A stretch of 64,000 nt of DNA from Gloeobacter morelensis MG652769 (GTDB taxonomy: Bacteria; Cyanobacteriota; Cyanobacteriia; Gloeobacterales; Gloeobacteraceae): positions 2,108,001 to 2,172,000 of the forward strand of contig NZ_CP063845.1 in the NCBI RefSeq assembly GCF_021018745.1, written 5' to 3'. A model generated the notes under the pieces. That model was not told the DNA's origin. It made no database searches and was given only the letters and a program-made list of their open reading frames with translations. The position numbers and the translations under genes are program-made. Shown here piece by piece: positions 1 to 64,000 of this stretch; within the stretch, counting starts at the first letter, position 1, and every line of letters starts with the position of its first letter.

Positions 1-38
1 CCGGACGAATGGTCAGTGGTACCCCGCTTGCCTGCTCG

Positions 39-245
39 CTACTGATCTCGAAACTCTTCATACCAGGCCATCTGGATTGCTTCGAGTATGCCTTCGTTCG
101 ATTGTTTTGGGTCGTCGCCAAAATCCGCAAGTCCGGTGACCCAGCGGTGCAGGTCGATAAAGCGCACCGTGAGCGGGTCGACCTTGGGATGGGCCGCCAG
201 AAGAGCGAGGGCAATCTCTTCGCTGTCTTGCCAGGTGAGCTTCAT
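39..245 (-). CDS. iscX: IscX-like Fe-S cluster assembly protein
   Basis: A complete 68-residue protein that matches the size and pattern of IscX (YfhJ), the small acidic protein that binds IscS and iron and tunes Fe-S cluster assembly in the cytoplasm. Visible family signatures are the N-terminal LTWQDSEEIALAL, the VRFIDLHRWV core, the acidic patch ADFGDDP, and the C-terminal SNEGILEAIQMAWYEE. It starts with ATG at 245; no strong ribosome binding site is visible. No other isc gene is in the window. It is divergent from glmS, and the 137 bases between them must hold both promoters, although none is clear. The assignment rests on recalled similarity to the E. coli protein. Confidence 0.88.
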   Translation of the reverse strand: MKLTWQDSEEIALALLAAHPKVDPLTVRFIDLHRWVTGLADFGDDPKQSNEGILEAIQMAWYEEFRDQ

Positions 246-382
246 GGGCGCGCGGTAGCCACTGTTAGTTATTCTACGCCCAGGTCAAACCCGTGGCCCG
301 GGGCAGAAATTCAAAGGAAAAACTGGTAACTTGCCCGGGGCATTAACTTAGAATCGATCCGAATCTTCCGGGGGTGGAGTGT

Positions 383-2212
383 ATGTGCGGAATCGTGGGC
401 TACATCGGCGGACGGACGGCTTTGCCTTTTCTGGTGGACGGTTTGAAACGGCTGGAGTACCGCGGCTACGACTCGGCGGGGATCGCCACGGTCGGCGAGT
501 CGGGCCTGGAGTTGGTGCGCGCCAAGGGCAAACTGCACAATCTCGAAGAAAAACTCAACGGCGTGGCGCAGTCCACCGGCACCGTCGGCATCGGCCATAC
601 CCGCTGGGCCACCCACGGCAAGCCCGAGGAGCACAACGCCCACCCCCACACCGACGCGAGCGGCCGGCTTGCGGTCATCCAGAACGGCATCATCGAGAAC
701 TACGCCGAACTGCGCCTGCGCCTTAAAGAGCGCGGCTGTCTATTTAAGTCCGAGACCGACACCGAGGTGATCCCGCACCTGATTGCCTGCCGTCTGGCCG
801 GGCACAGCCTTTTGGAGGCGGTGCTCGCGGCGGTGGGCGAATTGAAGGGCGCTTTTGCGATCGCCGTGGTGAGCGCCGATTTTCCGGACGAACTGGTCGT
901 CGTCCGCCAGCAGGCGCCTCTGGTAATTGGTTTTGGCGCGGGGGAGAACTATTTCGCCAGCGACGTTCCGGCGATTGTCTCCCACACCACCCGCGTGCTT
1001 ACCCTCCAAGACGGCGAATGTGCCCGCCTCACCCGCACCGAGGTCCAAGTCCACGACTTTTCGGGAGCACGGCTACGCCGCACCCCGCGCTCGCTCAACT
1101 GGAACCCGAGCCTGGTTGAAAAGCGCGGCTTTCGCCACTTCATGCTCAAAGAAATTCACGAGCAACCCGGCGTCATCCGCGACACGCTCGAAGACCGCAT
1201 CGGCGATGCGACCGGCCCCATCCGCCTGGGCCTGTCGAACGACCTGTTTGCCGACCTGGAGCGCATCTATATCATCGCCTGCGGCACCAGCTGGCACGCT
1301 TCGCTGGTGGGCAAATATCTCATCGAAGAACTGGCGGGCATTGCGACCGAGGTCAACTACGCCTCGGAGTTTCGCTACTGCCCGCCGCCTCTGAACCCTC
1401 GCACCCTGGTCATCGGTGTGAGCCAATCGGGCGAGACGGGCGACACCAACGCGGCCTTGACGGCGGCGAAGGCCAGGGGTGTGCGCCTTCTGGGCATCAC
1501 CAACCGCCCTGAGAGTTCTTTGGGCGCGCTGGTGGGCGAACTCATCGACACCCGCGCCGGTATGGAAATCGGCGTAGCCGCGACCAAGACCTTTACAGCT
1601 CAACTGGTCGCGTTTTATCTGCTGGCGCTGCACCTGGCCCACCTGCGGGGCACCCAGCCAGGCGAGCGCATTCGGGAAATTCTGATCGGCCTACAGCAGT
1701 TGCCGGCCCAGATCGAGGGGATTCTCGATACCCAGGAGCGCTACATCACCGAGCTAGCCCGCGAATTCGATGCGACCCGCGACTTTATCTTCATCGGCCG
1801 CGGCCTCAATTACCCCATCGCCCTCGAAGGTGCCCTCAAGCTCAAAGAAATCTCCTATATTCACGCCGAAGGCTATCCGGCGGGCGAAATGAAGCACGGC
1901 CCGATTGCGCTGCTCGACAGCGAAGTACCGGTGGTGGCCATCGCCGTGCCGGGCAAAGTCTACGAGAAGACCCTCTCCAACGCCCAGGAAGCCAAAGCCC
2001 GCGACGCGCGGCTGATAGGCGTGGCCCCCCTCGACGAACCGGCGGCGGTTGAAACGTTCGATCAGATCTTGCCGGTGCCGGTAGTCGAGGAAATTCTTTC
2101 GCCGATATTGACGGTCGTGCCTTTGCAGTTGCTCGCCTACCACATTGCCGCCCGCCGCGGTCTCGACGTGGACCAGCCAAGAAATTTGGCCAAAAGCGTC
2201 ACCGTCGAATAA
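383..2212 (+). CDS. glmS: Glutamine-fructose-6-phosphate aminotransferase (isomerizing)
   Basis: GlmS makes glucosamine-6-phosphate from fructose-6-phosphate and glutamine, the first step to UDP-GlcNAc. The protein has 609 residues, normal for the family. I chose the ATG at 383 rather than the in-frame GTG at 374 because the class II glutaminase needs its catalytic Cys at position 2 (MCGIVGYIGG), and GGGGGTGG lies just upstream. The N-terminal half is the Ntn-hydrolase glutaminase (HTRWATHG motif). The C-terminal half carries two SIS sugar-isomerase domains (CGTSWHASL, SQSGETGDT, EGYPAGEMKHGP), and the protein ends in the typical RNLAKSVTVE tail. This conserved 3' end is the recognition site of TnsD in Tn7-type elements, which matters because a Tn7-like mini element sits immediately downstream. 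Confidence 0.97.
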   Translation: MCGIVGYIGGRTALPFLVDGLKRLEYRGYDSAGIATVGESGLELVRAKGKLHNLEEKLNGVAQSTGTVGIGHTRWATHGKPEEHNAHPHTDASGRLAVIQNGIIENYAELRLRLKERGCLFKSETDTEVIPHLIACRLAGHSLLEAVLAAVGELKGAFAIAVVSADFPDELVVVRQQAPLVIGFGAGENYFASDVPAIVSHTTRVLTLQDGECARLTRTEVQVHDFSGARLRRTPRSLNWNPSLVEKRGFRHFMLKEIHEQPGVIRDTLEDRIGDATGPIRLGLSNDLFADLERIYIIACGTSWHASLVGKYLIEELAGIATEVNYASEFRYCPPPLNPRTLVIGVSQSGETGDTNAALTAAKARGVRLLGITNRPESSLGALVGELIDTRAGMEIGVAATKTFTAQLVAFYLLALHLAHLRGTQPGERIREILIGLQQLPAQIEGILDTQERYITELAREFDATRDFIFIGRGLNYPIALEGALKLKEISYIHAEGYPAGEMKHGPIALLDSEVPVVAIAVPGKVYEKTLSNAQEAKARDARLIGVAPLDEPAAVETFDQILPVPVVEEILSPILTVVPLQLLAYHIAARRGLDVDQPRNLAKSVTVE

Positions 2213-2238
2213 TCACTCCGTTGACCTTATTTTGCGAC

Positions 2239-2305
2239 TGTAGGGAAATAATAAAATTGTACAACGGATAATAAAGTCGGACCGTAAACAATAAAGTCGT
2301 ACAAC
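2239..2305 (+). repeat. Compact (right-end-like) TnsB-site array
   Basis: Terminal TGT at 2239 followed by three direct repeats of the ATAAA(G/A)T(C/T)G(T)ACAAC type at 2251-2265, 2271-2280 (only the first half well kept) and 2291-2305, spaced exactly 20 bp apart. The third copy is preceded by AC, giving ACAATAAAGTC, the same 11 bases as the core of the Tn7 TnsB site. Overlapping tandem sites in a short span are typical of the Tn7 right end, which is the end that faces glmS. Confidence 0.75.
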
Positions 2306-2306
2306 G

Positions 2307-2330
2307 GATGCGCCCGCTTGCGGGCGCATC
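2307..2330. repeat. Perfect GC-rich hairpin inside the mini element
   Basis: An 11-bp perfect inverted repeat: GATGCGCCCGC at 2307-2317, a TT spacer, then GCGGGCGCATC at 2320-2330. It directly follows the third TnsB-like site. There is no T-tract, so it is not a classical terminator. It may block read-through from glmS or be a remnant of lost cargo. Confidence 0.6.
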
Positions 2331-2438
2331 TCGAGGGTCTGCCCGGGCGGGGCGGGAAGCGGGAAGTTTGTGGCGCGGCGCTTTGGGGTTCTCGCCAGGG
2401 TCCGGGGCTGGACCGTGGCACCGGCAAAAGCTTCGCGC

Positions 2439-2607
2439 GTTGTACGACTTTATTATCTTGCTGCGGCACGGGATCTGGCGAATCGCGGCACGAAAAGAAC
2501 GGGGGGCGGGGCTGTTGTACGACTTTAATTGCCCACAGGCCGCACCGGGACCGCGAGGGTACGGCCTTTCGAGTGCCGACGTTGTACAACTTTATTGTTC
2601 CCGCACA
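2439..2607 (-). repeat. Extended (left-end-like) TnsB-site array
   Basis: Three inverted copies of the site, GTTGTACGACTTTAT at 2439-2453, GTTGTACGACTTTAA at 2514-2528 and GTTGTACAACTTTAT at 2581-2595, followed by TGTTCCCGCACA to the element end at 2607. Spacing of about 70 bp between sites over about 160 bp resembles the three spaced TnsB sites of the Tn7 left end. Confidence 0.75.
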
Positions 2608-2703
2608 GCGACTGTAGAAAAAAAGTTGGCTAATGAATAAATTTGGCATTCAAGGAGTTACTAAAAAAACCTACAACTACGAAAACCCGAAGTGACCGTG
2701 AGG

Positions 2704-2954
2704 TCAATCCTGCCAGAAAAATGCCAAACTGTCCTTGTGTACCGGGCATTGCATGACGTAGCCTATCGAGTCTACGAGAAAAGATATATACTCACCACCG
2801 GATATTTGGTAGACAAAGACCATTTTTGAACCACACTTTGGACAATTGGGGTACTCCGCATTCTGAGGCCACCACGGCCAACCCGACAGCTTGTCGCCTG
2901 AAAACGTCAGGCCGAGGATTTGATTGTAAATATCGTACAAATTATCATTGTTTA
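2704..2954 (-). pseudogene. 3' remnant of a DUF1963 (YwqG-like) gene, cut by IS982
   Basis: The minus-strand frame encodes about 80 residues ending in a tail typical of DUF1963/YwqG-like proteins: KLSGWPWWPQ, then CPKCGSKMVFVYQI, then GYVMQCPVHKDSLAFFWQ. Full-length relatives are several times longer. The reading frame runs open without a good start codon back to position 2954, where the IS982 end begins, so the 5' part is missing. The rest of the gene is not found on the other side of this IS copy or next to the second copy. The function of the family is not established. Expression is unlikely unless the IS supplies a promoter; an in-frame TTG at 2940 is the only nearby start. Confidence 0.7.
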
Positions 2955-3917
2955 ACGTCAGTTCGGGTTAAGCATTGAGCTGGTCGGCATCAGACGCCAC
3001 CGACGGCTTGTTCGGTTTGTGGCAGTAGGCAATCAACCCACACACCAGGTTCACCAAAAAATTCACTTCGCTGCGATGGCGGGTGTGCTCTATCTGCGAA
3101 ATGTTCTTCAACTGGTCATTGATTGCTTCGATGATCCCGCGCTTGCGCAACAGCAGTTTGTCCGTCATCACCATCAGCCGATTGGTCATCTTGCGCCGCA
3201 ACTTGGTGATCAGCGCCATGCCCAGCTCCTCGCGCAATTGCCTGCCAAGCTTGCTGCTGATGTAGCCGCGGTCGCCAAACACTTTGCCGTGCAAGTCTTT
3301 GAGCAGTTCAGGCACAGGCTTGCGATCGTCAGTGTTCCCAGCCGTCACGCTCATCGCCAGCAATTCGCCGCGCTCATTGACCACCAAGTGCAGCTTGAAG
3401 CCGTAAAACCAGCCCACCGAGCTTTTGCCCCAGGCGGCCAGACCGACAAAGACTTTGTGGGCGTGGACGCGGCGCACATGGCAGACGGCAAGTGGAGTCG
3501 AATCGATAAAACTGATGCCGGTGCAGGGGCCAAAACAGTGGCGCAGGTAGGCACTGAGCGGCATAAGGGTAGAGGGCATCCACTCGACGAAGCGCGCGTA
3601 GCTGACCAGTCCAGGAAAAGCGCTTCGCCAGTAAGCGCAGACCATTTCGGTGTAGAAGGCCTTGAAGTGGCGGTAGGCGGATTGGTGAAAAGCAATCAGA
3701 ATCGTCAGGATTTCGCTGAGGCAGAGTCGGCGTGGCCGTCGCCTGTGTCGCAGGCCATCGTCGAGCAATTGTTGCTGCCAGAGCGGTTCGAAGCGTTGGC
3801 AGAAGTCATCGACATGGCAAAAGAGCGCTTCTAGACTGGGCATAGCGAGCGGTCCGTGGCTTGTGATGTGCTAATCCCAGCCTAGGCGGACCGCCTTTCC
3901 TTATCCCGAACTGACGT
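2955..3917 (-). mobile_element. IS982-family insertion sequence, copy 1 (no target duplication)
   Basis: A 963-bp element with 18-bp terminal inverted repeats ACGTCAGTTCGGG(T/A)TAAG that carries one transposase. Its ends were fixed by comparing it with the second copy at 54898-55860. The flanks here are TTGTTTA on the left and TCTCCTT on the right, so there is no target-site duplication, whereas copy 2 has a perfect one. With the decapitated DUF1963 gene on its left, this suggests that a deletion or recombination event involving the IS removed neighbouring DNA. Confidence 0.88.
2968..3843 (-). CDS. IS982 family transposase
   Basis: A 291-residue DDE transposase, full length for IS982. The putative catalytic triad is D114 (in FIDSTPLAV), D191 (in FGDRGYIS) and E239 (in [11 protein letters not shown]). 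The N-terminal third is helical and carries basic runs (RHRRRPRRL) suited to DNA binding. It reads on the minus strand and fills almost the whole IS. The protein is identical to the one at 54911-55786, so both copies are probably intact and recently moved. A long opposite-strand frame over the same stretch is a coding shadow. Confidence 0.93.
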
Positions 3918-4031
3918 TCTCCTTACCTCGTGGCCTTCAAGGGGTGACAGACAAGGCTAAGTTGTTCTCAGTTTGCAGCCTGCAGCCCTTGTCGATCACC
4001 CCGCACCCGATTTCTAAAGATGTCCATCTTC

Positions 4032-5114
4032 TCACGCTGAAGAAGGGCTGAAGGTCTTCGGTTGGATGGCAGGAGCGGCAGGGAGAGCGAAGGCTTTGAC
4101 CAGGCCCAAAGCCGAGAAGACTAGAGCGAGCCCTAGGGCGACGATGAGCGCCATGCCCCAACTGACTTTGCCAAAAAAGGCACCGATCCCGACAACGGTG
4201 ATGGCGAGGGTGGCAAGCCCCTTGCCGGTGTTTCCGGTCATCCAATCGACTACTGTCTGCAAGACGTTGCCCATGGGCGTGTTTAGGGCGTCGGCACCGA
4301 GCGTCCCGTCGATCCCTTCTGCCGCCGCCATTGGCGCGTGGTGGACGGCGAAGTGCACCTCACCGACGCCCTCGACGGTACCCGCCACCACAGGCAGCGT
4401 CGGATTGCCCGGAAGGTGCAGGGTGCCCGCGATCGGATTTCCCTGGTCGTCTGTGAGCGCAGGCAGCCCGAGCGCGTCGGCGTGGGTCTTGAGCAAGAAA
4501 GTGAACGGGCTGCCCGTGTGCACCAAAAATCGCAACGGGCGAGGGGTGCCGTCGGACCCGACGACCGCCAGGATCACAGATCCCCTCCCGGCGTCGAGCG
4601 ACTCGATCGGATAGCTCGCTGCGTCGGTAGACGATGCCCCCAGTGCGAGCGTGTCACCGCTCAGTTGCACACTTTCAAACAGTCCCAGGGTGCTCGCGCC
4701 CAGGATGCCGTCCACATCCCGGGACAGGTCCGTCAAACCGTCGAGGCTCTCAACGGCGATAAGTGGGATGTCCACGGCGCTTTGCCCCACCGCCAGGGAG
4801 GCGCGGACCCCAGCTGCTTCGATGTCGAGATCGGGGGTGGCGGGAACGGTCTCTCCCGTACCCGCAAGCCCAAGAGCCACGGCGCTCTCGGCGCTGATCC
4901 AGGAGCGCCGCTCCCCGGTGTCCAGGACGAACCTGGCGGTTCTATCCCCTACGGGCAATTCCACAACGAAAGCCCCGATGCCGCCTACAGGCGCGGATTG
5001 GTCAGAAGTGGTCCCTGAGGTTGCTCCTGCTTCGGCCGGGGATGCGCCCATCGATGCTGCGACACCGGCGAGCATCGCGGCACAACCGAACCGTCTTCTC
5101 GATAGGTACGCCAT
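4032..5114 (-). CDS. Aspartyl-protease-like protein fused to a VirB2/TrbC pilin-like domain
   Basis: A 360-residue exported protein. ATG at 5114 follows GGAG; an upstream in-frame ATG would add 49 improbable residues. The N-terminus SRRRFGCAAMLAGVAA is a twin-arginine-like signal ending near SPAEA. Two repeated retropepsin-like domains follow. The first carries a full FVLDTGERRSW motif, while in the second the Asp is replaced by His (FLVHTGSPFTF). The last 90 residues match VirB2/TrbC (type IV secretion pilin) in layout: MTGNTGKGLATLAITVVGIG, then FFGKVSWGMAL, then a second hydrophobic segment. No other type IV secretion gene is nearby. Retropepsin-like folds can be non-catalytic, so activity is uncertain. 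The architecture is visible in the sequence; the family names are recalled and the role is unknown. Confidence 0.72.
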   Translation of the reverse strand: MAYLSRRRFGCAAMLAGVAASMGASPAEAGATSGTTSDQSAPVGGIGAFVVELPVGDRTARFVLDTGERRSWISAESAVALGLAGTGETVPATPDLDIEAAGVRASLAVGQSAVDIPLIAVESLDGLTDLSRDVDGILGASTLGLFESVQLSGDTLALGASSTDAASYPIESLDAGRGSVILAVVGSDGTPRPLRFLVHTGSPFTFLLKTHADALGLPALTDDQGNPIAGTLHLPGNPTLPVVAGTVEGVGEVHFAVHHAPMAAAEGIDGTLGADALNTPMGNVLQTVVDWMTGNTGKGLATLAITVVGIGAFFGKVSWGMALIVALGLALVFSALGLVKAFALPAAPAIQPKTFSPSSA

Positions 5115-5517
5115 GGTTAATCTCCGTCGTTTCGTTTGTCGGTTGCAGCCGGGCCACGGCGGTTGCAAGAACCGTCGAGACAAGCTTTTGAAGTCGCCCG
5201 GTGGGGCTGGGTGTGCTCCGCTCGGGCCTGAATACCCACAGCCGCAATGGCCGAGTTGCAAAAAACTACGGTTGTCAAGCTGAAGCGGATGCGGTCGTGC
5301 ATTTGTACGGACCTCTCGACGGGCACCGCAAGGGGTTCCTAATCCGGAGTCCTCCCGACCTCAAGAACCAGCAAAGGTTCAAACAAGCCTCTGGCGACCG
5401 GGCTTTCACTCCGCACCTCGCCTCCGGAGCTGCCTATCTACATGGATGCTCGTTGCGCAACGGATACACAGCCGCCAAAAGCCGCTTCTCCAGTCGCCGA
5501 GATAGATAGCCTGGCCA
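5115..5517. other. Intergenic region, no gene seen
   Basis: This 403-base gap lies between two minus-strand genes. Short open frames occur on both strands but lack ribosome binding sites and recognisable sequence. It presumably holds the promoter of the protease/pilin gene; I see no convincing promoter or terminator. Confidence 0.5.
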
Positions 5518-6951
5518 TCATCCACCGTTGTGATTGAGGGCGAGCGGCAACTGGATGGTGAACACAGTCCGGCCCGGTTGCGATTCGAGGGCAATCGTGC
5601 CCTGGTGGCGATTTTCGATAATGCGCCGGGCGACATCGAGCCCCAGACCTGAACCCTTACCTACGGGCTTGGTGGTATAGAAAGGTTCGAAAATCCGCGA
5701 CTGGATATCCGCAGGAATGCCCGGTCCGTTGTCGGCGATCTGAACGTACAGATGCTCGCCTTTGCAGCCGGTGGTCAGCTCGATGATTCCTCGATTTTCC
5801 AGCGCGTCTAGGGCATTGTCGATGAGATGGGTCCAGACTTGATTGAGTTCGCTGCCGTAGGCGAGAATTGGGGACAAATTGCGGTGGTAATACCGCCGTA
5901 CTTCCACGCCCGGCTGGATCCGAAAGGACAGCAGCCGCAGGGTGTCTTCGAGGCCCTCGTGGATGTCCACCATCTGCTGCGCGCCGCGATCCATGTGCGA
6001 ATACGATTTCATCGACTGGACCAGATCGAAGATGCGCCGCGAGCCGCGCAGACCGCTCTGGATCATCTCCATGACGTCAAAAGAAAGAGCCAGCCAGCGG
6101 ATGCCCATCTCCCGGAGTTCGCCAGGATGATCCCGCCAGGGCTCCATCAGCACAGCGAGCGTCTCGGGCGTCACCCGACCCAACGCCAGCGGCCCGGCCA
6201 CCTTCCAGGCGTCTTCGACCCCATAGTTCTCCAGCCAGGCGAGCAGTTGCTCTTCGAGATCGCCCTGCACCGATGCGTCCTCGGTGGGATGGGCAATGGC
6301 TTCGTAGCCCGCATCGCGCACCTGCAACCACTGGGCGGTGTGCCCAGGATCGGCGTTGCTCTGGCCATAGATCAAGTTCATCCGCTGCAGCTCGACGATG
6401 GCCGGGGCGACGTTGTTGAGTACGCGCACCAGGGCTGCTGCCGGATTGTTCAGTTCGTGGGCCAGACCCGCCGCCAGCGTGCCCAAAGCCGCCATCTTCT
6501 CGCGGGTGCGCACGAAAGATTCCAACCCCCGTAGACGATGATGCACCTCCCGGAAGATCAACCGCTCGACATCGCGGCAGGCGTGAATGAGTTCTAAAAA
6601 ATCCCCGGCGGGCAGTTCGTAGACGCGGCAGTCGGTGAGCGCCCGGACGCTCACCAGCATCGGCTCGTCGGTCAGCACCGGCACCTCCCCCACGAAGCCC
6701 GGCGCCTCGTGCCGACCGATGGGCATCTCCACACCGTCGCTCTGGCGCCAGATGCCCAGCTTGCCCTCGGCCAGGATAAAAAATCCCCGCGGCGGATCGC
6801 CCTCTTTGACGAGCGTTTCACCCGCGCACAGCACTACAGGCCGGACACGCCCACACACCCACTCCAGCCGGGAAGGCGGAAGTTTCGCAAAGACCTCCAG
6901 GCGCAGCAACTCGTCGACGCGGAGCATGGCGGCGAAGCTCCCCACGGGCAA
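5518..6951 (-). CDS. Sensor histidine kinase with N-terminal cyclic-nucleotide-binding domain
   Basis: A 477-residue soluble kinase. Residues of about 10-140 form a cNMP/CRP-like domain (GETLVKEGDPPRGFFILAEG, then GEVPVLTDEP). The HisKA H-box is ALGTLAAGLAHELNNP with phospho-acceptor His165. The HATPase domain shows an N box (HLIDNALDAL), a G1 box (ADNGPGIP) and a G2 box (GKGSGLGLDVA). No transmembrane segment or receiver domain is present, so it should act in the cytoplasm on a separate regulator. The nearest regulator in the window is the NarL-type protein at 9007-9681; pairing them is only a guess. A start at the inner ATG (MLRVDELL) is also possible. Confidence 0.9.
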   Translation of the reverse strand: MPVGSFAAMLRVDELLRLEVFAKLPPSRLEWVCGRVRPVVLCAGETLVKEGDPPRGFFILAEGKLGIWRQSDGVEMPIGRHEAPGFVGEVPVLTDEPMLVSVRALTDCRVYELPAGDFLELIHACRDVERLIFREVHHRLRGLESFVRTREKMAALGTLAAGLAHELNNPAAALVRVLNNVAPAIVELQRMNLIYGQSNADPGHTAQWLQVRDAGYEAIAHPTEDASVQGDLEEQLLAWLENYGVEDAWKVAGPLALGRVTPETLAVLMEPWRDHPGELREMGIRWLALSFDVMEMIQSGLRGSRRIFDLVQSMKSYSHMDRGAQQMVDIHEGLEDTLRLLSFRIQPGVEVRRYYHRNLSPILAYGSELNQVWTHLIDNALDALENRGIIELTTGCKGEHLYVQIADNGPGIPADIQSRIFEPFYTTKPVGKGSGLGLDVARRIIENRHQGTIALESQPGRTVFTIQLPLALNHNGG

Positions 6952-7099
6952 ACCGACTCATAGAGTATAGCCGGGACCGAGAGGGCGGCCCCCGGTTCTG
7001 CGCCGGCAGCGTAGCGGCCGGATCGGCGCAAAAACGTTTCGCAGCAGACGCATCGTTGTTCGAGTTGTTAGAATATCAGTAGTCCCGCAAAGACTTAAA

Positions 7100-7372
7100 A
7101 GCTGCCGTTGGTTTGTCTTTCCCCAACGTATGTGAAAAGGGAGACTAGGGTGCGCGATCGGCTGCTCTGGACAGGGGTTCGATTCCCCTCATCTCCACCA
7201 CCTCGGGGATGCACTGGCTTCGACAGGGCAATTAGAGCGTAACTGAAGCCTGCTCGGTCAGAGCAAAAAACCAAGTGCTACTAACAACGTAGTTCCCTTC
7301 GCTCGCGCCCGCGCCACTGTCGCGGCCTGAGTAAGGCGGGGTTGGTAGATAACCTTGTCAACCAAAACTACC
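7100..7372 (+). ncRNA. ssrA: Circularly permuted (two-piece) tmRNA gene
   Basis: tmRNA rescues stalled ribosomes and tags the nascent peptide. Here the normal 3' part comes first: GGGGTTCGATTCCCC (T-arm) followed by CATCTCC and ACCA, ending at 7200. After only four bases (CCTC) the normal 5' end GGGGATG begins at 7205. CATCTCC and GGGGATG can pair as a 7-bp acceptor stem. The coding piece carries the resume frame from GCT at 7278, encoding ATNNVVPFARARATVAA and ending at TGA 7329-7331. AGAGC in the coding piece can pair with GCTCT in the acceptor piece as helix P2. Upstream, CGTTGG/CCAACG (7106-7128) may be a pseudoknot of the acceptor piece; the true 5' end is uncertain. Permuted tmRNAs are known in some cyanobacteria and proteobacteria. 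Confidence 0.88.
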
Positions 7373-7373
7373 C

Positions 7374-7398
7374 AAAAGGCCCCTTCGGGGGCTTTTTT
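7374..7398 (+). terminator. Rho-independent terminator of ssrA
   Basis: GGCCCC, a TTC loop and GGGGGC followed by six Ts, directly after the tmRNA coding piece. The A-run before the stem can extend the pairing with the T-tract. Confidence 0.88.
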
Positions 7399-7599
7399 GC
7401 TGCGCAACAACCGGTTGGCGGAGCGCAGCATCGACTACAGACGGGTCGGGCGCTCCAGCGGACCGGATTGACGGCTCTCGGTTTTGCCTCCTACCCTGAA
7501 AGCAGGCGGTGAGGCTCGTCTTTGCGCCCCAATCCGGGTGCAAGGACCGCCCCCCGGCCAACGGTCTCTAAGGCACGTTCGACGCGTAGGAGGCATCCG

Positions 7600-7977
7600 G
7601 TGGTGCGGGAGTCGGTGTTGGTGATGGTCGGTGGAGCGCTCGGCAGTCTGGCCCGCTACTGGGTCGGTCTTGGGATGGCACAGTGGGCCGGTGCGCCACC
7701 CTTGCTGTTCGGGACGCTGCTGGTCAATGTGGTCGGATCGTTTGTGCTCGGTGGATTATTCGCGTGGAGCGCTGCGCTGCGCATCGACCCGGCTGTGCTG
7801 CTGTTGGCCGGCACCGGGTTTTGCGGCGGTTTTACTACCTTCAGTACTTTGAGCGTCGAGTGCCTGGCGCTGTTGCAAAAAGGCGATTATCCGACGGCGA
7901 TGGGCTATTTGTTGGGTAGTCTCCTGGGCGGGCTGGCGGCAGGTTGGGCCGGTTACCTGGCCGCCAAAGCGCTCTAA
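7600..7977 (+). CDS. crcB: Fluoride channel Fluc/CrcB
   Basis: A 125-residue membrane protein with four hydrophobic helices, the right size for the dual-topology fluoride exporter. Family motifs are GGALGSLARYWVG near the start, GTLLVNVVGSFVLGG (pore Asn) and GFCGGFTTFSTLS (the Phe/Thr-rich track). I chose GTG at 7600 because AGGAGG lies at 7588-7593; GTG at 7603 is an equal alternative. The upstream in-frame ATG would overrun the ribosome binding site. I looked for a fluoride riboswitch upstream and did not find one. It stands alone between tmRNA and a long intergenic stretch. Confidence 0.92.
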   Translation: MVRESVLVMVGGALGSLARYWVGLGMAQWAGAPPLLFGTLLVNVVGSFVLGGLFAWSAALRIDPAVLLLAGTGFCGGFTTFSTLSVECLALLQKGDYPTAMGYLLGSLLGGLAAGWAGYLAAKAL

Positions 7978-8680
7978 GTACTGAAAGTCTTACTACAAGC
8001 AGATTGTAGCCATAGGTGCATTCTGAACCCTGCCGAGCGGCGGTGATTGTCAGCCTGGGCTGACAATTTTGACCCCGATTCAACGTATCTAGTCCATATC
8101 TATGTCTAGATGGCTGCCGCCGCGCCACCGCCGATTTGCTCCCCACAGCGCTGCTGAACAAGAGCTTCCCGTCAACCGGCCCAAGCCACCGAGGGTCTGC
8201 CTGCAGCCTGGCATTAGCTTTGCAGGCCAGCTTGTGAAACCTGGGGTAATCACCCTGCAGGGCGAATTCCCCAGCTTGGCGCCGAAAGCTGCATAATGCA
8301 GTTGAACCGTGTCTATAATCCACAGAGTGTTCACCGACGGGCTGCCGACAGACCAGCATGTACAGCTTCCTATTTAGGAGACTTTACCAAATGGTGGAAA
8401 TTATGATGTGGGGTCTGATAGATTACACAGAACCAGGCCCACCGGCTCGAACTCCCTTATTTTTGGGGAGCTATAGCGGATGGGATCGGTAATGCTCCTG
8501 AGGTAAATGGCACATAGAGCTATGGTGAAACGCCGAATTACGTATTTCCACGGATACGTTGTCTTGGCTAAAATCGGTCTTTCACTAATAGGACTCTCAC
8601 GAATAAAGTGACAAACTAGCACTCGACTCCTGCTGATGACTTGGCTCCGTCCAGACCTATCCCCCCCCCCGGAGGTTCAT
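7978..8680. other. Intergenic region, no convincing gene
   Basis: About 700 bases with lower GC content than the surroundings and only short open frames on both strands with no recognisable product. A run of ten Cs ends it at 8661-8670, just before a ribosome-binding-like GGAGG. Confidence 0.5.
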
Positions 8681-8941
8681 ATGCAAAAGCGCACGCGCAC
8701 AGGAAAGCCATGCTTTCCTTGCCGAAGACTTGGCCCTGACCAAAAGCTTTCAGAGGTCTCGTCCACACCCTCAGATACTTCTACTGGCTGCTCCGTCTCG
8801 TACCGCTATTGTTCAGCCACATCCGGCGTGCTTGAATCCATTCCACGGCTACAGCCATTATCTTTACCCGCTTCCATCGGCACAGGTTCTTTGTCAGGAA
8901 AGGGCTGTTACAGCACAAAGCTCACGGTCTTTTTGCTGTGA
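8681..8941 (+). CDS. Possible small ORF with strong ribosome binding site, unknown function
   Basis: ATG at 8681 is preceded by GGAGG at 8671-8675 with a 5-base gap, a near-ideal start signal, and by a C10 tract. The 86 encoded residues are rich in Ser, Thr and Cys (KPCFPCRRLGPDQK) and match no family I know. Codon use is less GC-rich than in the neighbours. It ends about 65 bases before the response regulator start. It could be a real small protein, a leader peptide, or a decayed gene. A competing frame covers 8730-9014. Confidence 0.25.
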   Translation: MQKRTRTGKPCFPCRRLGPDQKLSEVSSTPSDTSTGCSVSYRYCSATSGVLESIPRLQPLSLPASIGTGSLSGKGCYSTKLTVFLL

Positions 8942-9006
8942 GCGCTCCCAGCTGCTTTTCGAACAGTTCCATTTCCCTTCCAGTAATGAAAAAGGCAAGG
9001 TGTACA

Positions 9007-9681
9007 GTGTCTAATATTGATTCCAGTTCAACCCGAATCTTGATCGTCGACGATCACGCCGTGGTGCGCAGAGGGTTCTGCAGCATGCTGCGCTCCGCAG
9101 GTGGTCTGTTCACCGTTGAGGAAGCCTGCGAAGGCCAACTCGCCGTGCAGATGTTTCGGCAGTCGAAGCCGGATCTGGTGTTGCTCGATGCCACCATGCC
9201 CGAACTCGACGGCATCGAGGTCACCCGCCTCATTCACAATATCGAACCGGCGGCAAAAATCTTGATTGTCACCGAAATGGAAGAGGACTTTCTGCAGGCT
9301 TTCCGTGTCGGTGCGAGCGGCTGCATCCTCAAGAATGTCGAAAGCCATGAACTGCTCAATGCTGTGGGGTTGGTGCTCTCCGGCTATCTGGTCTTCGGCC
9401 GGGCGATTACCAAGCTCATTATCGAGAATTATCACCTGGCCGCAGAAGCCGGCAAGTACAGCAAGCTAACTATTCACCTGACCGAGAGAGAACGCGAGAT
9501 TTTAAGTTTGATCTCGCAGGAATTTACCAACATTGAGATCGCCGAACGGCTGTTTATCAGTCCCCGCACGGTCGATTCCCACCGGGCCCGGCTGATGCAG
9601 AAGCTTGGCACCCGCAACACCGCCGGGCTGGTGCGCATTGCCATGGAGTACGGATTGCTCTACGAGTCGAAGGTGAGCTGA
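9007..9681 (+). CDS. NarL/FixJ-family response regulator
   Basis: A 224-residue two-domain regulator. The receiver domain has the acidic pair in ILIVDDHAVVRRG, the phospho-acceptor Asp in LVLLDATMPELDG (codon at 9187) and the Lys in GCILKNVESHELL. The C-terminal LuxR-type HTH is LTEREREILSLISQEFTNIE followed by ISPRTVDSHRARLMQKLG. The receiver is followed by a linker with some non-canonical sequence (YLVFGRAITKLIIENYHLAA). I chose GTG at 9007 because AAGG lies 6 bases upstream; ATG at 8986 is in frame but has no ribosome binding site. The partner kinase is unknown; the cNMP-domain kinase at 5518 is a candidate only by proximity. Confidence 0.88.
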   Translation: MSNIDSSSTRILIVDDHAVVRRGFCSMLRSAGGLFTVEEACEGQLAVQMFRQSKPDLVLLDATMPELDGIEVTRLIHNIEPAAKILIVTEMEEDFLQAFRVGASGCILKNVESHELLNAVGLVLSGYLVFGRAITKLIIENYHLAAEAGKYSKLTIHLTEREREILSLISQEFTNIEIAERLFISPRTVDSHRARLMQKLGTRNTAGLVRIAMEYGLLYESKVS

Positions 9682-9730
9682 AAGCGCACCGGCAGCCTGT
9701 GGGTCGACTCCACCCGCTTCGAGAATCGAT

Positions 9731-9756
9731 GGGCCTGCACCGGCAGGCCCTTTTTT
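9731..9756 (+). terminator. Rho-independent terminator of the response regulator
   Basis: An 8-bp perfect stem GGGCCTGC / GCAGGCCC with loop ACCG, followed by six Ts, 50 bases after the stop codon. Confidence 0.9.
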
Positions 9757-10222
9757 GTGGCAGCGGGCCACAGCATTATTTTTGGTAGCATACACAACGG
9801 TTTGCGCGGGTACCGGTCCGCACCGGGAAAGTCGTGGGGCTAGTTACTACAGGCAAACCTCCGCAGGATATTGGAAGCAATCAAAGCTCAAAATGTGATG
9901 AAGAATACGTCTTAGGGCCGTTACTAATTCAAGCCGGTGTTTTTACTTAGCCATGGTTATTTTCTGCGAGTTTCGGTCGGCTTTTGATGAAGGATTTGCG
10001 CTCAGAAACGGCGCTGATCATGCGATGATTTGGGGCTTTTCACCAATTGTCCTCACGTTATTGGCGGTGTCATACTTGGCTCGCTCAATCAGATAGACAG
10101 CAACGCACTGCTTCGACAGCTGCCTGCTATGGGCAGCATCGAGAAATGAAACCTCGGGCGGGCTTGACGGTTCAGCAATCTCAGCCTCCCCGAACGCAAC
10201 CTCTTCCCAGACGGAGGCCGAA
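9757..10222. other. Intergenic region, nothing recognised
   Basis: About 465 bases between the terminator and the next gene. A minus-strand frame (10018-10278) overlaps the following gene and has no recognisable sequence. I see no RNA gene or repeat. Confidence 0.5.
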
Positions 10223-10636
10223 GTGAGCAGGAGGTGTGAGCGCAATCGAAATCGGACCCGCCCGGGTGGGCGGCGCATCGCCTGTCCGGTGCACGGGTGT
10301 TACTTGAGTAGCTGCAGCCGCAAGTATTCGATATTTACCGAGAGCCTGCAGCAGTTGCGCGAGCGCGGCGTCAGCAAGCGCAAAGCCCAGTTTTCGCTGA
10401 TGGTGTCCAAGGCGGTGCCTTTGCAGCACGAATGGCTGGAGGCTTTTTGGTGCCGCGACTGCGACGAACAGACCTGGTACCACGTGCGCAAAGCGGACGA
10501 CAGTTATCTGCTGCAGACGGTGAGCGCCGCCCACTGGCGGCAGGCCACCGGGGTGGCGCCGCCGCCCGGATACAACCCCTCCGTCAGCGAATTCAGCCAG
10601 AGAGAAGCGCACTTGAGTGTCCAGCGGATCCACTAA
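10223..10636 (+). CDS. Conserved cyanobacterial protein with CPVHG and CRDC motifs, unknown function
   Basis: A 137-residue protein. A GTG start follows GGAGG by 8 bases. The sequence has an ACPVHGCYL motif near residue 20, a middle segment YSIFTESLQQLRERGVSKRK, then WLEAFWCRDCDEQTWYHVRK. The paired Cys/His motifs suggest a small zinc-binding fold. I recall similar proteins as conserved hypotheticals in cyanobacteria, without a known role. It sits just before the polysaccharide island, separated by 60 bases; whether it belongs to that operon cannot be told. Confidence 0.7.
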   Translation: MSRRCERNRNRTRPGGRRIACPVHGCYLSSCSRKYSIFTESLQQLRERGVSKRKAQFSLMVSKAVPLQHEWLEAFWCRDCDEQTWYHVRKADDSYLLQTVSAAHWRQATGVAPPPGYNPSVSEFSQREAHLSVQRIH

Positions 10637-10696
10637 ATCGGCCCCTGGCGATTGTTGCGAGCGTTCGTTCAGCGATATCACCGAGCGAGGAATCTT

Positions 10697-11470
10697 ATGA
10701 AAGCAGTGTTGCTTGCGGGCGGGCTAGGCACCCGCCTGAGCGAGGAGACCCAGATCAAGCCCAAGCCCATGGTCGAGGTCGGCAACCGGCCTATGCTGTG
10801 GCACATCATGAAAATCTATTCGGCCCACGGCATCAACGATTTCATCATCTGCTGCGGCTACCGCGGGCACGTCATCAAAGAGTACTTCGCCAACTATTTT
10901 TTGTACGAATCGGATGTCACCTTCGACATTCGCTATAACCACATGGAAGTGCACTGCCGCAACGCCGAGCCCTGGCGCGTCACCCTCGTCGATACCGGCG
11001 AGCATTCGATGACCGGCGGCCGGTTGCGCCGCGTGCGCGAGCACATCGGCAGTCAAACTTTTTGCTTCACCTACGGCGACGGCGTCGCCAACGTCGACAT
11101 CGGCGCGGTGCTCGCCCTGCACAAAGCGAGCGGCACGCTGGCCACGATGACGGTCACCCGGCCCCCGGGCCGCTTCGGGGCCGTCTGCCTGCCGCAGGAT
11201 CAGACCCTGGTCTCCAGTTTCCAGGAGAAGCCCGACGGCGACGGCGCCTATATCAACGGCGGCTATTTTGTGCTGGAGCCGGAGGTCATCGACTATATTG
11301 CAGACGACACAACCGTCTGGGAGCAGGAGCCGCTCACCAAACTGGCGCACCTCGGGCAACTTTCGGCTTACCGTCACGACGGTTTCTGGCAACCGATGGA
11401 CACGCTGCGCGACAAGCGGTTGCTCGAAGATTTGTGGAATTCCGGCAAAGCGCCGTGGAAGGTGTGGTGA
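10697..11470 (+). CDS. rfbF: Glucose-1-phosphate cytidylyltransferase
   Basis: A 257-residue nucleotidyltransferase that would make CDP-glucose from CTP and glucose-1-phosphate. Start at ATG 10697 after AGGA. Signature motifs are [38 protein letters not shown], the RfbF-typical YKxH-like NHMEVH segment, and [11 protein letters not shown]. The C-terminus [19 protein letters not shown] is also typical of RfbF. Normally the next genes would be CDP-glucose 4,6-dehydratase (rfbG) and rfbH; here a flavoprotein, an SDR protein, an RfbC-like epimerase and two SAF-type oxidoreductases follow in close array, so the final sugar must be something else. A second, diverged paralog is at 37864. Confidence 0.9.
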
Positions 11471-11471
11471 G

Positions 11472-12692
11472 ATGAGCGCATTCGATTTTGCCATTGTCGG
11501 CGGCGGCATCGTCGGGCTCTCGGTGGGCATGGCCCTCACCGAGCGCTACCCCGGTGCCCGCCTGCTGGTGCTCGAAAAAGAATCGTCCTGGGCCAGCCAC
11601 CAGACCGGCCACAACAGCGGCGTCATCCACTCGGGAGTTTACTACAAACCCGGCAGCCTCAAGGCCCGCTTCGCCACCGCCGGACGCCGCGCGGTGGTCG
11701 AGTTTTGCCAGAAGTACGGCATCGAGTACGACCTCTGCGGCAAAGTCATCGTCGCCACCGAATCGCCGGAACTGCCGCGGCTTGAGAATTTGCTTACGCG
11801 CGGCCTGGCCAACGGCATCCCCGTCGAGCGCATCGGCGCTGAGCGGCTGCGCGAGATCGAGCCGCACGTGCGGGGGCTCGCCGCCATCCGCGTGCCGACC
11901 GCGGGCATCGTCAATTATGCCCAGGTGGCCGCCGTCTACGCGCGCCTCGTCGCTGAGCGCGGCGGCGAGGTGCGGCTGGGCACGCGCGTATTGAATTTGG
12001 CCGCCGCCGCCGACGGCATCACCCTGGAGACCGACCGGGGCAGCTTCTTCACCCGCTATTTCATCAACTGCGCAGGGCTTTTTTGCGATCGCGTGGCCGC
12101 GTTGTGCGGCCTGGCGACCGAGGCAAAGATTGTCCCCTTTCGCGGCGAGTACTACGAACTGGTCCCCGAGAAGCGCCACTTGTGCAAGCACCTCGTCTAC
12201 CCGGTGCCCAACCCGGACTTTCCATTTTTGGGGGTGCACTTCACCCGCATGATCGACGGCACCGTCCACGCCGGCCCCAATGCGGTATTGGCGCTGGCGC
12301 GCGAGGGCTACTCCTGGGGTGCGATCAACCTGGGCGACACCGCCGAGGTGCTGGCCTACGGCGGTTTCTGGAAACTTGCCGCCCGCCACGCGGGCGAAGG
12401 ATTTAAAGAAATCGTCCGCTCGCTTTCGAAGGCCGCCTTCGTGCGCTCCTTGCAACAGCTCATTCCGGAGGTACAGCCCGAGGATGTCGTGCCGGCGGGC
12501 AGCGGGGTCAGGGCCCAGGCGCTCACCCGCGAAGGCAAGCTGGTGGACGACTTTTTGTTCGCCATGGGCCCCCACTCCCTGCACGTGCTCAACGCACCCT
12601 CCCCGGCGGCCACCGCCTCGATTCCGATCGGCAAAGCCGTGGTCGAGCGCCTTCCCGAGTCGGTGACCAGCCGGCTGACCCTGACACGATAG
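11472..12692 (+). CDS. FAD-dependent oxidoreductase, LhgO (L-2-hydroxyglutarate oxidase)-like
   Basis: A 406-residue flavoprotein starting one base after the rfbF stop, so translation is probably coupled. The N-terminal Rossmann motif is FAIVGGGIVGLSVGMAL. The LhgO-type active segment is SSWASHQTGHNSGVIHSGVYY, and the C-terminal part shows VVPAGSGVRAQAL and HVLNAPSPAATAS, also typical. LhgO oxidises L-2-hydroxyglutarate and passes electrons to quinone. Inside a CDP-sugar operon a metabolic housekeeping role is odd, so it may oxidise a sugar intermediate or handle 2-hydroxyglutarate made by a neighbouring dehydrogenase. Family membership is clear; the substrate here is inference. Confidence 0.85.
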   Translation: MSAFDFAIVGGGIVGLSVGMALTERYPGARLLVLEKESSWASHQTGHNSGVIHSGVYYKPGSLKARFATAGRRAVVEFCQKYGIEYDLCGKVIVATESPELPRLENLLTRGLANGIPVERIGAERLREIEPHVRGLAAIRVPTAGIVNYAQVAAVYARLVAERGGEVRLGTRVLNLAAAADGITLETDRGSFFTRYFINCAGLFCDRVAALCGLATEAKIVPFRGEYYELVPEKRHLCKHLVYPVPNPDFPFLGVHFTRMIDGTVHAGPNAVLALAREGYSWGAINLGDTAEVLAYGGFWKLAARHAGEGFKEIVRSLSKAAFVRSLQQLIPEVQPEDVVPAGSGVRAQALTREGKLVDDFLFAMGPHSLHVLNAPSPAATASIPIGKAVVERLPESVTSRLTLTR

Positions 12693-12706
12693 GAACCCAC
12701 TGACCC

Positions 12707-13792
12707 ATGAAAATTCTTGCAACCGGTACCGAAGGGTACATCGGCACCCTGCTTGGCGGCGTGCTGCTCGAGCGCGGACACCAGGTCACAGGACTCGACA
12801 CCGGCTTTCACAAAGTCGGCTGGCTCTACAACGGCGTGCGCCAGGCTCCCCTGCACCTGCGCAAAGACATCCGCCACATCACCGAAGAAGACCTGCGCGG
12901 CTACGACGCCATCGTGCATTTGGCCGAACTGTCCAACGACCCGGTCGGCCAGCTCAACCCGACCATCACCTACGACATCAACCACATCGGCACCATCGCA
13001 CTGGCCAAAAAGGCCAAGCGCGCCGGGGTGAGCCGCTTCGTCTACATGTCCAGCTGCAGCGTCTACGGCGCCGGTGGAGACAAATACAGCACCGAGGAAT
13101 CGGAAGTCAATCCGCTGACCGCTTATGCGCGCTGCAAAATCTTGGTCGAGCGCGACTTGGCGCCGATGGCGGACGAGAATTTCTCCCCGACGTTTTTGCG
13201 CAATGCGACCGCCTACGGTCCTTCGCCGCGCATGCGCTTCGACCTGGTGGTCAACTCGCTGGCCGGTTTTGCCTGGACCGCCAAGGAGATCCGCATGGAG
13301 AGCGACGGCACCCCCTGGCGGCCCTTCGTGCACGTGCTCGATATGTGCCAGGCGATTTACTGTGCGCTCGAAGCACCGCGCCAGGTGGTGCACAACGAAA
13401 TTTTCAACGTCGGGGACAACGCCGAGAACTACCAGGTCAAGGACATCGCGCGGATCATCGCCGAGACTTTCCCGGGGTGCAAGCTGAGTTTGGGTTCCAA
13501 CCCGACGGACAGGCGCGATTACAAAGTTTGCTTCGACAAAATCAATACCCAACTGCCCGGCTTCCAGTGCCGCCGCAACGTGGCGCTCGGAGCGAGGCAA
13601 TTACTAGAAATCTTCTCGAAGATCCACATGGGCACGGAGCTGTTCGAGTTTCGCGGCCACACCCGCCTCAAGCAGATCCAGCACCTGCTGGAGACCGGCC
13701 AGATCGACGACGAATTGTTCTGGTCCGAGTACGTCAGCACTGAGCAGGACAAAAGCGTACTCATCCAGCCTGTATTGACCGCAGCGGAGTAA
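12707..13792 (+). CDS. NAD-dependent epimerase/dehydratase (extended SDR)
   Basis: A 361-residue extended short-chain dehydrogenase. It has the nucleotide motif ATGTEGYIGTLLGG, the Ser/Tyr/Lys catalytic set in YMSSCSVYGAGG and LTAYARCK, and the sugar-nucleotide-binding end. Such enzymes epimerise, reduce or dehydrate NDP-sugars. It lies 14 bases after the LhgO-like gene and 7 bases before the RfbC-like gene. It could play the role of the missing CDP-glucose 4,6-dehydratase or a later epimerase step; the sequence alone does not decide. Confidence 0.85.
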   Translation: MKILATGTEGYIGTLLGGVLLERGHQVTGLDTGFHKVGWLYNGVRQAPLHLRKDIRHITEEDLRGYDAIVHLAELSNDPVGQLNPTITYDINHIGTIALAKKAKRAGVSRFVYMSSCSVYGAGGDKYSTEESEVNPLTAYARCKILVERDLAPMADENFSPTFLRNATAYGPSPRMRFDLVVNSLAGFAWTAKEIRMESDGTPWRPFVHVLDMCQAIYCALEAPRQVVHNEIFNVGDNAENYQVKDIARIIAETFPGCKLSLGSNPTDRRDYKVCFDKINTQLPGFQCRRNVALGARQLLEIFSKIHMGTELFEFRGHTRLKQIQHLLETGQIDDELFWSEYVSTEQDKSVLIQPVLTAAE

Positions 13793-13799
13793 CCCATCG

Positions 13800-14348
13800 A
13801 TGCAATTTATCACCACCAAACTCGCCGGGGCCTGGATCATCGAACTGGAGCGGCGCGAGGACGAGCGGGGCTTTTTTGCCCGCACCTTCTGCGCGCGCGA
13901 GTTCGAAGCGCAAGGCTTGGCGGGCACCTTCGCCCAGAGCAATCTGTCGTACAACCATCGGGCGGGCACCCTGCGCGGCATGCACTACCAGGTGGCCCCC
14001 GCCCTCGAGACCAAGCTTGTCCGCTGCACCCGCGGCGCCATCTACGACGTGATCGTCGACCTGCGGCCCGGCTCGCGGACTTACCTGCAGCACATCGGCG
14101 TCGAACTGAGCGAAGATAACCGCCGGGCGCTGTACGTGCCGGGCCTGTTCGCCCACGGCTATCAAGCACTCACCGACGGCGCCGAGGTGCTCTATCAGGT
14201 GGGTGAATTTTATACCCCAGGTTATGAACGGGGATTGCGCTACGACGACCCGGCCCTGGCCATCGATTGGCCGCTGCCGGTGAGTGTCCTGTCCACCAAA
14301 GACAACGGCTGGCCCTTGCTGGCCCCCGCTATGCAGGAGCAGCACTAG
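13800..14348 (+). CDS. rfbC: dTDP-4-dehydrorhamnose 3,5-epimerase-like protein
   Basis: A 182-residue cupin of the RmlC/RfbC family. Motifs include ERREDERGFFARTFC, FAQSNLSYNHRAGTLRGMHY (catalytic His62), YDVIVDLRPGS and the Tyr-containing FYTPGYERGLRYDDP. RmlC epimerises C3 and C5 of 4-keto-6-deoxy sugar nucleotides. No rmlA, rmlB or rmlD is in the window, and the neighbours belong to a CDP-sugar module, so the substrate is likely a CDP-4-keto sugar rather than the dTDP form. Confidence 0.88.
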   Translation: MQFITTKLAGAWIIELERREDERGFFARTFCAREFEAQGLAGTFAQSNLSYNHRAGTLRGMHYQVAPALETKLVRCTRGAIYDVIVDLRPGSRTYLQHIGVELSEDNRRALYVPGLFAHGYQALTDGAEVLYQVGEFYTPGYERGLRYDDPALAIDWPLPVSVLSTKDNGWPLLAPAMQEQH

Positions 14349-14350
14349 TC

Positions 14351-15664
14351 ATGATTCTTATCGACAAAGCTCTACAGTTGCGCGCCGAGCGCCGCCAGCC
14401 CGTGCGCGTCGCCATGGTCGGCGCCGGGTTTATGGGGCTGGGCATCGCCAAACAGATCGTCCAATTTGTCCCGGGTATGGAACTGGTGGCCATCGCCGGC
14501 CGCCGCCTCGAAAGTGCGGCGCACGTGTACCGGCAGGCAGGCCTTGAGGAGGTGGTGCCGGTCGAGACGGCCGCCCAGCTCGAACGCGCGATCGCCGAGG
14601 GCCGACCCGCCGTCACCGACGACCCGCTCCTGCTGTGTGCAGCGGACAACGTCGACGCCATCCTCGAAGTCACCGGCTCCGTCGAGTACGCCGCGCAGGT
14701 GACGCTCGCCGCCTTCGCCCACGGCAAACACGTCGTCTTGATGAATGCCGAACTCGACGGCACCCTTGGGCCGATCCTCAAGCGCTACGCCGATCGGGCG
14801 GGCGTCGTCTACACCGCTTGCGACGGCGATCAGCCTGGCGTCCAGATGAATCTGTGGCGCTTCGTGCGCTCGATGGGCCTGACTCCCCTCGTCTGCGGCA
14901 ACGTCAAAGGCCTGCACGACCCCTACCGCAACCCCACCACCCAGGAGGCCTTCGCCCGCCGCTGGGGCCAAAAACCGCACATGGTCACCAGCTTTGCCGA
15001 CGGCACCAAGATTTCTTTCGAGCAGGCGATCGTCGCCAACGCCACCGGCATGGGCGTGGCGAAGCGGGGCATGCTCGGCTACGAGCACCGGGGCCATGTC
15101 GACGAGCTGACCCGGGTTTACGATATTGCCCAGCTCAAAGCCTGGGGAGGGATCGTCGATTACGTAGTCGGCGCTTCCCCCGGTCCGGGGGTGTTCGTGC
15201 TGGCCGGCTGCGACGACCCGACCCAGCGGCACTACCTGAACCTGTACAAGCTGGGGGAGGGGCCGCTGTACAGCTTCTACACGCCCTATCACCTGTGCCA
15301 CTTCGAGGTGCCCTTCTCGGTGGCGCGGGCGGTGCTGTTCGCGGACGCCGTGCTTGCCCCCCTCGGCGCGCCGGTGGTGGAGGTGGTGACGACGGCCAAG
15401 CGCTCGCTGCAGGCTGGGGAAACCCTGGATGGCATCGGTCACTACATGAGTTACGGCCAGTGCGAGAACGCCGAAGCGGCGGCGGCCGGGCGACTGCTGC
15501 CGATGGGGCTGGCCGAGGGTTGCCGCCTGCGGCGCGACATCGCCCAAGACCAGCTACTGCGCTACGACGATGTCGTGTTGCCTGCGGGGCGACTTTGCGA
15601 TCGGCTGCGGGCGGAGCAGGACGCCTGCTTCGAGCGGTCGGCGGTGCCCCTGGCCGCCTGCTAG
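14351..15664 (+). CDS. NAD(P)-dependent oxidoreductase with SAF-like C-terminal domain (paralog 1)
   Basis: A 437-residue protein starting at ATG 14351, two bases after the upstream stop. The N-terminal Rossmann domain starts with VRVAMVGAGFMGLGIAKQI. The middle resembles homoserine-dehydrogenase-type enzymes (HGKHVVLMNAELDGTLGPIL, then GDQPGVQMNL). The C-terminal part, with AGETLDGIGHYMSYG and LLPMGLAEGCRLRRDI, resembles SAF domains, the ice-binding-like fold also found in sialic acid synthases. The closest match in the window is the next gene, so the pair is a tandem duplication. Such proteins occur in surface-polysaccharide loci; the reaction is not known to me. Confidence 0.8.
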   Translation: MILIDKALQLRAERRQPVRVAMVGAGFMGLGIAKQIVQFVPGMELVAIAGRRLESAAHVYRQAGLEEVVPVETAAQLERAIAEGRPAVTDDPLLLCAADNVDAILEVTGSVEYAAQVTLAAFAHGKHVVLMNAELDGTLGPILKRYADRAGVVYTACDGDQPGVQMNLWRFVRSMGLTPLVCGNVKGLHDPYRNPTTQEAFARRWGQKPHMVTSFADGTKISFEQAIVANATGMGVAKRGMLGYEHRGHVDELTRVYDIAQLKAWGGIVDYVVGASPGPGVFVLAGCDDPTQRHYLNLYKLGEGPLYSFYTPYHLCHFEVPFSVARAVLFADAVLAPLGAPVVEVVTTAKRSLQAGETLDGIGHYMSYGQCENAEAAAAGRLLPMGLAEGCRLRRDIAQDQLLRYDDVVLPAGRLCDRLRAEQDACFERSAVPLAAC

Positions 15665-15727
15665 CCCGGCCCAATCTTGCCGCTTCTTCATCGACTCTTC
15701 CCTCCCCGAGAACTCTAAGGAAATGAC

Positions 15728-17035
15728 GTGATTATTATCGATTCGATGCTTGAGCGTCGCCAATCGGAAGGCAGGCCCATCCGTGTCGGCATGGTCGGCG
15801 CCGGTTTTGCCGGCCGCGGTCTGGCGATGCAGATGGTCACCTCGATAGTCGGCATGCAGCTGGTGGCCATCGCCAACCGCACCCTCGACGGGGCCAAGCG
15901 CGCCTACCGCGAGGCGGGCGTGGAGCAGGTGCGCACCGTCGAGACCACCGGCCAGTTGGAGACGGCCGTCGCCGAGGGGCACTACGCCGTCACCGACGAC
16001 CCGTTCTTGCTGTGCGAGGCGGTCAACATCGACGCTATCGTCGAAATCACCGGCGAGGTCGAATTTGGCGCCCGGGTGATCTTGAAGGCGATCGAGCACG
16101 GCAAGCACGTCATTTTGATGAACGCCGAACTGGATGCCACCCTGGGGCCGGTGCTCAAAGCCTACGCCGACCGGGCGGGCGTGGTGTTCACCAACGCCGA
16201 CGGCGACCAGCCGGGGGTGATCATGAACCTGTTTCGCTATGTGCGGACGCTTGGCTTCAAGCCTCTGCTATGCGGCAACATCAAGAGCCTGCTCGACTGC
16301 CGGCGCACCCCCGAGACCCAAAAAGCCTGGGCTGAGGCCAACTTCCAGCGCACGAAAATGGTCACCTCCTTTGCCGACGGCACCAAGATCGCCATGGAGA
16401 TGTGCACGGTGGCCAACGCCACCGGCATGGGCGTCGGCAAGCGCGGCATGTACGGACCCACCGCCGGCCACGTCGATGAAGCCCCCGGTCTGTTTGACCT
16501 TGATGAGCTGATGCGCGGCGGTCTGGTGGACTATCTCCTGGGTGCCCAACCGAGTTTTGGGGTGTTCGTGCTCGGTTACAGCGAGAACCCGCTCAAGCAG
16601 CGCTATATGCGCTTCTACAAGATGGGCGATGGGCCGGTCTATACGTTCTACACGCCCTTTCACCTGAGCCCGCTGGAAGCACCTTTGACGGTGGCGCGGG
16701 CGGTGCTGCTGGGCGACGCGGCTGTCGTCCCCATCGGCGAACCGGTCTGCGAAGTGATCGCCCAGGCGAAACGGCCGCTGGGAGCCGGTGAGACCCTGGA
16801 CGGCATCGGCGGTTTCACCTGCTACGGAATGCTCGAAAATGCCCGCACAGCCCGCGCCGAGAACCTGCTGCCGATGGGCCTCACCGACGGCTGCCGGCTT
16901 TTGCGCGACATCGCCATCGACCAGCCCATTACCTTTGCGGATGTGGAGTTGCCCGCGAACCGCTTGAGCGACCGGCTCTACCGCGAGCAAAGCGTCGCCC
17001 TTGCCGCCCGGCGCACGCTGCAGCCTGCCGAGTAG
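15728..17035 (+). CDS. NAD(P)-dependent oxidoreductase with SAF-like C-terminal domain (paralog 2)
   Basis: A 435-residue tandem paralog of the preceding gene. GTG start at 15728 follows AAGGA. It keeps the same blocks: GMVGAGFAGRGLAMQM, EHGKHVILMNAELDATLGP, NADGDQPGVIMNLFRYVRTL, TSFADGTKIAMEM, AGETLDGIGGFTCYG and LLPMGLTDGCRLLRDI. Both copies keep their cofactor motif, so they may catalyse two successive steps or form a heteromer. A 63-base spacer separates them, and the Wzc-type kinase follows after 75 bases. Confidence 0.8.
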   Translation: MIIIDSMLERRQSEGRPIRVGMVGAGFAGRGLAMQMVTSIVGMQLVAIANRTLDGAKRAYREAGVEQVRTVETTGQLETAVAEGHYAVTDDPFLLCEAVNIDAIVEITGEVEFGARVILKAIEHGKHVILMNAELDATLGPVLKAYADRAGVVFTNADGDQPGVIMNLFRYVRTLGFKPLLCGNIKSLLDCRRTPETQKAWAEANFQRTKMVTSFADGTKIAMEMCTVANATGMGVGKRGMYGPTAGHVDEAPGLFDLDELMRGGLVDYLLGAQPSFGVFVLGYSENPLKQRYMRFYKMGDGPVYTFYTPFHLSPLEAPLTVARAVLLGDAAVVPIGEPVCEVIAQAKRPLGAGETLDGIGGFTCYGMLENARTARAENLLPMGLTDGCRLLRDIAIDQPITFADVELPANRLSDRLYREQSVALAARRTLQPAE

Positions 17036-17110
17036 GTTTCAGTAAGCACCCTGGCACCTGACACCTGGCACCGATCATCCTTCACAGTCTCATTTATTTC
17101 CCTAACCACC

Positions 17111-19210
17111 ATGACCACACTCTCATCGATCCTGGCGGCCTTTCAGCGCCACTGGCTCTGGGCTACGCTCGCCTTCTGCGCGGTATTGGGTTCGGCGTTG
17201 GCGGTCGGCTTTGTCACCACACCGATTTACAAGTCCCAGATGCGGTTCATTTTCCTCGACAACTCCCCGCGCATGCAAATGCTCGAAGGCTTCGCCGAGG
17301 GTGGTCCCTTTACCCGCACCAGCGATCCGCTCGAGAACAAGATGGAGTTGGTCAAGACCCATGCCATCTTGAACACGGCGATCGACAAGTACAAGCTTCG
17401 CAACCCGGCCACCGGTGAAGCGTTCACCCCCGACGAGTTGCGCTCGGGACTCGCCATCGAAAGCGTCCTGGGTACCGACATGGTGGACATGGCCTTCACC
17501 AACACCGACCCCCAGATTGCCCGCAGCGTCGTCACCGCCCTTGCCCAGACGCTCATCGACGACACGATCGCAAGCAACCGCGCCCGGGCTACGACGCTGC
17601 GCGAATTTATCGAAAACAAACTGCCCGGGGTCGAGCGCAAGCTCAAAGACAGCGAGCGGCGCCGCCAGCAGTACCAGAAGCAGTCGGGCTCGGTGGAAGT
17701 TACCGTCGAAGCACAGGCGGCCGTGCGCGAACTGGGGGAACTGGAGGCTACCAGCCGCCGCCTGCAGGCGACCAATGGCTCCTTGAATTCACAAATCGCC
17801 CAACTGCGGCGCCAACTGGGGGGCAAGTCCACCCAGCAGGCGGTGACCGATGTGGCGGTGAGCGCCGATCCGGACCTGCAGGCCAACCGGCGCGCCCTGG
17901 CGGACCTCGACGCCGAGATTGCCCGCCAGAGTGCCCAGCTGGGCGAGCGCCACCCCCAGATGATCAACCTGCGCGAGCAGCAAAAAGAACTCAACCGGCT
18001 CATCGCCAGCCGGGTCAAAGCCCTGGGCGGCAGCCGCACCGGTGCGGTCGACCCGGTCTCCCAGACGATCACCGGTCAAATGGCCGACCTCGAAGCGCGT
18101 CTGAGCGGCGGCCGCCAGGAACTGGCGAGTGTCGAAGCCTCGATTGGCCGCTACCGGGGCCGCCTGGCGACCTTGCCGGAGCGGCAGGTGACCCTGGCCC
18201 AGCTCGACCGCCAGGTGCAGCTTGAAAGTGCTTCCTACAATCTGCTCGCCAGCCGCCTGGAGGAAGCCAAGATCGCCGAGGCCCAAAGTTTTGCCAACGT
18301 GCGCGTCGTCGATCCGGCGAGCGAACCGGAAAAACCGGTCTGGCCCAACTTCCCGCTGCTGGCGGTGGCGGGCACCATGCTGGGCCTGGGGGCCGCCTCC
18401 GGGATTATCGCTTTGCTGGAAGCGGGCCGCAAGAGCATCAACTCCCAGCAGATGCAAGATCTGCTGCAGGTGCCGGTGCTCGCCTCGCTGCCGCTGCTGG
18501 AATCTTCGTCGGAGCGGCTTATCCACGCCTGGAACCGCGAGAGCTACCGGATGCTGTGCATGAACTTGCGCTTTCTGGTACCCGGTGCCCCCGGCAAAGC
18601 GGCGGTGATCGTGGTCAGTTCAGCGGTGGCCAACGAAGGCAAGTCCACCGTCGCCACCAATCTGGCCCGGGCGATGGCCCGCGCCGGCAGGCGTACACTT
18701 ATCGTCGACGCCGACCTGGTGCGCCCGAGCCTCAGTGAGACTTTCGGCCTGGAGGGTCGGGGGGGGCTTGCCGAGTGGCTCTTCCATCGCCCCAGCGCCG
18801 GCAGCGTCGTCAACTACGTGCAGCAGACGGCGGTGAGCAACCTCGATGTGCTCGGGGCGGGCAGCCTGCAGTTGCCCGACTCCGGAAGCCTGCTCGACGA
18901 GGAGGTGGTCGACGCGCTCATCGGTGCACTGGAGCCCCACTACGAGCAGATCATCATCGACACGCCGCCCATGGCCGGTTACGCCCACGGCCACAGCCTC
19001 GCGGCCCGCTCCGAGGGGGTGCTGCTGGTCCTCAGGCCCGGCCACGCCGACATCGAGCACCTCAAACTGCTCAAGCAGACCCTCGACCGCAACCGCATTC
19101 CGCTGCTCGGCACCGTCTTCAACGGCATCGACGCCGCCGAGGACGCGTCGGTGGGCTACTACTACGACCGCACCAGCAAGCCCAGAAAACAGCTGCTTCT
19201 TCCCGAATGA
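17111..19210 (+). CDS. Wzc-type polysaccharide co-polymerase / BY tyrosine kinase
   Basis: A 699-residue inner-membrane protein that controls chain length and export of exopolysaccharide. An N-terminal transmembrane helix (residues of about 17-37) and a Wzz domain are followed by a long coiled coil (roughly 150-400), a second transmembrane helix (FPLLAVAGTMLGLGAASGII) and a cytoplasmic kinase. The kinase has Walker A ANEGKSTVATN near 506, Walker A' TLIVDADLVRP near 530 and Walker B QIIIDTPPMAG near 614. The C-terminus carries a Tyr cluster (VGYYYDRTS), the usual autophosphorylation site. The Wza-type gene overlaps its stop codon by four bases (ATGA). Confidence 0.93.
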   Translation: MTTLSSILAAFQRHWLWATLAFCAVLGSALAVGFVTTPIYKSQMRFIFLDNSPRMQMLEGFAEGGPFTRTSDPLENKMELVKTHAILNTAIDKYKLRNPATGEAFTPDELRSGLAIESVLGTDMVDMAFTNTDPQIARSVVTALAQTLIDDTIASNRARATTLREFIENKLPGVERKLKDSERRRQQYQKQSGSVEVTVEAQAAVRELGELEATSRRLQATNGSLNSQIAQLRRQLGGKSTQQAVTDVAVSADPDLQANRRALADLDAEIARQSAQLGERHPQMINLREQQKELNRLIASRVKALGGSRTGAVDPVSQTITGQMADLEARLSGGRQELASVEASIGRYRGRLATLPERQVTLAQLDRQVQLESASYNLLASRLEEAKIAEAQSFANVRVVDPASEPEKPVWPNFPLLAVAGTMLGLGAASGIIALLEAGRKSINSQQMQDLLQVPVLASLPLLESSSERLIHAWNRESYRMLCMNLRFLVPGAPGKAAVIVVSSAVANEGKSTVATNLARAMARAGRRTLIVDADLVRPSLSETFGLEGRGGLAEWLFHRPSAGSVVNYVQQTAVSNLDVLGAGSLQLPDSGSLLDEEVVDALIGALEPHYEQIIIDTPPMAGYAHGHSLAARSEGVLLVLRPGHADIEHLKLLKQTLDRNRIPLLGTVFNGIDAAEDASVGYYYDRTSKPRKQLLLPE

Positions 19211-20298
19211 GCGAGCGTGCCATGAAAAAAACCTTTTGGTTGTCCTTGAGCCTCGCCTGCACCGCCGCCCTGGGGGTGGCCCTACCCGCCCCGGCCCAGC
19301 AGGCGGCCGCCCCGGTGGCGAGCTTCGACGCATCGGTAACCAACCAGGGCTACCGCCTGCGCTCCGGCGATCAGATCCGCATCGACGTGCTGGGCTTTGC
19401 GGATCTTTCGCGCGAGCAGACGATTTTGCCCGACGGCACGATCAACATCATGTACGTGGGCGCGGTGCGCGCCGCCGGGCGCACCCCGGAGGATCTATCC
19501 GAGCATCTGCGCAGCCAGTTCACCGGCATCCTCAAAAAACCGGTGATCGCCGTGTCGGTGACGGAGACGCGGCCCCTGCAGGTCAACGTCGTGGGCGAGG
19601 TGATGCGCCCCGGCCCGCAGGTGTTCTTGCCCCAGACCGGCACTATGGCGGCGGGCGGTACCCAGGGCGGCCTCACCCGGCGGGTAGGCGTCGAGCGCAT
19701 CTCCAACGCCATTGCCCTGGCCGGCGGCGTCACCCACCGCGCCGACGTGCGCCAGGTCACCCTGATTCGCCAGCTGCCGGACAGTGATCAAAAAGAGACC
19801 GTCAACCTCTGGGAGGCGCTGCAGACCGGCGATTTCCGGCGCGATCTGACCCTCACCGACGGCGACACCATCCAGGTGCCCGCCCTGCCCGCGGACGACA
19901 AAATTACCGAGGACATGGCCCAGCAGGTGGCTACCTCCTCGCTGGCCCCCCGGACCATCAATGTACAGGTGGCAGGGGAGGTGAAGCGCCCCGGTGCGGT
20001 CGAGATCGACCCGCGCTCGGGCCTGCTCAACGCCATCTCCGCGGCGGGCGGCGCCACCAACGAAGCCAACCTCGAGGATATCTCGCTGGCCCGCATGCTC
20101 CCCAACGGTCGCATCGAGCGCGTCGCCCTCAACCTCAACAAAGTCTCCGACGGCAGCCAAAAAATCCAGGTGCGCAACGGCGACGTTGTCTTCGTCGGCC
20201 GTGGCGGCAGCTTTGCCGCCGCCGATCAGTCCCGCGCGTTTTTGGGACCGCTGGGCGACATACTGCGCATCTTCACCTTCCCGTTCCGCTTTTTCTAG
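19207..20298 (+). CDS. Wza-type polysaccharide export protein with SLBB domains
   Basis: A 363-residue secreted protein. A signal peptide (MKKTFWLSLSLACTAALG, then LPAPAQQ) leads to the Poly_export domain (YRLRSGDQIRIDVLGFADLS, LPDGTINIMYVGAVRAAGRT). Two SLBB repeats follow: LQVNVVGEVMRPGPQVFL, then INVQVAGEVKRPGAVEID. It should form part of the outer-membrane channel working with the Wzc kinase. No lipobox Cys is visible after the signal, unlike E. coli Wza. ATG at 19207 overlaps the upstream stop and suggests coupling; the inner ATG at 19222, right at the signal peptide, is an alternative. Confidence 0.92.
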   Translation: MSERAMKKTFWLSLSLACTAALGVALPAPAQQAAAPVASFDASVTNQGYRLRSGDQIRIDVLGFADLSREQTILPDGTINIMYVGAVRAAGRTPEDLSEHLRSQFTGILKKPVIAVSVTETRPLQVNVVGEVMRPGPQVFLPQTGTMAAGGTQGGLTRRVGVERISNAIALAGGVTHRADVRQVTLIRQLPDSDQKETVNLWEALQTGDFRRDLTLTDGDTIQVPALPADDKITEDMAQQVATSSLAPRTINVQVAGEVKRPGAVEIDPRSGLLNAISAAGGATNEANLEDISLARMLPNGRIERVALNLNKVSDGSQKIQVRNGDVVFVGRGGSFAAADQSRAFLGPLGDILRIFTFPFRFF

Positions 20299-20314
20299 AG
20301 GCCGCGCTGTTCCT

Positions 20315-20347
20315 GCCGGGCTGCAGCACCTGCTCGGCCCGGCTTTG
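20315..20347 (+). terminator. Hairpin after the Wza-type gene
   Basis: GCCGGGC at 20315-20321 pairs with GCCCGGC at 20337-20343, with an inner GCAG/CTGC stem, followed by TTTG. The T-tract is short, so this may be a weak terminator or attenuator within the operon. Confidence 0.35.
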
Positions 20348-20388
20348 TTCCCAGCCCAACGGTTCTTCATAAGAGGTGTGCAAATTAT

Positions 20389-21360
20389 ATGAAAGCCTTC
20401 ATCCTGGCGGCGGGCAAGGGAACCCGCCTGCGTCCGCTCACCAACCTGGTGCCCAAACCCCTGGTCCCCGTACTCAACCGGCCGGTGATGGGTCGCATGC
20501 TCGATCTGTGCCGCGAGCACGGCTTCTGTGAAGCGATGGCCAACTTACACTATCAGGGCGAAAAGATCGAGCGGGCCTTTGGCGACGGCTGCGAGTACGG
20601 CGTCGATCTCGCCTACTCCCATGAGACGCAGCTGTTGGGCACCGCGGGCGGGGTGCGCCGTCAGGCGGCTTACCTGCAGGGTGGCACCTTCGTGGTCACC
20701 TCGGCGGACGTGGTGACCGATCTGGATTTTTCCGAACTGTTGGCTTTTCACCGCACCCGGGGGGCGCTAGCTACCATCGCCACCACGGTGGTGAGCGACC
20801 CATCGCGCTTTGGGGTGCTGGTGTGCGACCCGGACGGGCGCGTGCGCTCCTTTCAAGAAAAACCCGCCCCCGGCACCGCGCGCTCGAATCTGGTCAACAT
20901 GGGTATCTACATGCTCGAACCGGAAATTTTTGATTTCATTCCCGCTGGGGAAGAATTCGACTTCGGCTCGCAACTGTTTCCAATACTGGTGGCCAAAGGA
21001 GCGCCCATCTACGCGCTGGAGACCAAAGCCTACTGGTCAGACATCGGCACCCTCAGCCAGTACCTGCACACCCACTGGGATCTGTTGAGCCAACCGGGGC
21101 TGCAGTCGCGCATCGGCCGCCACACGGTCATCGAGCCGGGGGCGCGCATCTCGCCCACTGCCCTGGTGGGGGATCACTGCTACATCCACTCCACCGCCAT
21201 CGTCGAGGGCAACTCCTGCATCGGCGACGGCACCATCCTCAATCACGGCGCCCGGGTGCTCGACTCGGTGGTCTGGTCGGCGGCAGCCTTTCGCCTGAGC
21301 GTCGCCGATACGGTTGTGCGCTCGGTGCGCGCCGACGATTGCTGCATCGCCATTAGCTAG
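20389..21360 (+). CDS. NDP-sugar pyrophosphorylase (GlmU/ManC-like nucleotidyltransferase with beta-helix tail)
   Basis: A 323-residue nucleotidyltransferase. The N-terminal part is MKAFILAAGKGTRLRPLT, then VPKPLVPVLNRPVMGRML, followed by the sugar-binding VNMGIYMLEPEIFDFIP. The last third has hexapeptide-like repeats (IGRHTVIEPGARISPTALVG, CYIHSTAIVEGNSCIGDGT) forming a left-handed beta-helix, as in mannose-1-phosphate guanylyltransferases and glucose-1-phosphate thymidylyltransferase-like enzymes. It supplies an activated sugar to the island; which sugar and nucleotide it uses is not certain. It lies 9 bases before the ligase gene. Confidence 0.85.
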   Translation: MKAFILAAGKGTRLRPLTNLVPKPLVPVLNRPVMGRMLDLCREHGFCEAMANLHYQGEKIERAFGDGCEYGVDLAYSHETQLLGTAGGVRRQAAYLQGGTFVVTSADVVTDLDFSELLAFHRTRGALATIATTVVSDPSRFGVLVCDPDGRVRSFQEKPAPGTARSNLVNMGIYMLEPEIFDFIPAGEEFDFGSQLFPILVAKGAPIYALETKAYWSDIGTLSQYLHTHWDLLSQPGLQSRIGRHTVIEPGARISPTALVGDHCYIHSTAIVEGNSCIGDGTILNHGARVLDSVVWSAAAFRLSVADTVVRSVRADDCCIAIS

Positions 21361-21369
21361 GAATATCCC

Positions 21370-22812
21370 ATGCAAGCAGCCCTGCTCAACCGCCCTGGCG
21401 GCTGGATCGCCCTGGCGGCCTTTATCGCCGGATGCATCGTGCTCGGGGCCGCCCTGGTCAAATCCCCCATGCTGGTGGGGGCGGCCGCCGTGGTCGCCGT
21501 CGGTGTGCTCTGCCTCATCCTCAAGTTTGAGGTGACGGTGATTGTCCTGCTGGTGCTGCGCTCGAGCCTCGACCCATTCAGCAGCTTCGGGTTGACCGGG
21601 GCATTAGCGCTGCTGATCGACGCGGTGACGGTGATTTATCTGCTCACCCGTGTGCTCGCGCGCAAACCGATCCAGGGCGACTGGCTGTGGGGGGTGCTGG
21701 CACTGTTTATCGCCTTGATGGGCTTTTGGCCCCTCGCCATGGCCCAGGGCTGGCTCGGCCACCGCGCCGACGCGGCGATGCTGGGTTACCCGACTTTGGG
21801 CGAGGACAGTCTGCGCGAGTGGATCCGCATCCTCTCCTATGCGATGATCTACGGCCTGGCGATGCAGCTCAAAGGCCGCATCGCCCCGGAGCGGCTGTTG
21901 AGCCTGATCATGCTCTCGCTCGTCGTGCCGCTCACGGTCGCCTTTTTGCAGATGTTCGCCAACGGTGCCTTGCCGCCGCTGATGCAGACGCGCATGGAGG
22001 GCCGCGTCTTCGGCACCGTGAGCCATCCCGACACCTTCGTGCTCTATTTGCTTTTGATGATGGGGCTGTCGTGGTGGAGATTCCGGCTCACCGGCCACTG
22101 GCGCTGGCTGGTGTTGATGGCGGTGCTGGTCATCCCTTATACGGGCACCAAGACCCTCGGGGGCCTGGGTATGGCGGCGGTCTTTTTGGCGGTGCTGCTG
22201 CTGCCGCGCCTCAATGCCAAGACAATCATCGGCGGGGCCATCGCCGTGGCATTGGTGCTGGGCTCCTTCACCGCTTCCCCGGCGGGGCAGGAGCGCCTCG
22301 AATCGCTGCGCCAGACACCGATATTCAACGGCCAGCTCGATGTCAACAGCGCCGTGCACCTGGCGAGCGTCCAGAACAACTCGTTTGTCTGGCGTCTGGC
22401 CCAGTGGACCTATCTCATCAACGCCTGGCAGCGTGCCCCCGTGCTGGGCCACGGCCTGAACACCTCGACCGCGCTTTCACCATTTCACAACGGTGCCCAC
22501 AACGACTATGTGCGCGCCCTGGCCGAGACGGGCCTGGTCGGACTGGTGCTCTACCTGGGGTTGTGGGCGGCGGTGCTGACGCGGTTGGTTGGGTTATGGC
22601 GGGCTTCGCCGCGCGACTCCTGCGCCCGGGAGCTTCGCCTGGTGCTCATCGCCGTCTGCGCGGCGCTGCTGCTTGGTAGCCTGACCAATCACCTGTGGGA
22701 AACGACGACTTTCTACTTCTACTGGTGGACAGCCGTGGCGGTCGCCGGCTGGACTTTTTCGGAGAAAACCCGACATGACCCGCATCCACGCCCTCTGTCT
22801 AGCGCGCAATGA
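21370..22812 (+). CDS. O-antigen ligase / polymerase (Wzy-WaaL family membrane protein)
   Basis: A 480-residue integral membrane protein with about ten to twelve hydrophobic helices. A large periplasmic loop sits between residues of about 300 and 370, and the conserved motif HNDYVRALAETGLVGLVLYL follows, the hallmark of the Wzy_C/O-antigen ligase family. It should polymerise or ligate lipid-linked repeat units at the periplasmic face. In a Wzc/Wza locus polymerase (Wzy) is the likelier role. Its end overlaps the next glycosyltransferase by 38 bases. Confidence 0.87.
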   Translation: MQAALLNRPGGWIALAAFIAGCIVLGAALVKSPMLVGAAAVVAVGVLCLILKFEVTVIVLLVLRSSLDPFSSFGLTGALALLIDAVTVIYLLTRVLARKPIQGDWLWGVLALFIALMGFWPLAMAQGWLGHRADAAMLGYPTLGEDSLREWIRILSYAMIYGLAMQLKGRIAPERLLSLIMLSLVVPLTVAFLQMFANGALPPLMQTRMEGRVFGTVSHPDTFVLYLLLMMGLSWWRFRLTGHWRWLVLMAVLVIPYTGTKTLGGLGMAAVFLAVLLLPRLNAKTIIGGAIAVALVLGSFTASPAGQERLESLRQTPIFNGQLDVNSAVHLASVQNNSFVWRLAQWTYLINAWQRAPVLGHGLNTSTALSPFHNGAHNDYVRALAETGLVGLVLYLGLWAAVLTRLVGLWRASPRDSCARELRLVLIAVCAALLLGSLTNHLWETTTFYFYWWTAVAVAGWTFSEKTRHDPHPRPLSSAQ

Positions 22813-23620
22813 AGGCGATATCATCGCCCAGACCCTGCTCCACGCGAGCCGTTTCTGCCACCGCATCTACGTGTGGGATAACGGCAGCGAGGACGATACC
22901 TGGGAGCAGGTAAAACGCGTCGAATCGGCGGTGATTGTTCCCTATCGGCGCGAGGGCTCGCCCTTTCACTTCGGGCTGCGCGCCCAGATGTTCGCCGACA
23001 TCCGGTCTAGCTGTCAGCCGGGCGATTGGATCTTCGTCCTCGATGCCGACGAGTTTCTGGCCGAAAGCCCCAGGCGGGCAATCGCCGCCGCCGAGCGCGA
23101 GGGCGCCTGCCAGATCAACACCCTGCAGTACAACTTCATCTTCACCGACACCGATCTGGTCCTCTGGAAAGCGGGCGACGACTCGCGCGGGCTGCCCGTC
23201 CAGCAGCGCCGCCGCTACTACCGCTTCTCCAATATCGAGCAGCGCCTGTTTCGCGTCGACGACGCCCTCGTCTGGCCAACCGGCGTCGATGCCGCACGCC
23301 CACGCGGCTATGCGATGCCGCCCAAACTCAAAAAATGCTCCCGCCGGCTCGCCAACTGCCACTACCAGTACCGCGATCCCGAACAGATGCAGTTGCGGCT
23401 TGCCACCCGCCTGGCGGCGCGCGCCGCCAACCGCCACAACTTTCAGCACTACCGCAACATCGACGAAAATTTTGACTGGATGCGCTTTGTCGAACCGAGT
23501 GCGGACTGCCACTACTACCGGGGCGACGGGCGCTTCAAGATTACCCTCGCCGAGCGCGCCAGGCTCTTTCGGCGCCATTTTGGTCACCACACCTTCTTCC
23601 GCTTTGACTTTTTGGCCTAA
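22775..23620 (+). CDS. Family 2 glycosyltransferase
   Basis: A 281-residue GT-A enzyme. The start RIHALCLARNEGDIIAQTLL is typical of family 2 members, followed by VWDNGSEDDTWEQV and the metal-binding region WIFVLDADEFLAESP (DxD-type). Cytoplasmic or membrane-associated; donor and acceptor sugars are unknown. The reading frame begins inside the end of the ligase gene, suggesting coupled translation. Confidence 0.86.
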   Translation: MTRIHALCLARNEGDIIAQTLLHASRFCHRIYVWDNGSEDDTWEQVKRVESAVIVPYRREGSPFHFGLRAQMFADIRSSCQPGDWIFVLDADEFLAESPRRAIAAAEREGACQINTLQYNFIFTDTDLVLWKAGDDSRGLPVQQRRRYYRFSNIEQRLFRVDDALVWPTGVDAARPRGYAMPPKLKKCSRRLANCHYQYRDPEQMQLRLATRLAARAANRHNFQHYRNIDENFDWMRFVEPSADCHYYRGDGRFKITLAERARLFRRHFGHHTFFRFDFLA

Positions 23621-23623
23621 CCT

Positions 23624-24745
23624 ATGAAAAATGTCGGCATCTGTCGTATGGTCTTTCCGTGCGTCTCGGAGACTTTTATTGTCGAGCAGGCGAGCCATCT
23701 GCGCCGCTATCACCCCACCTTCGTGGTCGCCAGGCTGCTCCGGGAGGTGCCCTTCGACAACGTCAAGCTGACAGCGGCGAGCCTATGGGGATGGCAGGAG
23801 CGGCTTTTTTGGCTGACGCGCCAGGCAGGGGGGGGCGCGCGCCACGAGGCCCTCAGGCGCCTGCCGTTGCTGCACGCCCACTTTGGGCGCGACGGCGTCT
23901 ACGCCCTGGCCCTCGCCGAGGCGATCGATATCCCGCTGGTGGTCACCTACCACGGCTTCGATGCCACCGCTTCGCCTTTGGCGCTGTGGTTCTCGCGCGG
24001 GCTGATGAACTACCAGTTTTTGCTGCACGAGCCGGCCTTGCAGCGCCGGGCCGCCGCGATCATCGCAGTCTCTGACTTTATCCACGACCGATTGCTCGCC
24101 AAAGGCTGCCCGCCCGAGAAGATCATCCGCCACTACATTGGCATCGACACTGCCAAGTTCACCCCAGCCGAGCGTCCGGCCGACGAACGCTATATCCTCT
24201 GCGTCGGCCGCCACGCTAAGCGCAAAGGGATCGACGTGCTCATCGAGGCGTTCGCCCGGATTGCCGCGCGCCATCCGGAGGTGACGCTGGTGCAGATTGG
24301 CGCCGGGGCGCTCACCGGCGAATTGCAGGCGCTCGCCCGGCGGCTGGGGGTTGCCGGACGGGTGCGCTTTTTGGGAGCCCAGCCCCACGCCCGGGTGCTC
24401 GAGTGGATGCGCGGGGCGGAAATCTTTTCGCTGCCCAGCCGCACCTCCCGAAGCGGCGACAGCGAAGCGCTGGGCATTGTCTTTAACGAAGCCTCCGCCT
24501 GTGCGGTGCCGGTCGTCTCCACCCGCCACGGCGGCATCCCGGAGGCGATTCTGGATGGCGAGACGGGCCTGCTTGCCCCCGAGGGGGACGCCGTTGCCCT
24601 CGCCGAAAAGCTGGATATTTTGCTCGCGGACCGCGCCCTCGGCCGACGCCTGGGTCGGCGGGGACGGGAGTTTGTGCGCGAACAGTTCGACATCCATACC
24701 CAGACCGCCAAGCTTGAAGCTATCTACGACCGGTTTGCCGCCTGA
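23624..24745 (+). CDS. Family 4 glycosyltransferase
   Basis: A 373-residue GT-B enzyme. The N-terminal acceptor half includes PLLHAHFGRDGVYALALAEA and VVTYHGFDATASPLA. The C-terminal donor half includes ILCVGRHAKRKGIDVLIEAF and the nucleotide-binding EALGIVFNEASACAVPVVST, the retaining GT4 EX7E-like block. ATG at 23624 follows the preceding stop by three bases. Its substrate is unknown; it extends the repeat unit. Confidence 0.9.
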   Translation: MKNVGICRMVFPCVSETFIVEQASHLRRYHPTFVVARLLREVPFDNVKLTAASLWGWQERLFWLTRQAGGGARHEALRRLPLLHAHFGRDGVYALALAEAIDIPLVVTYHGFDATASPLALWFSRGLMNYQFLLHEPALQRRAAAIIAVSDFIHDRLLAKGCPPEKIIRHYIGIDTAKFTPAERPADERYILCVGRHAKRKGIDVLIEAFARIAARHPEVTLVQIGAGALTGELQALARRLGVAGRVRFLGAQPHARVLEWMRGAEIFSLPSRTSRSGDSEALGIVFNEASACAVPVVSTRHGGIPEAILDGETGLLAPEGDAVALAEKLDILLADRALGRRLGRRGREFVREQFDIHTQTAKLEAIYDRFAA

Positions 24746-24775
24746 AACGGCCTATTGTTTCGCTACAGGAATGTG

Positions 24776-26596
24776 ATGGTGAAGTTCCTGCCCAAGTTGA
24801 ACCTGCGCCGCTTCGAGACGCCGCGGCTGTTGTTTCGGGGAGTCGATCGCCGGCCTTTGTACTTGGGCATCGGCTCGATGTTCCTCTCTTCGCTGTTTGA
24901 CGGGTTGACCATTGCGCTGTTGATCCCGTTTTTGAAGCTGGTGCTGGGGGAGATCGACACCTTCACCCTGCCGGATCTCGGTTGGACGGCATCTTTGAAC
25001 CAGTGGCTGCAGGCACAGGGCAAAGACACGACCGTCGGCCTGTGCACCGTCGTCCTGGTATGTTCGCTGTGCCTGAAGGCCTACTTTTTCTTCGCCGCCA
25101 AGGAGCAAACCACCGGCTACGAAGAGGCGGCTACCCACGCGCTGCGCAGGCGGCTATTCACTAACTACCTCTACGCGCCGACCCGCTTTTACGACACGAC
25201 CAAACTCGGCACCGTCACCAACAATTTGCAAATGGAGGTGGTCTATGTCGGCAACACGCTGGGCTATGCCTCGGTGTGCATGATCAGCGTCCTGACTCTG
25301 CTGGCCTATATCGCCACGCTGCTGGTCGTCTCCTGGAAGCTGACGCTGGTGATTGTAGTGTTGATCTCAGTCATTGCTTACGCGATGTCTTTGTACCTGC
25401 GCTCGCTGCGCAAGTACGGCGATCGGGTCATCGAACTCGGGCGCGTGCTGAGTGTGCGCATTCTTGAAACCCTCTCGGGTATCCGCGTCGTCAAGGCCTT
25501 CGGCACCGAAAAATTTGAACAGGAGCGCTTCTCGGCATTTTCCAACGAGTACCGCACCGCCCGTATGGAGCTGCGCGCCAAACAGCACGTCGTCGAACCG
25601 CTGACAGAACTGGCCACCCTCGGTAGCGGCATGCTCATCCTGGCGGGTGCCTACGTGTTTCTCATCCAGCAGGGCTTGCTCAATACGGCCGAATTGATGC
25701 TCTTTATGCTGGTGCTCATCCGCAGCGTGCCGGTCACCCGGCGCATCAACAACGCCCGCGGCTATATCCTGGAGAACCTTTCAGCCTTTGCCAAAGTGGC
25801 CGAGGGGCTGAGGCTCAACGAGCAGTTCCCGCTGGCCACGGGCCACCTCCCCTTTGAAGGGCTGACGCGGGCCATCCGTTTTCGCCAGGTGGGCTTCTCC
25901 TACAACGGCCGCTCCGAGGTCTTGCGCGACTTCGATCTCGAAGTGCCCCAGGGGCAGACCGTGGCGCTGGTGGGGGCTTCGGGGGCGGGCAAATCCACCG
26001 TCGCCTCCCTGTTGCCCCGCTTTTATGAGGTCACCAGCGGGTCCATCGAAATCGACGGGCTCGACATCCGCGAACTCGATCCCATCTCGCTTAGGCACCA
26101 TATCGGCATTGTCAGCCAGGACACTTATATATTCAATGCGACCGTCTTCGAGAACATCGCCTACGGTCTGCCCGAAGCGACGCCGGAGCAAGTGCGCGAA
26201 GCGGCGCTGTTGGCCAACGCCCACGAATTTATCCAGCACCTGCCCGAGGGTTACCAGACTTTCGTGGGGGATCGGGGCGTGCAGTTGTCCGGCGGCCAGC
26301 GCCAGCGCCTGTCGATCGCCCGCACGCTGCTTCGCAATCCGGAAATCTTGATTCTCGATGAGGCGACCTCGGCTCTCGACTCGCAGTCGGAGGCGCTTGT
26401 GCAGGAAGCCATCGAGCGGCTGCGCTTCAATCGCACGGTGATCGTCATTGCCCACCGCCTCTCGACGGTCCGCAACGCCGACAAAATCGTCGTCATGGAA
26501 AAAGGCCGCATCGTCGAGGCGGGCGAGCACGCCCAATTGCTTGCCCAGCGGGGGGCCTACTGGTCCTTCCACAATCTGCAGACTGTCGCACGATAA
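24776..26596 (+). CDS. ABC transporter (fused membrane/ATPase half-transporter, MsbA/PglK-like)
   Basis: A 606-residue half-transporter. Residues of about 1-310 hold six transmembrane helices. The ATPase domain has Walker A VGASGAGKST, Q-loop VSQDTYIF, signature LSGGQRQRLSIART, Walker B ILILDEATSALD and the switch His in IVIAHRLSTVRNADK. ATG at 24776 is preceded by AGGA. Its place between glycosyltransferases and the absence of any Wzx flippase in the window suggest it flips the lipid-linked oligosaccharide, as PglK does in N-glycosylation. That function is an inference from context. Confidence 0.9.
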   Translation: MVKFLPKLNLRRFETPRLLFRGVDRRPLYLGIGSMFLSSLFDGLTIALLIPFLKLVLGEIDTFTLPDLGWTASLNQWLQAQGKDTTVGLCTVVLVCSLCLKAYFFFAAKEQTTGYEEAATHALRRRLFTNYLYAPTRFYDTTKLGTVTNNLQMEVVYVGNTLGYASVCMISVLTLLAYIATLLVVSWKLTLVIVVLISVIAYAMSLYLRSLRKYGDRVIELGRVLSVRILETLSGIRVVKAFGTEKFEQERFSAFSNEYRTARMELRAKQHVVEPLTELATLGSGMLILAGAYVFLIQQGLLNTAELMLFMLVLIRSVPVTRRINNARGYILENLSAFAKVAEGLRLNEQFPLATGHLPFEGLTRAIRFRQVGFSYNGRSEVLRDFDLEVPQGQTVALVGASGAGKSTVASLLPRFYEVTSGSIEIDGLDIRELDPISLRHHIGIVSQDTYIFNATVFENIAYGLPEATPEQVREAALLANAHEFIQHLPEGYQTFVGDRGVQLSGGQRQRLSIARTLLRNPEILILDEATSALDSQSEALVQEAIERLRFNRTVIVIAHRLSTVRNADKIVVMEKGRIVEAGEHAQLLAQRGAYWSFHNLQTVAR

Positions 26597-26615
26597 ACCG
26601 CACTGGAACACCAAG

Positions 26616-27830
26616 ATGAGACGACCGATCTGGACCATTTTCTATCAGTTCGACCCGTGGGGTACCAGTATCGGCGGTATCCAGACCGCCATCCGCGCCT
26701 GCATCCGCTATGCCCCCGAAGTATTCGATCTGAGGCTGGTGGGGACCGCCGGCGACGATCGCCACCCGGTTGGTCGGTGGCGCGACGGCGAACTCGACGG
26801 GCGCCAGTTGCGGTTTTTGCCGCTGTTTGTGAGCGGTGACGACAACGTGCGCCGCAAGATCCCGACGACGCTCACCTACACCGCCGCCCTGCTGGGTAAG
26901 CGCATCGAAGGCGACTTTCTCCACTTTCATCGCCTGGAGCCGGCCCTCGCCGCCCGCGGCTGGAGCGGTGAAAAAACCTACTTCGTCCACAACGATGTGC
27001 GCGCCCAGATGCTCACCAGCGAGCGCAAGGACGCCTTACTGTGGCAGCGCTTTCCCAGCGGCTACTTCGCCCTTGAACGGCAGATCCTGGGGGATTTCGA
27101 TCAGATCCTCTCGTGCAACAGCGAGTCGACGACGTTCTACCGCGAGCGCTACCCACGGCTGGCCGGGCGCATCCACACCTTCCGCTATATGCTCGACACT
27201 TCGCTGTACCACCCGCCGGCTGCCGGGGAGGAGTCGGCCCAAAGCAGGGCGCTGGCCGCCCAGATGGGCCTGGAGCCGGACACCCGCTTTTTGCTGTTCG
27301 CCGGCCGCCTGCATGCCCAAAAAGATCCGCTGCTGCTCTTGCGGGCGGTGCGGGAACTGGACGAACCCGGGGTGCATCTGCTGATGGCCGGGGCGGGGGA
27401 GTTGGAGGCGGAGATCCGCCACACCGTCGGCGAGTTGGGACTGGCAGACCGGGTGAGCTTGCTCGGGCCGGTGCCCCGCGAGCGCATGGCGGTTCTGCAC
27501 CGCGCGAGCACGCTGGTGGTGCTCTCGAGCGTCTACGAGGGCCTGCCCCTGGTCGTGCTGGAGGCGCTTTCCTCCGGCAAGCCCGTGGTGAGCACCGCCA
27601 GCGGCGACACTCCGCGCATCCTCGTCTCCGGCAGCGGCCTGATTAGCCGGGAGCGCACCCCCACAGCCCTCGCCGATGCCCTGCGCACCGTGCTGCACTA
27701 TCCGAGCGCCTTCCCGGCCGAGCGCTGTTTGGAGGCGGCTCGACCCTACCAGGCGCGCACCGTCGTCGGTGAACTGGCGAGCGAAATGCTTGACCGCTTT
27801 CAAACACGCCGCACCGTCGGCGCCGCCTAA
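26616..27830 (+). CDS. Family 4 glycosyltransferase
   Basis: A 404-residue GT-B enzyme starting at ATG 26616. The donor half contains FLLFAGRLHAQKDPLLLLRA, the loop VSLLGPVPRERMAVLHRAST, and the conserved SSVYEGLPLVVLEALSSGKP, then VVSTASGDTPRIL. The N-terminal half has WGTSIGGIQTAIRACIRYAP, the glycine-rich acceptor loop. It is the second of three consecutive or near-consecutive GT4 genes, which suggests an oligosaccharide of several different sugars. Confidence 0.9.
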   Translation: MRRPIWTIFYQFDPWGTSIGGIQTAIRACIRYAPEVFDLRLVGTAGDDRHPVGRWRDGELDGRQLRFLPLFVSGDDNVRRKIPTTLTYTAALLGKRIEGDFLHFHRLEPALAARGWSGEKTYFVHNDVRAQMLTSERKDALLWQRFPSGYFALERQILGDFDQILSCNSESTTFYRERYPRLAGRIHTFRYMLDTSLYHPPAAGEESAQSRALAAQMGLEPDTRFLLFAGRLHAQKDPLLLLRAVRELDEPGVHLLMAGAGELEAEIRHTVGELGLADRVSLLGPVPRERMAVLHRASTLVVLSSVYEGLPLVVLEALSSGKPVVSTASGDTPRILVSGSGLISRERTPTALADALRTVLHYPSAFPAERCLEAARPYQARTVVGELASEMLDRFQTRRTVGAA

Positions 27831-27855
27831 TCCCCTTTCACCTCTTCTCCTTACC

Positions 27856-29040
27856 ATGAAAATCGCCGTCATCGGTTCGAAGGGCCTGCCCGCCGCCCAG
27901 GGCGGTATCGAGCGCCACTGCGAAGAGATTTACTCGCGGCTGGTGCGCCTTGGCCACGCGGTGGATATCTACGCCCGCGCCACTTACACCCGCCCGGCCG
28001 CCGCCGGCCACTACGAGTGCCAGGGGGTGCGGGTGTTTCCGCTGCCCGGGGTGCCCCTCAAAGGGGTCGATGCCCTGTGGACTTCGGCGGTGGGCACGCT
28101 GTTCGCTTGCCTGCGCCGCTACGACATCGTCCACTTCCACGCTGTCGGACCGGCGCTCTTTAGCGCTCTGCCCCGTTGGCTCTCACCGGCGCGGGTGGTG
28201 GTCACCTGCCACGGCCTCGACTGGCAGCGCTCCAAGTGGAGCCGCGCGGCGAGCGCTTTGTTGCACCAGGGGGAGCGCAACGGCGTGCACTTCGCCCACG
28301 AACTGATTGTCGTCTCCCAGGAACTGCAGTCGTACTTTGCCGCCACCTACGGCCGCACGCCGGTGTACATCCCCAATGCCGCCGCCAGCATCTGCGAGTC
28401 CGACCCGGATTTTCCGTTTGTCGCTTCGCTGGACCTGTGCCCGGGGCGCTACTTGCTGTTTGTAGGTCGGCTGGTGCCCGAGAAGCGGCCCGACCTGCTC
28501 ATCGAAGCGTTCAAAGCGCTCAAGCCGGAGGGATGGCAGCTGGTGATCGTGGGCGGCAGCAGCGATACCGGCGCCTACGCCGCCGAACTGGCCCGCCTAG
28601 GCGGGGGCGGGGGTGTACATTTTTGCGGCCAGTTGGGGGGGGCGAATCTGGCGGAGATGATCCGCGGGGCGGGGCTTTTTGTGCTGCCTTCGGATCTGGA
28701 GGGGCTGCCGCTGGTGATGCTCGAAGCGATGCAGGAGTGCGTGCCCGTCGTCGCCAGCGACCTGCCGGTCCACCAGCAACTTACCTACGGCGGCCGGGGC
28801 CTGCTCTTTGCGGCCGGGGACGCCGAAGCCTGCCGCAACAGCCTGCAGTGGGCCATCGAGCACCCCCAGCAACTGGCGGCCATGGCCCGCAGCGCCCGGC
28901 GCTACGTGCGCGTCCACCACGACTGGGACCGCATCGCCGAGCAGACGCTGCAGGTTTACCGGACGCTGCTGGAGCGCGTCCGGCCGGAGCCGATCCGGCT
29001 GTCGGTCCAGACCGACGCGCCGTCCGGGCTCAACAAATAG
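27856..29040 (+). CDS. Family 4 glycosyltransferase (rhamnosyl/galactosyl type)
   Basis: A 394-residue GT-B enzyme. The opening MKIAVIGSKGLPAAQGGIER is the DUF1972-like start seen in capsule and cellulosome rhamnosyl- and galactosyl-type transferases. The donor half has LLFVGRLVPEKRPDLLIEAF and LPSDLEGLPLVMLEAMQECV. ATG at 27856 lies 25 bases after the previous stop. It is likely the third chain-extending enzyme; the sugar is unknown. Confidence 0.88.
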   Translation: MKIAVIGSKGLPAAQGGIERHCEEIYSRLVRLGHAVDIYARATYTRPAAAGHYECQGVRVFPLPGVPLKGVDALWTSAVGTLFACLRRYDIVHFHAVGPALFSALPRWLSPARVVVTCHGLDWQRSKWSRAASALLHQGERNGVHFAHELIVVSQELQSYFAATYGRTPVYIPNAAASICESDPDFPFVASLDLCPGRYLLFVGRLVPEKRPDLLIEAFKALKPEGWQLVIVGGSSDTGAYAAELARLGGGGGVHFCGQLGGANLAEMIRGAGLFVLPSDLEGLPLVMLEAMQECVPVVASDLPVHQQLTYGGRGLLFAAGDAEACRNSLQWAIEHPQQLAAMARSARRYVRVHHDWDRIAEQTLQVYRTLLERVRPEPIRLSVQTDAPSGLNK

Positions 29041-29085
29041 TTGCGCTCCAGGTTCACTCCCTACCCGTTTTGGCTGGTATATCCG

Positions 29086-30039
29086 ATGGCTCATACCCAA
29101 ACTGACTCCGCGCGCACCGAGGCCGGTGTGCTTCCAAATCTGGTGATTGCCGGTGTGATGAAAGCCGGAACCACTTCGCTGCATACGTACATGGCCCAGC
29201 ACCCTGAGGTGTGCGCTTCGAGCAAAAAGGAGACCTGCTACTTTCTGCCGCTGCGCTACGACAAACCCGTCGCTCCCATCGAGCAGTACCACTTCAACTT
29301 CAAGCACTACAGCGGCGAGCGCTACGTGATGGAGGCGACCCCCGGCTACTTCGACGGCGGGCGCAAGGTAGCCCAGGCCGTCAAGGACACCCTGGGACAT
29401 ACCCGGGTGATTGTCGTGTTGCGCGAGCCGGTGGAGCGATTGTTTTCGTTCTATAACTTCGAGAAGGCAATGTTTTTTCTCGAGGCCGATATCGATTTCG
29501 ATCGCTATATCGAAGCGTGCGTGGCGATGCCCGACGAGCAGGTCCGTATCCAGACCAACCACAGGTTCTGGGGGGTGCGCGGCGGCTTTTACGCCGACTA
29601 TCTGCAGGATTGGTACGACGTGTTCGGCGACGATTTGCGGGTCTACTTTTTTGACAATCTCAAATGCAACCCACTCGCACTTCTGGGTGAGATTTATACC
29701 TGGCTCGGCATCGAATCTGTTGCCCCTGCTGCGCTCACCGTCGAAAACAAAACTGTCAACTATAAAAATGCTTTCCTGCACAAAGCGGCGCTCCAGTGGA
29801 ACCGCAAGTTCGAGCGATTTTTGCGATCCTATCCATTTCTCAAAGACGCCCTGCGCCGAGTGTACTTCAGCTTTAACGGCCAACCTTTTGAAGAACACAT
29901 GTCGCAGGCGGCCCGCGCCCGTCTGCAGGCGATTTATGCCCCCTACAATCAGAGGTTGGCGGCTATGTTGAGGCATCGCGGCTACACTACTCTGCCCGAT
30001 TGGCTTGCCCCCGCCAGAGCGGCGCACCGCCAAACATGA
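29086..30039 (+). CDS. Sulfotransferase (PAPS-dependent)
   Basis: A 317-residue cytoplasmic sulfotransferase that uses PAPS to sulfate a sugar. The phosphosulfate-binding loop is IAGVMKAGTTSLHTYMAQHP, and the 3'-phosphate motif is RVIVVLREPVERLFSFYNFE. I chose ATG at 29086 over the upstream in-frame TTG 29041, whose translation gives no family match. Its position among glycosyltransferases suggests a sulfated exopolysaccharide, as known for several cyanobacterial polymers. Target position and sugar are unknown. Confidence 0.87.
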   Translation: MAHTQTDSARTEAGVLPNLVIAGVMKAGTTSLHTYMAQHPEVCASSKKETCYFLPLRYDKPVAPIEQYHFNFKHYSGERYVMEATPGYFDGGRKVAQAVKDTLGHTRVIVVLREPVERLFSFYNFEKAMFFLEADIDFDRYIEACVAMPDEQVRIQTNHRFWGVRGGFYADYLQDWYDVFGDDLRVYFFDNLKCNPLALLGEIYTWLGIESVAPAALTVENKTVNYKNAFLHKAALQWNRKFERFLRSYPFLKDALRRVYFSFNGQPFEEHMSQAARARLQAIYAPYNQRLAAMLRHRGYTTLPDWLAPARAAHRQT

Positions 30040-30160
30040 CCATTGCTTTGATGTTTGTGCCTGTTTTGCCAGTGCATTCCGCCCAGTGAAAATCAGTCTC
30101 TGTCTTCCGGCCGGTGATTCTTCCATTCCACCCGATCGCTTGCTTGCAGGAGAACCTTCC

Positions 30161-31099
30161 ATGGATCAACGTCGCATCCCCCGAGTTACCATCGGCGTTC
30201 CAGTTTACAACGGCGCCGATTATCTTGAACAGGCCCTTGAATCGGTTATCAACCAGACTTTTACAGACCTCGATATTATCCTCCTGGACAACGGCTCCAC
30301 CGACCGGACGCCGGAAATTTGCCGCGTTTACGCCGAACGTGACAAGCGCATCCGCCTCTACCGCAGTGACACCAATCTCGGAGCCGCCTACAGCCAGAGT
30401 GAAGTAGTCCGCCTTAGCAACAGCGAATACTTCAAATGGGCGCACCACGACGATGTCTGCGCTCCTACCCTCATCGAGCGCTGCGTGGAGGTGCTCGACC
30501 GCCAACCGGGCGTGGTTGTCTGCTACGCGAGCACCTGCTTCATCGACGCCCAGGGCCACCCGATCAAAGACGACCGGGTGCACTTCGACTGCCACTCACA
30601 GCACTCCCACACCCGTTTCCGGCATGTGTTGCACTGTTTCTACCGGCAATCGGCCTTCAGCAATCCGCTGTTCGGGCTGATGCGTACAGCGGCCCTCAAG
30701 CAGACCCGGCTGATTGCCAGCTATCCGTCTTCCGACCGGGTGATGCTTGCCGAACTGGCTCTGTACGGCGAATATTACGAGTTGCCCGAGCGGCTATTTT
30801 TCCGCCGGGATCATCCCCAGCGCTCCGTGCTCGCCCACCGCACCATCCGCGAGGTGGACAAGTGGTTCAATCCGAATCAGAAAGACCGCATCCTCCCGGT
30901 GAACTGGGTGTGGCTCGGGGAGTACCTCAAATCGGTGCACCGCGCCCGCATGAACGCCTTCGAACGGCTGGCCTGCTACATGCATATGTGCGAGTGGAGC
31001 CTCTGGAACGGTAAGGGGCTGGTGCGGGATTTGCTCACCCAGGTGCCGCAGGCCGCCTTGAAAAAAGTCGCAGGGCTCACCGGCTCGCTGTTTGGCTGA
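30161..31099 (+). CDS. Family 2 glycosyltransferase
   Basis: A 312-residue GT-A enzyme. ATG at 30161 follows AGGAGA, which rules out the longer upstream frame. The donor domain shows TIGVPVYNGADYLEQALESV, then LDNGSTDRTPEIC and the acidic pair in FKWAHHDDVCAPTLIERC. The C-terminal part is rich in aromatic and basic residues, with no clear transmembrane helix. It overlaps nothing and lies 38 bases before a secreted protein of unknown function. Confidence 0.88.
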   Translation: MDQRRIPRVTIGVPVYNGADYLEQALESVINQTFTDLDIILLDNGSTDRTPEICRVYAERDKRIRLYRSDTNLGAAYSQSEVVRLSNSEYFKWAHHDDVCAPTLIERCVEVLDRQPGVVVCYASTCFIDAQGHPIKDDRVHFDCHSQHSHTRFRHVLHCFYRQSAFSNPLFGLMRTAALKQTRLIASYPSSDRVMLAELALYGEYYELPERLFFRRDHPQRSVLAHRTIREVDKWFNPNQKDRILPVNWVWLGEYLKSVHRARMNAFERLACYMHMCEWSLWNGKGLVRDLLTQVPQAALKKVAGLTGSLFG

Positions 31100-31137
31100 T
31101 ACCCATCAAAAACCCTCACGCACAAGGAGCTCACGCC

Positions 31138-32601
31138 ATGCGCAAAGCACTGGCTGGGGCGGTGATCGCGGCGGCGAGCCTCATCGCCGCCGGGGCCTAC
31201 GCCCAAAAACTGATTGTCCCCACCCCGCCCACCCCGCCCAAAGCGCCCGAAGCTCCCGGTAGTGCCCTGCTGCAGGCCTTAGGGCCGCCGCCGGCCCCCG
31301 TCGTCACCCTCGGACCGGCGCCGGAAAAGCCCGGTTTTTCGGCCGAACTGGGCACTTACCCGATCCAGCCCACCTCCCGCACCCGCTCGGCGCAGGAGAT
31401 CTTCGAGCGCACTAAACCCGATTTTCCCCTCGATCCCGAAATTGCTGCCGCCCGGCTGAAAATCGTCCAGTTTTACAAAGACAACGGCTTCGATATCAGC
31501 CTCACTAGCCAGGAGACGATCCCGCTGTTGCCCCAAAACTGGAGCAAGCGCACCCCCGAGCCGCTCGCGGGGGACTACCGCATGCCCTACTCGGTCGATA
31601 GCCCCTTCTACCAGCGCATCCCCAAAAACTGGCCGAAGCTGGAATTTCCTGTCAAAGACTACTTCCAAACCAGCCACATCTCGACGCTGGGGCCGGTAGG
31701 CGACGGGTCCTTCGGCTACGGCATCGGCCTGGTGATTGGCCGCGCCGGCGATCCGGTGCGCCAGATCGAGCGGCGCGCCAAGATGCCTAAGCCGAAGATG
31801 AACCTGGAAAAAAACCGGCCCAACGGTCGGCTTTTGGGCCTGGAATGTCCGGTGCTCCACCGCGACCGGCGCTGGAACACCACCACGCGCATCCCGGATG
31901 CCGAGAATTTTCGCCTGGTCGGCAACAACGTCGCCGGCGTGGCGGCCTACGGGGTGCCGCGCAACGCCTTCGACCGCGTCGTCATCTGGATCGACGACGC
32001 CACCAAACAAGCGACCTACACTTGGCGCGCCTACGAGCAGTGCGACGATGCGACCCTGGGCACCCGAGCGGGCAACTGGACGGGCGATTACATCGTCACC
32101 GAGCAGCTGCCGGGTTTGGGCGACCGCGGCGGCGTCAATGCCGCCAACATGGCGGATCTGCCCAAGCTCATCCGCGAAGGGGAGTTGACCAACCCCAACG
32201 AACCGATCCGCCACGTCGTCGGGGGACCGTCGCGTGCCAGCGGCCGCAAACTGTGGAAGGCCGCCATCTACCCGGGCCGCAACTGGGATCACACCATCGA
32301 CGGGTTCAACGGCGGCTTGATCCCCTACGGCATGCTTCTGCAGCTCGATCCGAGCATCGACTTACAGAAGATGTACCGCGAAAAGAAACTGTCGCTGCCG
32401 GCGTTCCGGTTGCTGGAGGCGATGCAGAACTACGGCTGGATGTGCGACGACTCGGGCCGGCGGGACATGGACTTTAAAGGCCAGCTCAGCAACCGGGAAC
32501 TGGAGCCCTACGGCGGCCGCTACGGCGTCTCCGAAGAAGTGATCAAGGTAGTCAAAGACGCCAAATTGTACATCGTTGCACCGCTGGTCAAGCGCGGTTG
32601 A
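31138..32601 (+). CDS. Secreted protein of unknown function with LDPSIDL/LLEAMQNYG motifs
   Basis: A 487-residue exported protein. A signal peptide MRKALAGAVIAAASLIAAGA, then YAQK, is followed by a proline-rich stretch (residues of about 28-50). The main body ends with YGMLLQLDPSIDLQKMYRE, RLLEAMQNYGWMCDDSGRRD. The LDPSVD and QNYG patterns recall a family of secreted actinobacterial and cyanobacterial proteins; I know no function for it. It is the only clearly secreted protein inside the glycosyltransferase row, so it may act on the finished polymer or cell surface. Nothing in it marks it as a lyase or hydrolase. Confidence 0.7.
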   Translation: MRKALAGAVIAAASLIAAGAYAQKLIVPTPPTPPKAPEAPGSALLQALGPPPAPVVTLGPAPEKPGFSAELGTYPIQPTSRTRSAQEIFERTKPDFPLDPEIAAARLKIVQFYKDNGFDISLTSQETIPLLPQNWSKRTPEPLAGDYRMPYSVDSPFYQRIPKNWPKLEFPVKDYFQTSHISTLGPVGDGSFGYGIGLVIGRAGDPVRQIERRAKMPKPKMNLEKNRPNGRLLGLECPVLHRDRRWNTTTRIPDAENFRLVGNNVAGVAAYGVPRNAFDRVVIWIDDATKQATYTWRAYEQCDDATLGTRAGNWTGDYIVTEQLPGLGDRGGVNAANMADLPKLIREGELTNPNEPIRHVVGGPSRASGRKLWKAAIYPGRNWDHTIDGFNGGLIPYGMLLQLDPSIDLQKMYREKKLSLPAFRLLEAMQNYGWMCDDSGRRDMDFKGQLSNRELEPYGGRYGVSEEVIKVVKDAKLYIVAPLVKRG

Positions 32602-32626
32602 GTTCTTTTTCCACGAGGTCCTACCT

Positions 32627-33469
32627 GTGAAATCCTCTGCTGATGCGGTGGTCACCGTACTGCTATTTGCGCGCGACCGTCCGCACTTTCTGCCCCATAC
32701 CCTGCGCTCGGTCGCACTGCAGACGGAGCGGCGCTGGCGGCTGGTGCTCTCGGACAACTCCAGCGATCCGGCCTGCGCCCGGACCAATGCCGAGATGACC
32801 CGCCAATTTGCCGAAGCCCACCCGCACCACGAGGTGGTCTACATCCGCCGCAGCGGCCAACTGACGATCATGGAGCACTTTCAGGCGGGACTGCAGGAGG
32901 TGGAGACGCCCTTCATGGCCGTCCACAACGACGACGACATCTGGATGCCCCACCACCTGGGGCAGGCGCTCGCCTGGCTCGAAGGCGGCGAGGACCGCGG
33001 CATGACTGCGAGCGATGCGGTGATCATCGACGCCGACGGTCACGAAAAAGGTCAATTTCTCAATTGGGTGCTCGCGCCCCGCGAGGACGCCTGGTGGCAA
33101 TGGATCGCTATCTGGCTTTCCACTTACCCTTCCCACTACGGCAACTGGCCCGGCTTTGTGCTGCGCACACCGCTCATCCGGCAATTGCCCAATATCGACA
33201 ACAAACTCACCGATGCGGCGGCGATCATCTGGTGCGCTCTGCAGGGCTACCGCATCAAAGGCTTCGATGTCCCTTCTTACTACTACCGGATCCACAACCT
33301 GTCGGTCACCAAGACCGGTACGCACCTGCTCATCGAAAAGCACCGGCTGATCATCTGGCTGGCCAAGCACCATTTCTTGCAGCTGACCCGTCTGTACGGT
33401 CCTTTCCCATTACTGACCGTCAAGGCCGCCCTCGCCTTGCGGATCAAGTACAAGCGCGCCCTTGCCTGA
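32627..33469 (+). CDS. Family 2 glycosyltransferase
   Basis: A 280-residue GT-A enzyme starting at GTG 32627 after GAGG; an upstream in-frame start adds residues without family match. The N-terminal VTVLLFARDRPHFLPHTLRS, LVLSDNSSDPA and PFMAVHNDDDIWMPHHLGQA show the nucleotide-sugar pocket and acidic motif. It lies 25 bases after the secreted protein and 9 bases before the next family 2 enzyme. Confidence 0.82.
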   Translation: MKSSADAVVTVLLFARDRPHFLPHTLRSVALQTERRWRLVLSDNSSDPACARTNAEMTRQFAEAHPHHEVVYIRRSGQLTIMEHFQAGLQEVETPFMAVHNDDDIWMPHHLGQALAWLEGGEDRGMTASDAVIIDADGHEKGQFLNWVLAPREDAWWQWIAIWLSTYPSHYGNWPGFVLRTPLIRQLPNIDNKLTDAAAIIWCALQGYRIKGFDVPSYYYRIHNLSVTKTGTHLLIEKHRLIIWLAKHHFLQLTRLYGPFPLLTVKAALALRIKYKRALA

Positions 33470-33478
33470 GGTGGAGCG

Positions 33479-34417
33479 ATGCCCAAAGTCTCTGTGGTGA
33501 TTCCGGCATTTAACGCCCTGCGCTATCTGCCCCGGACCGTGGATAGCGCCCTTGCCCAGTCGTTCGGCGATTTTGAGGTACTTATCGTCGACGACGAGAG
33601 CACCGATGGGACCGCCGACTGGGTGCGCACGATCGCCGATCGGCGCGTGCGGCTGCTGGAACAAAAAAACCAGGGCGCGGCGGCCGCCCGCAACGCGGGC
33701 ATCCGTCAAGCCCGAGGCGAATACATCGCCTTTTTGGACGCGGACGATCTGTGGGAACCCGCCAAACTGGAGCGCCAAGTCGCTTGCCTGGACGCCCGTC
33801 CGGAGGTGGGAGTGGTCTACACCTGGGTGCGGGTGATCGATCAAGACGGCGAGCCCACCGGCAGCCTCTATCGCCCCGGCGACGAGGGAAGGATCTGGCC
33901 GCAGCTGGTGCGGGTCAACAACATCTACCCCAGCGCGGCCATGGTGCGGCGACAGTGCTTCGAGCGCGTCGGGCTTTTTGATCTCGAATTGCGCTTTGCG
34001 GAGGACTGGGAGATGTGGCTGCGCATCGCAGCCGATTATGCCTTTGCGGTCTTGCGCGAGCCGTTGATGCGCTATCGGCGCCATCCCCAGTGCAAATCCA
34101 AAAAAAGTTCAGAAGCCGGCTTGCTCAAGGTGATGGACAAAGCCTTCGAGCGCGGACCTGAGCACCTGCAGCATCTGAAGGCGGAGTGTTACGGACGTAT
34201 CTACCTGTATCTGGGCTGGAAAGCCCTGGAGCGCGGCGAGAGTGTCGAAGCCTGGAACTGGCGCAGCCGCGCGGTAGCTTACTGCCCGCGGCTGTGGCGA
34301 TGCTCCCCGAGCCTACGGCTCACCGCCGCCATTGCCATGCAGCAGTATTTGTCCGCCGACACCTACCGCGAAGTCGCCACCTTTGCCCGGAAACTGCGTT
34401 CTATCCTTTCACCTTAA
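33479..34417 (+). CDS. Family 2 glycosyltransferase
   Basis: A 312-residue GT-A enzyme. ATG at 33479 follows GGTGGAG. The donor domain contains KVSVVIPAFNALRYLPRTVD, LIVDDESTDGTADWV, and the DxD-like AFLDADDLWEPAKLERQVA. The acceptor part has FAEDWEMWLRIAADYAF (ED motif). Cytoplasmic, with no transmembrane helix. It is one of a cluster of family 2 enzymes around the secreted protein. Confidence 0.9.
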   Translation: MPKVSVVIPAFNALRYLPRTVDSALAQSFGDFEVLIVDDESTDGTADWVRTIADRRVRLLEQKNQGAAAARNAGIRQARGEYIAFLDADDLWEPAKLERQVACLDARPEVGVVYTWVRVIDQDGEPTGSLYRPGDEGRIWPQLVRVNNIYPSAAMVRRQCFERVGLFDLELRFAEDWEMWLRIAADYAFAVLREPLMRYRRHPQCKSKKSSEAGLLKVMDKAFERGPEHLQHLKAECYGRIYLYLGWKALERGESVEAWNWRSRAVAYCPRLWRCSPSLRLTAAIAMQQYLSADTYREVATFARKLRSILSP

Positions 34418-34465
34418 CGGCTTCTCGAGTCCGTTTGGTGCAGGCCACAGCTATCGGAACTGTTT

Positions 34466-36358
34466 ATGCAAGCCGGTATGATTGACAATCCCCTGCGCTC
34501 GCGCACCGACCTGCAGCAGGCGGTACGGACGCTGTTTTCACCGCTCAAGGCGCATTTCAGCCCCGGGCGGGCCAGGGTCAAGCTCGGCCACACCGCCGCC
34601 GTCTACCCGGCGCGCACGGCCGAGTTGGAGGGTTTCGCCCGGCCGCTGTGGGGTCTGGTGCCTCTCGCCGCGGGCGGCGGTGAATTTGACGACTGGGAGC
34701 TTTACCGCACCGGCCTCACCCACGGCAGCGACCCGCAACACCCGGAGTACTGGGGGCCGACCGGCAATCGCGATCAAGCCTACGTGGAGATGGCCGCCCT
34801 CGGGTTTGCCCTCGCCCTGATACCCGAGCGGGTCTGGGAACCGCTCAAACCGCACGCCCGCGCCAACCTGGCCGCCTGGCTGGGCCAGATCAACCGCGCC
34901 AAGCTCGTCGACAACAACTGGCAGTTTTTTCGGGTGTTGGTCAATCTCGGGCTGGCGCGCGTCGGGGCCGAGAGCGACGCTGCGTCGCTCTCGGCCGCCC
35001 TGGCTCAGATCGATGCGTTCTACCTCGGAGATGGCTGGTACTCCGACGGGCCGACCATGCGACGGGACTACTATGTGCCTTTCGCGATGCACTACTACGG
35101 CCTGCTGTATGCGGGACTTGCTGGCGGCGATCCGCAGCGGGCCGACCGGCTGCGCGAGCGCGCCGCCGCCTTCGCTCCCCAGTTCGCCCACTGGTTTGCT
35201 GCGGACGGTGCCGCGCTGCCCTTCGGCCGTAGCCTCACCTACCGCTTCGCCCAGGGGGCATTTTGGGGGGCGCTCGCCTTCGCCAACGTCGAGGTGCTGC
35301 CCTGGGGGGTGATCAAAGGGCTGGCCCTGCGCCACTTGCGCTGGTGGTTCCGCCGACCGATCGCCCACAACGACGGCTGCCTTGCGATCGGCTACGCCTA
35401 CCCCAACTTAAACCTCGCCGAGGGCTACAACGGTCCGGCTTCGCCGTACTGGGCGCTGAAGTTCTTTTTGCCCCTGGCGCTGAGCGACGAGCATCCGTTC
35501 TGGTTGGCGGAGGAAGCCCCCCTGCCGGAACTGCCCTCTGTGCATCACCAGCCCCACGCCGGGATGATCCTCTGCCGTGACCGCGCCGGCGCTCATGTGT
35601 TCGCCCTGAGCGGCACCCAGCACATGCCCAAACTGCGGCACGGGGCAGAAAAATACGCCAAGTTCGCCTACTCGACGGCCTTCGGCTTTTGCGTCTCCAG
35701 TGGTGCCAACGGCCTTTCCCAAACCGCCTGCGACAGCATGCTGGCGCTCACCGACGACGGCGACCATTACCGGCTGCGTGAAGAACCGCTGGAGACCACC
35801 TTCGAAGGAGATATGCTGCGCTCGCTTTGGAAACCGTGGCCGGAGGTCGAAATCGAGACCTGGCTATTGCCCTGCCTACCCTGGCATGTGCGCGTGCATC
35901 GGCTGCGCACCAAAAAGTCGCTGTTGAGCAGCGAAGGCGGTTTTGCGGCAGCCCGGCCCGAGGGGGTGGACGAGGGGGCGCTGCGGCATCAGGGCGAAGG
36001 GTTTGCCCTGGCAAGCTATCCGATCGGCTGGAGCGGCATCCGCGATCTGCGTGCCAAGCGCAAGGGCGAGATTATCAATATTGCTCCCAACACCAATCTT
36101 CTGTATCCGCGTACAGTCATTCCCGCGTTGCTCGGGTGGCATTTGCCGGGCGAGCACTGGCTTGCCACTGCGGTCCTTGCTCTGCCCGGTGAGGGTGCCT
36201 GGCTGGAAGTCTGGAACGATCCGCCGTCGCTTCCTGATCTAGGCCGGGGCCTACGGCACCATCCACCGCGCACGGTTCTTTACCGCCCGCTCCTCAAAAA
36301 ACTGCCGAGTTACGTTCAAAAATTCGTAAGTGTGGCCAACCGCGTCCTGAAACATTAG
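34466..36358 (+). CDS. DUF2264 family protein (possible glycoside hydrolase-like enzyme)
   Basis: A 630-residue protein with no signal peptide. The N-terminal 350 residues match DUF2264: SRTDLQQAVRTLFSPLKAHF, NRDQAYVEMAALGFALALIP and VDNNWQFFRVLVNLGLARVG. The fold predicted for this domain is an (alpha/alpha) barrel as in glucuronyl hydrolases and lyases. The C-terminal part is beta-rich. It lies between glycosyltransferases and the priming enzyme, so a role in trimming or modifying the repeat unit is likely, but no substrate is known. ATG 34466 was kept; ATG at 34478 is possible. Confidence 0.78.
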   Translation: MQAGMIDNPLRSRTDLQQAVRTLFSPLKAHFSPGRARVKLGHTAAVYPARTAELEGFARPLWGLVPLAAGGGEFDDWELYRTGLTHGSDPQHPEYWGPTGNRDQAYVEMAALGFALALIPERVWEPLKPHARANLAAWLGQINRAKLVDNNWQFFRVLVNLGLARVGAESDAASLSAALAQIDAFYLGDGWYSDGPTMRRDYYVPFAMHYYGLLYAGLAGGDPQRADRLRERAAAFAPQFAHWFAADGAALPFGRSLTYRFAQGAFWGALAFANVEVLPWGVIKGLALRHLRWWFRRPIAHNDGCLAIGYAYPNLNLAEGYNGPASPYWALKFFLPLALSDEHPFWLAEEAPLPELPSVHHQPHAGMILCRDRAGAHVFALSGTQHMPKLRHGAEKYAKFAYSTAFGFCVSSGANGLSQTACDSMLALTDDGDHYRLREEPLETTFEGDMLRSLWKPWPEVEIETWLLPCLPWHVRVHRLRTKKSLLSSEGGFAAARPEGVDEGALRHQGEGFALASYPIGWSGIRDLRAKRKGEIINIAPNTNLLYPRTVIPALLGWHLPGEHWLATAVLALPGEGAWLEVWNDPPSLPDLGRGLRHHPPRTVLYRPLLKKLPSYVQKFVSVANRVLKH

Positions 36359-36380
36359 ACCTTCGAACACAGGGATCTCC

Positions 36381-37034
36381 ATGATTGCTATTCAAGGTGA
36401 GAATCGGCGGCGTCCGTATTGGCAGTTTCTGGCCAAGCGGGTACTCGATTACGGCGCAGCCGGGCTGGGGGTGCTGTTGCTGGCTCCTTTGCTGCTGCTC
36501 ATTGCCCTACTCATCCGCCTCGACTCCCCCGGGCCGGTGTTTTTTCGCCAGGAGCGCAAAGGACTGGGCGGCCGGATCTTCCGGGTTTGGAAATTTCGCA
36601 GCATGGAGGTCGATGCCGAAGCGCGCCTCAAAGACCTCGAAGCGTTCAACGAGTCCGAAGGGGGGGTGCTCTTCAAGCTCAAGTGCGATCCGCGCGTGAC
36701 GCGCACCGGCGGCATCTTGCGCTCCACCAGCCTCGATGAGTTGCCGCAACTGTTCAATGTGCTCCAGGGACACATGAGCCTGGTCGGTCCCCGGCCACTG
36801 CAATTGCGCGATTGCGAGCGGGCGCTCGAATACGACCGCGAGGCGTTTGAGCGGCGACTGACGGTCCTGCCGGGGATCACCGGTCCCTGGCAGGTGGCAG
36901 GGCGCAGCGCCCTGAGCTTCGAGCAGATGTTGAAGCTGGATGGCGACTACATCGAGCACTGGTCTTTTGCCCTGGACCTGTCGATCTTGCTGCGCACGCT
37001 GCTGGTGGTCCTCAAGCGCAGCGGCGCTTACTAA
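36381..37034 (+). CDS. Undecaprenyl-phosphate sugar phosphotransferase (initiating enzyme)
   Basis: A 217-residue monotopic phosphoglycosyl transferase that puts the first sugar phosphate on undecaprenyl phosphate. One N-terminal hydrophobic segment (VLDYGAAGLGVLLLAPLLLL) is followed by the catalytic core: PVFFRQERKGLGGRIFRVWK, KFRSM, RSTSLDELPQLFNVLQGHMS, LVGPRP, and LPGITGPWQVAGRSALSFEQ. It is shorter than WbaP (which has four extra helices) and close to the PglC/WsaP core. Its place after the glycosyltransferases fits a Wzy-dependent pathway. Confidence 0.9.
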   Translation: MIAIQGENRRRPYWQFLAKRVLDYGAAGLGVLLLAPLLLLIALLIRLDSPGPVFFRQERKGLGGRIFRVWKFRSMEVDAEARLKDLEAFNESEGGVLFKLKCDPRVTRTGGILRSTSLDELPQLFNVLQGHMSLVGPRPLQLRDCERALEYDREAFERRLTVLPGITGPWQVAGRSALSFEQMLKLDGDYIEHWSFALDLSILLRTLLVVLKRSGAY

Positions 37035-37143
37035 GATCTTTCTCCGACAACGCCAGTGCGCCCACCCTCGCGCGTCATACTCCTGCATTCGTCCCTGCTT
37101 TTTTATGCGTTATCTATTCCAACAGGCATTCAGAAAGGCCGTT

Positions 37144-37653
37144 ATGCCACGCGCGAACCGCATCGATATCAAAGAGAGCGCCGAGGAGCTGAGGGCTTTG
37201 CTGCGCCAGCGCGCCTCCAGCGAAGTCAAAGAACGCATTCAGGTGTTGTACCTCTACAAGACCGGGATCGTCACGACCGAGCAGGGGCTTGCGGCGGTGG
37301 TAGGCCGCAGCACTTCGACGGTCTTTCGCTGGTTGCAAACCTACCGCAGCGACGGGATCGCGGGCCTCACCCGCACCCAAAGAAGCAGCGGCAGGCCCGC
37401 CGACATCCAGGGGGAAGTGCTCGAAAAGCTCAAAGAGCGGCTCAAACAGCCGGACACCTTCAAAAGTTACAAGCAAATCCAGGAGTGGCTTGCCAGTGAG
37501 TGCGGCATCGATGTCTCCTACAAAGTGGTTTACGACACGGTGCGCTACCGCCTCAAAGTCACCCTCAAATCGACGCGCTCACGGTCTTTGACCCTCGGTG
37601 TTTCCCCGTTTCGGTTGACCGCCCAGCGCCGCCTCGGCCGCTGGCCGCTGTGA
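37144..37653 (+). pseudogene. Truncated IS630-like transposase N-terminus (HTH part)
   Basis: A 169-residue frame whose first ~140 residues match the N-terminal helix-turn-helix region of IS630-type transposases: VKERIQVLYLYKTGIVTTEQ, VGRSTSTVFRWLQTYRSDGI and YKVVYDTVRYRLKVTLKSTR. The DDE catalytic domain that should follow is absent; the frame continues into an unrelated basic tail (RLTAQRRLGRWPL) and stops. The following 200 bases hold no transposase frame. This is a relic, inserted or decayed between the priming transferase and the second cytidylyltransferase gene. Confidence 0.75.
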
Positions 37654-37863
37654 CTACTACACCTTCCAAGCGACTGGTCAATCGCGCCTGATCCAGCTGG
37701 TTTTCGGCCCCTACTCGCTCTGGCCCTGAAGCGCACCTTCAGCTACCGACCTCTGGCCTTGAAGCTCTCCTTCGTCTCAAGTGCAAGTAACGGACACCCT
37801 TGCCCCCGGTCCTCCTCAACCTTCCCCTCGACTACCATCCCCCCTTTCAGGAGTCCATTCACC

Positions 37864-38679
37864 ATGAAAGTTGTACTGTTCTGCGGCGGTCTGGGCACGC
37901 GCATCCGCGACTACTCAGAAACGATTCCCAAACCCCTGGTCAATATCGGCTACCGGCCGATTCTCTGGCATGTCATGAAGTACTACGCCCACTACGGCCA
38001 CCGCGATTTCATCCTCTGCCTGGGTTACAAAGCCGACGCCATCAAAAACTACTTTCTCAACTACGACGAATGCCTTTCCAACGACTTCACCCTCTCGGAG
38101 GGGGGGCGCAAGCTGCAACTTTCCAACAGCGATATCCACGACTGGAACATCACCTTCGTCGATACCGGCTTCAACGCCAACATCGGCCAGCGACTGATGA
38201 CCATCGAACCCTACCTGGAAGGTGACCCGTACTTTCTGGCCAACTACAGCGACGGCCTCACCAACCTGCATCTGCCCGACTTGATCGCTTTTGCCCAACG
38301 CCAGGAGCGCATCGCCACGTTCTTGAGCGTCAAACCGAGCCAGAGCTTTCACCTGGTGGCGATGGACGAACAGGGGCTGGTGCGCGATATCTGCGACACC
38401 CGCCGCTCGGATGTCTGGATTAACGGCGGCTACTTCGTCTTCAAGCGCCAGATTTTTGACCACATCCACTACGGGGAGGAACTGGTCTGCGAACCGTTCC
38501 GCCGCCTCATCGCCGCGCAAGAATTGCTCACCTACCCATACGAGGGTTTCTGGGCCTGCATGGACACCTTCAAAGAAAAGCAGCAACTCGACGAACTGTA
38601 CGCCCGCCAGGAGGCGCCCTGGGAGGTCTGGCGCCAGGGGCGGGTGCTGCCGCTGATGCCCCAGGTCGCGGTGGGTTAG
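37864..38679 (+). CDS. Glucose-1-phosphate cytidylyltransferase-like nucleotidyltransferase
   Basis: A 271-residue nucleotidyltransferase in the RfbF family. Motifs: MKVVLFCGGLGTRIRDYSET, PKPLVNIGYRPILWHVMKYY, GHRDFILCLGYKADAIKNYF and NYSDGLTNLHLPDL. It differs from the rfbF gene at 10697 in having CGG and RIRDYSE in the loop and an insertion before SEGGRKLQL. ATG at 37864 lies within the downstream part of a region without other genes. It is followed after 3 bases by a PIG-L-type deacetylase and a beta-helix protein, which suggests a second, separate sugar-nucleotide module. Nucleotide (CTP or other) and sugar are not proven. Confidence 0.82.
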   Translation: MKVVLFCGGLGTRIRDYSETIPKPLVNIGYRPILWHVMKYYAHYGHRDFILCLGYKADAIKNYFLNYDECLSNDFTLSEGGRKLQLSNSDIHDWNITFVDTGFNANIGQRLMTIEPYLEGDPYFLANYSDGLTNLHLPDLIAFAQRQERIATFLSVKPSQSFHLVAMDEQGLVRDICDTRRSDVWINGGYFVFKRQIFDHIHYGEELVCEPFRRLIAAQELLTYPYEGFWACMDTFKEKQQLDELYARQEAPWEVWRQGRVLPLMPQVAVG

Positions 38680-38682
38680 GCG

Positions 38683-39330
38683 GTGCTCCACCTGGTTTGT
38701 CATCCCGAAGGCCGGCCGCTGCAGCGGGTGCTCTGCCTGGGGGCGCACGCCGACGACATCGAAATCGGCTGCGGTGCGACGCTGTTGGGCCTGGCGCGCG
38801 CGTACCCGCAGACCCGGTTTTACTGGGCGGTCTTTACCGCGCGGGGCGAGCGGGCCTCAGAAGCCCAAGCCAGCGCCAAGGCGTTTATGGGCGATGCGCT
38901 GGAGGCGATAGCGCTGTGGGATTTTCAAGACGGCTTTTTACCCTACGCCGGGGCAGAGGTCAAAGCCTGCTTCGAGCAGATCAAGCGCGCCTTTGTGCCG
39001 GATCTGGTCTTTACCCACTACGGCGAGGACCGGCACCAGGACCACCGCCTGGTGTCGGAGCTCACCTGGAATACCTTTCGCGATCAGCTCATTTTCGAGT
39101 ACGAAATTCCGAAATTCGACGGCGATCTCGGTCGGCCGAACGGCTACGTCGCCTGTGACGAGGCGATTTTGGAGCGCAAGGTGCGGCTGTTGACAGCAGC
39201 GTTTGCGACCCAGGCGGGCAAGGGCTGGTTCAGCGAGGAGACGTTTTACGCCCTGGCGCGTCTGCGGGGCATCGAAGCGAACAGCCGCTACGCCGAGGCT
39301 TTTTACTGCCGCAAGTTGGCTTTGTTTTAA
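38683..39330 (+). CDS. PIG-L family deacetylase
   Basis: A 215-residue zinc deacetylase of the LmbE/PIG-L/MshB family. The metal-binding N-motif is [20 protein letters not shown] (AHxDDxE), and the distal His motif is [20 protein letters not shown]. The start GTG 38683 is three bases after the previous stop. Members remove N-acetyl groups from GlcNAc-type sugars. With the nucleotidyltransferase before it and a beta-helix acyltransferase-like gene after, it may swap an acetyl group for another acyl group on a sugar nucleotide. Confidence 0.85.
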
Positions 39331-39347
39331 AGGAGCAGACCACACCT

Positions 39348-39749
39348 ATGGAAGAACTGCAGATCGACTTCGGGGGCGAGGAGAGTGTCTCCGGCCGCCC
39401 GGAAATCGGCCCTGGCACGCTGATCGACGCGACCGCGCGCCTATCGCCCCAGAGCTACGTCGGCAACAACTGCCGCATCGGACCGGGCGTCGTGTTCGAA
39501 GGCTATGTACTCGTCGCCAACGACTGCACAATCGGCGCGGACGCCTACCTGCGCGACACGGTGCTCTCAGGCTCGGTGCGCGTCGGTATCCAGGCGAGCC
39601 TCACCGGCTGCTACGTAGCGGCCGGGGCCACCATCGGCCGCGGGGCGCAGCTTGTCAACAGCCTGGTGCGCCGCAGCAGCATCGTCATCGAGCCGGGGGC
39701 GGCGGTGGCGGGGGCTACCCCGGTCCTCCCCAAACCCGATATTCGATGA
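39348..39749 (+). CDS. Left-handed beta-helix (hexapeptide) protein
   Basis: A 133-residue protein made almost entirely of hexapeptide repeats: [60 protein letters not shown] and [20 protein letters not shown]. There is no N-terminal nucleotidyltransferase or C-terminal acyltransferase module, so it is either a small trimeric acyltransferase or a regulatory subunit. ATG at 39348 follows AAGGAG. It is coupled to the deacetylase gene. Confidence 0.8.
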
Positions 39750-39799
39750 AAGCCAACATCCCACCGGATGCAATCCATCTACGGGAGATTCGAGACAAC

Positions 39800-42280
39800 A
39801 TGTCTACCGAGCGCAAACCGGGCCATTCCTCGCTCAGGCTGCACTACCTGGATGGTGTGCGCGGATTGACGGCACTGTATATTCTGTTCTTTCATATCTG
39901 GTGCGACCTGAGCTACAAGCCGCAGCTGCGGCTGGCCGGGGAGGCCATGCCCGCCTGGCTGCAGGCGGCCACCGCCTGGGCCGGCTACGGTATCTACAGC
40001 GTCGGTATATTTATCGTACTGTCGGGCTACTGCCTGATGCTGCCGGTGGTCCGCTCCCCCGACGGCCAACTGCGCGACGGGGTGGCGGGTTATCTCAAGC
40101 GGCGCGCCTGGCGCATCCTGCCCCCGTATTTCGCCGCCCTGGGGTTTGCGCTGCTGGTGATCGCCCTGGTGCCCGCCGGGAACGAGCAAAACCTTGGATT
40201 TATGTGGGACAAGGCGGTGGACGGCTTCTCCTGGCAGGGTGTGCTCGCCCATCTGTTGCTTGTCCACAACTGGGATAAAACCCTGGTCAGCACGATCAGC
40301 GCGCCGCTGTGGAGTGTGGCCACCGAGTGGCAGATTTATTTTCTGTTTCCAGCTTTGCTGCTGCCGCTGTGGCGGCGGGCGGGGATCGCGGCGGCGGTAG
40401 CGGCGGGTTTCGTTGTCGGCCTGGCTCCGATGGTGCTCCTGGACGGGTGGCTCAGTTGGGCGGCTCCCTGGTTTGTGGGCTTTTTTGCCCTCGGCATGGC
40501 GGCGTCAGTCTGGGAATTCGCACCCCCGAAGGGGGCTCCCAGACTGACGAGCGGCCAACTCCAGCTGGCAACCGGCGCGCTGTGGTCGCTGCTCGTTCTG
40601 GCGGCGGCGGTCCGTTCTTTTGGATGGCTACCGGTGCCCCAGGCGGTATTTCACCTGCTGATCGCCGTAGCCACTCCCTGCCTGCTGATGTACTGCACGC
40701 GGTTGGTGCTCGAAGGCAAGGGGGCGACCTCGGTGGTCCTGCGCCTGCTCGAAGCGCCACCGGTGCTGGCCCTGGGCACATTTTCGTACAGCCTCTATCT
40801 CGTCCACGCCCCTCTGCAGGGGGTGAGCTGGATATTGGCGGGTGCTTTGCCCGTAGCGGGGAGTGTGCAGCTGCTGTTGTTTGCGCCGCTGACCGTAGTG
40901 ATCTCTTTGCTGTGCGCCTGGGGGTTTTACCAATGCGCGGAGCGGCCTTTTGTCCGCATGAAGTTGTCCACCAAGGAAGGGTTCATGGATCAGCGCTCAG
41001 ATGTGTCACTTAACGGGCGAGTCAAAGAAGTCGCCGCCAGGGCCGCCGTCGGCTGGATTCCGGCAGTCGCCTTCGGCACCCAAGTGCGCAGGGCGGTGTA
41101 TCGCCGGCTGTTAGCCAGAGTCGGCGACGGCACGGCGATCAGCACCAGCGTCGAATTTTTGAATGCCCGGTGCATCGAGTTGGGAGCGCGGGTGCGCATC
41201 GACAGCAACGTGCGGCTCGACGCGCGGGGGCACAACAACCGCATCGAGATTGCCGACGAAGCGACGCTCGCTTCTGGTGTAGTGCTCCAGACGCTGCAGG
41301 GGGGCAGCATTCAGGTGGGGGAGCAGGCGTACATCGGCCCCTACAGTTGCCTGAGCGGTCCCGGCACGCTCAGCATCGGCCGCGATTGCCTGATTGCTGC
41401 CCACGCCGAGATCAATGCCGCCCATCGGCCGGGGGCCAATCCGGCCCAACCCGGCGAAGAAGCGTCGCCTGCCCCTACGGGAATCATCATCGAAGACGAC
41501 TGCTGGATCGGTCACGACGTCACCATCGTCGCCGGAGTCAGGATCGGCCGCGGCAGTATCATCGGCGCGGGCGCGGTGGTCACCGGTGACATTCCTGCCT
41601 GCGCCATCGCCGCCGGGGTGCCGGCCCAGGTGCTGGGCCACTATCAACCCAGCCCGGCAAACCCGGCGCTCGGAATTTCCTCCGCCTCCCCCTGGCAGCG
41701 CATCGAAGGAGAGCTCGAGCGGACCCTGGGACAGCTGGAGAGTTTGCAGAAAGATTTTGGCTCGTTGCTGATGCCGGTGGTGCGGGTGAAGATTCTGCAC
41801 AACGCGCTGAAATTCATCCATCGCACCCTTGATGTGGAGACCGTCACGGTGCTGCTGGCCGCCCCCGACAAAAATGTACTGCAGGTGCACGCCAGCGTCG
41901 GTCTGGAGCAGGAGGTGGCGGAGGGGACTTGCATCCAGCATGGGCGGGGCATTGCCGGCCGGATTGCTGCAAGCCGCCAACCACTTTTTGTCGACGATCT
42001 TTCCAGGGTCGAAATCGAAAGCCCGATTCTGCGCAATCGGGGACTGCAACAACTGGCCGGTGTTCCGCTTTTTTTGGAGGGCCGCGTGGTCGGCGTTTTC
42101 CACATCGGCACGACCACCCGCCGTCTCAGTATTGATGATTGCAGGCGGATGCTGGCCATTGCCAGACAACTTGGCCGCTTGGTGGAAGGCAACATCCCTT
42201 TGGCGGTAGACCTGTCCGCTCCAGACCCGCAGGAAGCATTGCTGTGCGCCTCGGGTGAACTTTCTTACCACCCGGTGTAG
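39800..42280 (+). CDS. Fusion: acyltransferase 3 + beta-helix acetyltransferase + GAF domain
   Basis: An 826-residue open frame combining three parts. Residues 1-390 are an integral membrane acyltransferase 3 (OafA-like) with about ten helices, [20 protein letters not shown] (catalytic His32), and [16 protein letters not shown] at its end. Residues of about 395-640 are a hexapeptide beta-helix with [40 protein letters not shown]. The last 180 residues are a GAF domain ([54 protein letters not shown]). At the junction AAGGAAGG precedes an in-frame ATG (40985, MDQRSDVS), exactly like a separate gene start. The separate protein at 45304 has the same beta-helix+GAF layout. Confidence 0.78.
40985..42280 (+). 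CDS. Possible internal start: separate beta-helix + GAF protein
   Basis: ATG 40985 is in frame with the large fusion and carries a good ribosome binding site AAGGAAGG 5-10 bases upstream. Initiation here would yield a 431-residue soluble protein of the same size and layout as the 413-residue gene at 45304. Either two products are made from one locus, or a stop codon was lost in a former two-gene arrangement. Confidence 0.35.
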
Positions 42281-42333
42281 CACTACTGCTACCGGATAGC
42301 TGAACGCAGATTAGCAATTTGGGGTACCCACCA

Positions 42334-42747
42334 ATGGACGATTGGCACGCGCGCTTTTTGCTCGAGTGCATTCCGCAGATGGCCTGGACCACGACGCCGG
42401 ACGGCCGTCTGGAGTGTGCCAACCAGCTGTGTCTGGAGTACACCGGCTTTGCCCTGGAGCAGATCTGCGGGTGGGGCTGGCGCTCGGTGGTCCACCCGGA
42501 GGATCTGTTGCGCTGCACCGTGCCCTGGTGCGAGGCGCTGCGCACCGGGCAGGCTTACGAGTTGGAATACCGCCTGCGGTGCGGCGGGGACGGCACCTAC
42601 CGCTGGCATCTGGCCCGGGGGCGACCGGTCTACGACGGCGACAGCCAGGTGATCCGCTGGTTCGGCACCTGCACCGATATCCATCGGTACAAAACAGCCG
42701 AGCAACAGTGGCTCGACCTGGGCCGCGGCGGATTTTCGATCAGCTGA
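42334..42747 (+). CDS. Single PAS-domain protein
   Basis: A 137-residue protein consisting of one PAS fold: LECIPQMAWTTTPDGRLECA, then GFALEQICGWGWRSVVHPED and the PAC part EYRLRCGGDGTYRWHLARGR, WFGTCTDIHRYK. There is no output domain, so it is either a stand-alone sensor binding a partner or a fragment of a larger kinase. ATG at 42334 sits 53 bases after the fusion gene; an in-frame TTG at 42319 is possible. No receiver or kinase follows. Confidence 0.82.
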   Translation: MDDWHARFLLECIPQMAWTTTPDGRLECANQLCLEYTGFALEQICGWGWRSVVHPEDLLRCTVPWCEALRTGQAYELEYRLRCGGDGTYRWHLARGRPVYDGDSQVIRWFGTCTDIHRYKTAEQQWLDLGRGGFSIS

Positions 42748-42813
42748 CGCCCGCCGCGGCGGGTGATCGGTTTGTCTATCTGTTTTGATTAATCAACCAA
42801 GCGAGGAGCATCC

Positions 42814-44202
42814 ATGAAAGTAGGGGTTATCGGCACCGGTTACGTCGGCCTGGTCACAGGCGCCTGCCTGGCCACCATCGGCCACACCGTCGTCTGCATG
42901 GACAACAACGAAGCGAAAATCCAGCGGTTGCGCCAGGGCGTCATGCCGATTTACGAACCTGGGCTCGAAGAATTGGTCGCCGCCGCCGTCGCCGCCGGTC
43001 ACCTCGTCTTCACCACCGAGATGGCCGAGACCGTCCGCCCGAGCGACGTCGTCTTCATCACCGTCGGTACTCCCTCGCGGCCCGATGGCTCGCCGGATCT
43101 TTCGGCCGTGCGCGCTGTAGCGCGCGCGATTGGCTCCCACCTGGACGGACGCTTTCGGGTGATTGTGAACAAGTCGACCGTACCGGTGGGTTCGGGCAAC
43201 TGGGTGCGCATGCTCGTCGAAGACGGCGCGAACCTCGCCGCTGCCACCGCCAGAAGCAGCCACCACACGGGTAACGGGGTGGCGGTGCTCGCCCCCGCGG
43301 AGGAGCCGAACTTTAGTGTGGCGAGCAATCCCGAATTTTTGCGCGAGGGCAGCGCCGTCTGGGATACCTTCAATCCCGACCGCATCGTCATCGGTGCGGA
43401 GGACGCCCGGGCGGTCGAGGTGATGCGCCAACTGTACGCCCACTGGGTAAGTCCTGCCGAGGCAAACACCCAGGCGGTGCCGATGGTGGTGACGGACTTG
43501 GCCTCAGCAGAGATGATCAAGTACGCCGCCAACGCCTTTCTGGCCACCAAAATCAGCTTCATCAACGAAATCGCCAACATCTGCGAACGGGTCGGTGCCG
43601 ATGTCACCCGCATTGCTGAAGCGATCGGTCTCGATAAGCGCATCGGCCGCTCATTTCTCAATGCCGGGGCGGGCTGGGGCGGCTCGTGCTTTCCCAAGGA
43701 TGTCTCGGCTCTGGTCTCCACCGCCGCCGAGTACGGCCACGAGTGCCAGTTGCTCAAGGCGACCCTGTCGGTCAACGATCACCAGCGCCAAGTGGTGATC
43801 GAGAAATTGCAGCGGGAACTGCGCATCCTCAAAGGCCGCACCGTGGCGCTGTGGGGACTGGCTTTCAAGCCGCACACCGACGACATCCGCTGTGCTCCGG
43901 CTCTGGCGGTGGCGGAGCATTTGCTCAATCTCGGTTGCCGGGTGGTGGCCCACGACCCGGTGGTGACGGCTCATCAGGTGCAGGGGCAATTGCCGGACTT
44001 GCAGGTGGCGGCCGGTGCGCTGGCGGCGGTGCAGGGAGCCGATGCGCTGTTGGTGATGACCGAGTGGCCCGAGTATGCGCAGGTAAATCTGGGGGTGGTG
44101 GCTGCGGCTTTGCGCCAGCCCATCGTCATCGACGCGCGCAACTGCCTGGACGCGCAGGCGGTGCAGGGTGCCGGACTGCGCTACGTCGGCATCGGCCGCT
44201 AA
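42814..44202 (+). CDS. ugd: UDP-glucose 6-dehydrogenase
   Basis: A 462-residue enzyme that oxidises UDP-glucose to UDP-glucuronate with two NAD. N-terminal dinucleotide motif MKVGVIGTGYVGLVTGACLA; catalytic block GAGWGGSCFPKDVSAL with the active Cys; C-terminal UDP-binding ALWGLAFKPHTDDIRCAPAL. ATG follows GAGGAG. It has an extra loop around residues 140-170 (NLAAATARSSHHTGNGVAVL) compared with the short bacterial forms. The UDP-xylose synthase follows after 23 bases, so the product feeds that enzyme. Confidence 0.95.
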   Translation: MKVGVIGTGYVGLVTGACLATIGHTVVCMDNNEAKIQRLRQGVMPIYEPGLEELVAAAVAAGHLVFTTEMAETVRPSDVVFITVGTPSRPDGSPDLSAVRAVARAIGSHLDGRFRVIVNKSTVPVGSGNWVRMLVEDGANLAAATARSSHHTGNGVAVLAPAEEPNFSVASNPEFLREGSAVWDTFNPDRIVIGAEDARAVEVMRQLYAHWVSPAEANTQAVPMVVTDLASAEMIKYAANAFLATKISFINEIANICERVGADVTRIAEAIGLDKRIGRSFLNAGAGWGGSCFPKDVSALVSTAAEYGHECQLLKATLSVNDHQRQVVIEKLQRELRILKGRTVALWGLAFKPHTDDIRCAPALAVAEHLLNLGCRVVAHDPVVTAHQVQGQLPDLQVAAGALAAVQGADALLVMTEWPEYAQVNLGVVAAALRQPIVIDARNCLDAQAVQGAGLRYVGIGR

Positions 44203-44225
44203 CCAACCCTTGAGGAGACCCACCC

Positions 44226-45185
44226 ATGCGCATTTTGGTGACCGGCGGCGCGGGCTTTATCGGCTCGCACCTGTGCGAACGGCTTGTTGGCGCAGGACAC
44301 GAAGTCCTCTGCCTGGACAATTTTTACACCGGCTCGCGGCTCAACATCGCCCCCTTGCTTGCGCACCCGCGTTTTGAGCTGATTCGCCACGACGTCATCG
44401 AGCCGATTCTGCTGGAAGTCGAACGCATCTACCACCTGGCCTGCCCTGCCTCCCCGGTGCACTACCAGGCCAACCCGATCAAGACCATCAAGACCAGCGT
44501 GCTGGGCACCCTCAACATGCTGGGTCTGGCCAAGCGGGTCAGAGCGCGCCTGTTGCTCGCCTCGACTTCGGAAGTTTACGGCGACCCGCTGGTGCACCCG
44601 CAGCACGAAGAGTACTGGGGCCATGTCAACCCGATTGGCGTGCGCAGCTGCTACGACGAATCGAAGCGCCTCGCCGAGACCCTCACGATGGACTACCACC
44701 GCCAGAACGGAGTCGATACGCGGATTATCCGGATTTTTAACACCTACGGTCCGCGCATGAGCGAGCACGACGGGCGGGTGGTCAGCAACCTCATTGTCCA
44801 GGCACTGCAGGGAGACGCACTGAGCGTTTACGGCAACGGCGAGCAGACGCGCAGTTTCTGCTATGTGTCGGACCTGGTGGAGGGGATGGTCGGGCTGATG
44901 GAAAGCGACTATACCAGCCCGGTGAATCTTGGCAATCCGGGAGAGTATACGATCAATGAGCTGGCAGACTTGGTGCGGCAGCTGATCAATCCGGGCTTGC
45001 CTATCGTGTATCGGCCCCTACCATCCGACGATCCGCGCCAGCGCCGACCGGACATCTCCCTGGCACGACGTTTGCTGGGATGGCAGCCCCAGGTTGAACT
45101 GCGCGAAGGGCTCCTGCTGACGGCGGAGGACTTTGCCAGACGGCTGGGTCGGGGAGTGCGCCCGAGCTTGATTGCGGTGCCCTGA
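44226..45185 (+). CDS. uxs: UDP-glucuronate decarboxylase (UDP-xylose synthase)
   Basis: A 319-residue extended SDR that converts UDP-glucuronate to UDP-xylose. Motifs: [60 protein letters not shown] and the UXS signature [16 protein letters not shown] with the catalytic Tyr/Lys. Together with the dehydrogenase just before it, it forms a UDP-xylose branch, so the polymer probably contains xylose. Confidence 0.94.
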
Positions 45186-45303
45186 GGCCCGGACCTCGAG
45201 GAAAGCACTGCGGGGCGACCATAGAACCGTTTCGGGCTGGCGCCCTTCATCCACTCAGAAAGACCGCGTCCTGACCCCTACCCACAGCAAGCGGAGAGTC
45301 GGA

Positions 45304-46545
45304 ATGAGTGAGACTAATACATTCACGTCGCTGCAGTGGGCGCGCTGGCGCGAGGTGGCCCTCAAAGACGCCTTGGGCTGGCTGCCCAGGCTGCTGATGG
45401 GACCTGCCCTGCGCCGGACGCTCTACCGACAGCTGTTTCGGAAGATGGGAGACGGTGTATTTATTGACACCGATGTCGAAATTCTCAATGCCGCCGCGAT
45501 CGAAATCGGTAACAAAGTCTGTGTACGCGCCGGAGTAAGACTCGATGCCCGCAGCCCCGGCAACCGCCTGGTGCTCAAAAGCAGGTCTTTTCTAGAGCGC
45601 GGGGTGATGATCATGGCGATGCGACAGACCACTATCGAGGTAGGCGAAGGGACCCTGGTGGGTCCCTACTCTGTATTGGCCGGCCCCGGCCATCTTACGA
45701 TCGGCAACAACTGCTTGATCGCTGCCCATGCCGGGATTTTTGCCAACAACCACCGCTTTGCGGATCCGGAGTTGACGATTCGCGAACAGGGTGTCAGCCG
45801 GCAGGGAATCGTCATCGAGGACGACTGCTGGCTCGGCCACGCCGTGAGCGTGCTCGACGGGGTCACCATCGGCCGGGGCAGTGTGATCGGTGCCGGAGCC
45901 GTTGTGACCCAGAACATTCCACCCTACTCGGTGGCCGTTGGCGTACCGGCTCGGGTGATCCGAAGGCGCGACGGCCTTTCGGTAACCCCGCAGAGTCGAT
46001 TGGTGGAACAGGGCATGCCCGATACGCTCAAACAGGCGTTGAGGCGGGCCGAGCAGGCTCTTGAACACCTTGAGAAGTTGCGCCTTGAAGTCAGTGCTGT
46101 GCTGTTGCAGGTGATCTTTGCCGAGCTGCTGCACAGGCTGTTTGAGGAAATCCGCACCGCTCTGGACGTGGACACGGTCACCCTGCTGCTGCCTAGATCG
46201 AGCAGCCAGGATCTCTTTGTGTACAACACCATCGGTCTTGAAGAGGAAATCGAGCAGCAGGTGCGCATTCCCCTTGGGCAGGGGGTGGCCGGGCAGATTG
46301 CCGCAGACATCCAACCGCTCATCGTTGAGAACCTGGCCCAGGTGGAGGTGGCCAGCCCCGTTTTGCGCAACAGAGGCGTTCAGTCTCTGCTTGGGGTCCC
46401 GCTGCATCTGGGGAAGCAGCAGGTGGGTGTTTTTCATGTGGGCAGTTTTCAGCGGCGGCACTTCACAGGCGAAGACACCTGCACGGTCGAGTCGGTCGCC
46501 GAGCGGATCGGTCCACTGATCCGCATCGCGCAGTACTCCTCCTAA
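45304..46545 (+). CDS. Beta-helix acetyltransferase with C-terminal GAF domain
   Basis: A 413-residue soluble protein paralogous to the C-terminal half of the fusion at 39800. ATG at 45304 follows GGAGAG. Residues of about 60-225 form a hexapeptide helix of the WecH/maltose-acetyltransferase kind ([60 protein letters not shown]). A short coiled linker (TLKQALRRAEQALEHLEKLR) leads to a GAF domain with DVDTVTLLLPRSSSQDLF and LGQGVAGQIAADIQPLIVEN. A ligand-sensing domain on an acyltransferase suggests allosteric control of sugar acylation. It follows ugd and uxs. Confidence 0.85.
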   Translation: MSETNTFTSLQWARWREVALKDALGWLPRLLMGPALRRTLYRQLFRKMGDGVFIDTDVEILNAAAIEIGNKVCVRAGVRLDARSPGNRLVLKSRSFLERGVMIMAMRQTTIEVGEGTLVGPYSVLAGPGHLTIGNNCLIAAHAGIFANNHRFADPELTIREQGVSRQGIVIEDDCWLGHAVSVLDGVTIGRGSVIGAGAVVTQNIPPYSVAVGVPARVIRRRDGLSVTPQSRLVEQGMPDTLKQALRRAEQALEHLEKLRLEVSAVLLQVIFAELLHRLFEEIRTALDVDTVTLLLPRSSSQDLFVYNTIGLEEEIEQQVRIPLGQGVAGQIAADIQPLIVENLAQVEVASPVLRNRGVQSLLGVPLHLGKQQVGVFHVGSFQRRHFTGEDTCTVESVAERIGPLIRIAQYSS

Positions 46546-46690
46546 GGAGTTCTGTACCCGAGCCGTACCGACTTTGTCGCCCAAGGCCGCCAGCAACCCT
46601 AATCGCAGATAGCGGATACGGGTTGGCTAAATTTGAGGATTCGTCAATCTGAGCTTTGTTTTGGTTGTTCTATATCCATCTCTACAGCCC

Positions 46691-47149
46691 GTGCAAACCC
46701 CTGCTTTCGAGGCCTGGCCGCAGATTGGCGAAAGCCTGGCCCATTACGTCCGCCGCCGCCGCGAGACCCTCGGTCTCAGCCAGCGCGAACTGGCCCTCAA
46801 AGCGGCAATTCATCCCCAGAGCGTCGGCAAAATCGAGCGCGGCCAGACTACCCGCCTCAATCTGCGCACCAAGAAAACCCTGGCGCTGGCGCTGGAAATA
46901 CCCGCTGAACACCTCGAAGCGGCGGAGCGCGGCCGACCGCTTCCGGCGGGCGGGATTTTGCAGTTTTGTCCGCACTGTTGGGAACCGGGCAGCGAGATCG
47001 ACACCCTCTGGCTCGATCCGCGGGCGCACTACTGCTACAGGTGCGGCACCCCGCTGTGCGACCGCTGCCCCAACTGTCAGGAGAGTGTTACCTCATCGAA
47101 GTTTCGATTCTGTCCCTACTGCGGTACCGGCTACAAAGCGCCGCTGTAA
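46691..47149 (+). CDS. XRE-type HTH protein with C-terminal zinc ribbons
   Basis: A 152-residue protein from GTG 46691; TTG at 46661 is an alternative start. The N-terminus is an XRE helix-turn-helix: LAHYVRRRRETLGLSQRELA and SVGKIERGQTTRLN. The C-terminal part has three Cys-rich units (FCPHCWEPGSE, YCYRCGTPLCDRCPNC and FRFCPYCGTGY), which look like double zinc ribbons. The combination recalls conserved cyanobacterial regulators of unknown target. It precedes the Mo-enzyme-like gene by 54 bases. Confidence 0.78.
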   Translation: MQTPAFEAWPQIGESLAHYVRRRRETLGLSQRELALKAAIHPQSVGKIERGQTTRLNLRTKKTLALALEIPAEHLEAAERGRPLPAGGILQFCPHCWEPGSEIDTLWLDPRAHYCYRCGTPLCDRCPNCQESVTSSKFRFCPYCGTGYKAPL

Positions 47150-47203
47150 ACAGCGCCTCGCCACAATGTGGTGTAAGGTTGATGGAGTTTTTTCGACTCC
47201 TGT

Positions 47204-49411
47204 ATGCGCAGACGTGACATCCTCCGGCTCGCGGGCCTCGGATTGGGGGCCGCTGGGGGAGCGGGGGTTCCCGCCCTGGCCCAAAACCCGGCGAAGGGCG
47301 GTGCGCGAGCGGCGGCCGGGCGGCTGCTCGTTCCCCAGTACCGGGCGGCGGGGGCGGCAAACTTTTCCCCAATTCCCTGGAACAAAGCCTGGGCCACGGT
47401 CGCCGGGCGGCTGCTCGAGGTGCGCGCCTCCAGCTGGTCGGAGGCGAACCGGCGCGCCGAGCGGCTGGGTGTCTACTGCGGCACGGGACTGACCAACGAA
47501 GAGGCCTATGCCTGGGCCAAACTGGCCCGGCTGAGCGGAGCGCGTCTGGAGCGCAGCGGCGAGGGAGCGAGTCTGGCGCTTGCCCGCGCCCTGGAGGCCA
47601 CCTTCGGCGTGCCCGCCGCCCCCAACCACTGGCTGGAACTGAGCAAAAGCCAGACGATCTTGGTGATTGGCCGGGCGGGCGGTGCGGGACATCCCGCCTT
47701 CACAGCGGCGCAGGCGGCGGCGCAGGCGGGTGTGCCGGTCTGGAGTCTGGGGGAGGGTCAGGGTGCCTCTATCGGCAACGCCCTGGCGGTCGCTCTGCGT
47801 GGCGAAGTGGCGGTCCTGGGCGGGCTGATCCGGTTTATCGTCGAGAACAAGCGCGCCGATGCCGCCTTTCTCGATGTCCACACCAACGCCGCTTTTCGCC
47901 TGCTGCCGGAATTTGGTTTCCAAAACGGCGTTTTCTCGGGCTTCGACCCGAAGACGCGCCGCTACGACCCCGAATCGTGGGGCTACGAATTTTTCGAGAA
48001 CGGCCGGCCCGCCCGATCAGATCAGATCAGCGAGGAGGGCACCGTCTACGCGCAGATAGTCCAGTTCTTTGCGCCCTACACGCTGGAGCGGGTGGCCCGC
48101 ACAGCAGGGGTAGGCGAAGCGGCCCTGGGGCGCTTTTATCGCGAATTCACCGCTCCCGAGCGCCGGCCGGCGGCGATCGTCTGTGCTGTCGACGCCGCCG
48201 CTGAACCGGCGGCGATCGAGCAGCGGGTGCGTCTGGCGGCGATCGCCAGTTTGCTGCTCGGGCAGGTGGGTCGGCCCGGAGGCGGCATCGTCGTCGCTTC
48301 CCCTGGTTTCAACCCCCAGGGCACCGCCGATGTCGGGGCCACCGGCGCCATGCTGCCGGGGTACGCCGGGGCGCCGCCTTTGGCGGCAGAAGATTTTATC
48401 GGCTGGGTACAGCGCCACGGAGTGCGCAACCAGCGCCGGTTGGTGGCCCTGCTGCGCAGCTGGTACGACACGGCGGCCCCCGATTTTGGCTTTGCGGCCC
48501 TGCCGCGCTCCCGTCCCGGCGAACCGGCTCTGCGCGGCACCGATCTGGAGATGCTGGTGTGCGTCGGTGCCGACCCGTTGGCGGAGAGCAACTGGCCCCT
48601 CGAAAAGCTCAAAACCCTGGTGGTGCTCGACTACGTCGGCACCAACCGCACCGCCCGCTTCTGGCAGGGACGGGGCACTGTGCGCACCGAGGTGCTGTTT
48701 TTGCCCCTGGCCCACCCCGACGAGCGGGAAGGCACCACCACCGATTCCGGCCGCCGCATCGTGCTGCTCTCACCCGCCTCTGGGCCTAGAGGCCAGAGTC
48801 AGACGGGCCTGGCGACGGCGGCAAGCCTGTGGGAGCAAATCGGTTTGAAACTGGCTTCGCGCACCCAGCCGCGCGAGGAGTACCTGCGCGAGGCGCGCTG
48901 GTGGCGCGAGACGACCCCGGCGGCCGTCTGGACCGAGATGGTCGGTACCAATCTGGACAATCCTGGCGAGATCGACGGGGCTGCCAATCCGCGCGAATTG
49001 CGCTGCGGGGTGGCCATCTACGCCGGGGCGAGCGCTGAAAAGCTCGCCGCGCGCAGGGAGCGCGGCGAAGACAGCTCCGGACTCGGGCTCTATCCGGCCT
49101 ACGGCTATCCCTGGCCCGGCGATGTGCGCGTGATCGCCAACCGCGCCAGCGCCGATCTGCAGGGCACCCCCCGCGTCGCGCCGCCCTTTATGCGCTGGGA
49201 CGGCAAAGCCTGGAGCGGGCCGGATACCCCCGATATCGCCAACCCGGCCAACCCCGGCGACCCGGCCGCCACGCGCTCGTTTCCGGGAACCCCCGAGGGG
49301 GTGGCCCGGCTGTTTGCCGCCTACTACGCCGCCGGACTCAACCTCGACACCGGCATCGCCTTTTTGCCCGCGGCCCTGCCCACGGGTGGCCCCCTGCCCT
49401 TTGCTAAATAA
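47204..49411 (+). CDS. Degenerate formate dehydrogenase alpha-subunit-like protein
   Basis: A 735-residue protein with a twin-arginine signal (RRRDILRLAGLGLGAAGG). Its body follows FdnG-type formate dehydrogenase in order: TFGVPAAPNHWLELSKSQTI, FIVENKRADAAFLDVHTNAA, GVFSGFDPKTRRYDPESWGY, LLLGQVGRPGGGIV and VIANRASADLQGTPRV. It lacks the N-terminal [4Fe-4S] domain (CxxC cluster), and around the Sec/Cys ligand position (SGEGASLALARAL before TFG) no Cys or Sec is present. The C-terminal dinucleotide-binding domain is also missing. The normal length is about 1000 residues. It may bind the cofactor without redox chemistry, act structurally, or be decaying; the long intact frame argues for selection. 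Confidence 0.75.
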   Translation: MRRRDILRLAGLGLGAAGGAGVPALAQNPAKGGARAAAGRLLVPQYRAAGAANFSPIPWNKAWATVAGRLLEVRASSWSEANRRAERLGVYCGTGLTNEEAYAWAKLARLSGARLERSGEGASLALARALEATFGVPAAPNHWLELSKSQTILVIGRAGGAGHPAFTAAQAAAQAGVPVWSLGEGQGASIGNALAVALRGEVAVLGGLIRFIVENKRADAAFLDVHTNAAFRLLPEFGFQNGVFSGFDPKTRRYDPESWGYEFFENGRPARSDQISEEGTVYAQIVQFFAPYTLERVARTAGVGEAALGRFYREFTAPERRPAAIVCAVDAAAEPAAIEQRVRLAAIASLLLGQVGRPGGGIVVASPGFNPQGTADVGATGAMLPGYAGAPPLAAEDFIGWVQRHGVRNQRRLVALLRSWYDTAAPDFGFAALPRSRPGEPALRGTDLEMLVCVGADPLAESNWPLEKLKTLVVLDYVGTNRTARFWQGRGTVRTEVLFLPLAHPDEREGTTTDSGRRIVLLSPASGPRGQSQTGLATAASLWEQIGLKLASRTQPREEYLREARWWRETTPAAVWTEMVGTNLDNPGEIDGAANPRELRCGVAIYAGASAEKLAARRERGEDSSGLGLYPAYGYPWPGDVRVIANRASADLQGTPRVAPPFMRWDGKAWSGPDTPDIANPANPGDPAATRSFPGTPEGVARLFAAYYAAGLNLDTGIAFLPAALPTGGPLPFAK

Positions 49412-49458
49412 TCCCTACGCCCGCCTGGAAACCAGGCGCTCTGCGCTAGCTTGGGAGC

Positions 49459-49905
49459 ATGAGCGCCGTGTCAACTTTCTGGCTGGTTCTGGGCATCGCG
49501 CTGTGGGTGCTCGAATTTTTTACCCCTGCCCTGGTGGCGGGTTCCCTCGGCACGGCCGCCCTGCTGATGCTGCTGGTGGGACCGTGGATTCCCAGCCTGT
49601 TTTTGCAGCTGTTTGTCTTTGCCCTTATCGCTTCGGGGTTGATTCTGCTCACGCGGCGGCTTGTGCCCAGGGCGAGCAGCGATCTCGAAAAGCCCGACTA
49701 CAGCGCCCAGGCGACGATCACCCGGGCCATCGAGCCTGGGGGTATGGGCCGCGTCGCCTTCGAGGGAACCACCTGGAACGCCCGCTGCGACCCGAGTGAC
49801 CGGCCGCTTCCGGCCGGAACGCCGGTGATCGTGCTGGGAAGGCAGGGCAATGTGCTCGACGTGATGCCCCTCGAAGCGCTCAAGGAAGCCCCTCCGGGGC
49901 CTTGA
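49459..49905 (+). CDS. NfeD family membrane protein
   Basis: A 148-residue protein with two or three hydrophobic helices (FWLVLGIALWVLEFFTPALV, LFLQLFVFALIASGLILLT) and a C-terminal OB-like domain (EKPDYSAQATITRAIEPGGM, GRVAFEGTTWNARC). NfeD proteins are partners of SPFH proteins at membrane microdomains, and the next gene is an SPFH protein 16 bases downstream, so the pair fits the usual operon. Confidence 0.87.
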   Translation: MSAVSTFWLVLGIALWVLEFFTPALVAGSLGTAALLMLLVGPWIPSLFLQLFVFALIASGLILLTRRLVPRASSDLEKPDYSAQATITRAIEPGGMGRVAFEGTTWNARCDPSDRPLPAGTPVIVLGRQGNVLDVMPLEALKEAPPGP

Positions 49906-49921
49906 AGAAGGAGAGACTGCG

Positions 49922-50878
49922 GTGGAAATTTTTTTGTTTGCAATCGGATTTGTCCTCCTGGCCACGATCGTGGCTGGGGTCAAAATCATCAACCAGGGCG
50001 ACGAAGCGCTCGTCGAACGTTTGGGCCGCTTTCACGCCAGACTCACCCCGGGTCTGCACATCATCATTCCCTATATCGACCGGCTCGCCTTCAAAGAGAC
50101 CATCCGCGAGCAGGTGCTCGACATCCAGCCCCAGACGGCGATCACCCGCGACAACGTCTCCCTCGATGCCGACGCGGTCATCTACTGGCGGATCGTCGAT
50201 GTGCGCAAAGCTTACTACTCGGTGGCCAATATCCGTCAGGCGATGAGCAATCTGGTGCTCACCGCCCTGCGCTCCGAGATCGGCAAACTCGAACTCGACG
50301 AGACGTTCGCCTCGCGCGCCGAAATTAACCAGGCCCTGCTCGATCAGCTCGACACCGCCACCGATCCCTGGGGGATCAAAGTCACCCGCGTCGAGGTGCG
50401 CAACATCGCCCCGTCGCGCACGGTGCTCGATTCGATGGAGCAGCAGATGGCGGCCGAACGCCGCAAGCGCGCGGTGATCCTCAACTCCGAGGGCGAGCGC
50501 CAGTCGGCCATCAACAGCGCCCAGGGCGAAGCCTCGGCGCGCATTGCCCGAGCTGAGGCCGAGCGCCAGGAGCAGATCCTCCAGGCCCAGGGCACCGCCG
50601 AGGCGCTGCGCACCCTGGCTGAGACCCTGAGCGATCCCAAAGCCCGCGAGGCGCTGCAGTTCTATCTGGCCCGCAACTACCTCGACGTCGCCAACGCCGT
50701 CGGCGCCTCCCCGAGCAGCAAGGTGCTCTTTATGGACCCGGCCTCGATCCCGGCTGCGCTGGGTGCTCTGTTGTCACTGACCGACAGAAGCGGCGAGGGC
50801 GACGGGCAAAAAACCAACGGCGCCCCGGCCATCCTGCCCCCGCTGCATTTGCGCGAACGACCCAAGATCGAAGGCTAG
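49922..50878 (+). CDS. SPFH/band 7 (stomatin, QmcA-like) protein
   Basis: A 318-residue membrane-anchored protein. An N-terminal hydrophobic helix (FLFAIGFVLLATIVAGVKII) is followed by the SPFH domain (EALVERLGRFHARLTPGLHI, FKETIREQVLDIQPQTAITR, DNVSLDADAVIYWRIVDVRK) and a helical tail (AERRKRAVILNSEGERQSAI, ERQEQILQAQGTAEALRTL). GTG start at 49922 after GGAGAG. It should organise membrane domains together with NfeD. Confidence 0.93.
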   Translation: MEIFLFAIGFVLLATIVAGVKIINQGDEALVERLGRFHARLTPGLHIIIPYIDRLAFKETIREQVLDIQPQTAITRDNVSLDADAVIYWRIVDVRKAYYSVANIRQAMSNLVLTALRSEIGKLELDETFASRAEINQALLDQLDTATDPWGIKVTRVEVRNIAPSRTVLDSMEQQMAAERRKRAVILNSEGERQSAINSAQGEASARIARAEAERQEQILQAQGTAEALRTLAETLSDPKAREALQFYLARNYLDVANAVGASPSSKVLFMDPASIPAALGALLSLTDRSGEGDGQKTNGAPAILPPLHLRERPKIEG

Positions 50879-50886
50879 GCGCTCCT

Positions 50887-51402
50887 GTGGACCTGGAAAG
50901 CATCGACATCGCCCTGGGCACGCCGGATCTGAGCCTTGCCGCCTTTGTGGCCCCCGACGCGGTGGTGGTAGGACGGGTGGCGGTGGCCCGGGGGGTGAGC
51001 CTCTGGTACGGCGCGGTCCTGCGCGGCGATGTCGAGCGCATCGAGATTGGCGAGGATACCAATATCCAGGACGGTGCCGTCCTGCACGGCGATCCCGGCC
51101 GGCCGGTGATTGTCGGTGCGCGCGTCACCGTCGGCCACCGGGCGGTCATCCACGCCGCTGTCGTCGAGGACGAATGCCTGATTGGCATCGGCGCGGTGGT
51201 GCTCGATGGGGTCACCGTGGGCACCCAGTCGATTGTGGCGGCGGGGGCGGTGGTCACCCGGACGGTGCCGCCGGGATCGCTGGTGGCGGGAGTGCCCGCC
51301 CGCGTCGTGCGCACCCTGGAGGAAGCCGAAAAAGCCGAACGCCGAAAACACGCTCTCAACTACCGCGCGCTCGCGGAGCACTACAGAAACCACCATACAT
51401 AA
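50887..51402 (+). CDS. Gamma-carbonic-anhydrase-like protein
   Basis: A 171-residue left-handed beta-helix protein. The zinc-binding His positions of the gamma class are in DGAVLHGDPG and VGHRAVIHAAVVEDECL, with the typical SLWYGAVLRGDVERIEIGED and AGAVVTRTVPPGSLVAGVPA. Members hydrate CO2 or are inactive relatives (YrdA, PaaY). It starts with GTG at 50887, eight bases after the SPFH gene, so it may share its operon. It lacks the Rubisco-small-subunit repeats of CcmM. Confidence 0.88.
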   Translation: MDLESIDIALGTPDLSLAAFVAPDAVVVGRVAVARGVSLWYGAVLRGDVERIEIGEDTNIQDGAVLHGDPGRPVIVGARVTVGHRAVIHAAVVEDECLIGIGAVVLDGVTVGTQSIVAAGAVVTRTVPPGSLVAGVPARVVRTLEEAEKAERRKHALNYRALAEHYRNHHT

Positions 51403-51495
51403 TTGTTCACATCTAAGTAGAAACCGCCGCATTCCGATACACGTCGTTAGAATGGAGGGAGCGAAAGCTCGCATTCGTGAGTAGGGACGCATTCG

Positions 51496-51774
51496 ATGTT
51501 GATATTGAATAAAGCCTCCGTCGATCTCTGCCCAATCCGCCGCTCTCGGCGTTCGGGGATCGAAGTCGGATTAAAGTTTGGGGATCGCCTGTTTTACCCC
51601 TGTAGCAATTTTGAGGCGACCGAGATGCGCGAGGCGATCGCGTTCTATCGCAGTTGTTCGGGTTCGTCGCTGATCGTCTCGGACGAAGATGGTTTTCAGG
51701 TCTGGTGCAACCTGCCGAACTTAGAGACCGCCGATGCCGTCGGCGAAAAAGAGTTGAGTACAGTCGCCGCCTGA
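51496..51774 (+). CDS. Small protein of unknown function
   Basis: A 92-residue acidic protein with balanced amino-acid use (GLKFGDRLFYPCSNFEATEM, REAIAFYRSCSGSSLIV). ATG at 51496 has only GGGACG upstream as a ribosome site. No family is recognised. It ends just before a strong hairpin shared with the convergent oxidase gene. Confidence 0.55.
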   Translation: MLILNKASVDLCPIRRSRRSGIEVGLKFGDRLFYPCSNFEATEMREAIAFYRSCSGSSLIVSDEDGFQVWCNLPNLETADAVGEKELSTVAA

Positions 51775-51797
51775 TCCGCCCACAACCAACTCGCGTG

Positions 51798-51830
51798 ACC
51801 GCCCGGGCTGAAACTTTCAGCCCGGGCGGT
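51798..51830. terminator. Perfect 16-bp hairpin between convergent genes (bidirectional terminator-like)
   Basis: ACCGCCCGGGCTGAAA at 51798-51813 pairs perfectly with TTTCAGCCCGGGCGGT at 51815-51830, separated by a single C, so the apical bases will open into a small loop. It lies between the plus-strand small gene and the minus-strand copper oxidase gene. There is no T-tract on either strand. Confidence 0.7.
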
Positions 51831-51845
51831 TCGACGTCGGTGGGG

Positions 51846-54098
51846 TTAGTTGGCGACGGTGAAAGTCGCGCTGGTGGTCTGGATCGTGCCGCTGCTGAGC
51901 GTCACCGAAGCGGTGATCGTGTGGGAGCCGTTGCTGACCGTTTTGGTGTCGAAGGGTCTGGCCGCGGTCGTGGTCCCGCCTTTGAAGTCGTAGGGGGCGG
52001 CATTTTCGACCTGGGTCGGCGTGCCGCTGCCCGACGGGTTGTCCAGGAAGAAGCGCACCTGGGTGACGCCGCTTTCGGGGGTGAGAAACACGTAGAGGTT
52101 GCCGCTGACGGTCTTGCCCTGCAGAGGGGTCGGGCTAGTGCGGCTGGGCGAAGTACTCGACTGCAGGCTGAAAGTACTCGGAGGTGGGCCGCTGTTGGCG
52201 ACGGTGAAGGTGGAGCTGACGGTTTGCGTCCCGCCGGCAGAGAGGCTGATCGAAGCGGTGATCGTGTGCTGTCCGTCGCTGATGGTCTTGGTGTCGAAGG
52301 GGTTGGCCTGGGTCGCACTGCCGCCTTTGAAGTCGTAGGGGGCGGCATTTTCGACCTGGGTCGGCGTGCCGCTGCCCGACGGGTTGTCCAGGAAGAAGCG
52401 CACCTGGGTGACGCCGCTTTCGGGGGTGAGAAACACGTAGAGGTTGCCGCTGACGGTCTTGCCCTGCAGAGGGGTCGGGCTAGTGCGGCTGGGCGAAGTA
52501 CTCGACTGCAGGCCGTAGGTGGTGGGGGAAGTAGAAGGTTTGAGCTGCACCCAAGCCGCCACCGACGGCACTCTGTCGTTGTCGGTGATAAAAAGCATGT
52601 ACCAGCCGGGGGGTGCCAGGTTCGGTTCACTCGGAATCGTCGCCGTCAGGCCGCCGCCGCTGGTACTGAGGGTAAACGGCACATCCACCAGCCTTTGGTC
52701 CATGTCAAAAGCGTGGGTAGGCGCCCCCGGGCGAATGAGGCTGATCCACCGGATGTCGGTTGCCTGCGGCGTCTTGATCTCCACGGTACTGCCGTAGTTC
52801 CACGACTGCGGGGCGCTCTCGATTACCGGTCGCGGCCCGCGAAACAGATAGGGCGGACTGAAGACTTCCAGGCGCAACTCCTCCACCTCCCGCTCGGGAT
52901 TCGAGCCGGCGGTGAGCACCCTGCCGTCCGGCAACAGCAGCGCCACGGAGTGGTAGAGGCGCAGAACGGTGGCAGTGGCTGCCACTTTCCAGGTATTGGC
53001 GACCGGGTCATAAATTTCTGCCTGCAGGGCCGCTTTGGAGGCATCGTCATCGGCGGCGCTCCCGCCGCAGACCAGCACCGTCCGGTCCGGCAGCAGCACG
53101 GCGCTGTGGTGCATGCGGGCAAAGTTGAGTGAAGCGACTTTTGTATAGACCGGATTGCTCACGGCCAGATTCACGATGTTGACGTCGCGGGTGGCTGAAC
53201 CTGTCCCGGTGGCCGGACCGCCGCCGATGAGCAGAACTTTTTGATCTTGGGCGGGGGGCAGCAGAACGCTGGCCGCCTGGCTGCGCAGGGTCGTACTGGT
53301 GAGGCCGCCGACGGTCGCAGTGGCGTTGGTTGTAATATTCCACAGCGTCGGAGGCAGGGTGTTCTGGTTTGCGACACCGCTGCCGTAGTAGCCGCCCGCA
53401 TAGAAAATTCTGCCGTCGCGCAACAAGTACAGATGGGCATACAGCGGCCAGGTCTTGGCGGTTTTGGCCAGAGAGGACCAATTGCCCGTGGCGGTTGAGA
53501 AAATTTCCGGTACCAGGGTGTACTTGCCGCCGCCGTCGAAGCCCGACACGGCCAAAATCCGGCCGTCGCCGAGGGTCGTATAGGTCGGGTACCAGCGCCC
53601 GATCGCCATCGAATTGACCTTGGTCCATTTTTGGGTCTGCGGATCAAAAGCAATCGCCTCGTTGATGCCGTAGAACGGGTCGTACTGCTTGGTGCCTCCC
53701 CCAAACAGGATGCGGCCGTCGGCGAGGGCCGCGTGGGCACAGCAGAACAGGTCGATTTGCTTGCCCTGGCTATTGAGCAGGTCCGCCGGGAACACGGGAT
53801 TGCCGTCCGGGGCATTGATATCCAGAACGACGCTGCCGTGTTCAAACGGGATATTCGTTTCGTCGTTGCTCGAACCGGCGACGAACAGAACCTTGCCCGT
53901 GCGCAACAGAGCGGCGTGGATCGCCAAAATTTGCGAATCGAACGGCAGGACTTGCCAGAGTCCCTGGGTGTCTTCTTGGGCAAAGGTGGCGCGCTGGCGG
54001 TCGGCGACAAAGTACAGGGCACTGCCGACCCCTGTAAATACGGCCAGTTTCAACAACTGACGGCGGCGTAGCAGGCGCGTCGCTTTAAACTTCGGCAT
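51846..54098 (-). CDS. Galactose/glyoxal oxidase-like copper-radical enzyme with repeated C-terminal domains
   Basis: A 750-residue secreted protein. ATG at 54098 follows GAGG; a longer frame is less likely. The N-terminus (LLRRRQLLKLAVFTGVGSAL) is a signal that may be Tat-type. The kelch-type oxidase core keeps copper-radical positions: the Cys in LFCCAHAALADGRILFGGG, the Tyr in RWYPTYTTLGDGRI, the Tyr-His in RLYHSVALLLPDGRVLTAGS and the His in PTHAFDMDQRLVDVPF. A DUF1929 module follows, then two near-identical ~100-residue domains (TSPTPLQGKTVSGNLYVFLT), beta-rich and probably carbohydrate-binding or adhesive. It oxidises an alcohol or aldehyde with release of H2O2. Its upstream operon partner is a Cu-SOD-like gene. 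Confidence 0.88.
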   Translation of the reverse strand: MPKFKATRLLRRRQLLKLAVFTGVGSALYFVADRQRATFAQEDTQGLWQVLPFDSQILAIHAALLRTGKVLFVAGSSNDETNIPFEHGSVVLDINAPDGNPVFPADLLNSQGKQIDLFCCAHAALADGRILFGGGTKQYDPFYGINEAIAFDPQTQKWTKVNSMAIGRWYPTYTTLGDGRILAVSGFDGGGKYTLVPEIFSTATGNWSSLAKTAKTWPLYAHLYLLRDGRIFYAGGYYGSGVANQNTLPPTLWNITTNATATVGGLTSTTLRSQAASVLLPPAQDQKVLLIGGGPATGTGSATRDVNIVNLAVSNPVYTKVASLNFARMHHSAVLLPDRTVLVCGGSAADDDASKAALQAEIYDPVANTWKVAATATVLRLYHSVALLLPDGRVLTAGSNPEREVEELRLEVFSPPYLFRGPRPVIESAPQSWNYGSTVEIKTPQATDIRWISLIRPGAPTHAFDMDQRLVDVPFTLSTSGGGLTATIPSEPNLAPPGWYMLFITDNDRVPSVAAWVQLKPSTSPTTYGLQSSTSPSRTSPTPLQGKTVSGNLYVFLTPESGVTQVRFFLDNPSGSGTPTQVENAAPYDFKGGSATQANPFDTKTISDGQHTITASISLSAGGTQTVSSTFTVANSGPPPSTFSLQSSTSPSRTSPTPLQGKTVSGNLYVFLTPESGVTQVRFFLDNPSGSGTPTQVENAAPYDFKGGTTTAARPFDTKTVSNGSHTITASVTLSSGTIQTTSATFTVAN
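51976..52168 (-). repeat. 193-bp exact repeat, unit A (C-terminal domain of the oxidase)
   Basis: Identical base for base to 52321-52513, 345 bp apart. It encodes the central part of the second C-terminal domain. DNA-level identity within an otherwise diverged pair implies recent duplication or gene conversion. Confidence 0.9.
52321..52513 (-). repeat. 193-bp exact repeat, unit B (C-terminal domain of the oxidase)
   Basis: Partner of the repeat at 51976-52168; it encodes the first of the two C-terminal domains (FLTPESGVTQVRFFLDNPSG). Confidence 0.9.
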
Positions 54099-54142
54099 GG
54101 GGGGTACCTCACAAAAAGAAAGGACAAACAGGAAGGTGGGGT

Positions 54143-54724
54143 TCAATCGGAAACGGGTGTTCTGGTGACCGCTCCGCAGGCGATGATCTGTCTGGAGTGC
54201 GCTGCATGGATGACCAGCGCAGAACCTCCGGGTCTGAGCAAAGAATGCAACTTGTGGCCCCGCAGGGTCACGTCCGTATTCAGGGCGTTCAACTGGCCGG
54301 TACCGGCCGCTCTAACTATCAGAGCAGGCAGCAAACCGGCGGGAGGAACGGGTTGGCCGTCCGGACGGGTTTTGTGCCCGAGGGAGTGGGTGTCAAATAC
54401 ACCCCGCGAAGACCTGAAATCCGGTGCAACGCATTTTCCCTGCGAGTGAAAGTGAATCGGGTATTTGCCGGGCAGCAAGCCCTGCACTTGGACCGATACC
54501 CCTACCCCATCGCTCAGCTGGGTCAATGACGCGTTGCCTACAGGGAGGCCATCAGCATTCTTGAGCTCGCTTTTGGCCTGTAGCCACCGATCGGCGTCGA
54601 TAGCCGGAACGGCCATCAAAAGCAAGCAAAGTAATCCGAAAATCCCGGCAAAGACGGCAAAACCTTGCCATCGTATCCCGGGCCTGGCGACGAGGGCATT
54701 GTGAACCATTTTTTGCATACGCAA
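54143..54724 (-). CDS. Cu/Zn superoxide dismutase-like protein with degenerate zinc site
   Basis: A 193-residue protein with an N-terminal membrane anchor or signal (FAVFAGIFGLLCLLLMAVPA). The SOD fold is visible as GLLPGKYPIHFHSQGKCVAP (Cu ligands HxH, first disulfide Cys) and GGSALVIHAAHSRQIIACGA (third Cu His, second Cys). The usual zinc ligands are gone: the HAGDLP block reads PPAGLLPAL. It could bind copper, act as a copper-only SOD or be a non-enzymatic relative. It lies 44 bases upstream of the copper oxidase gene on the same strand, so co-expression is likely, perhaps to deal with copper loading or reactive oxygen. Confidence 0.8.
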   Translation of the reverse strand: MRMQKMVHNALVARPGIRWQGFAVFAGIFGLLCLLLMAVPAIDADRWLQAKSELKNADGLPVGNASLTQLSDGVGVSVQVQGLLPGKYPIHFHSQGKCVAPDFRSSRGVFDTHSLGHKTRPDGQPVPPAGLLPALIVRAAGTGQLNALNTDVTLRGHKLHSLLRPGGSALVIHAAHSRQIIACGAVTRTPVSD

Positions 54725-54897
54725 ACCCCGAAAGCAAATGGCTTACCCCGGTAATGTCGTTTACCGTATTTAGTGAACTGAACTTATGAAAGAAAAATGA
54801 ACCGGTTGCGCGCTGCCCGCGGATTTGGAGCAGGTTTGCATCGGAACCTGGATGCGACAAGCACCTCCCTAATATAGGGGGGCTTTACAGTAAATTA

Positions 54898-55860
54898 ACG
54901 TCAGTTCGGGTTAAGCATTGAGCTGGTCGGCATCAGACGCCACCGACGGCTTGTTCGGTTTGTGGCAGTAGGCAATCAACCCACACACCAGGTTCACCAA
55001 AAAATTCACTTCGCTGCGATGGCGGGTGTGCTCTATCTGCGAAATGTTCTTCAACTGGTCATTGATTGCTTCGATGATCCCGCGCTTGCGCAACAGCAGT
55101 TTGTCCGTCATCACCATCAGCCGATTGGTCATCTTGCGCCGCAACTTGGTGATCAGCGCCATGCCCAGCTCCTCGCGCAATTGCCTGCCAAGCTTGCTGC
55201 TGATGTAGCCGCGGTCGCCAAACACTTTGCCGTGCAAGTCTTTGAGCAGTTCAGGCACAGGCTTGCGATCGTCAGTGTTCCCAGCCGTCACGCTCATCGC
55301 CAGCAATTCGCCGCGCTCATTGACCACCAAGTGCAGCTTGAAGCCGTAAAACCAGCCCACCGAGCTTTTGCCCCAGGCGGCCAGACCGACAAAGACTTTG
55401 TGGGCGTGGACGCGGCGCACATGGCAGACGGCAAGTGGAGTCGAATCGATAAAACTGATGCCGGTGCAGGGGCCAAAACAGTGGCGCAGGTAGGCACTGA
55501 GCGGCATAAGGGTAGAGGGCATCCACTCGACGAAGCGCGCGTAGCTGACCAGTCCAGGAAAAGCGCTTCGCCAGTAAGCGCAGACCATTTCGGTGTAGAA
55601 GGCCTTGAAGTGGCGGTAGGCGGATTGGTGAAAAGCAATCAGAATCGTCAGGATTTCGCTGAGGCAGAGTCGGCGTGGCCGTCGCCTGTGTCGCAGGCCA
55701 TCGTCGAGCAATTGTTGCTGCCAGAGCGGTTCGAAGCGTTGGCAGAAGTCATCGACATGGCAAAAGAGCGCTTCTAGACTGGGCATAGCGAGCGGTCCGT
55801 GGCTTGTGATGTGCTAATCCCAGCCTAGGCGGACCGCCTTTCCTTATCCCGAACTGACGT
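54898..55860 (-). mobile_element. IS982-family insertion sequence, copy 2 (with 7-bp duplication)
   Basis: A 963-bp element with the same ends and the same transposase as copy 1. The flanks carry a perfect 7-bp target duplication TAAATTA (54891-54897 and 55861-55867), which marks a simple, recent insertion into an AT-rich spot. It has the same orientation as copy 1, 52 kb away. Confidence 0.95.
54911..55786 (-). CDS. IS982 family transposase (copy 2)
   Basis: A 291-residue transposase identical in all residues to the one at 2968-3843, with the same putative DDE triad (D114, D191, E239). It is intact and presumably active. The identity of both copies indicates recent transposition or gene conversion between them. 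Confidence 0.93.
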
Positions 55861-56114
55861 TAAATTATGCAATGCCAGGCTCCGTTGTGTGCGAACATTA
55901 CCTGGCTGGCAACAACACTTATGACCGCGGCGAGGCTGGTCGGGCCGGCGACCAGCTTGAGGCGGGAGGAACGGGGCGAGGAAGATTCGGTATGGGCGGG
56001 CCTCCGTCAAAGGTTGTGCGGTGGTGCCGCAAACCTTTAGAGAGGGCCACTCCATACTTCAACTACGACTGGGAGGAGCTCCAGATTGGGCTTTCTAAGG
56101 CCGGAGTAAGTACA

Positions 56115-56813
56115 ATGATTGCTCAGGTCCGCCCTGCCGGCGGGACAACTGTTCCGGGAGATGAACCATTGGAAACCGTCGCTATCGCCGAAGCATTCGC
56201 GAGCGTCGCCGAGGTGGAAGAGCGGTTTCGCCTGTGCAGAAATATTGCTGCCGACTTCTTCTCGGAATGGACGCAGGCGCTGCCGGAACTGACCGACAGC
56301 GAAAGGCGGACCCTCGACAGCCTCAAAGAAACCTATCTTTACCAGTCCGATGGCTATATCTTGACCGAAAGTACGGTCAATTTGCTGTTGATTTCGCCGC
56401 TATTGCAGTTGGCTGGATTTTTCTATCCACCCTTTAAGATTCGTTCAGAGCTGACGGTGGCAATCACCGTCGAGGAAGAAGAGCGGATTGATCGCGGCCG
56501 CATCGATACGCTGGTGATCCGCAGCCGTTTCTGGCTGTTGCTGGTCGAATCCAAGCAAACGCGCTTCAACTTTCAAGCGGCCGTTCCCCAGGCACTTGCC
56601 TATATGATGGGTGCCCCCGAACCACAGCGGGCGGTATACGGACTGGTGACCAATGGCGACGGTTTTCGCTTTCTAAAACTGCTCAGAACTCCCGAATCGC
56701 AGTACAACCTTTCTGAAGATTTTTCGCTGTTTTCCTATAGGCGCAATGAGCTACACGATGTGCTGCGCATCCTCAAGCGCATCGGCGGTCTAATCGCCGA
56801 GGGCGGCGTTTAA
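56115..56813 (+). CDS. Restriction-endonuclease-like protein (type I R-subunit N-terminal-like family)
   Basis: A 232-residue protein. I chose ATG 56115 over a longer frame reaching back to 55872, because the family core begins shortly after it and the extra 81 residues look like IS-flanking sequence. The nuclease-like core reads TYLYQSDGYILTESTVNLLL, RIDTLVIRSRFWLLLVESKQ (the D...E-x-K catalytic motif of PD-(D/E)xK nucleases), then AAVPQALAYMMGAPEPQRAV. Similar short proteins are common in cyanobacteria and usually stand alone, without modification subunits; their role is not established. It converges on the ABC permease gene with a 4-base overlap. Confidence 0.75.
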   Translation: MIAQVRPAGGTTVPGDEPLETVAIAEAFASVAEVEERFRLCRNIAADFFSEWTQALPELTDSERRTLDSLKETYLYQSDGYILTESTVNLLLISPLLQLAGFFYPPFKIRSELTVAITVEEEERIDRGRIDTLVIRSRFWLLLVESKQTRFNFQAAVPQALAYMMGAPEPQRAVYGLVTNGDGFRFLKLLRTPESQYNLSEDFSLFSYRRNELHDVLRILKRIGGLIAEGGV

Positions 56814-57694
56814 CCGAGTTTCCGTTTGAGCATGCCACCCACCAGCGCGATGGCAACCACATCGAAGGCAAACAGCACCAGCACGCAACCAATCAGGCTC
56901 AGCGAACCCCAGGGAGCCTGCAAAACCGGATCGCTAAACGACCAGTTGCTGTGCAAAAACAGATGCCGGATGGGTTCGATGGCGTAGGTGAGCGGGTTGG
57001 CGCTTGCCACTAACTGCAGCCATAGGGGCATGAAGGACATCGGCGCCAGGGCGGTGCTGGCGAAGATCACTGGCAGGTTGATGACGAAGATGGCCGCCAG
57101 CATCTCAATGTGGCCGGGCAGCACGAAGGCCAGCCCCAGGCTCAAAGCGGCGATGCCGAAGACCAACAGCGTCACCACCAAAGCGACGATGAGCGCCCCT
57201 TCGAGGCCGCCTGCAAACTGGGCGCCCATCAAAAAGCTCACCGCACCGATGGCCGCCGCCTGCACCAGCGTCGTGCTCACAATAAACAATGCCGAGGCGA
57301 AGATAATCGAGGTGCGCGAGACCAGGGGGGCGACCAGCAGGCGGTTGAGAAAACCGAATTCGCGGTCGAATATGAGGGGCACCCCGGCGTTGAGGGCGCC
57401 GCCGAAGGCGGCAAAGACAATGATCCCCGCCGCCAGAAACTGGATGTAGCCTCCCTCGATGCCGAAGGTACCCCGGGGGGCCTGGGCAAACAGGGCACTG
57501 AACAGCATCAGCCACAGAAGCGACTGGATGATGCTGCCCACAAAAGCTGAGGGTCGCCGCCCCAACTGGATAAACAGCCGCCGCGCCAGGGCCAGCGTCT
57601 CCTGGCGAAACTGGGCGAAAGAACCCGTCCTGGCGCGCTGCGGGTGACGCAGCGGGAGCGAAGCGGAATGATCCGGAATGAACGAATTACCCAT
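56810..57694 (-). CDS. ABC-2 type transporter permease (DrrB-like)
   Basis: A 294-residue membrane protein with six predicted helices. Visible features are LFIQLGRRPSAFVGSIIQSL at the N-terminal helix, IFDREFGFLNRLLVAPLVSR (the conserved EF/LNRLL region of ABC-2 permeases) and LPVIFASTALAPMSFMPLWL, then ANPLTYAIEPIRHL. It is the partner of the ATPase encoded 36 bases upstream on the same strand. Its gene is the last of the ctaA-ctaB operon. A substrate related to heme or oxidase assembly is possible but unproven. Confidence 0.88.
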   Translation of the reverse strand: MGNSFIPDHSASLPLRHPQRARTGSFAQFRQETLALARRLFIQLGRRPSAFVGSIIQSLLWLMLFSALFAQAPRGTFGIEGGYIQFLAAGIIVFAAFGGALNAGVPLIFDREFGFLNRLLVAPLVSRTSIIFASALFIVSTTLVQAAAIGAVSFLMGAQFAGGLEGALIVALVVTLLVFGIAALSLGLAFVLPGHIEMLAAIFVINLPVIFASTALAPMSFMPLWLQLVASANPLTYAIEPIRHLFLHSNWSFSDPVLQAPWGSLSLIGCVLVLFAFDVVAIALVGGMLKRKLG

Positions 57695-57730
57695 AGAAGC
57701 GACCGTCGAAAAGAGCCGTCGAGGGGACCC

Positions 57731-58738
57731 TCACTTGCGTTTTTTCTTGCCGCGGCTGCCGACGGCCAGGTCGGCGTCCTGGAGCGTCTGGCCGGTGGCG
57801 GCCAGGAAAACGTCGTCGAGGCTCGGACGCGCGAGGGCAACCCCGAAGAGCGGCAACCCCGAGCGGGTGAGTTCCTCGCGCAGGGTGGGCACCGTCGAGA
57901 GCGGATCGGCGGCGGCCACCACCAGGTAGAGGGCGTTGCCCTGGGCCTCGTTAATGATAACTTCCTTTACAAACGGGAGCGCACCCAGGAGCGCCGCCGC
58001 CTCGCGAGCCTCCGCCGCCGGAGAAAATTCGCGGATGCGCAGGGTGACCCGCTCGCCTCCCACCCGCTGCTTCAGTTCCTCGGGGGTACCCTCGGCGATG
58101 AGCCGGCCGCGATCGATGATCGCCACACGGGCCGCGAGCATGTCGATCTCTTCGAGGTAGTGGCTGGTGAGCAGAACCGTTACCCCCCGGCGGCGCAACT
58201 CGCGCAGGAAATTCCAGACCGCAAGGCGGCTCTGGATGTCGAGTCCCACGGTGGGCTCGTCGAGGACGAGCACCTTCGGGTTGTGCAGCAACCCGGCGGC
58301 TAAGTCCAGCCGCTTCATCAAACCGCCGGAGTAGGTCTTGATCCGCTCATCGGCCCGCTCGCTCAGATCTAACAGTTCGAGCATTTGAGCAATCTGTTCG
58401 CGGGCCGCCGCCCGGCTTAGATGATAAAGATCAGCCTGCAGTTGCAACAATTCACGGCCGGTGAGGATCTTATCGAGGGCAATTTCCTGGGCGACATAGC
58501 CCAACAGTTGGCGCACAGCGCGTGGATCGTCCGCCACCGAGATTCCCGCCACCTCAAGCCAACCCCGATCGGGGCGCTCCAGAGTGCACAGGCAGCGCAG
58601 CGTCGTGGTCTTGCCCGCACCGTTGGGGCCAAGTAAGCCATAAATCTGGCCGGGAGCCACCGTCAGCGACAAACCGTCCACGGCTTTGGTGGAGCCGTAG
58701 GACTTGTGCAAATCTTCAATTCGGATTGCCGCTTCCAC
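57731..58738 (-). CDS. ABC transporter ATP-binding protein (DrrA-like)
   Basis: A 335-residue ATPase. I chose GTG 58738 because CGGAGG lies 9 bases upstream, whereas an earlier in-frame start runs into ctaB. Walker A LLGPNGAGKTTTLRCL, signature TYSGGLMKRLDLAAGLLH, Walker B KVLVLDEPTVGLD, and the switch region LLTSHYLEEIDMLAARVAI. The C-terminal extension with a lysine-rich end (GSRGKKKRK) is like DrrA-type drug-export ATPases. It pairs with the permease next to it. Confidence 0.91.
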   Translation of the reverse strand: MEAAIRIEDLHKSYGSTKAVDGLSLTVAPGQIYGLLGPNGAGKTTTLRCLCTLERPDRGWLEVAGISVADDPRAVRQLLGYVAQEIALDKILTGRELLQLQADLYHLSRAAAREQIAQMLELLDLSERADERIKTYSGGLMKRLDLAAGLLHNPKVLVLDEPTVGLDIQSRLAVWNFLRELRRRGVTVLLTSHYLEEIDMLAARVAIIDRGRLIAEGTPEELKQRVGGERVTLRIREFSPAAEAREAAALLGALPFVKEVIINEAQGNALYLVVAAADPLSTVPTLREELTRSGLPLFGVALARPSLDDVFLAATGQTLQDADLAVGSRGKKKRK

Positions 58739-58757
58739 CGTGAGCCTCCGAACCTTC

Positions 58758-59675
58758 TCAGGCAAACAGGAAGATGCTGTCGATACCCATCGCCACAAAA
58801 AGCAACATCAGATAAAAAATCGAGCGCTTAAACAGGGAGCGAGATTCCTTGCGGTCGTTGGGGGCTTTTAAAAGCCTGAAGGCCCCATGGGTAAGCCAGA
58901 GGCCCAAAGCACCGGCCGCAAGCAGGTATATCCAGCCCATTGTACCCAGCGGGTAGAGTACGAGGGTGACCGGTACCAGGACCAGGGTGTAAATAAAGAT
59001 CTGCCGCGCGGTCGCCTCGTCGCCCGCCACCACCGGCAGCATCGGCACGCCCGCCTTGCGGTAGTCCTCGCGGATCATCATGGCGAGGGCCCAAAAGTGG
59101 GGCGGCGTCCACAGAAAGATGATGCCAAACAGCACCCAGGCCGACCAATCAAGGTCGCCGGTGACCGCAGCCCAGCCCACCAGCGGCGGAATTGCCCCCG
59201 CCGCGCCGCCGATGACGATGTTCTGGGTGGTGGTGCGCTTCAACCACAGGGTGTAGATAACCACATAGAAGCCGATGCCTGAGATGGCCAGCAAGGCGGC
59301 AAACAGGTTGGCGAAGGAGGCCAGCACGGCGAAGGAGGCCACTGCCAGGGCTGTAGCAAAGAGGGCCGCCTGCCAGGGCAGGATGCGCCCGGCCGGGATA
59401 GCCCGGCGGCGGGTGCGCTCCATGAGCAGGTCGATGTCGCGGTCGATCAGACAATTAAAGGCGTTGGCGGAACTCGCGGCGAGGGTACCCCCCAGCAGGG
59501 TGACCAGAAGCAACAGCGGCTCGACGTGGCCTTTGCCTGCGATCCACATCGCCCCGGCGGTCGTGATGAGCAGCAGCACCTGGATGCGCGGCTTGGTGAG
59601 CTGGTAGTAGTCGTTGAGGGCGGCACTCAGGCGCGGTACGCTGCGCTCGGCGCGGGAAAGAAGCGTTTCTTGCAC
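58758..59675 (-). CDS. ctaB: Protoheme IX farnesyltransferase (heme O synthase)
   Basis: A 305-residue polytopic enzyme that adds a farnesyl group to heme B to give heme O. Motifs: YYQLTKPRIQVLLLITTAGA, and the Asp-rich prenyl-diphosphate site SSANAFNCLIDRDIDLLMER, RRRAIPAG. GTG at 59675 follows AGGA; a longer frame starting at 60011 overlaps ctaA and is unlikely. It lies 11 bases after ctaA on the minus strand, divergent from coxBAC, so the operon makes heme A for the oxidase. Confidence 0.94.
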   Translation of the reverse strand: MQETLLSRAERSVPRLSAALNDYYQLTKPRIQVLLLITTAGAMWIAGKGHVEPLLLLVTLLGGTLAASSANAFNCLIDRDIDLLMERTRRRAIPAGRILPWQAALFATALAVASFAVLASFANLFAALLAISGIGFYVVIYTLWLKRTTTQNIVIGGAAGAIPPLVGWAAVTGDLDWSAWVLFGIIFLWTPPHFWALAMMIREDYRKAGVPMLPVVAGDEATARQIFIYTLVLVPVTLVLYPLGTMGWIYLLAAGALGLWLTHGAFRLLKAPNDRKESRSLFKRSIFYLMLLFVAMGIDSIFLFA

Positions 59676-59686
59676 GGGGTGTTGTC

Positions 59687-60622
59687 CTATGGATGCAGGC
59701 GGTCGGTGAAGCGGTGGGGCGCAGCCAGGGCGAGCGCAGCGAGGACGACCAGGCTGCCGAATAGAGCGGCGCCGACCGCCAAATGCGCCACCGTAAGGGC
59801 CGGTACGCTCAATTGCAACAGAAAGGTGCCGACTCCCAGGCCAATCTGGAGGGCGAGCAGGCCCAAGAGCACCAGGGCCATCGGCTTGAGGGGCTTCCAG
59901 CTGAACCAGGCGGCCACCAGGGTGGCGACGGTGGTCGGCAGCACCCCCCAGAGGTGGTTGTTCATGACCTCGCACAGCGCGGAACCTGCCAGGCACTGAT
60001 GGAAGGCCCACTGCGAGGCGACCAGTCCTCCGAGAATGATCTGGCCGTAGCAGACCAGGGCGGCGGCGGCGGCGACCCAGCCCAGGGCGGCCGGCGGTCG
60101 GGTGAAGACCCGGTTCGGGATCAGGAGGGCCGCGCCGGCCAGCAGCACGCCGAAGTAGAGCATCGCCGTGCCCAGATGGGCGGTCACGATATCAAAGCGC
60201 AGGTACTCGGTGACCGTGAACGCCCCGAGCGCTCCTTGCACCAGCACCAACACCAGGGCGGCGGTGGCCAGACCCGGCAGCCAGCCGGGCAGTACCCGGC
60301 GGCGCCGCCAGGTGAGGACGCACAGCACCACGGTCAGCAGCCCCACCACCTGGGCCACCTGGCGGTGGAACCACTCCAGAAAAATAAATGGGTCCAGATG
60401 GGGCAGCACCTCGCCGTAGCACAGCGGCCAGTCCGGGCACGACAATCCTGCCCCCATCACCCGGGTGAGGCTACCCACGGCCATCAAGCCAAACGTCAGT
60501 CCAATCAGGGTGTACAAAAGCCGCTGTACCCAGACTCGGGTGCGGGTGAGCTGGGTTTGGGGAGCAGAATCTTGGATCACTATCCGCTGCGGCAGCGAAA
60601 GCTTGAATCGAAATTGAGCCAT
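59687..60622 (-). CDS. ctaA: Heme A synthase (COX15/CtaA)
   Basis: A 311-residue membrane protein with eight helices that oxidises the methyl group of heme O to give heme A. It has the paired Cys block GAGLSCPDWPLCYGEVLPHL, the heme-ligand His in EWFHRQVAQVVGLLTVVLCV and VTAHLGTAMLYFGVLLAGAA, and a second Cys-containing loop SALCEVMNNHLWGVLP. It is the first gene of the minus-strand operon, facing coxB across a 400-base intergenic region. Confidence 0.94.
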   Translation of the reverse strand: MAQFRFKLSLPQRIVIQDSAPQTQLTRTRVWVQRLLYTLIGLTFGLMAVGSLTRVMGAGLSCPDWPLCYGEVLPHLDPFIFLEWFHRQVAQVVGLLTVVLCVLTWRRRRVLPGWLPGLATAALVLVLVQGALGAFTVTEYLRFDIVTAHLGTAMLYFGVLLAGAALLIPNRVFTRPPAALGWVAAAAALVCYGQIILGGLVASQWAFHQCLAGSALCEVMNNHLWGVLPTTVATLVAAWFSWKPLKPMALVLLGLLALQIGLGVGTFLLQLSVPALTVAHLAVGAALFGSLVVLAALALAAPHRFTDRLHP

Positions 60623-61023
60623 TTAATCGCGAAGCCCCTGCTTGTCGAACGCAGTGGATGCGTCTATCTCAACTTCCACAGTAATCAGCTGCCCCGGCCC
60701 GGCACAGGAGCTTTAGCCATTTTTTTAGAATCTTTTTTGCGAAGCGTTCCCCTATTGCAAGCCCGGCACGAGAAAGGTTCTGCGCGTTTGTTGAGACATG
60801 TAAAATTTTTCTGAGCGAATGCTCCATCACTGCGCCCGCCGGCACAGGGCACTGAGGAGTTGGGGAGTCGCCGGGTGCGGGGGATCGCAGTCTCGCCTCG
60901 CTTTGCAGAAGTTGAACGACATCGTGAAGAAAAGCCAAAAGGCCTTCGATTCCCAGAAGGTGGCAGATAGCCTTGTGATGGCGCAGTCGAAGGTACTGCC
61001 GATGTTTAAGGGATGATGCGACT
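60623..61023. other. Divergent intergenic region between ctaA and ctaC
   Basis: About 400 bases that must hold promoters of both oxidase operons. AT-rich runs (TTTTTTTAGAATC, TTTTTTGCG) are present near 60720-60740. GCCCGGCAC occurs twice (60699 and 60765). I cannot place a promoter. The small open frame 60819-61016 (65 residues) has no ribosome binding site and no known family. Confidence 0.5.
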
Positions 61024-61950
61024 GTGAGAATTCCAAGAATCACCCCCAATACAAGCCTTCTTGTTGTCAGCACTGTACTGATTGTGATTGCGAGCGTCTG
61101 GGCGGGGCAGACGGTGGGCTGGCTGATGCCGGCGGAAGCTTCTAAAGAAGCCGGGCAAATCGATGGTCTTTTCCGCTTTATGCTGATTATCGCCACCGGC
61201 ATCTTCCTGGGCGTCCAGGGTGTGCTACTGTACTCGGCCTTCGTCTTCAAGCGGGCCAAAGACGACATGGGCGACGGTCCCAACATGCACGGCAACCTGC
61301 GCCTGGAGATCCTCTGGACGGCGATTCCGACGGCGCTGGTGCTTTATTTGTCGATCTACAGCTTTGAGGTCTTTCAGTTGTTGGGTGCCGGTTCGCCGAT
61401 GGGCGGCGGTGCCCACCACGAAGATTCGGGGCTGCCGATTCGCTTTCAGGCGACCAACCCGGACCCGTCCGCCCCGCCGCCGCTGGTCATCGGTGTGGAA
61501 GCGGTGCAGTACGCCTGGATTTTTAGCTACCCCGGCAGCGACACGCAAGTCTCCGAGTTGCACTTGCCCATCGGCCAGCCGGTCCGGATGGACATGAAGT
61601 CCAATGACGTCATCCATGCCTTCTGGGTCCCCGAATTTCGCCTCAAGCAGGATGTGATTCCCGGACGCACCACCCAGGTGAGCTTCACCCCGACCAAAGC
61701 CGGCAAATACCAGCTGCGCTGCGCGGAGTTATGCGGCGCCTACCACGGCGGCATGGTCGTCGATGTGATTGTCGAAGATAAAAAGGACGTCGATGCGTGG
61801 CTCAAAAGCCAGGCGTCGCTGGGGACGAGCACCCGGGTGGCGCAACTGGCCGATCCGGCCGCCGCCTACGGGGCGACGAGCGGCACTACCGTGCTGCAAT
61901 CCGAACAAACCCGCGCCCTCGTCGGGCACCTGCGCGCACAAGGACAGTAA
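61024..61950 (+). CDS. ctaC: Cytochrome c oxidase subunit II
   Basis: A 308-residue membrane-anchored subunit. Two transmembrane helices (SLLVVSTVLIVIASVWAG, FMLIIATGIFLGVQGVLLYS) are followed by the cupredoxin domain. The CuA centre is complete: VIHAFWVPEFRLKQDVIPGR (His) and CAELCGAYHGGM (two Cys, His, Met). It accepts electrons from cytochrome c or plastocyanin. It starts at GTG 61024 and is followed 3 bases later by the subunit I gene. Confidence 0.96.
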   Translation: MRIPRITPNTSLLVVSTVLIVIASVWAGQTVGWLMPAEASKEAGQIDGLFRFMLIIATGIFLGVQGVLLYSAFVFKRAKDDMGDGPNMHGNLRLEILWTAIPTALVLYLSIYSFEVFQLLGAGSPMGGGAHHEDSGLPIRFQATNPDPSAPPPLVIGVEAVQYAWIFSYPGSDTQVSELHLPIGQPVRMDMKSNDVIHAFWVPEFRLKQDVIPGRTTQVSFTPTKAGKYQLRCAELCGAYHGGMVVDVIVEDKKDVDAWLKSQASLGTSTRVAQLADPAAAYGATSGTTVLQSEQTRALVGHLRAQGQ

Positions 61951-61953
61951 GCA

Positions 61954-63636
61954 ATGGTTGAAACCACCCAACAAAGTGTCGAGCAACGGCAGCCGGAGCC
62001 TCTGGGCGATTGGCGCTGCTACTTCAGCTTCTGTGTCGATCACAAGGTGATCGGCATCCAGTACCTGGTGACGACCTTTTTCTTCTACCTGCTGGGCGGC
62101 GCCCTGGCGATGGTCATCCGCGCCGAGCTGATGACCCCTGGGGCCGAACTGGATCGCTCGCTCTACAACGGCGTGTTTACCATCCACGCGACGATCATGA
62201 TCTTTCTTTGGATCATTCCGACCCTGGCGGGCTTCGGCAACTTCCTGGTGCCTTTGATGATTGGTGCCCGGGACATGGCCTTTCCGCGGCTCAACGCCCT
62301 CAGTTTCTGGATGATTCCGCCCGGGGGGCTGCTTCTGCTTTCGAGCTTTTTTGTGCAAAGCGGAGCAGCCGGTGCCGGTTGGACCTCCTATCCACCCCTC
62401 AGCACCCAGCAGGTGCAGGTGGGCGACTTGTTGGTGACCAACTTCGGTCAGGTCATCTGGATTGCGAGCGTTGTCTTTTTGGGCACGTCATCGATCCTGG
62501 CAGCCCTCAACTTCATCGTCACGATCGTGGCGATGCGCACCGAGGGGATGGAGCTGTTTCGGATGCCGCTATTTTGCTGGGCGACGCTCACCGCCTCGTG
62601 CATCACGCTGCTGGGCACTCCGGTCCTGGCCGGGGCGGTGATTTTGCTCGCCTTTGATCTACTTTTGGGAACCGTCTTTTTCAACCCGACCGGCGGCGGC
62701 GACCCGGTGGTCTACCAGCACATGTTCTGGTTCTATTCCCACCCGGCGGTCTACATTATGGTCCTGCCGGCGATGGGGATCATCTCCGAGGTGCTGCCGG
62801 TCTTCTCGCGCAAACCGATCTTCGGCTACAAGGCGATCGCCATTTCGAGCATGGGTATTGCCGTGCTGGGCTTTCTGGTCTGGGCGCACCACATGTTCAC
62901 CTCCGGTACCCCCGACTGGCTGCGCATGTTCTTCATGGTCACTTCGTTTTTGATCGCGGTACCCACCGGCATCAAGGTCTTCAGCTGGCTGGGCACGATC
63001 TGGGGCGGCAAGCTGGAACTGTCTTCGGCGATGCTCTTTGCCATGGGCTTTGTCTCGATGTTCGTCGTAGGCGGCCTGTCGGGCATCATGCTCGCCTCGG
63101 TGCCGGTGGATATCCACGTCCACGACACCTACTTCGTGGTCGCCCACCTGCACTACGTACTCTTTGGCGGCAGCGTCTTCGCCATCTATGCGGGGCTTTA
63201 CTACTGGTTTCCAAAGATGACCGGGCGGCTGCTCAACGAGACCTGGGGCAAGATCCACTTCGCCCTCACCTTCATCGGTTTCAACCTGTGCTTCTTGCCG
63301 ATGCACCAGTTGGGACTGCAGGGAATGCCCCGGCGCGTCGCCGAGTACGCCGAGCAGTTCCAGAGCCTCAACGTGCTGGTGAGTATCGGCGGCTTCCTGC
63401 TGGGTATCTCGACGTTGCCCTTTTTGTTCAATGCCATCTACAGCTGGCTGTGGGGACCGAAGGCCCCGGCCAATCCCTGGCGGGCTTTGACCTTGGAATG
63501 GACCACCGCCTCGCCGCCGCCGGTCGAGAACTTCGAGTACCTGCCGGTGGTCACCGCCGGTCCTTACGAGTACGGTACGGTCGGCTCCAGCCCCGAGGGC
63601 GACACGCCGACGGCCATCTCCCAACCTAAGTCCTGA
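61954..63636 (+). CDS. ctaD: Cytochrome c oxidase subunit I
   Basis: A 560-residue subunit with twelve helices. Heme a ligand in NGVFTIHATIMIFLWIIP, the CuB/His-Tyr site in WFYSHPAVYIMVLPAMGIIS, and the two His of heme a/a3 in HDTYFVVAHLHYVLFGGSVF. It forms the catalytic core for oxygen reduction and proton pumping; the residues that matter for the K-pathway are present in the same helix as the His-Tyr pair. The operon ctaC-ctaD-ctaE is in the usual order. Confidence 0.97.
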   Translation: MVETTQQSVEQRQPEPLGDWRCYFSFCVDHKVIGIQYLVTTFFFYLLGGALAMVIRAELMTPGAELDRSLYNGVFTIHATIMIFLWIIPTLAGFGNFLVPLMIGARDMAFPRLNALSFWMIPPGGLLLLSSFFVQSGAAGAGWTSYPPLSTQQVQVGDLLVTNFGQVIWIASVVFLGTSSILAALNFIVTIVAMRTEGMELFRMPLFCWATLTASCITLLGTPVLAGAVILLAFDLLLGTVFFNPTGGGDPVVYQHMFWFYSHPAVYIMVLPAMGIISEVLPVFSRKPIFGYKAIAISSMGIAVLGFLVWAHHMFTSGTPDWLRMFFMVTSFLIAVPTGIKVFSWLGTIWGGKLELSSAMLFAMGFVSMFVVGGLSGIMLASVPVDIHVHDTYFVVAHLHYVLFGGSVFAIYAGLYYWFPKMTGRLLNETWGKIHFALTFIGFNLCFLPMHQLGLQGMPRRVAEYAEQFQSLNVLVSIGGFLLGISTLPFLFNAIYSWLWGPKAPANPWRALTLEWTTASPPPVENFEYLPVVTAGPYEYGTVGSSPEGDTPTAISQPKS

Positions 63637-63654
63637 CGCTCCGGATAGACACAG

Positions 63655-64000
63655 ATGCAATCACCGATCAGTTCCAACGACGCGGCGATGTCCCAGGCAA
63701 TCGGCCATGGCGACGGCCACGGCCACGGCCACGGCGAGCACCCTGACCTGCGCATGCTCGGTTTCACGCTGTTTTTGATCTCGGAGGGGATGCTCTTCGT
63801 GGGCCTGTTCGTGGCCTACCTCACCTACCGGGCTGCCGCCCCGGCCTGGCCGCCGGCGGGCACCCCCGAACTGGAGAAGATTCTGCCTGCCATCTTCACG
63901 GTCATCCTGGTGGCCAGTTCCGGGGTGATCATGCTCGCTGAGCGCGCCCTCAAGCACGGCGACATGGGTCAGTTCCGGCTATTTTGGTTACTCACCACGG
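63655..64000 (+). CDS. ctaE: Cytochrome c oxidase subunit III (partial, runs off the end)
   Basis: ATG at 63655, 18 bases after the stop of ctaD; the frame stays open to the window end, giving 115 residues. The N-terminus contains a His/Gly run (IGHGDGHGHGHGEHP), followed by RMLGFTLFLISEGMLFVGLF, VAYLTYRAAAP and the next hydrophobic helix LPAIFTVILVASSGVIML, as in subunit III. The His-rich tract may bind metal but is also seen in other cyanobacterial subunit III proteins. Confidence 0.9.
   Translation, partial: MQSPISSNDAAMSQAIGHGDGHGHGHGEHPDLRMLGFTLFLISEGMLFVGLFVAYLTYRAAAPAWPPAGTPELEKILPAIFTVILVASSGVIMLAERALKHGDMGQFRLFWLLTT

Follow-up and report, generated by a model that had tools for sequence, protein, structure and literature searches.

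Immediately downstream of glmS in Gloeobacter morelensis MG652769 lies a 369-bp element that runs from a TGT tip at 2239 to an ACA tip at 2607 (Table 1). It is flanked on both sides by an exact 5-bp duplication, GCGAC, a trait of the Tn7 family, and its two tips match as a terminal inverted repeat (TIR) at 22 of 27 positions (23 of 28). Six TnsB-type sites occupy the ends. On the glmS side, three plus-strand cores starting at 2251, 2271 and 2291 form a compact tandem set in 20-bp steps, and at the far end three minus-strand cores starting at 2581, 2514 and 2439 form a spread, inverted set; these right- and left-end sets span 67 and 169 bp, respectively. Five of the six differ from the consensus by zero to two mismatches, and the middle right-end site has four, only its AATAAAGTCG half being retained. 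The sites include the palindrome GTTGTACAAC. All that the first-pass annotation had read here, namely the matching termini, the duplication, the six sites and the lack of a coding frame inside, held on re-examination, and the observation of an element with these tips, this duplication and two site sets is confirmed.

The element interior matched no known gene or RNA, and the spacer between the two site sets showed no remnant of tns or cargo genes. Three ORFs (99-140 aa) overlap the element, extending beyond one or both of its ends; none of them matched Pfam, and one of the three matched PHROGs at an E-value of 0.019, which we judged to be chance. Since no tns gene was found inside, the element is a derivative and not an autonomous member of the Tn7 family. 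Scanning positions 2100-3000 gave no terminator-like site and three promoter-like matches (shuffle mean 0.5), of which one lies on the minus strand within the element. Folding of 90 nt including the hairpin listed in Table 1 gave a shuffle z of only -1.66, although its stem is perfect. Several other Tn7-like right ends have an inverted repeat at the corresponding place, and of 14 other regions folded, 6 gave z below -2. Separately, an ORF for a DDE transposase (Pfam DDE_Tnp_1_3) lies at 2968-3843, about 355 bp past the element.

The element was set against chance in two ways. The element holds six sites with at most four mismatches; 1000 mononucleotide shuffles averaged 0.042 and never exceeded two, a test that is partly circular since the consensus is one of the element's own sites. 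Across the window (the whole 64-kb stretch analysed here), 14 pairs of TGT...ACA tips stand 150-2000 bp apart with an exact 5-bp duplication; among these, the element matches at 22 of 27 terminal positions and the next best pair at 12. Both the excess of sites over the shuffles and the terminal match of 22 against 12 place the element far from chance. The possibility that the far flank (TGTAGAAAAAAAGTTGGC...) marks an earlier element's right end was also considered and rejected, as its score of 22 was reached in 169 of 1000 shuffles.

Table 1 Features of the element and its surroundings (positions in the window, except for the last row, which gives positions in locus L049).
Feature	Position	Strand	Basis or remark
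glmS	374..2212	+	SIS and GATase domains in Pfam; TnsD presumably binds at the 3' coding end
Target duplication GCGAC, glmS side	2234..2238	.	Read from sequence
Ends-only Tn7-family element, 369 bp	2239..2607	+	Tips, sites, duplication, comparison with Tn7
Right end: TGT plus tandem set of TnsB-type sites, 12/32/52 from tip	2239..2305	+	
G+C-rich (73%) spacer, 133 bp	2306..2438	.	No known gene or RNA found
Perfect 11-bp hairpin, immediately inside right-end sites	2307..2330	+	
Left end: ACA tip plus spread set of TnsB-type sites, 12/79/154 from tip	2439..2607	-	
Target duplication GCGAC, far side	2608..2612	.	Read from sequence
L049 end pair	128-1290	.	Tn7-like ends beside glmS enclosing a Uma2-family gene

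Likeness to Tn7 and to other right ends behind glmS

As a reference for Tn7, its right end was confirmed in plasmid R721 and both ends were taken from that copy. The two layouts nearly superimpose, in agreement with the Tn7-family assignment of the first pass: like the element, Tn7 has TGT/ACA tips, a 5-bp duplication, a first site at 12, 20-bp tandem right-end sites, three spread left-end sites and, by eye, an inverted repeat inside the right end. Site starts in Tn7 are 12/32/53/73 on the right and 12/76/132 on the left, so that gaps between left-end sites are 64 and 56 bp, compared with 67 and 75 bp in the element. To the right end of Tn7, the far tip of the element matches at 20 of 28 positions and the glmS-side tip at 17 of 28, while Tn7's own tips match each other at 22 of 28. 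The differences lie in content and detail. Tn7 spans 14,067 bp with tnsA-E and cargo whereas the element is gene-less; it has four right-end sites where the element has three, one of them half decayed; the second half of its site reads TTAAACT rather than GTACAAC; and the R721 copy sits in a plasmid. A passage in PMC11406308 holds that the spacing of TnsB sites distinguishes the two ends.

The position also agrees with Tn7. Its right end is by rule oriented toward glmS, and the element likewise turns its compact tandem set to the gene, with the TGT tip 26 bp beyond the stop codon, as the TnsD route would have it; both the attTn7 position and the orientation proposed in the first pass therefore stand. 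For Tn7 itself, a passage in PMC2918618 places the insertion about 20 bp past the glmS stop, at a point fixed by TnsD on the end of the gene. Among ten other cyanobacterial right ends chosen within the first 130 bp past glmS, the distance from stop to tip is 23-27 bp in nine and 38 in one; four of the ten (G613, G494, G200, G616) fall below the stricter three-site cut of the survey described next. In two further loci (L048 and L049) the tip lies 24 bp beyond the stop.

The survey located glmS in 365 of 388 genomes of the class, and 147 downstream regions were taken from the matches listed; the sample is not random, because places were ranked by likeness to the glmS of the window. Together with the window and two loci found by site pattern, 150 regions were compared; coverage reaches 1 kb or more in 144 of them, 5 kb or more in 114 and 11 kb or more in 94. 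The element's kind of right end, defined as a three-site set 15-45 bp past the glmS stop with a score of at least 24, recurred in 13 of the 150 regions (10 of the 147 surveyed) and in none of 1221 control windows drawn from these loci; on this score the window reaches 30 and the best control 19. By a motif-free measure of 20-bp periodicity, 20 of 149 regions exceed the 99th percentile of controls, the lowest of these 20 looking like chance, and the window reaches 0.62 against a maximum of 0.59 in the 1221 controls. Such agreement in layout, position and recurrence makes it very probable that the locus holds a Tn7-family insertion.

Complete tnsABCD sets lie beside the right end in 5 of the 13 regions (G472, G574, G480, G504, G022). 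These glmS-targeting elements share with the 369-bp element 20-bp right-end sites of the AATAAAGT type, 23-27 bp past the glmS stop; they differ from it in their tns genes and in that most of their sites end ACT, not AAC. One region (G040) has TnsA and TnsB beside the right end, one (G443) has TnsD alone on the opposite strand, and in another (G439) a TnsD piece lies 11 kb off. In G040 (L146) and G500 (L190), the first 100 bp past glmS hold right ends with 20-bp ATAAAACGGTTGRACAATT repeats, and these would answer to a TnsB of another specificity at the shared att site. Sites of the ...GTTGTACAAC type occur in the glmS-adjacent right ends of a Mastigocoleus and a Cyanocohniella MAG and, in looser form, on Nostoc plasmids. 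In the Mastigocoleus MAG (L048 2040-2740), the right end beside glmS is followed by a CRISPR-like array, seen by eye, with a Cas1-like ORF farther along; that genome gave no TnsD match.

A far end (TIR of at least 16/28) together with an exact duplication was found in the window only among the 150 regions, within the sequence covered; in controls, 2 of 836 windows reach a TIR of 16 and none goes higher. Three candidates for a further intact element were set aside. L049 has both ends, 1163 bp between tips, around a single Uma2 gene, with flanks lacking a matching duplication; G427 has both ends 5.5 kb apart, likewise without one; and in G616 the duplication is inexact by one base and there is one right-end site. 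The G616 candidate (L182) lies 28-188 bp beyond the glmS stop. Its Tn7-like ends, 161 bp overall, carry TGA tips and a TIR that matches at 24 of 28 positions; the flanks read TGTTG/TGTAG (4 of 5), the left sites lie 12 and 79 from the tip, and the G616 genome has no TnsD match.

Relatives, further copies and helper genes

The first-pass annotation had named the same 369 bp in distant strains as evidence against a transposon, and this was not seen. In an alignment search of 59 genomes 44 matched, and in the 43 besides the own genome the alignment ends before the element. As for an empty site in relatives, congener G002 does lack the element, but its sequence differs at the spot: by eye it reads ...TTTTGCTGTAGAAAGGCC, against ...TTTTGCGACTGTAGAAAAAAAG expected of a window free of the element, and so lacks GAC as well. 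Its alignment spans the glmS side only; on the far side, compared by eye, eight bases are common and the contig ends soon after, which makes this a weak comparison. G001 and G003 are not collinear with the window beyond glmS, and a clean empty site was not found among these three genomes. TGTAG occurs near the insertion point in 6 of the 150 loci, 24-26 bp past the stop in G001, G002 and the window; the window's copy forms the tip of the element itself, and TGTAG follows the far GCGAC as well.

A search for further copies, also suggested in the first pass, turned up none: BLAST with the element against its own genome gave one match only. At up to two mismatches the site pattern matches that genome 15 times, five in the element and ten scattered singly, and a reversed control pattern matches 23 times. 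The element is short and gene-less, with a TIR and a duplication, as miniature inverted-repeat elements (MITEs) are. Tn3-derived TIMEs and other MITEs are often multi-copy, a trait that the single copy in this genome does not share. Among 386 genomes of the phylum, 99 match the site letters and, among the matches listed, a cluster occurs in the own genome only, in a search confined to these particular site letters; within the order of G427, 2 of 36 genomes match. No phage searched held an element-like sequence, and the site pattern had no match in viral contigs. Three Nostoc plasmid records match by the right end alone (E 8e-3). No sister copy in another species turned up in genomes, viral contigs, phages or plasmids, nor did an autonomous element in which both ends match; the closest right ends found are identical at 50/67 positions.

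One of these right ends belongs to a TnsAB-TnsC-TniQ element on Nostoc plasmid pC052_C (L206), which shares with the 369-bp element a TGTAG tip and sites at 12/32/52 and differs in its TnsA-TnsB fusion and plasmid location; its left end was not found. In two plasmids of Nostoc sp. C052 (L206, 20001; L207, 10001) the same Tn7-like right end follows the same GCGAT, adjoining tnsAB-tnsC-tniQ in the first and lying in a stretch without annotated tns genes in the second.

Searching genome contigs by site pattern gave eight stretches, two of which adjoin glmS (L048 and L049). Each of the other six has one site with at most one mismatch and lacks a tandem set resembling a right end; three of them, Enterobacterales loci, have paired palindromes 19 bp apart, and in Rahnella (L053) such a pair of GTTGTACAAC-type sites stands, by eye, upstream of a MerR-like gene. 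These palindromes would suit a reading in which the repeats arose by chance or regulate glmS and are no transposon at all. That reading is extremely improbable, given that layout, duplication and offset all agree with Tn7, that none of the 43 other matching relatives aligned into the element, and that the shuffle, right-end, far-end and periodicity controls all speak against it.

Helper genes were sought in the element's own genome, which is 99.96% complete in three contigs. The tns search that the first pass had proposed was run for TnsA, TnsB, TnsAB and TnsD and found none of them. TnsD matched in 1 of 11 genomes, the control G480; TnsAB in 6 of 12 others or controls, most strongly in G005 and G418; TnsA in 3 of 8 (G480, G040, G005); and TnsB weakly, at 28-29% identity, in 3 of 20, a set without a strong control. 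TniQ likewise gave no match in the own genome, and its controls gave no signal either. By the TnsA, TnsB, TnsAB and TnsD searches, then, a resident matching transposase was not found. A MAG of the Gloeobacter family with 8% contamination (G005, L220) carries a TnsAB 45% identical to that of Nostoc, beside which ATPase (TnsC)- and TniQ-like ORFs were identified by eye; its tnsAB contig has no clustered sites like those of the element.

Origin of the element and its meaning

Judging by the sites and their placement, TnsB would bind the ends of the element and TnsD would have directed it to glmS. With modest confidence, we lean toward an element that arrived gene-less and was moved in trans, since the duplication and both sets of sites have been preserved and no recognisable tns or cargo gene is present. 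TnsD would have bound the end of glmS; TnsABC from a helper, such as a plasmid-borne element, that was not found in this genome would have excised an element already without genes; and this would then have landed 26 bp past the stop, its right end facing glmS, and given rise to the 5-bp duplication. A serious possibility, if a somewhat less probable one, is that a larger Tn7-like island inserted with its genes and later lost them by an internal deletion between its ends. The same ends and the same duplication would be expected, five other cyanobacteria hold tnsABCD elements next to glmS, and the hairpin bordering the right-end sites, which has counterparts in several of those elements, could be a parental remnant; on the other hand, the deletion would have had to stop just inside each of two retained site sets and leave no tns or cargo residue in the spacer. 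One single-copy locus accords with movement in trans and with shrinkage in place alike, and that neither a second copy in the genome nor a sister copy in another species was found weighs against movement as a mini-element.

According to passages in PMC2918618, 166 bp at the left and 90 bp at the right are enough for Tn7, and laboratory mini-Tn7, like the element, consists of ends only and uses attTn7 with Tns proteins in trans (passages in PMC2918618 and PMC4321384); it is engineered with inserted genes, whereas the element is natural and empty. Tn3-derived TIMEs (PMC4133298) and other MITEs are likewise gene-less and bordered by their parent's ends, and differ in belonging to other transposase families. 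In the passages of a MITE review (PMC10969869), Tn7 appears for its site choice and in the title of a reference, and titles and abstracts among the literature matches listed contain no natural miniature Tn7 elements.

An empty element might also act on its surroundings. A passage in PMC11406308 reports that Tn7 inhibits a second insertion where a copy is already present, and the sites beside glmS, five of six still near the consensus, could have been kept as a decoy that confers target immunity and closes attTn7 to elements with a matching TnsB. This is very unlikely, the element having been found in one genome only, with no sign of selection seen and no matching TnsB known.

As an ends-only insertion of the Tn7 family, the element is a natural counterpart of laboratory mini-Tn7, probably moved in trans. 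A broader and rather doubtful proposal is that cyanobacteria harbour a natural ends-only class of Tn7 that lives off transient helpers and may immunise attTn7 while residing at glmS; were this true, the 161-bp candidate of G616 would belong to the class. Tn7-type elements, CRISPR-guided ones included, are studied for their genes. A natural element close to the laboratory-minimal ends would show which end sequence suffices in nature, how genes are lost from elements of this type and whether one left empty can guard the glmS site; it also offers a test substrate for the TnsABCD sets that lie beside glmS in cyanobacteria.
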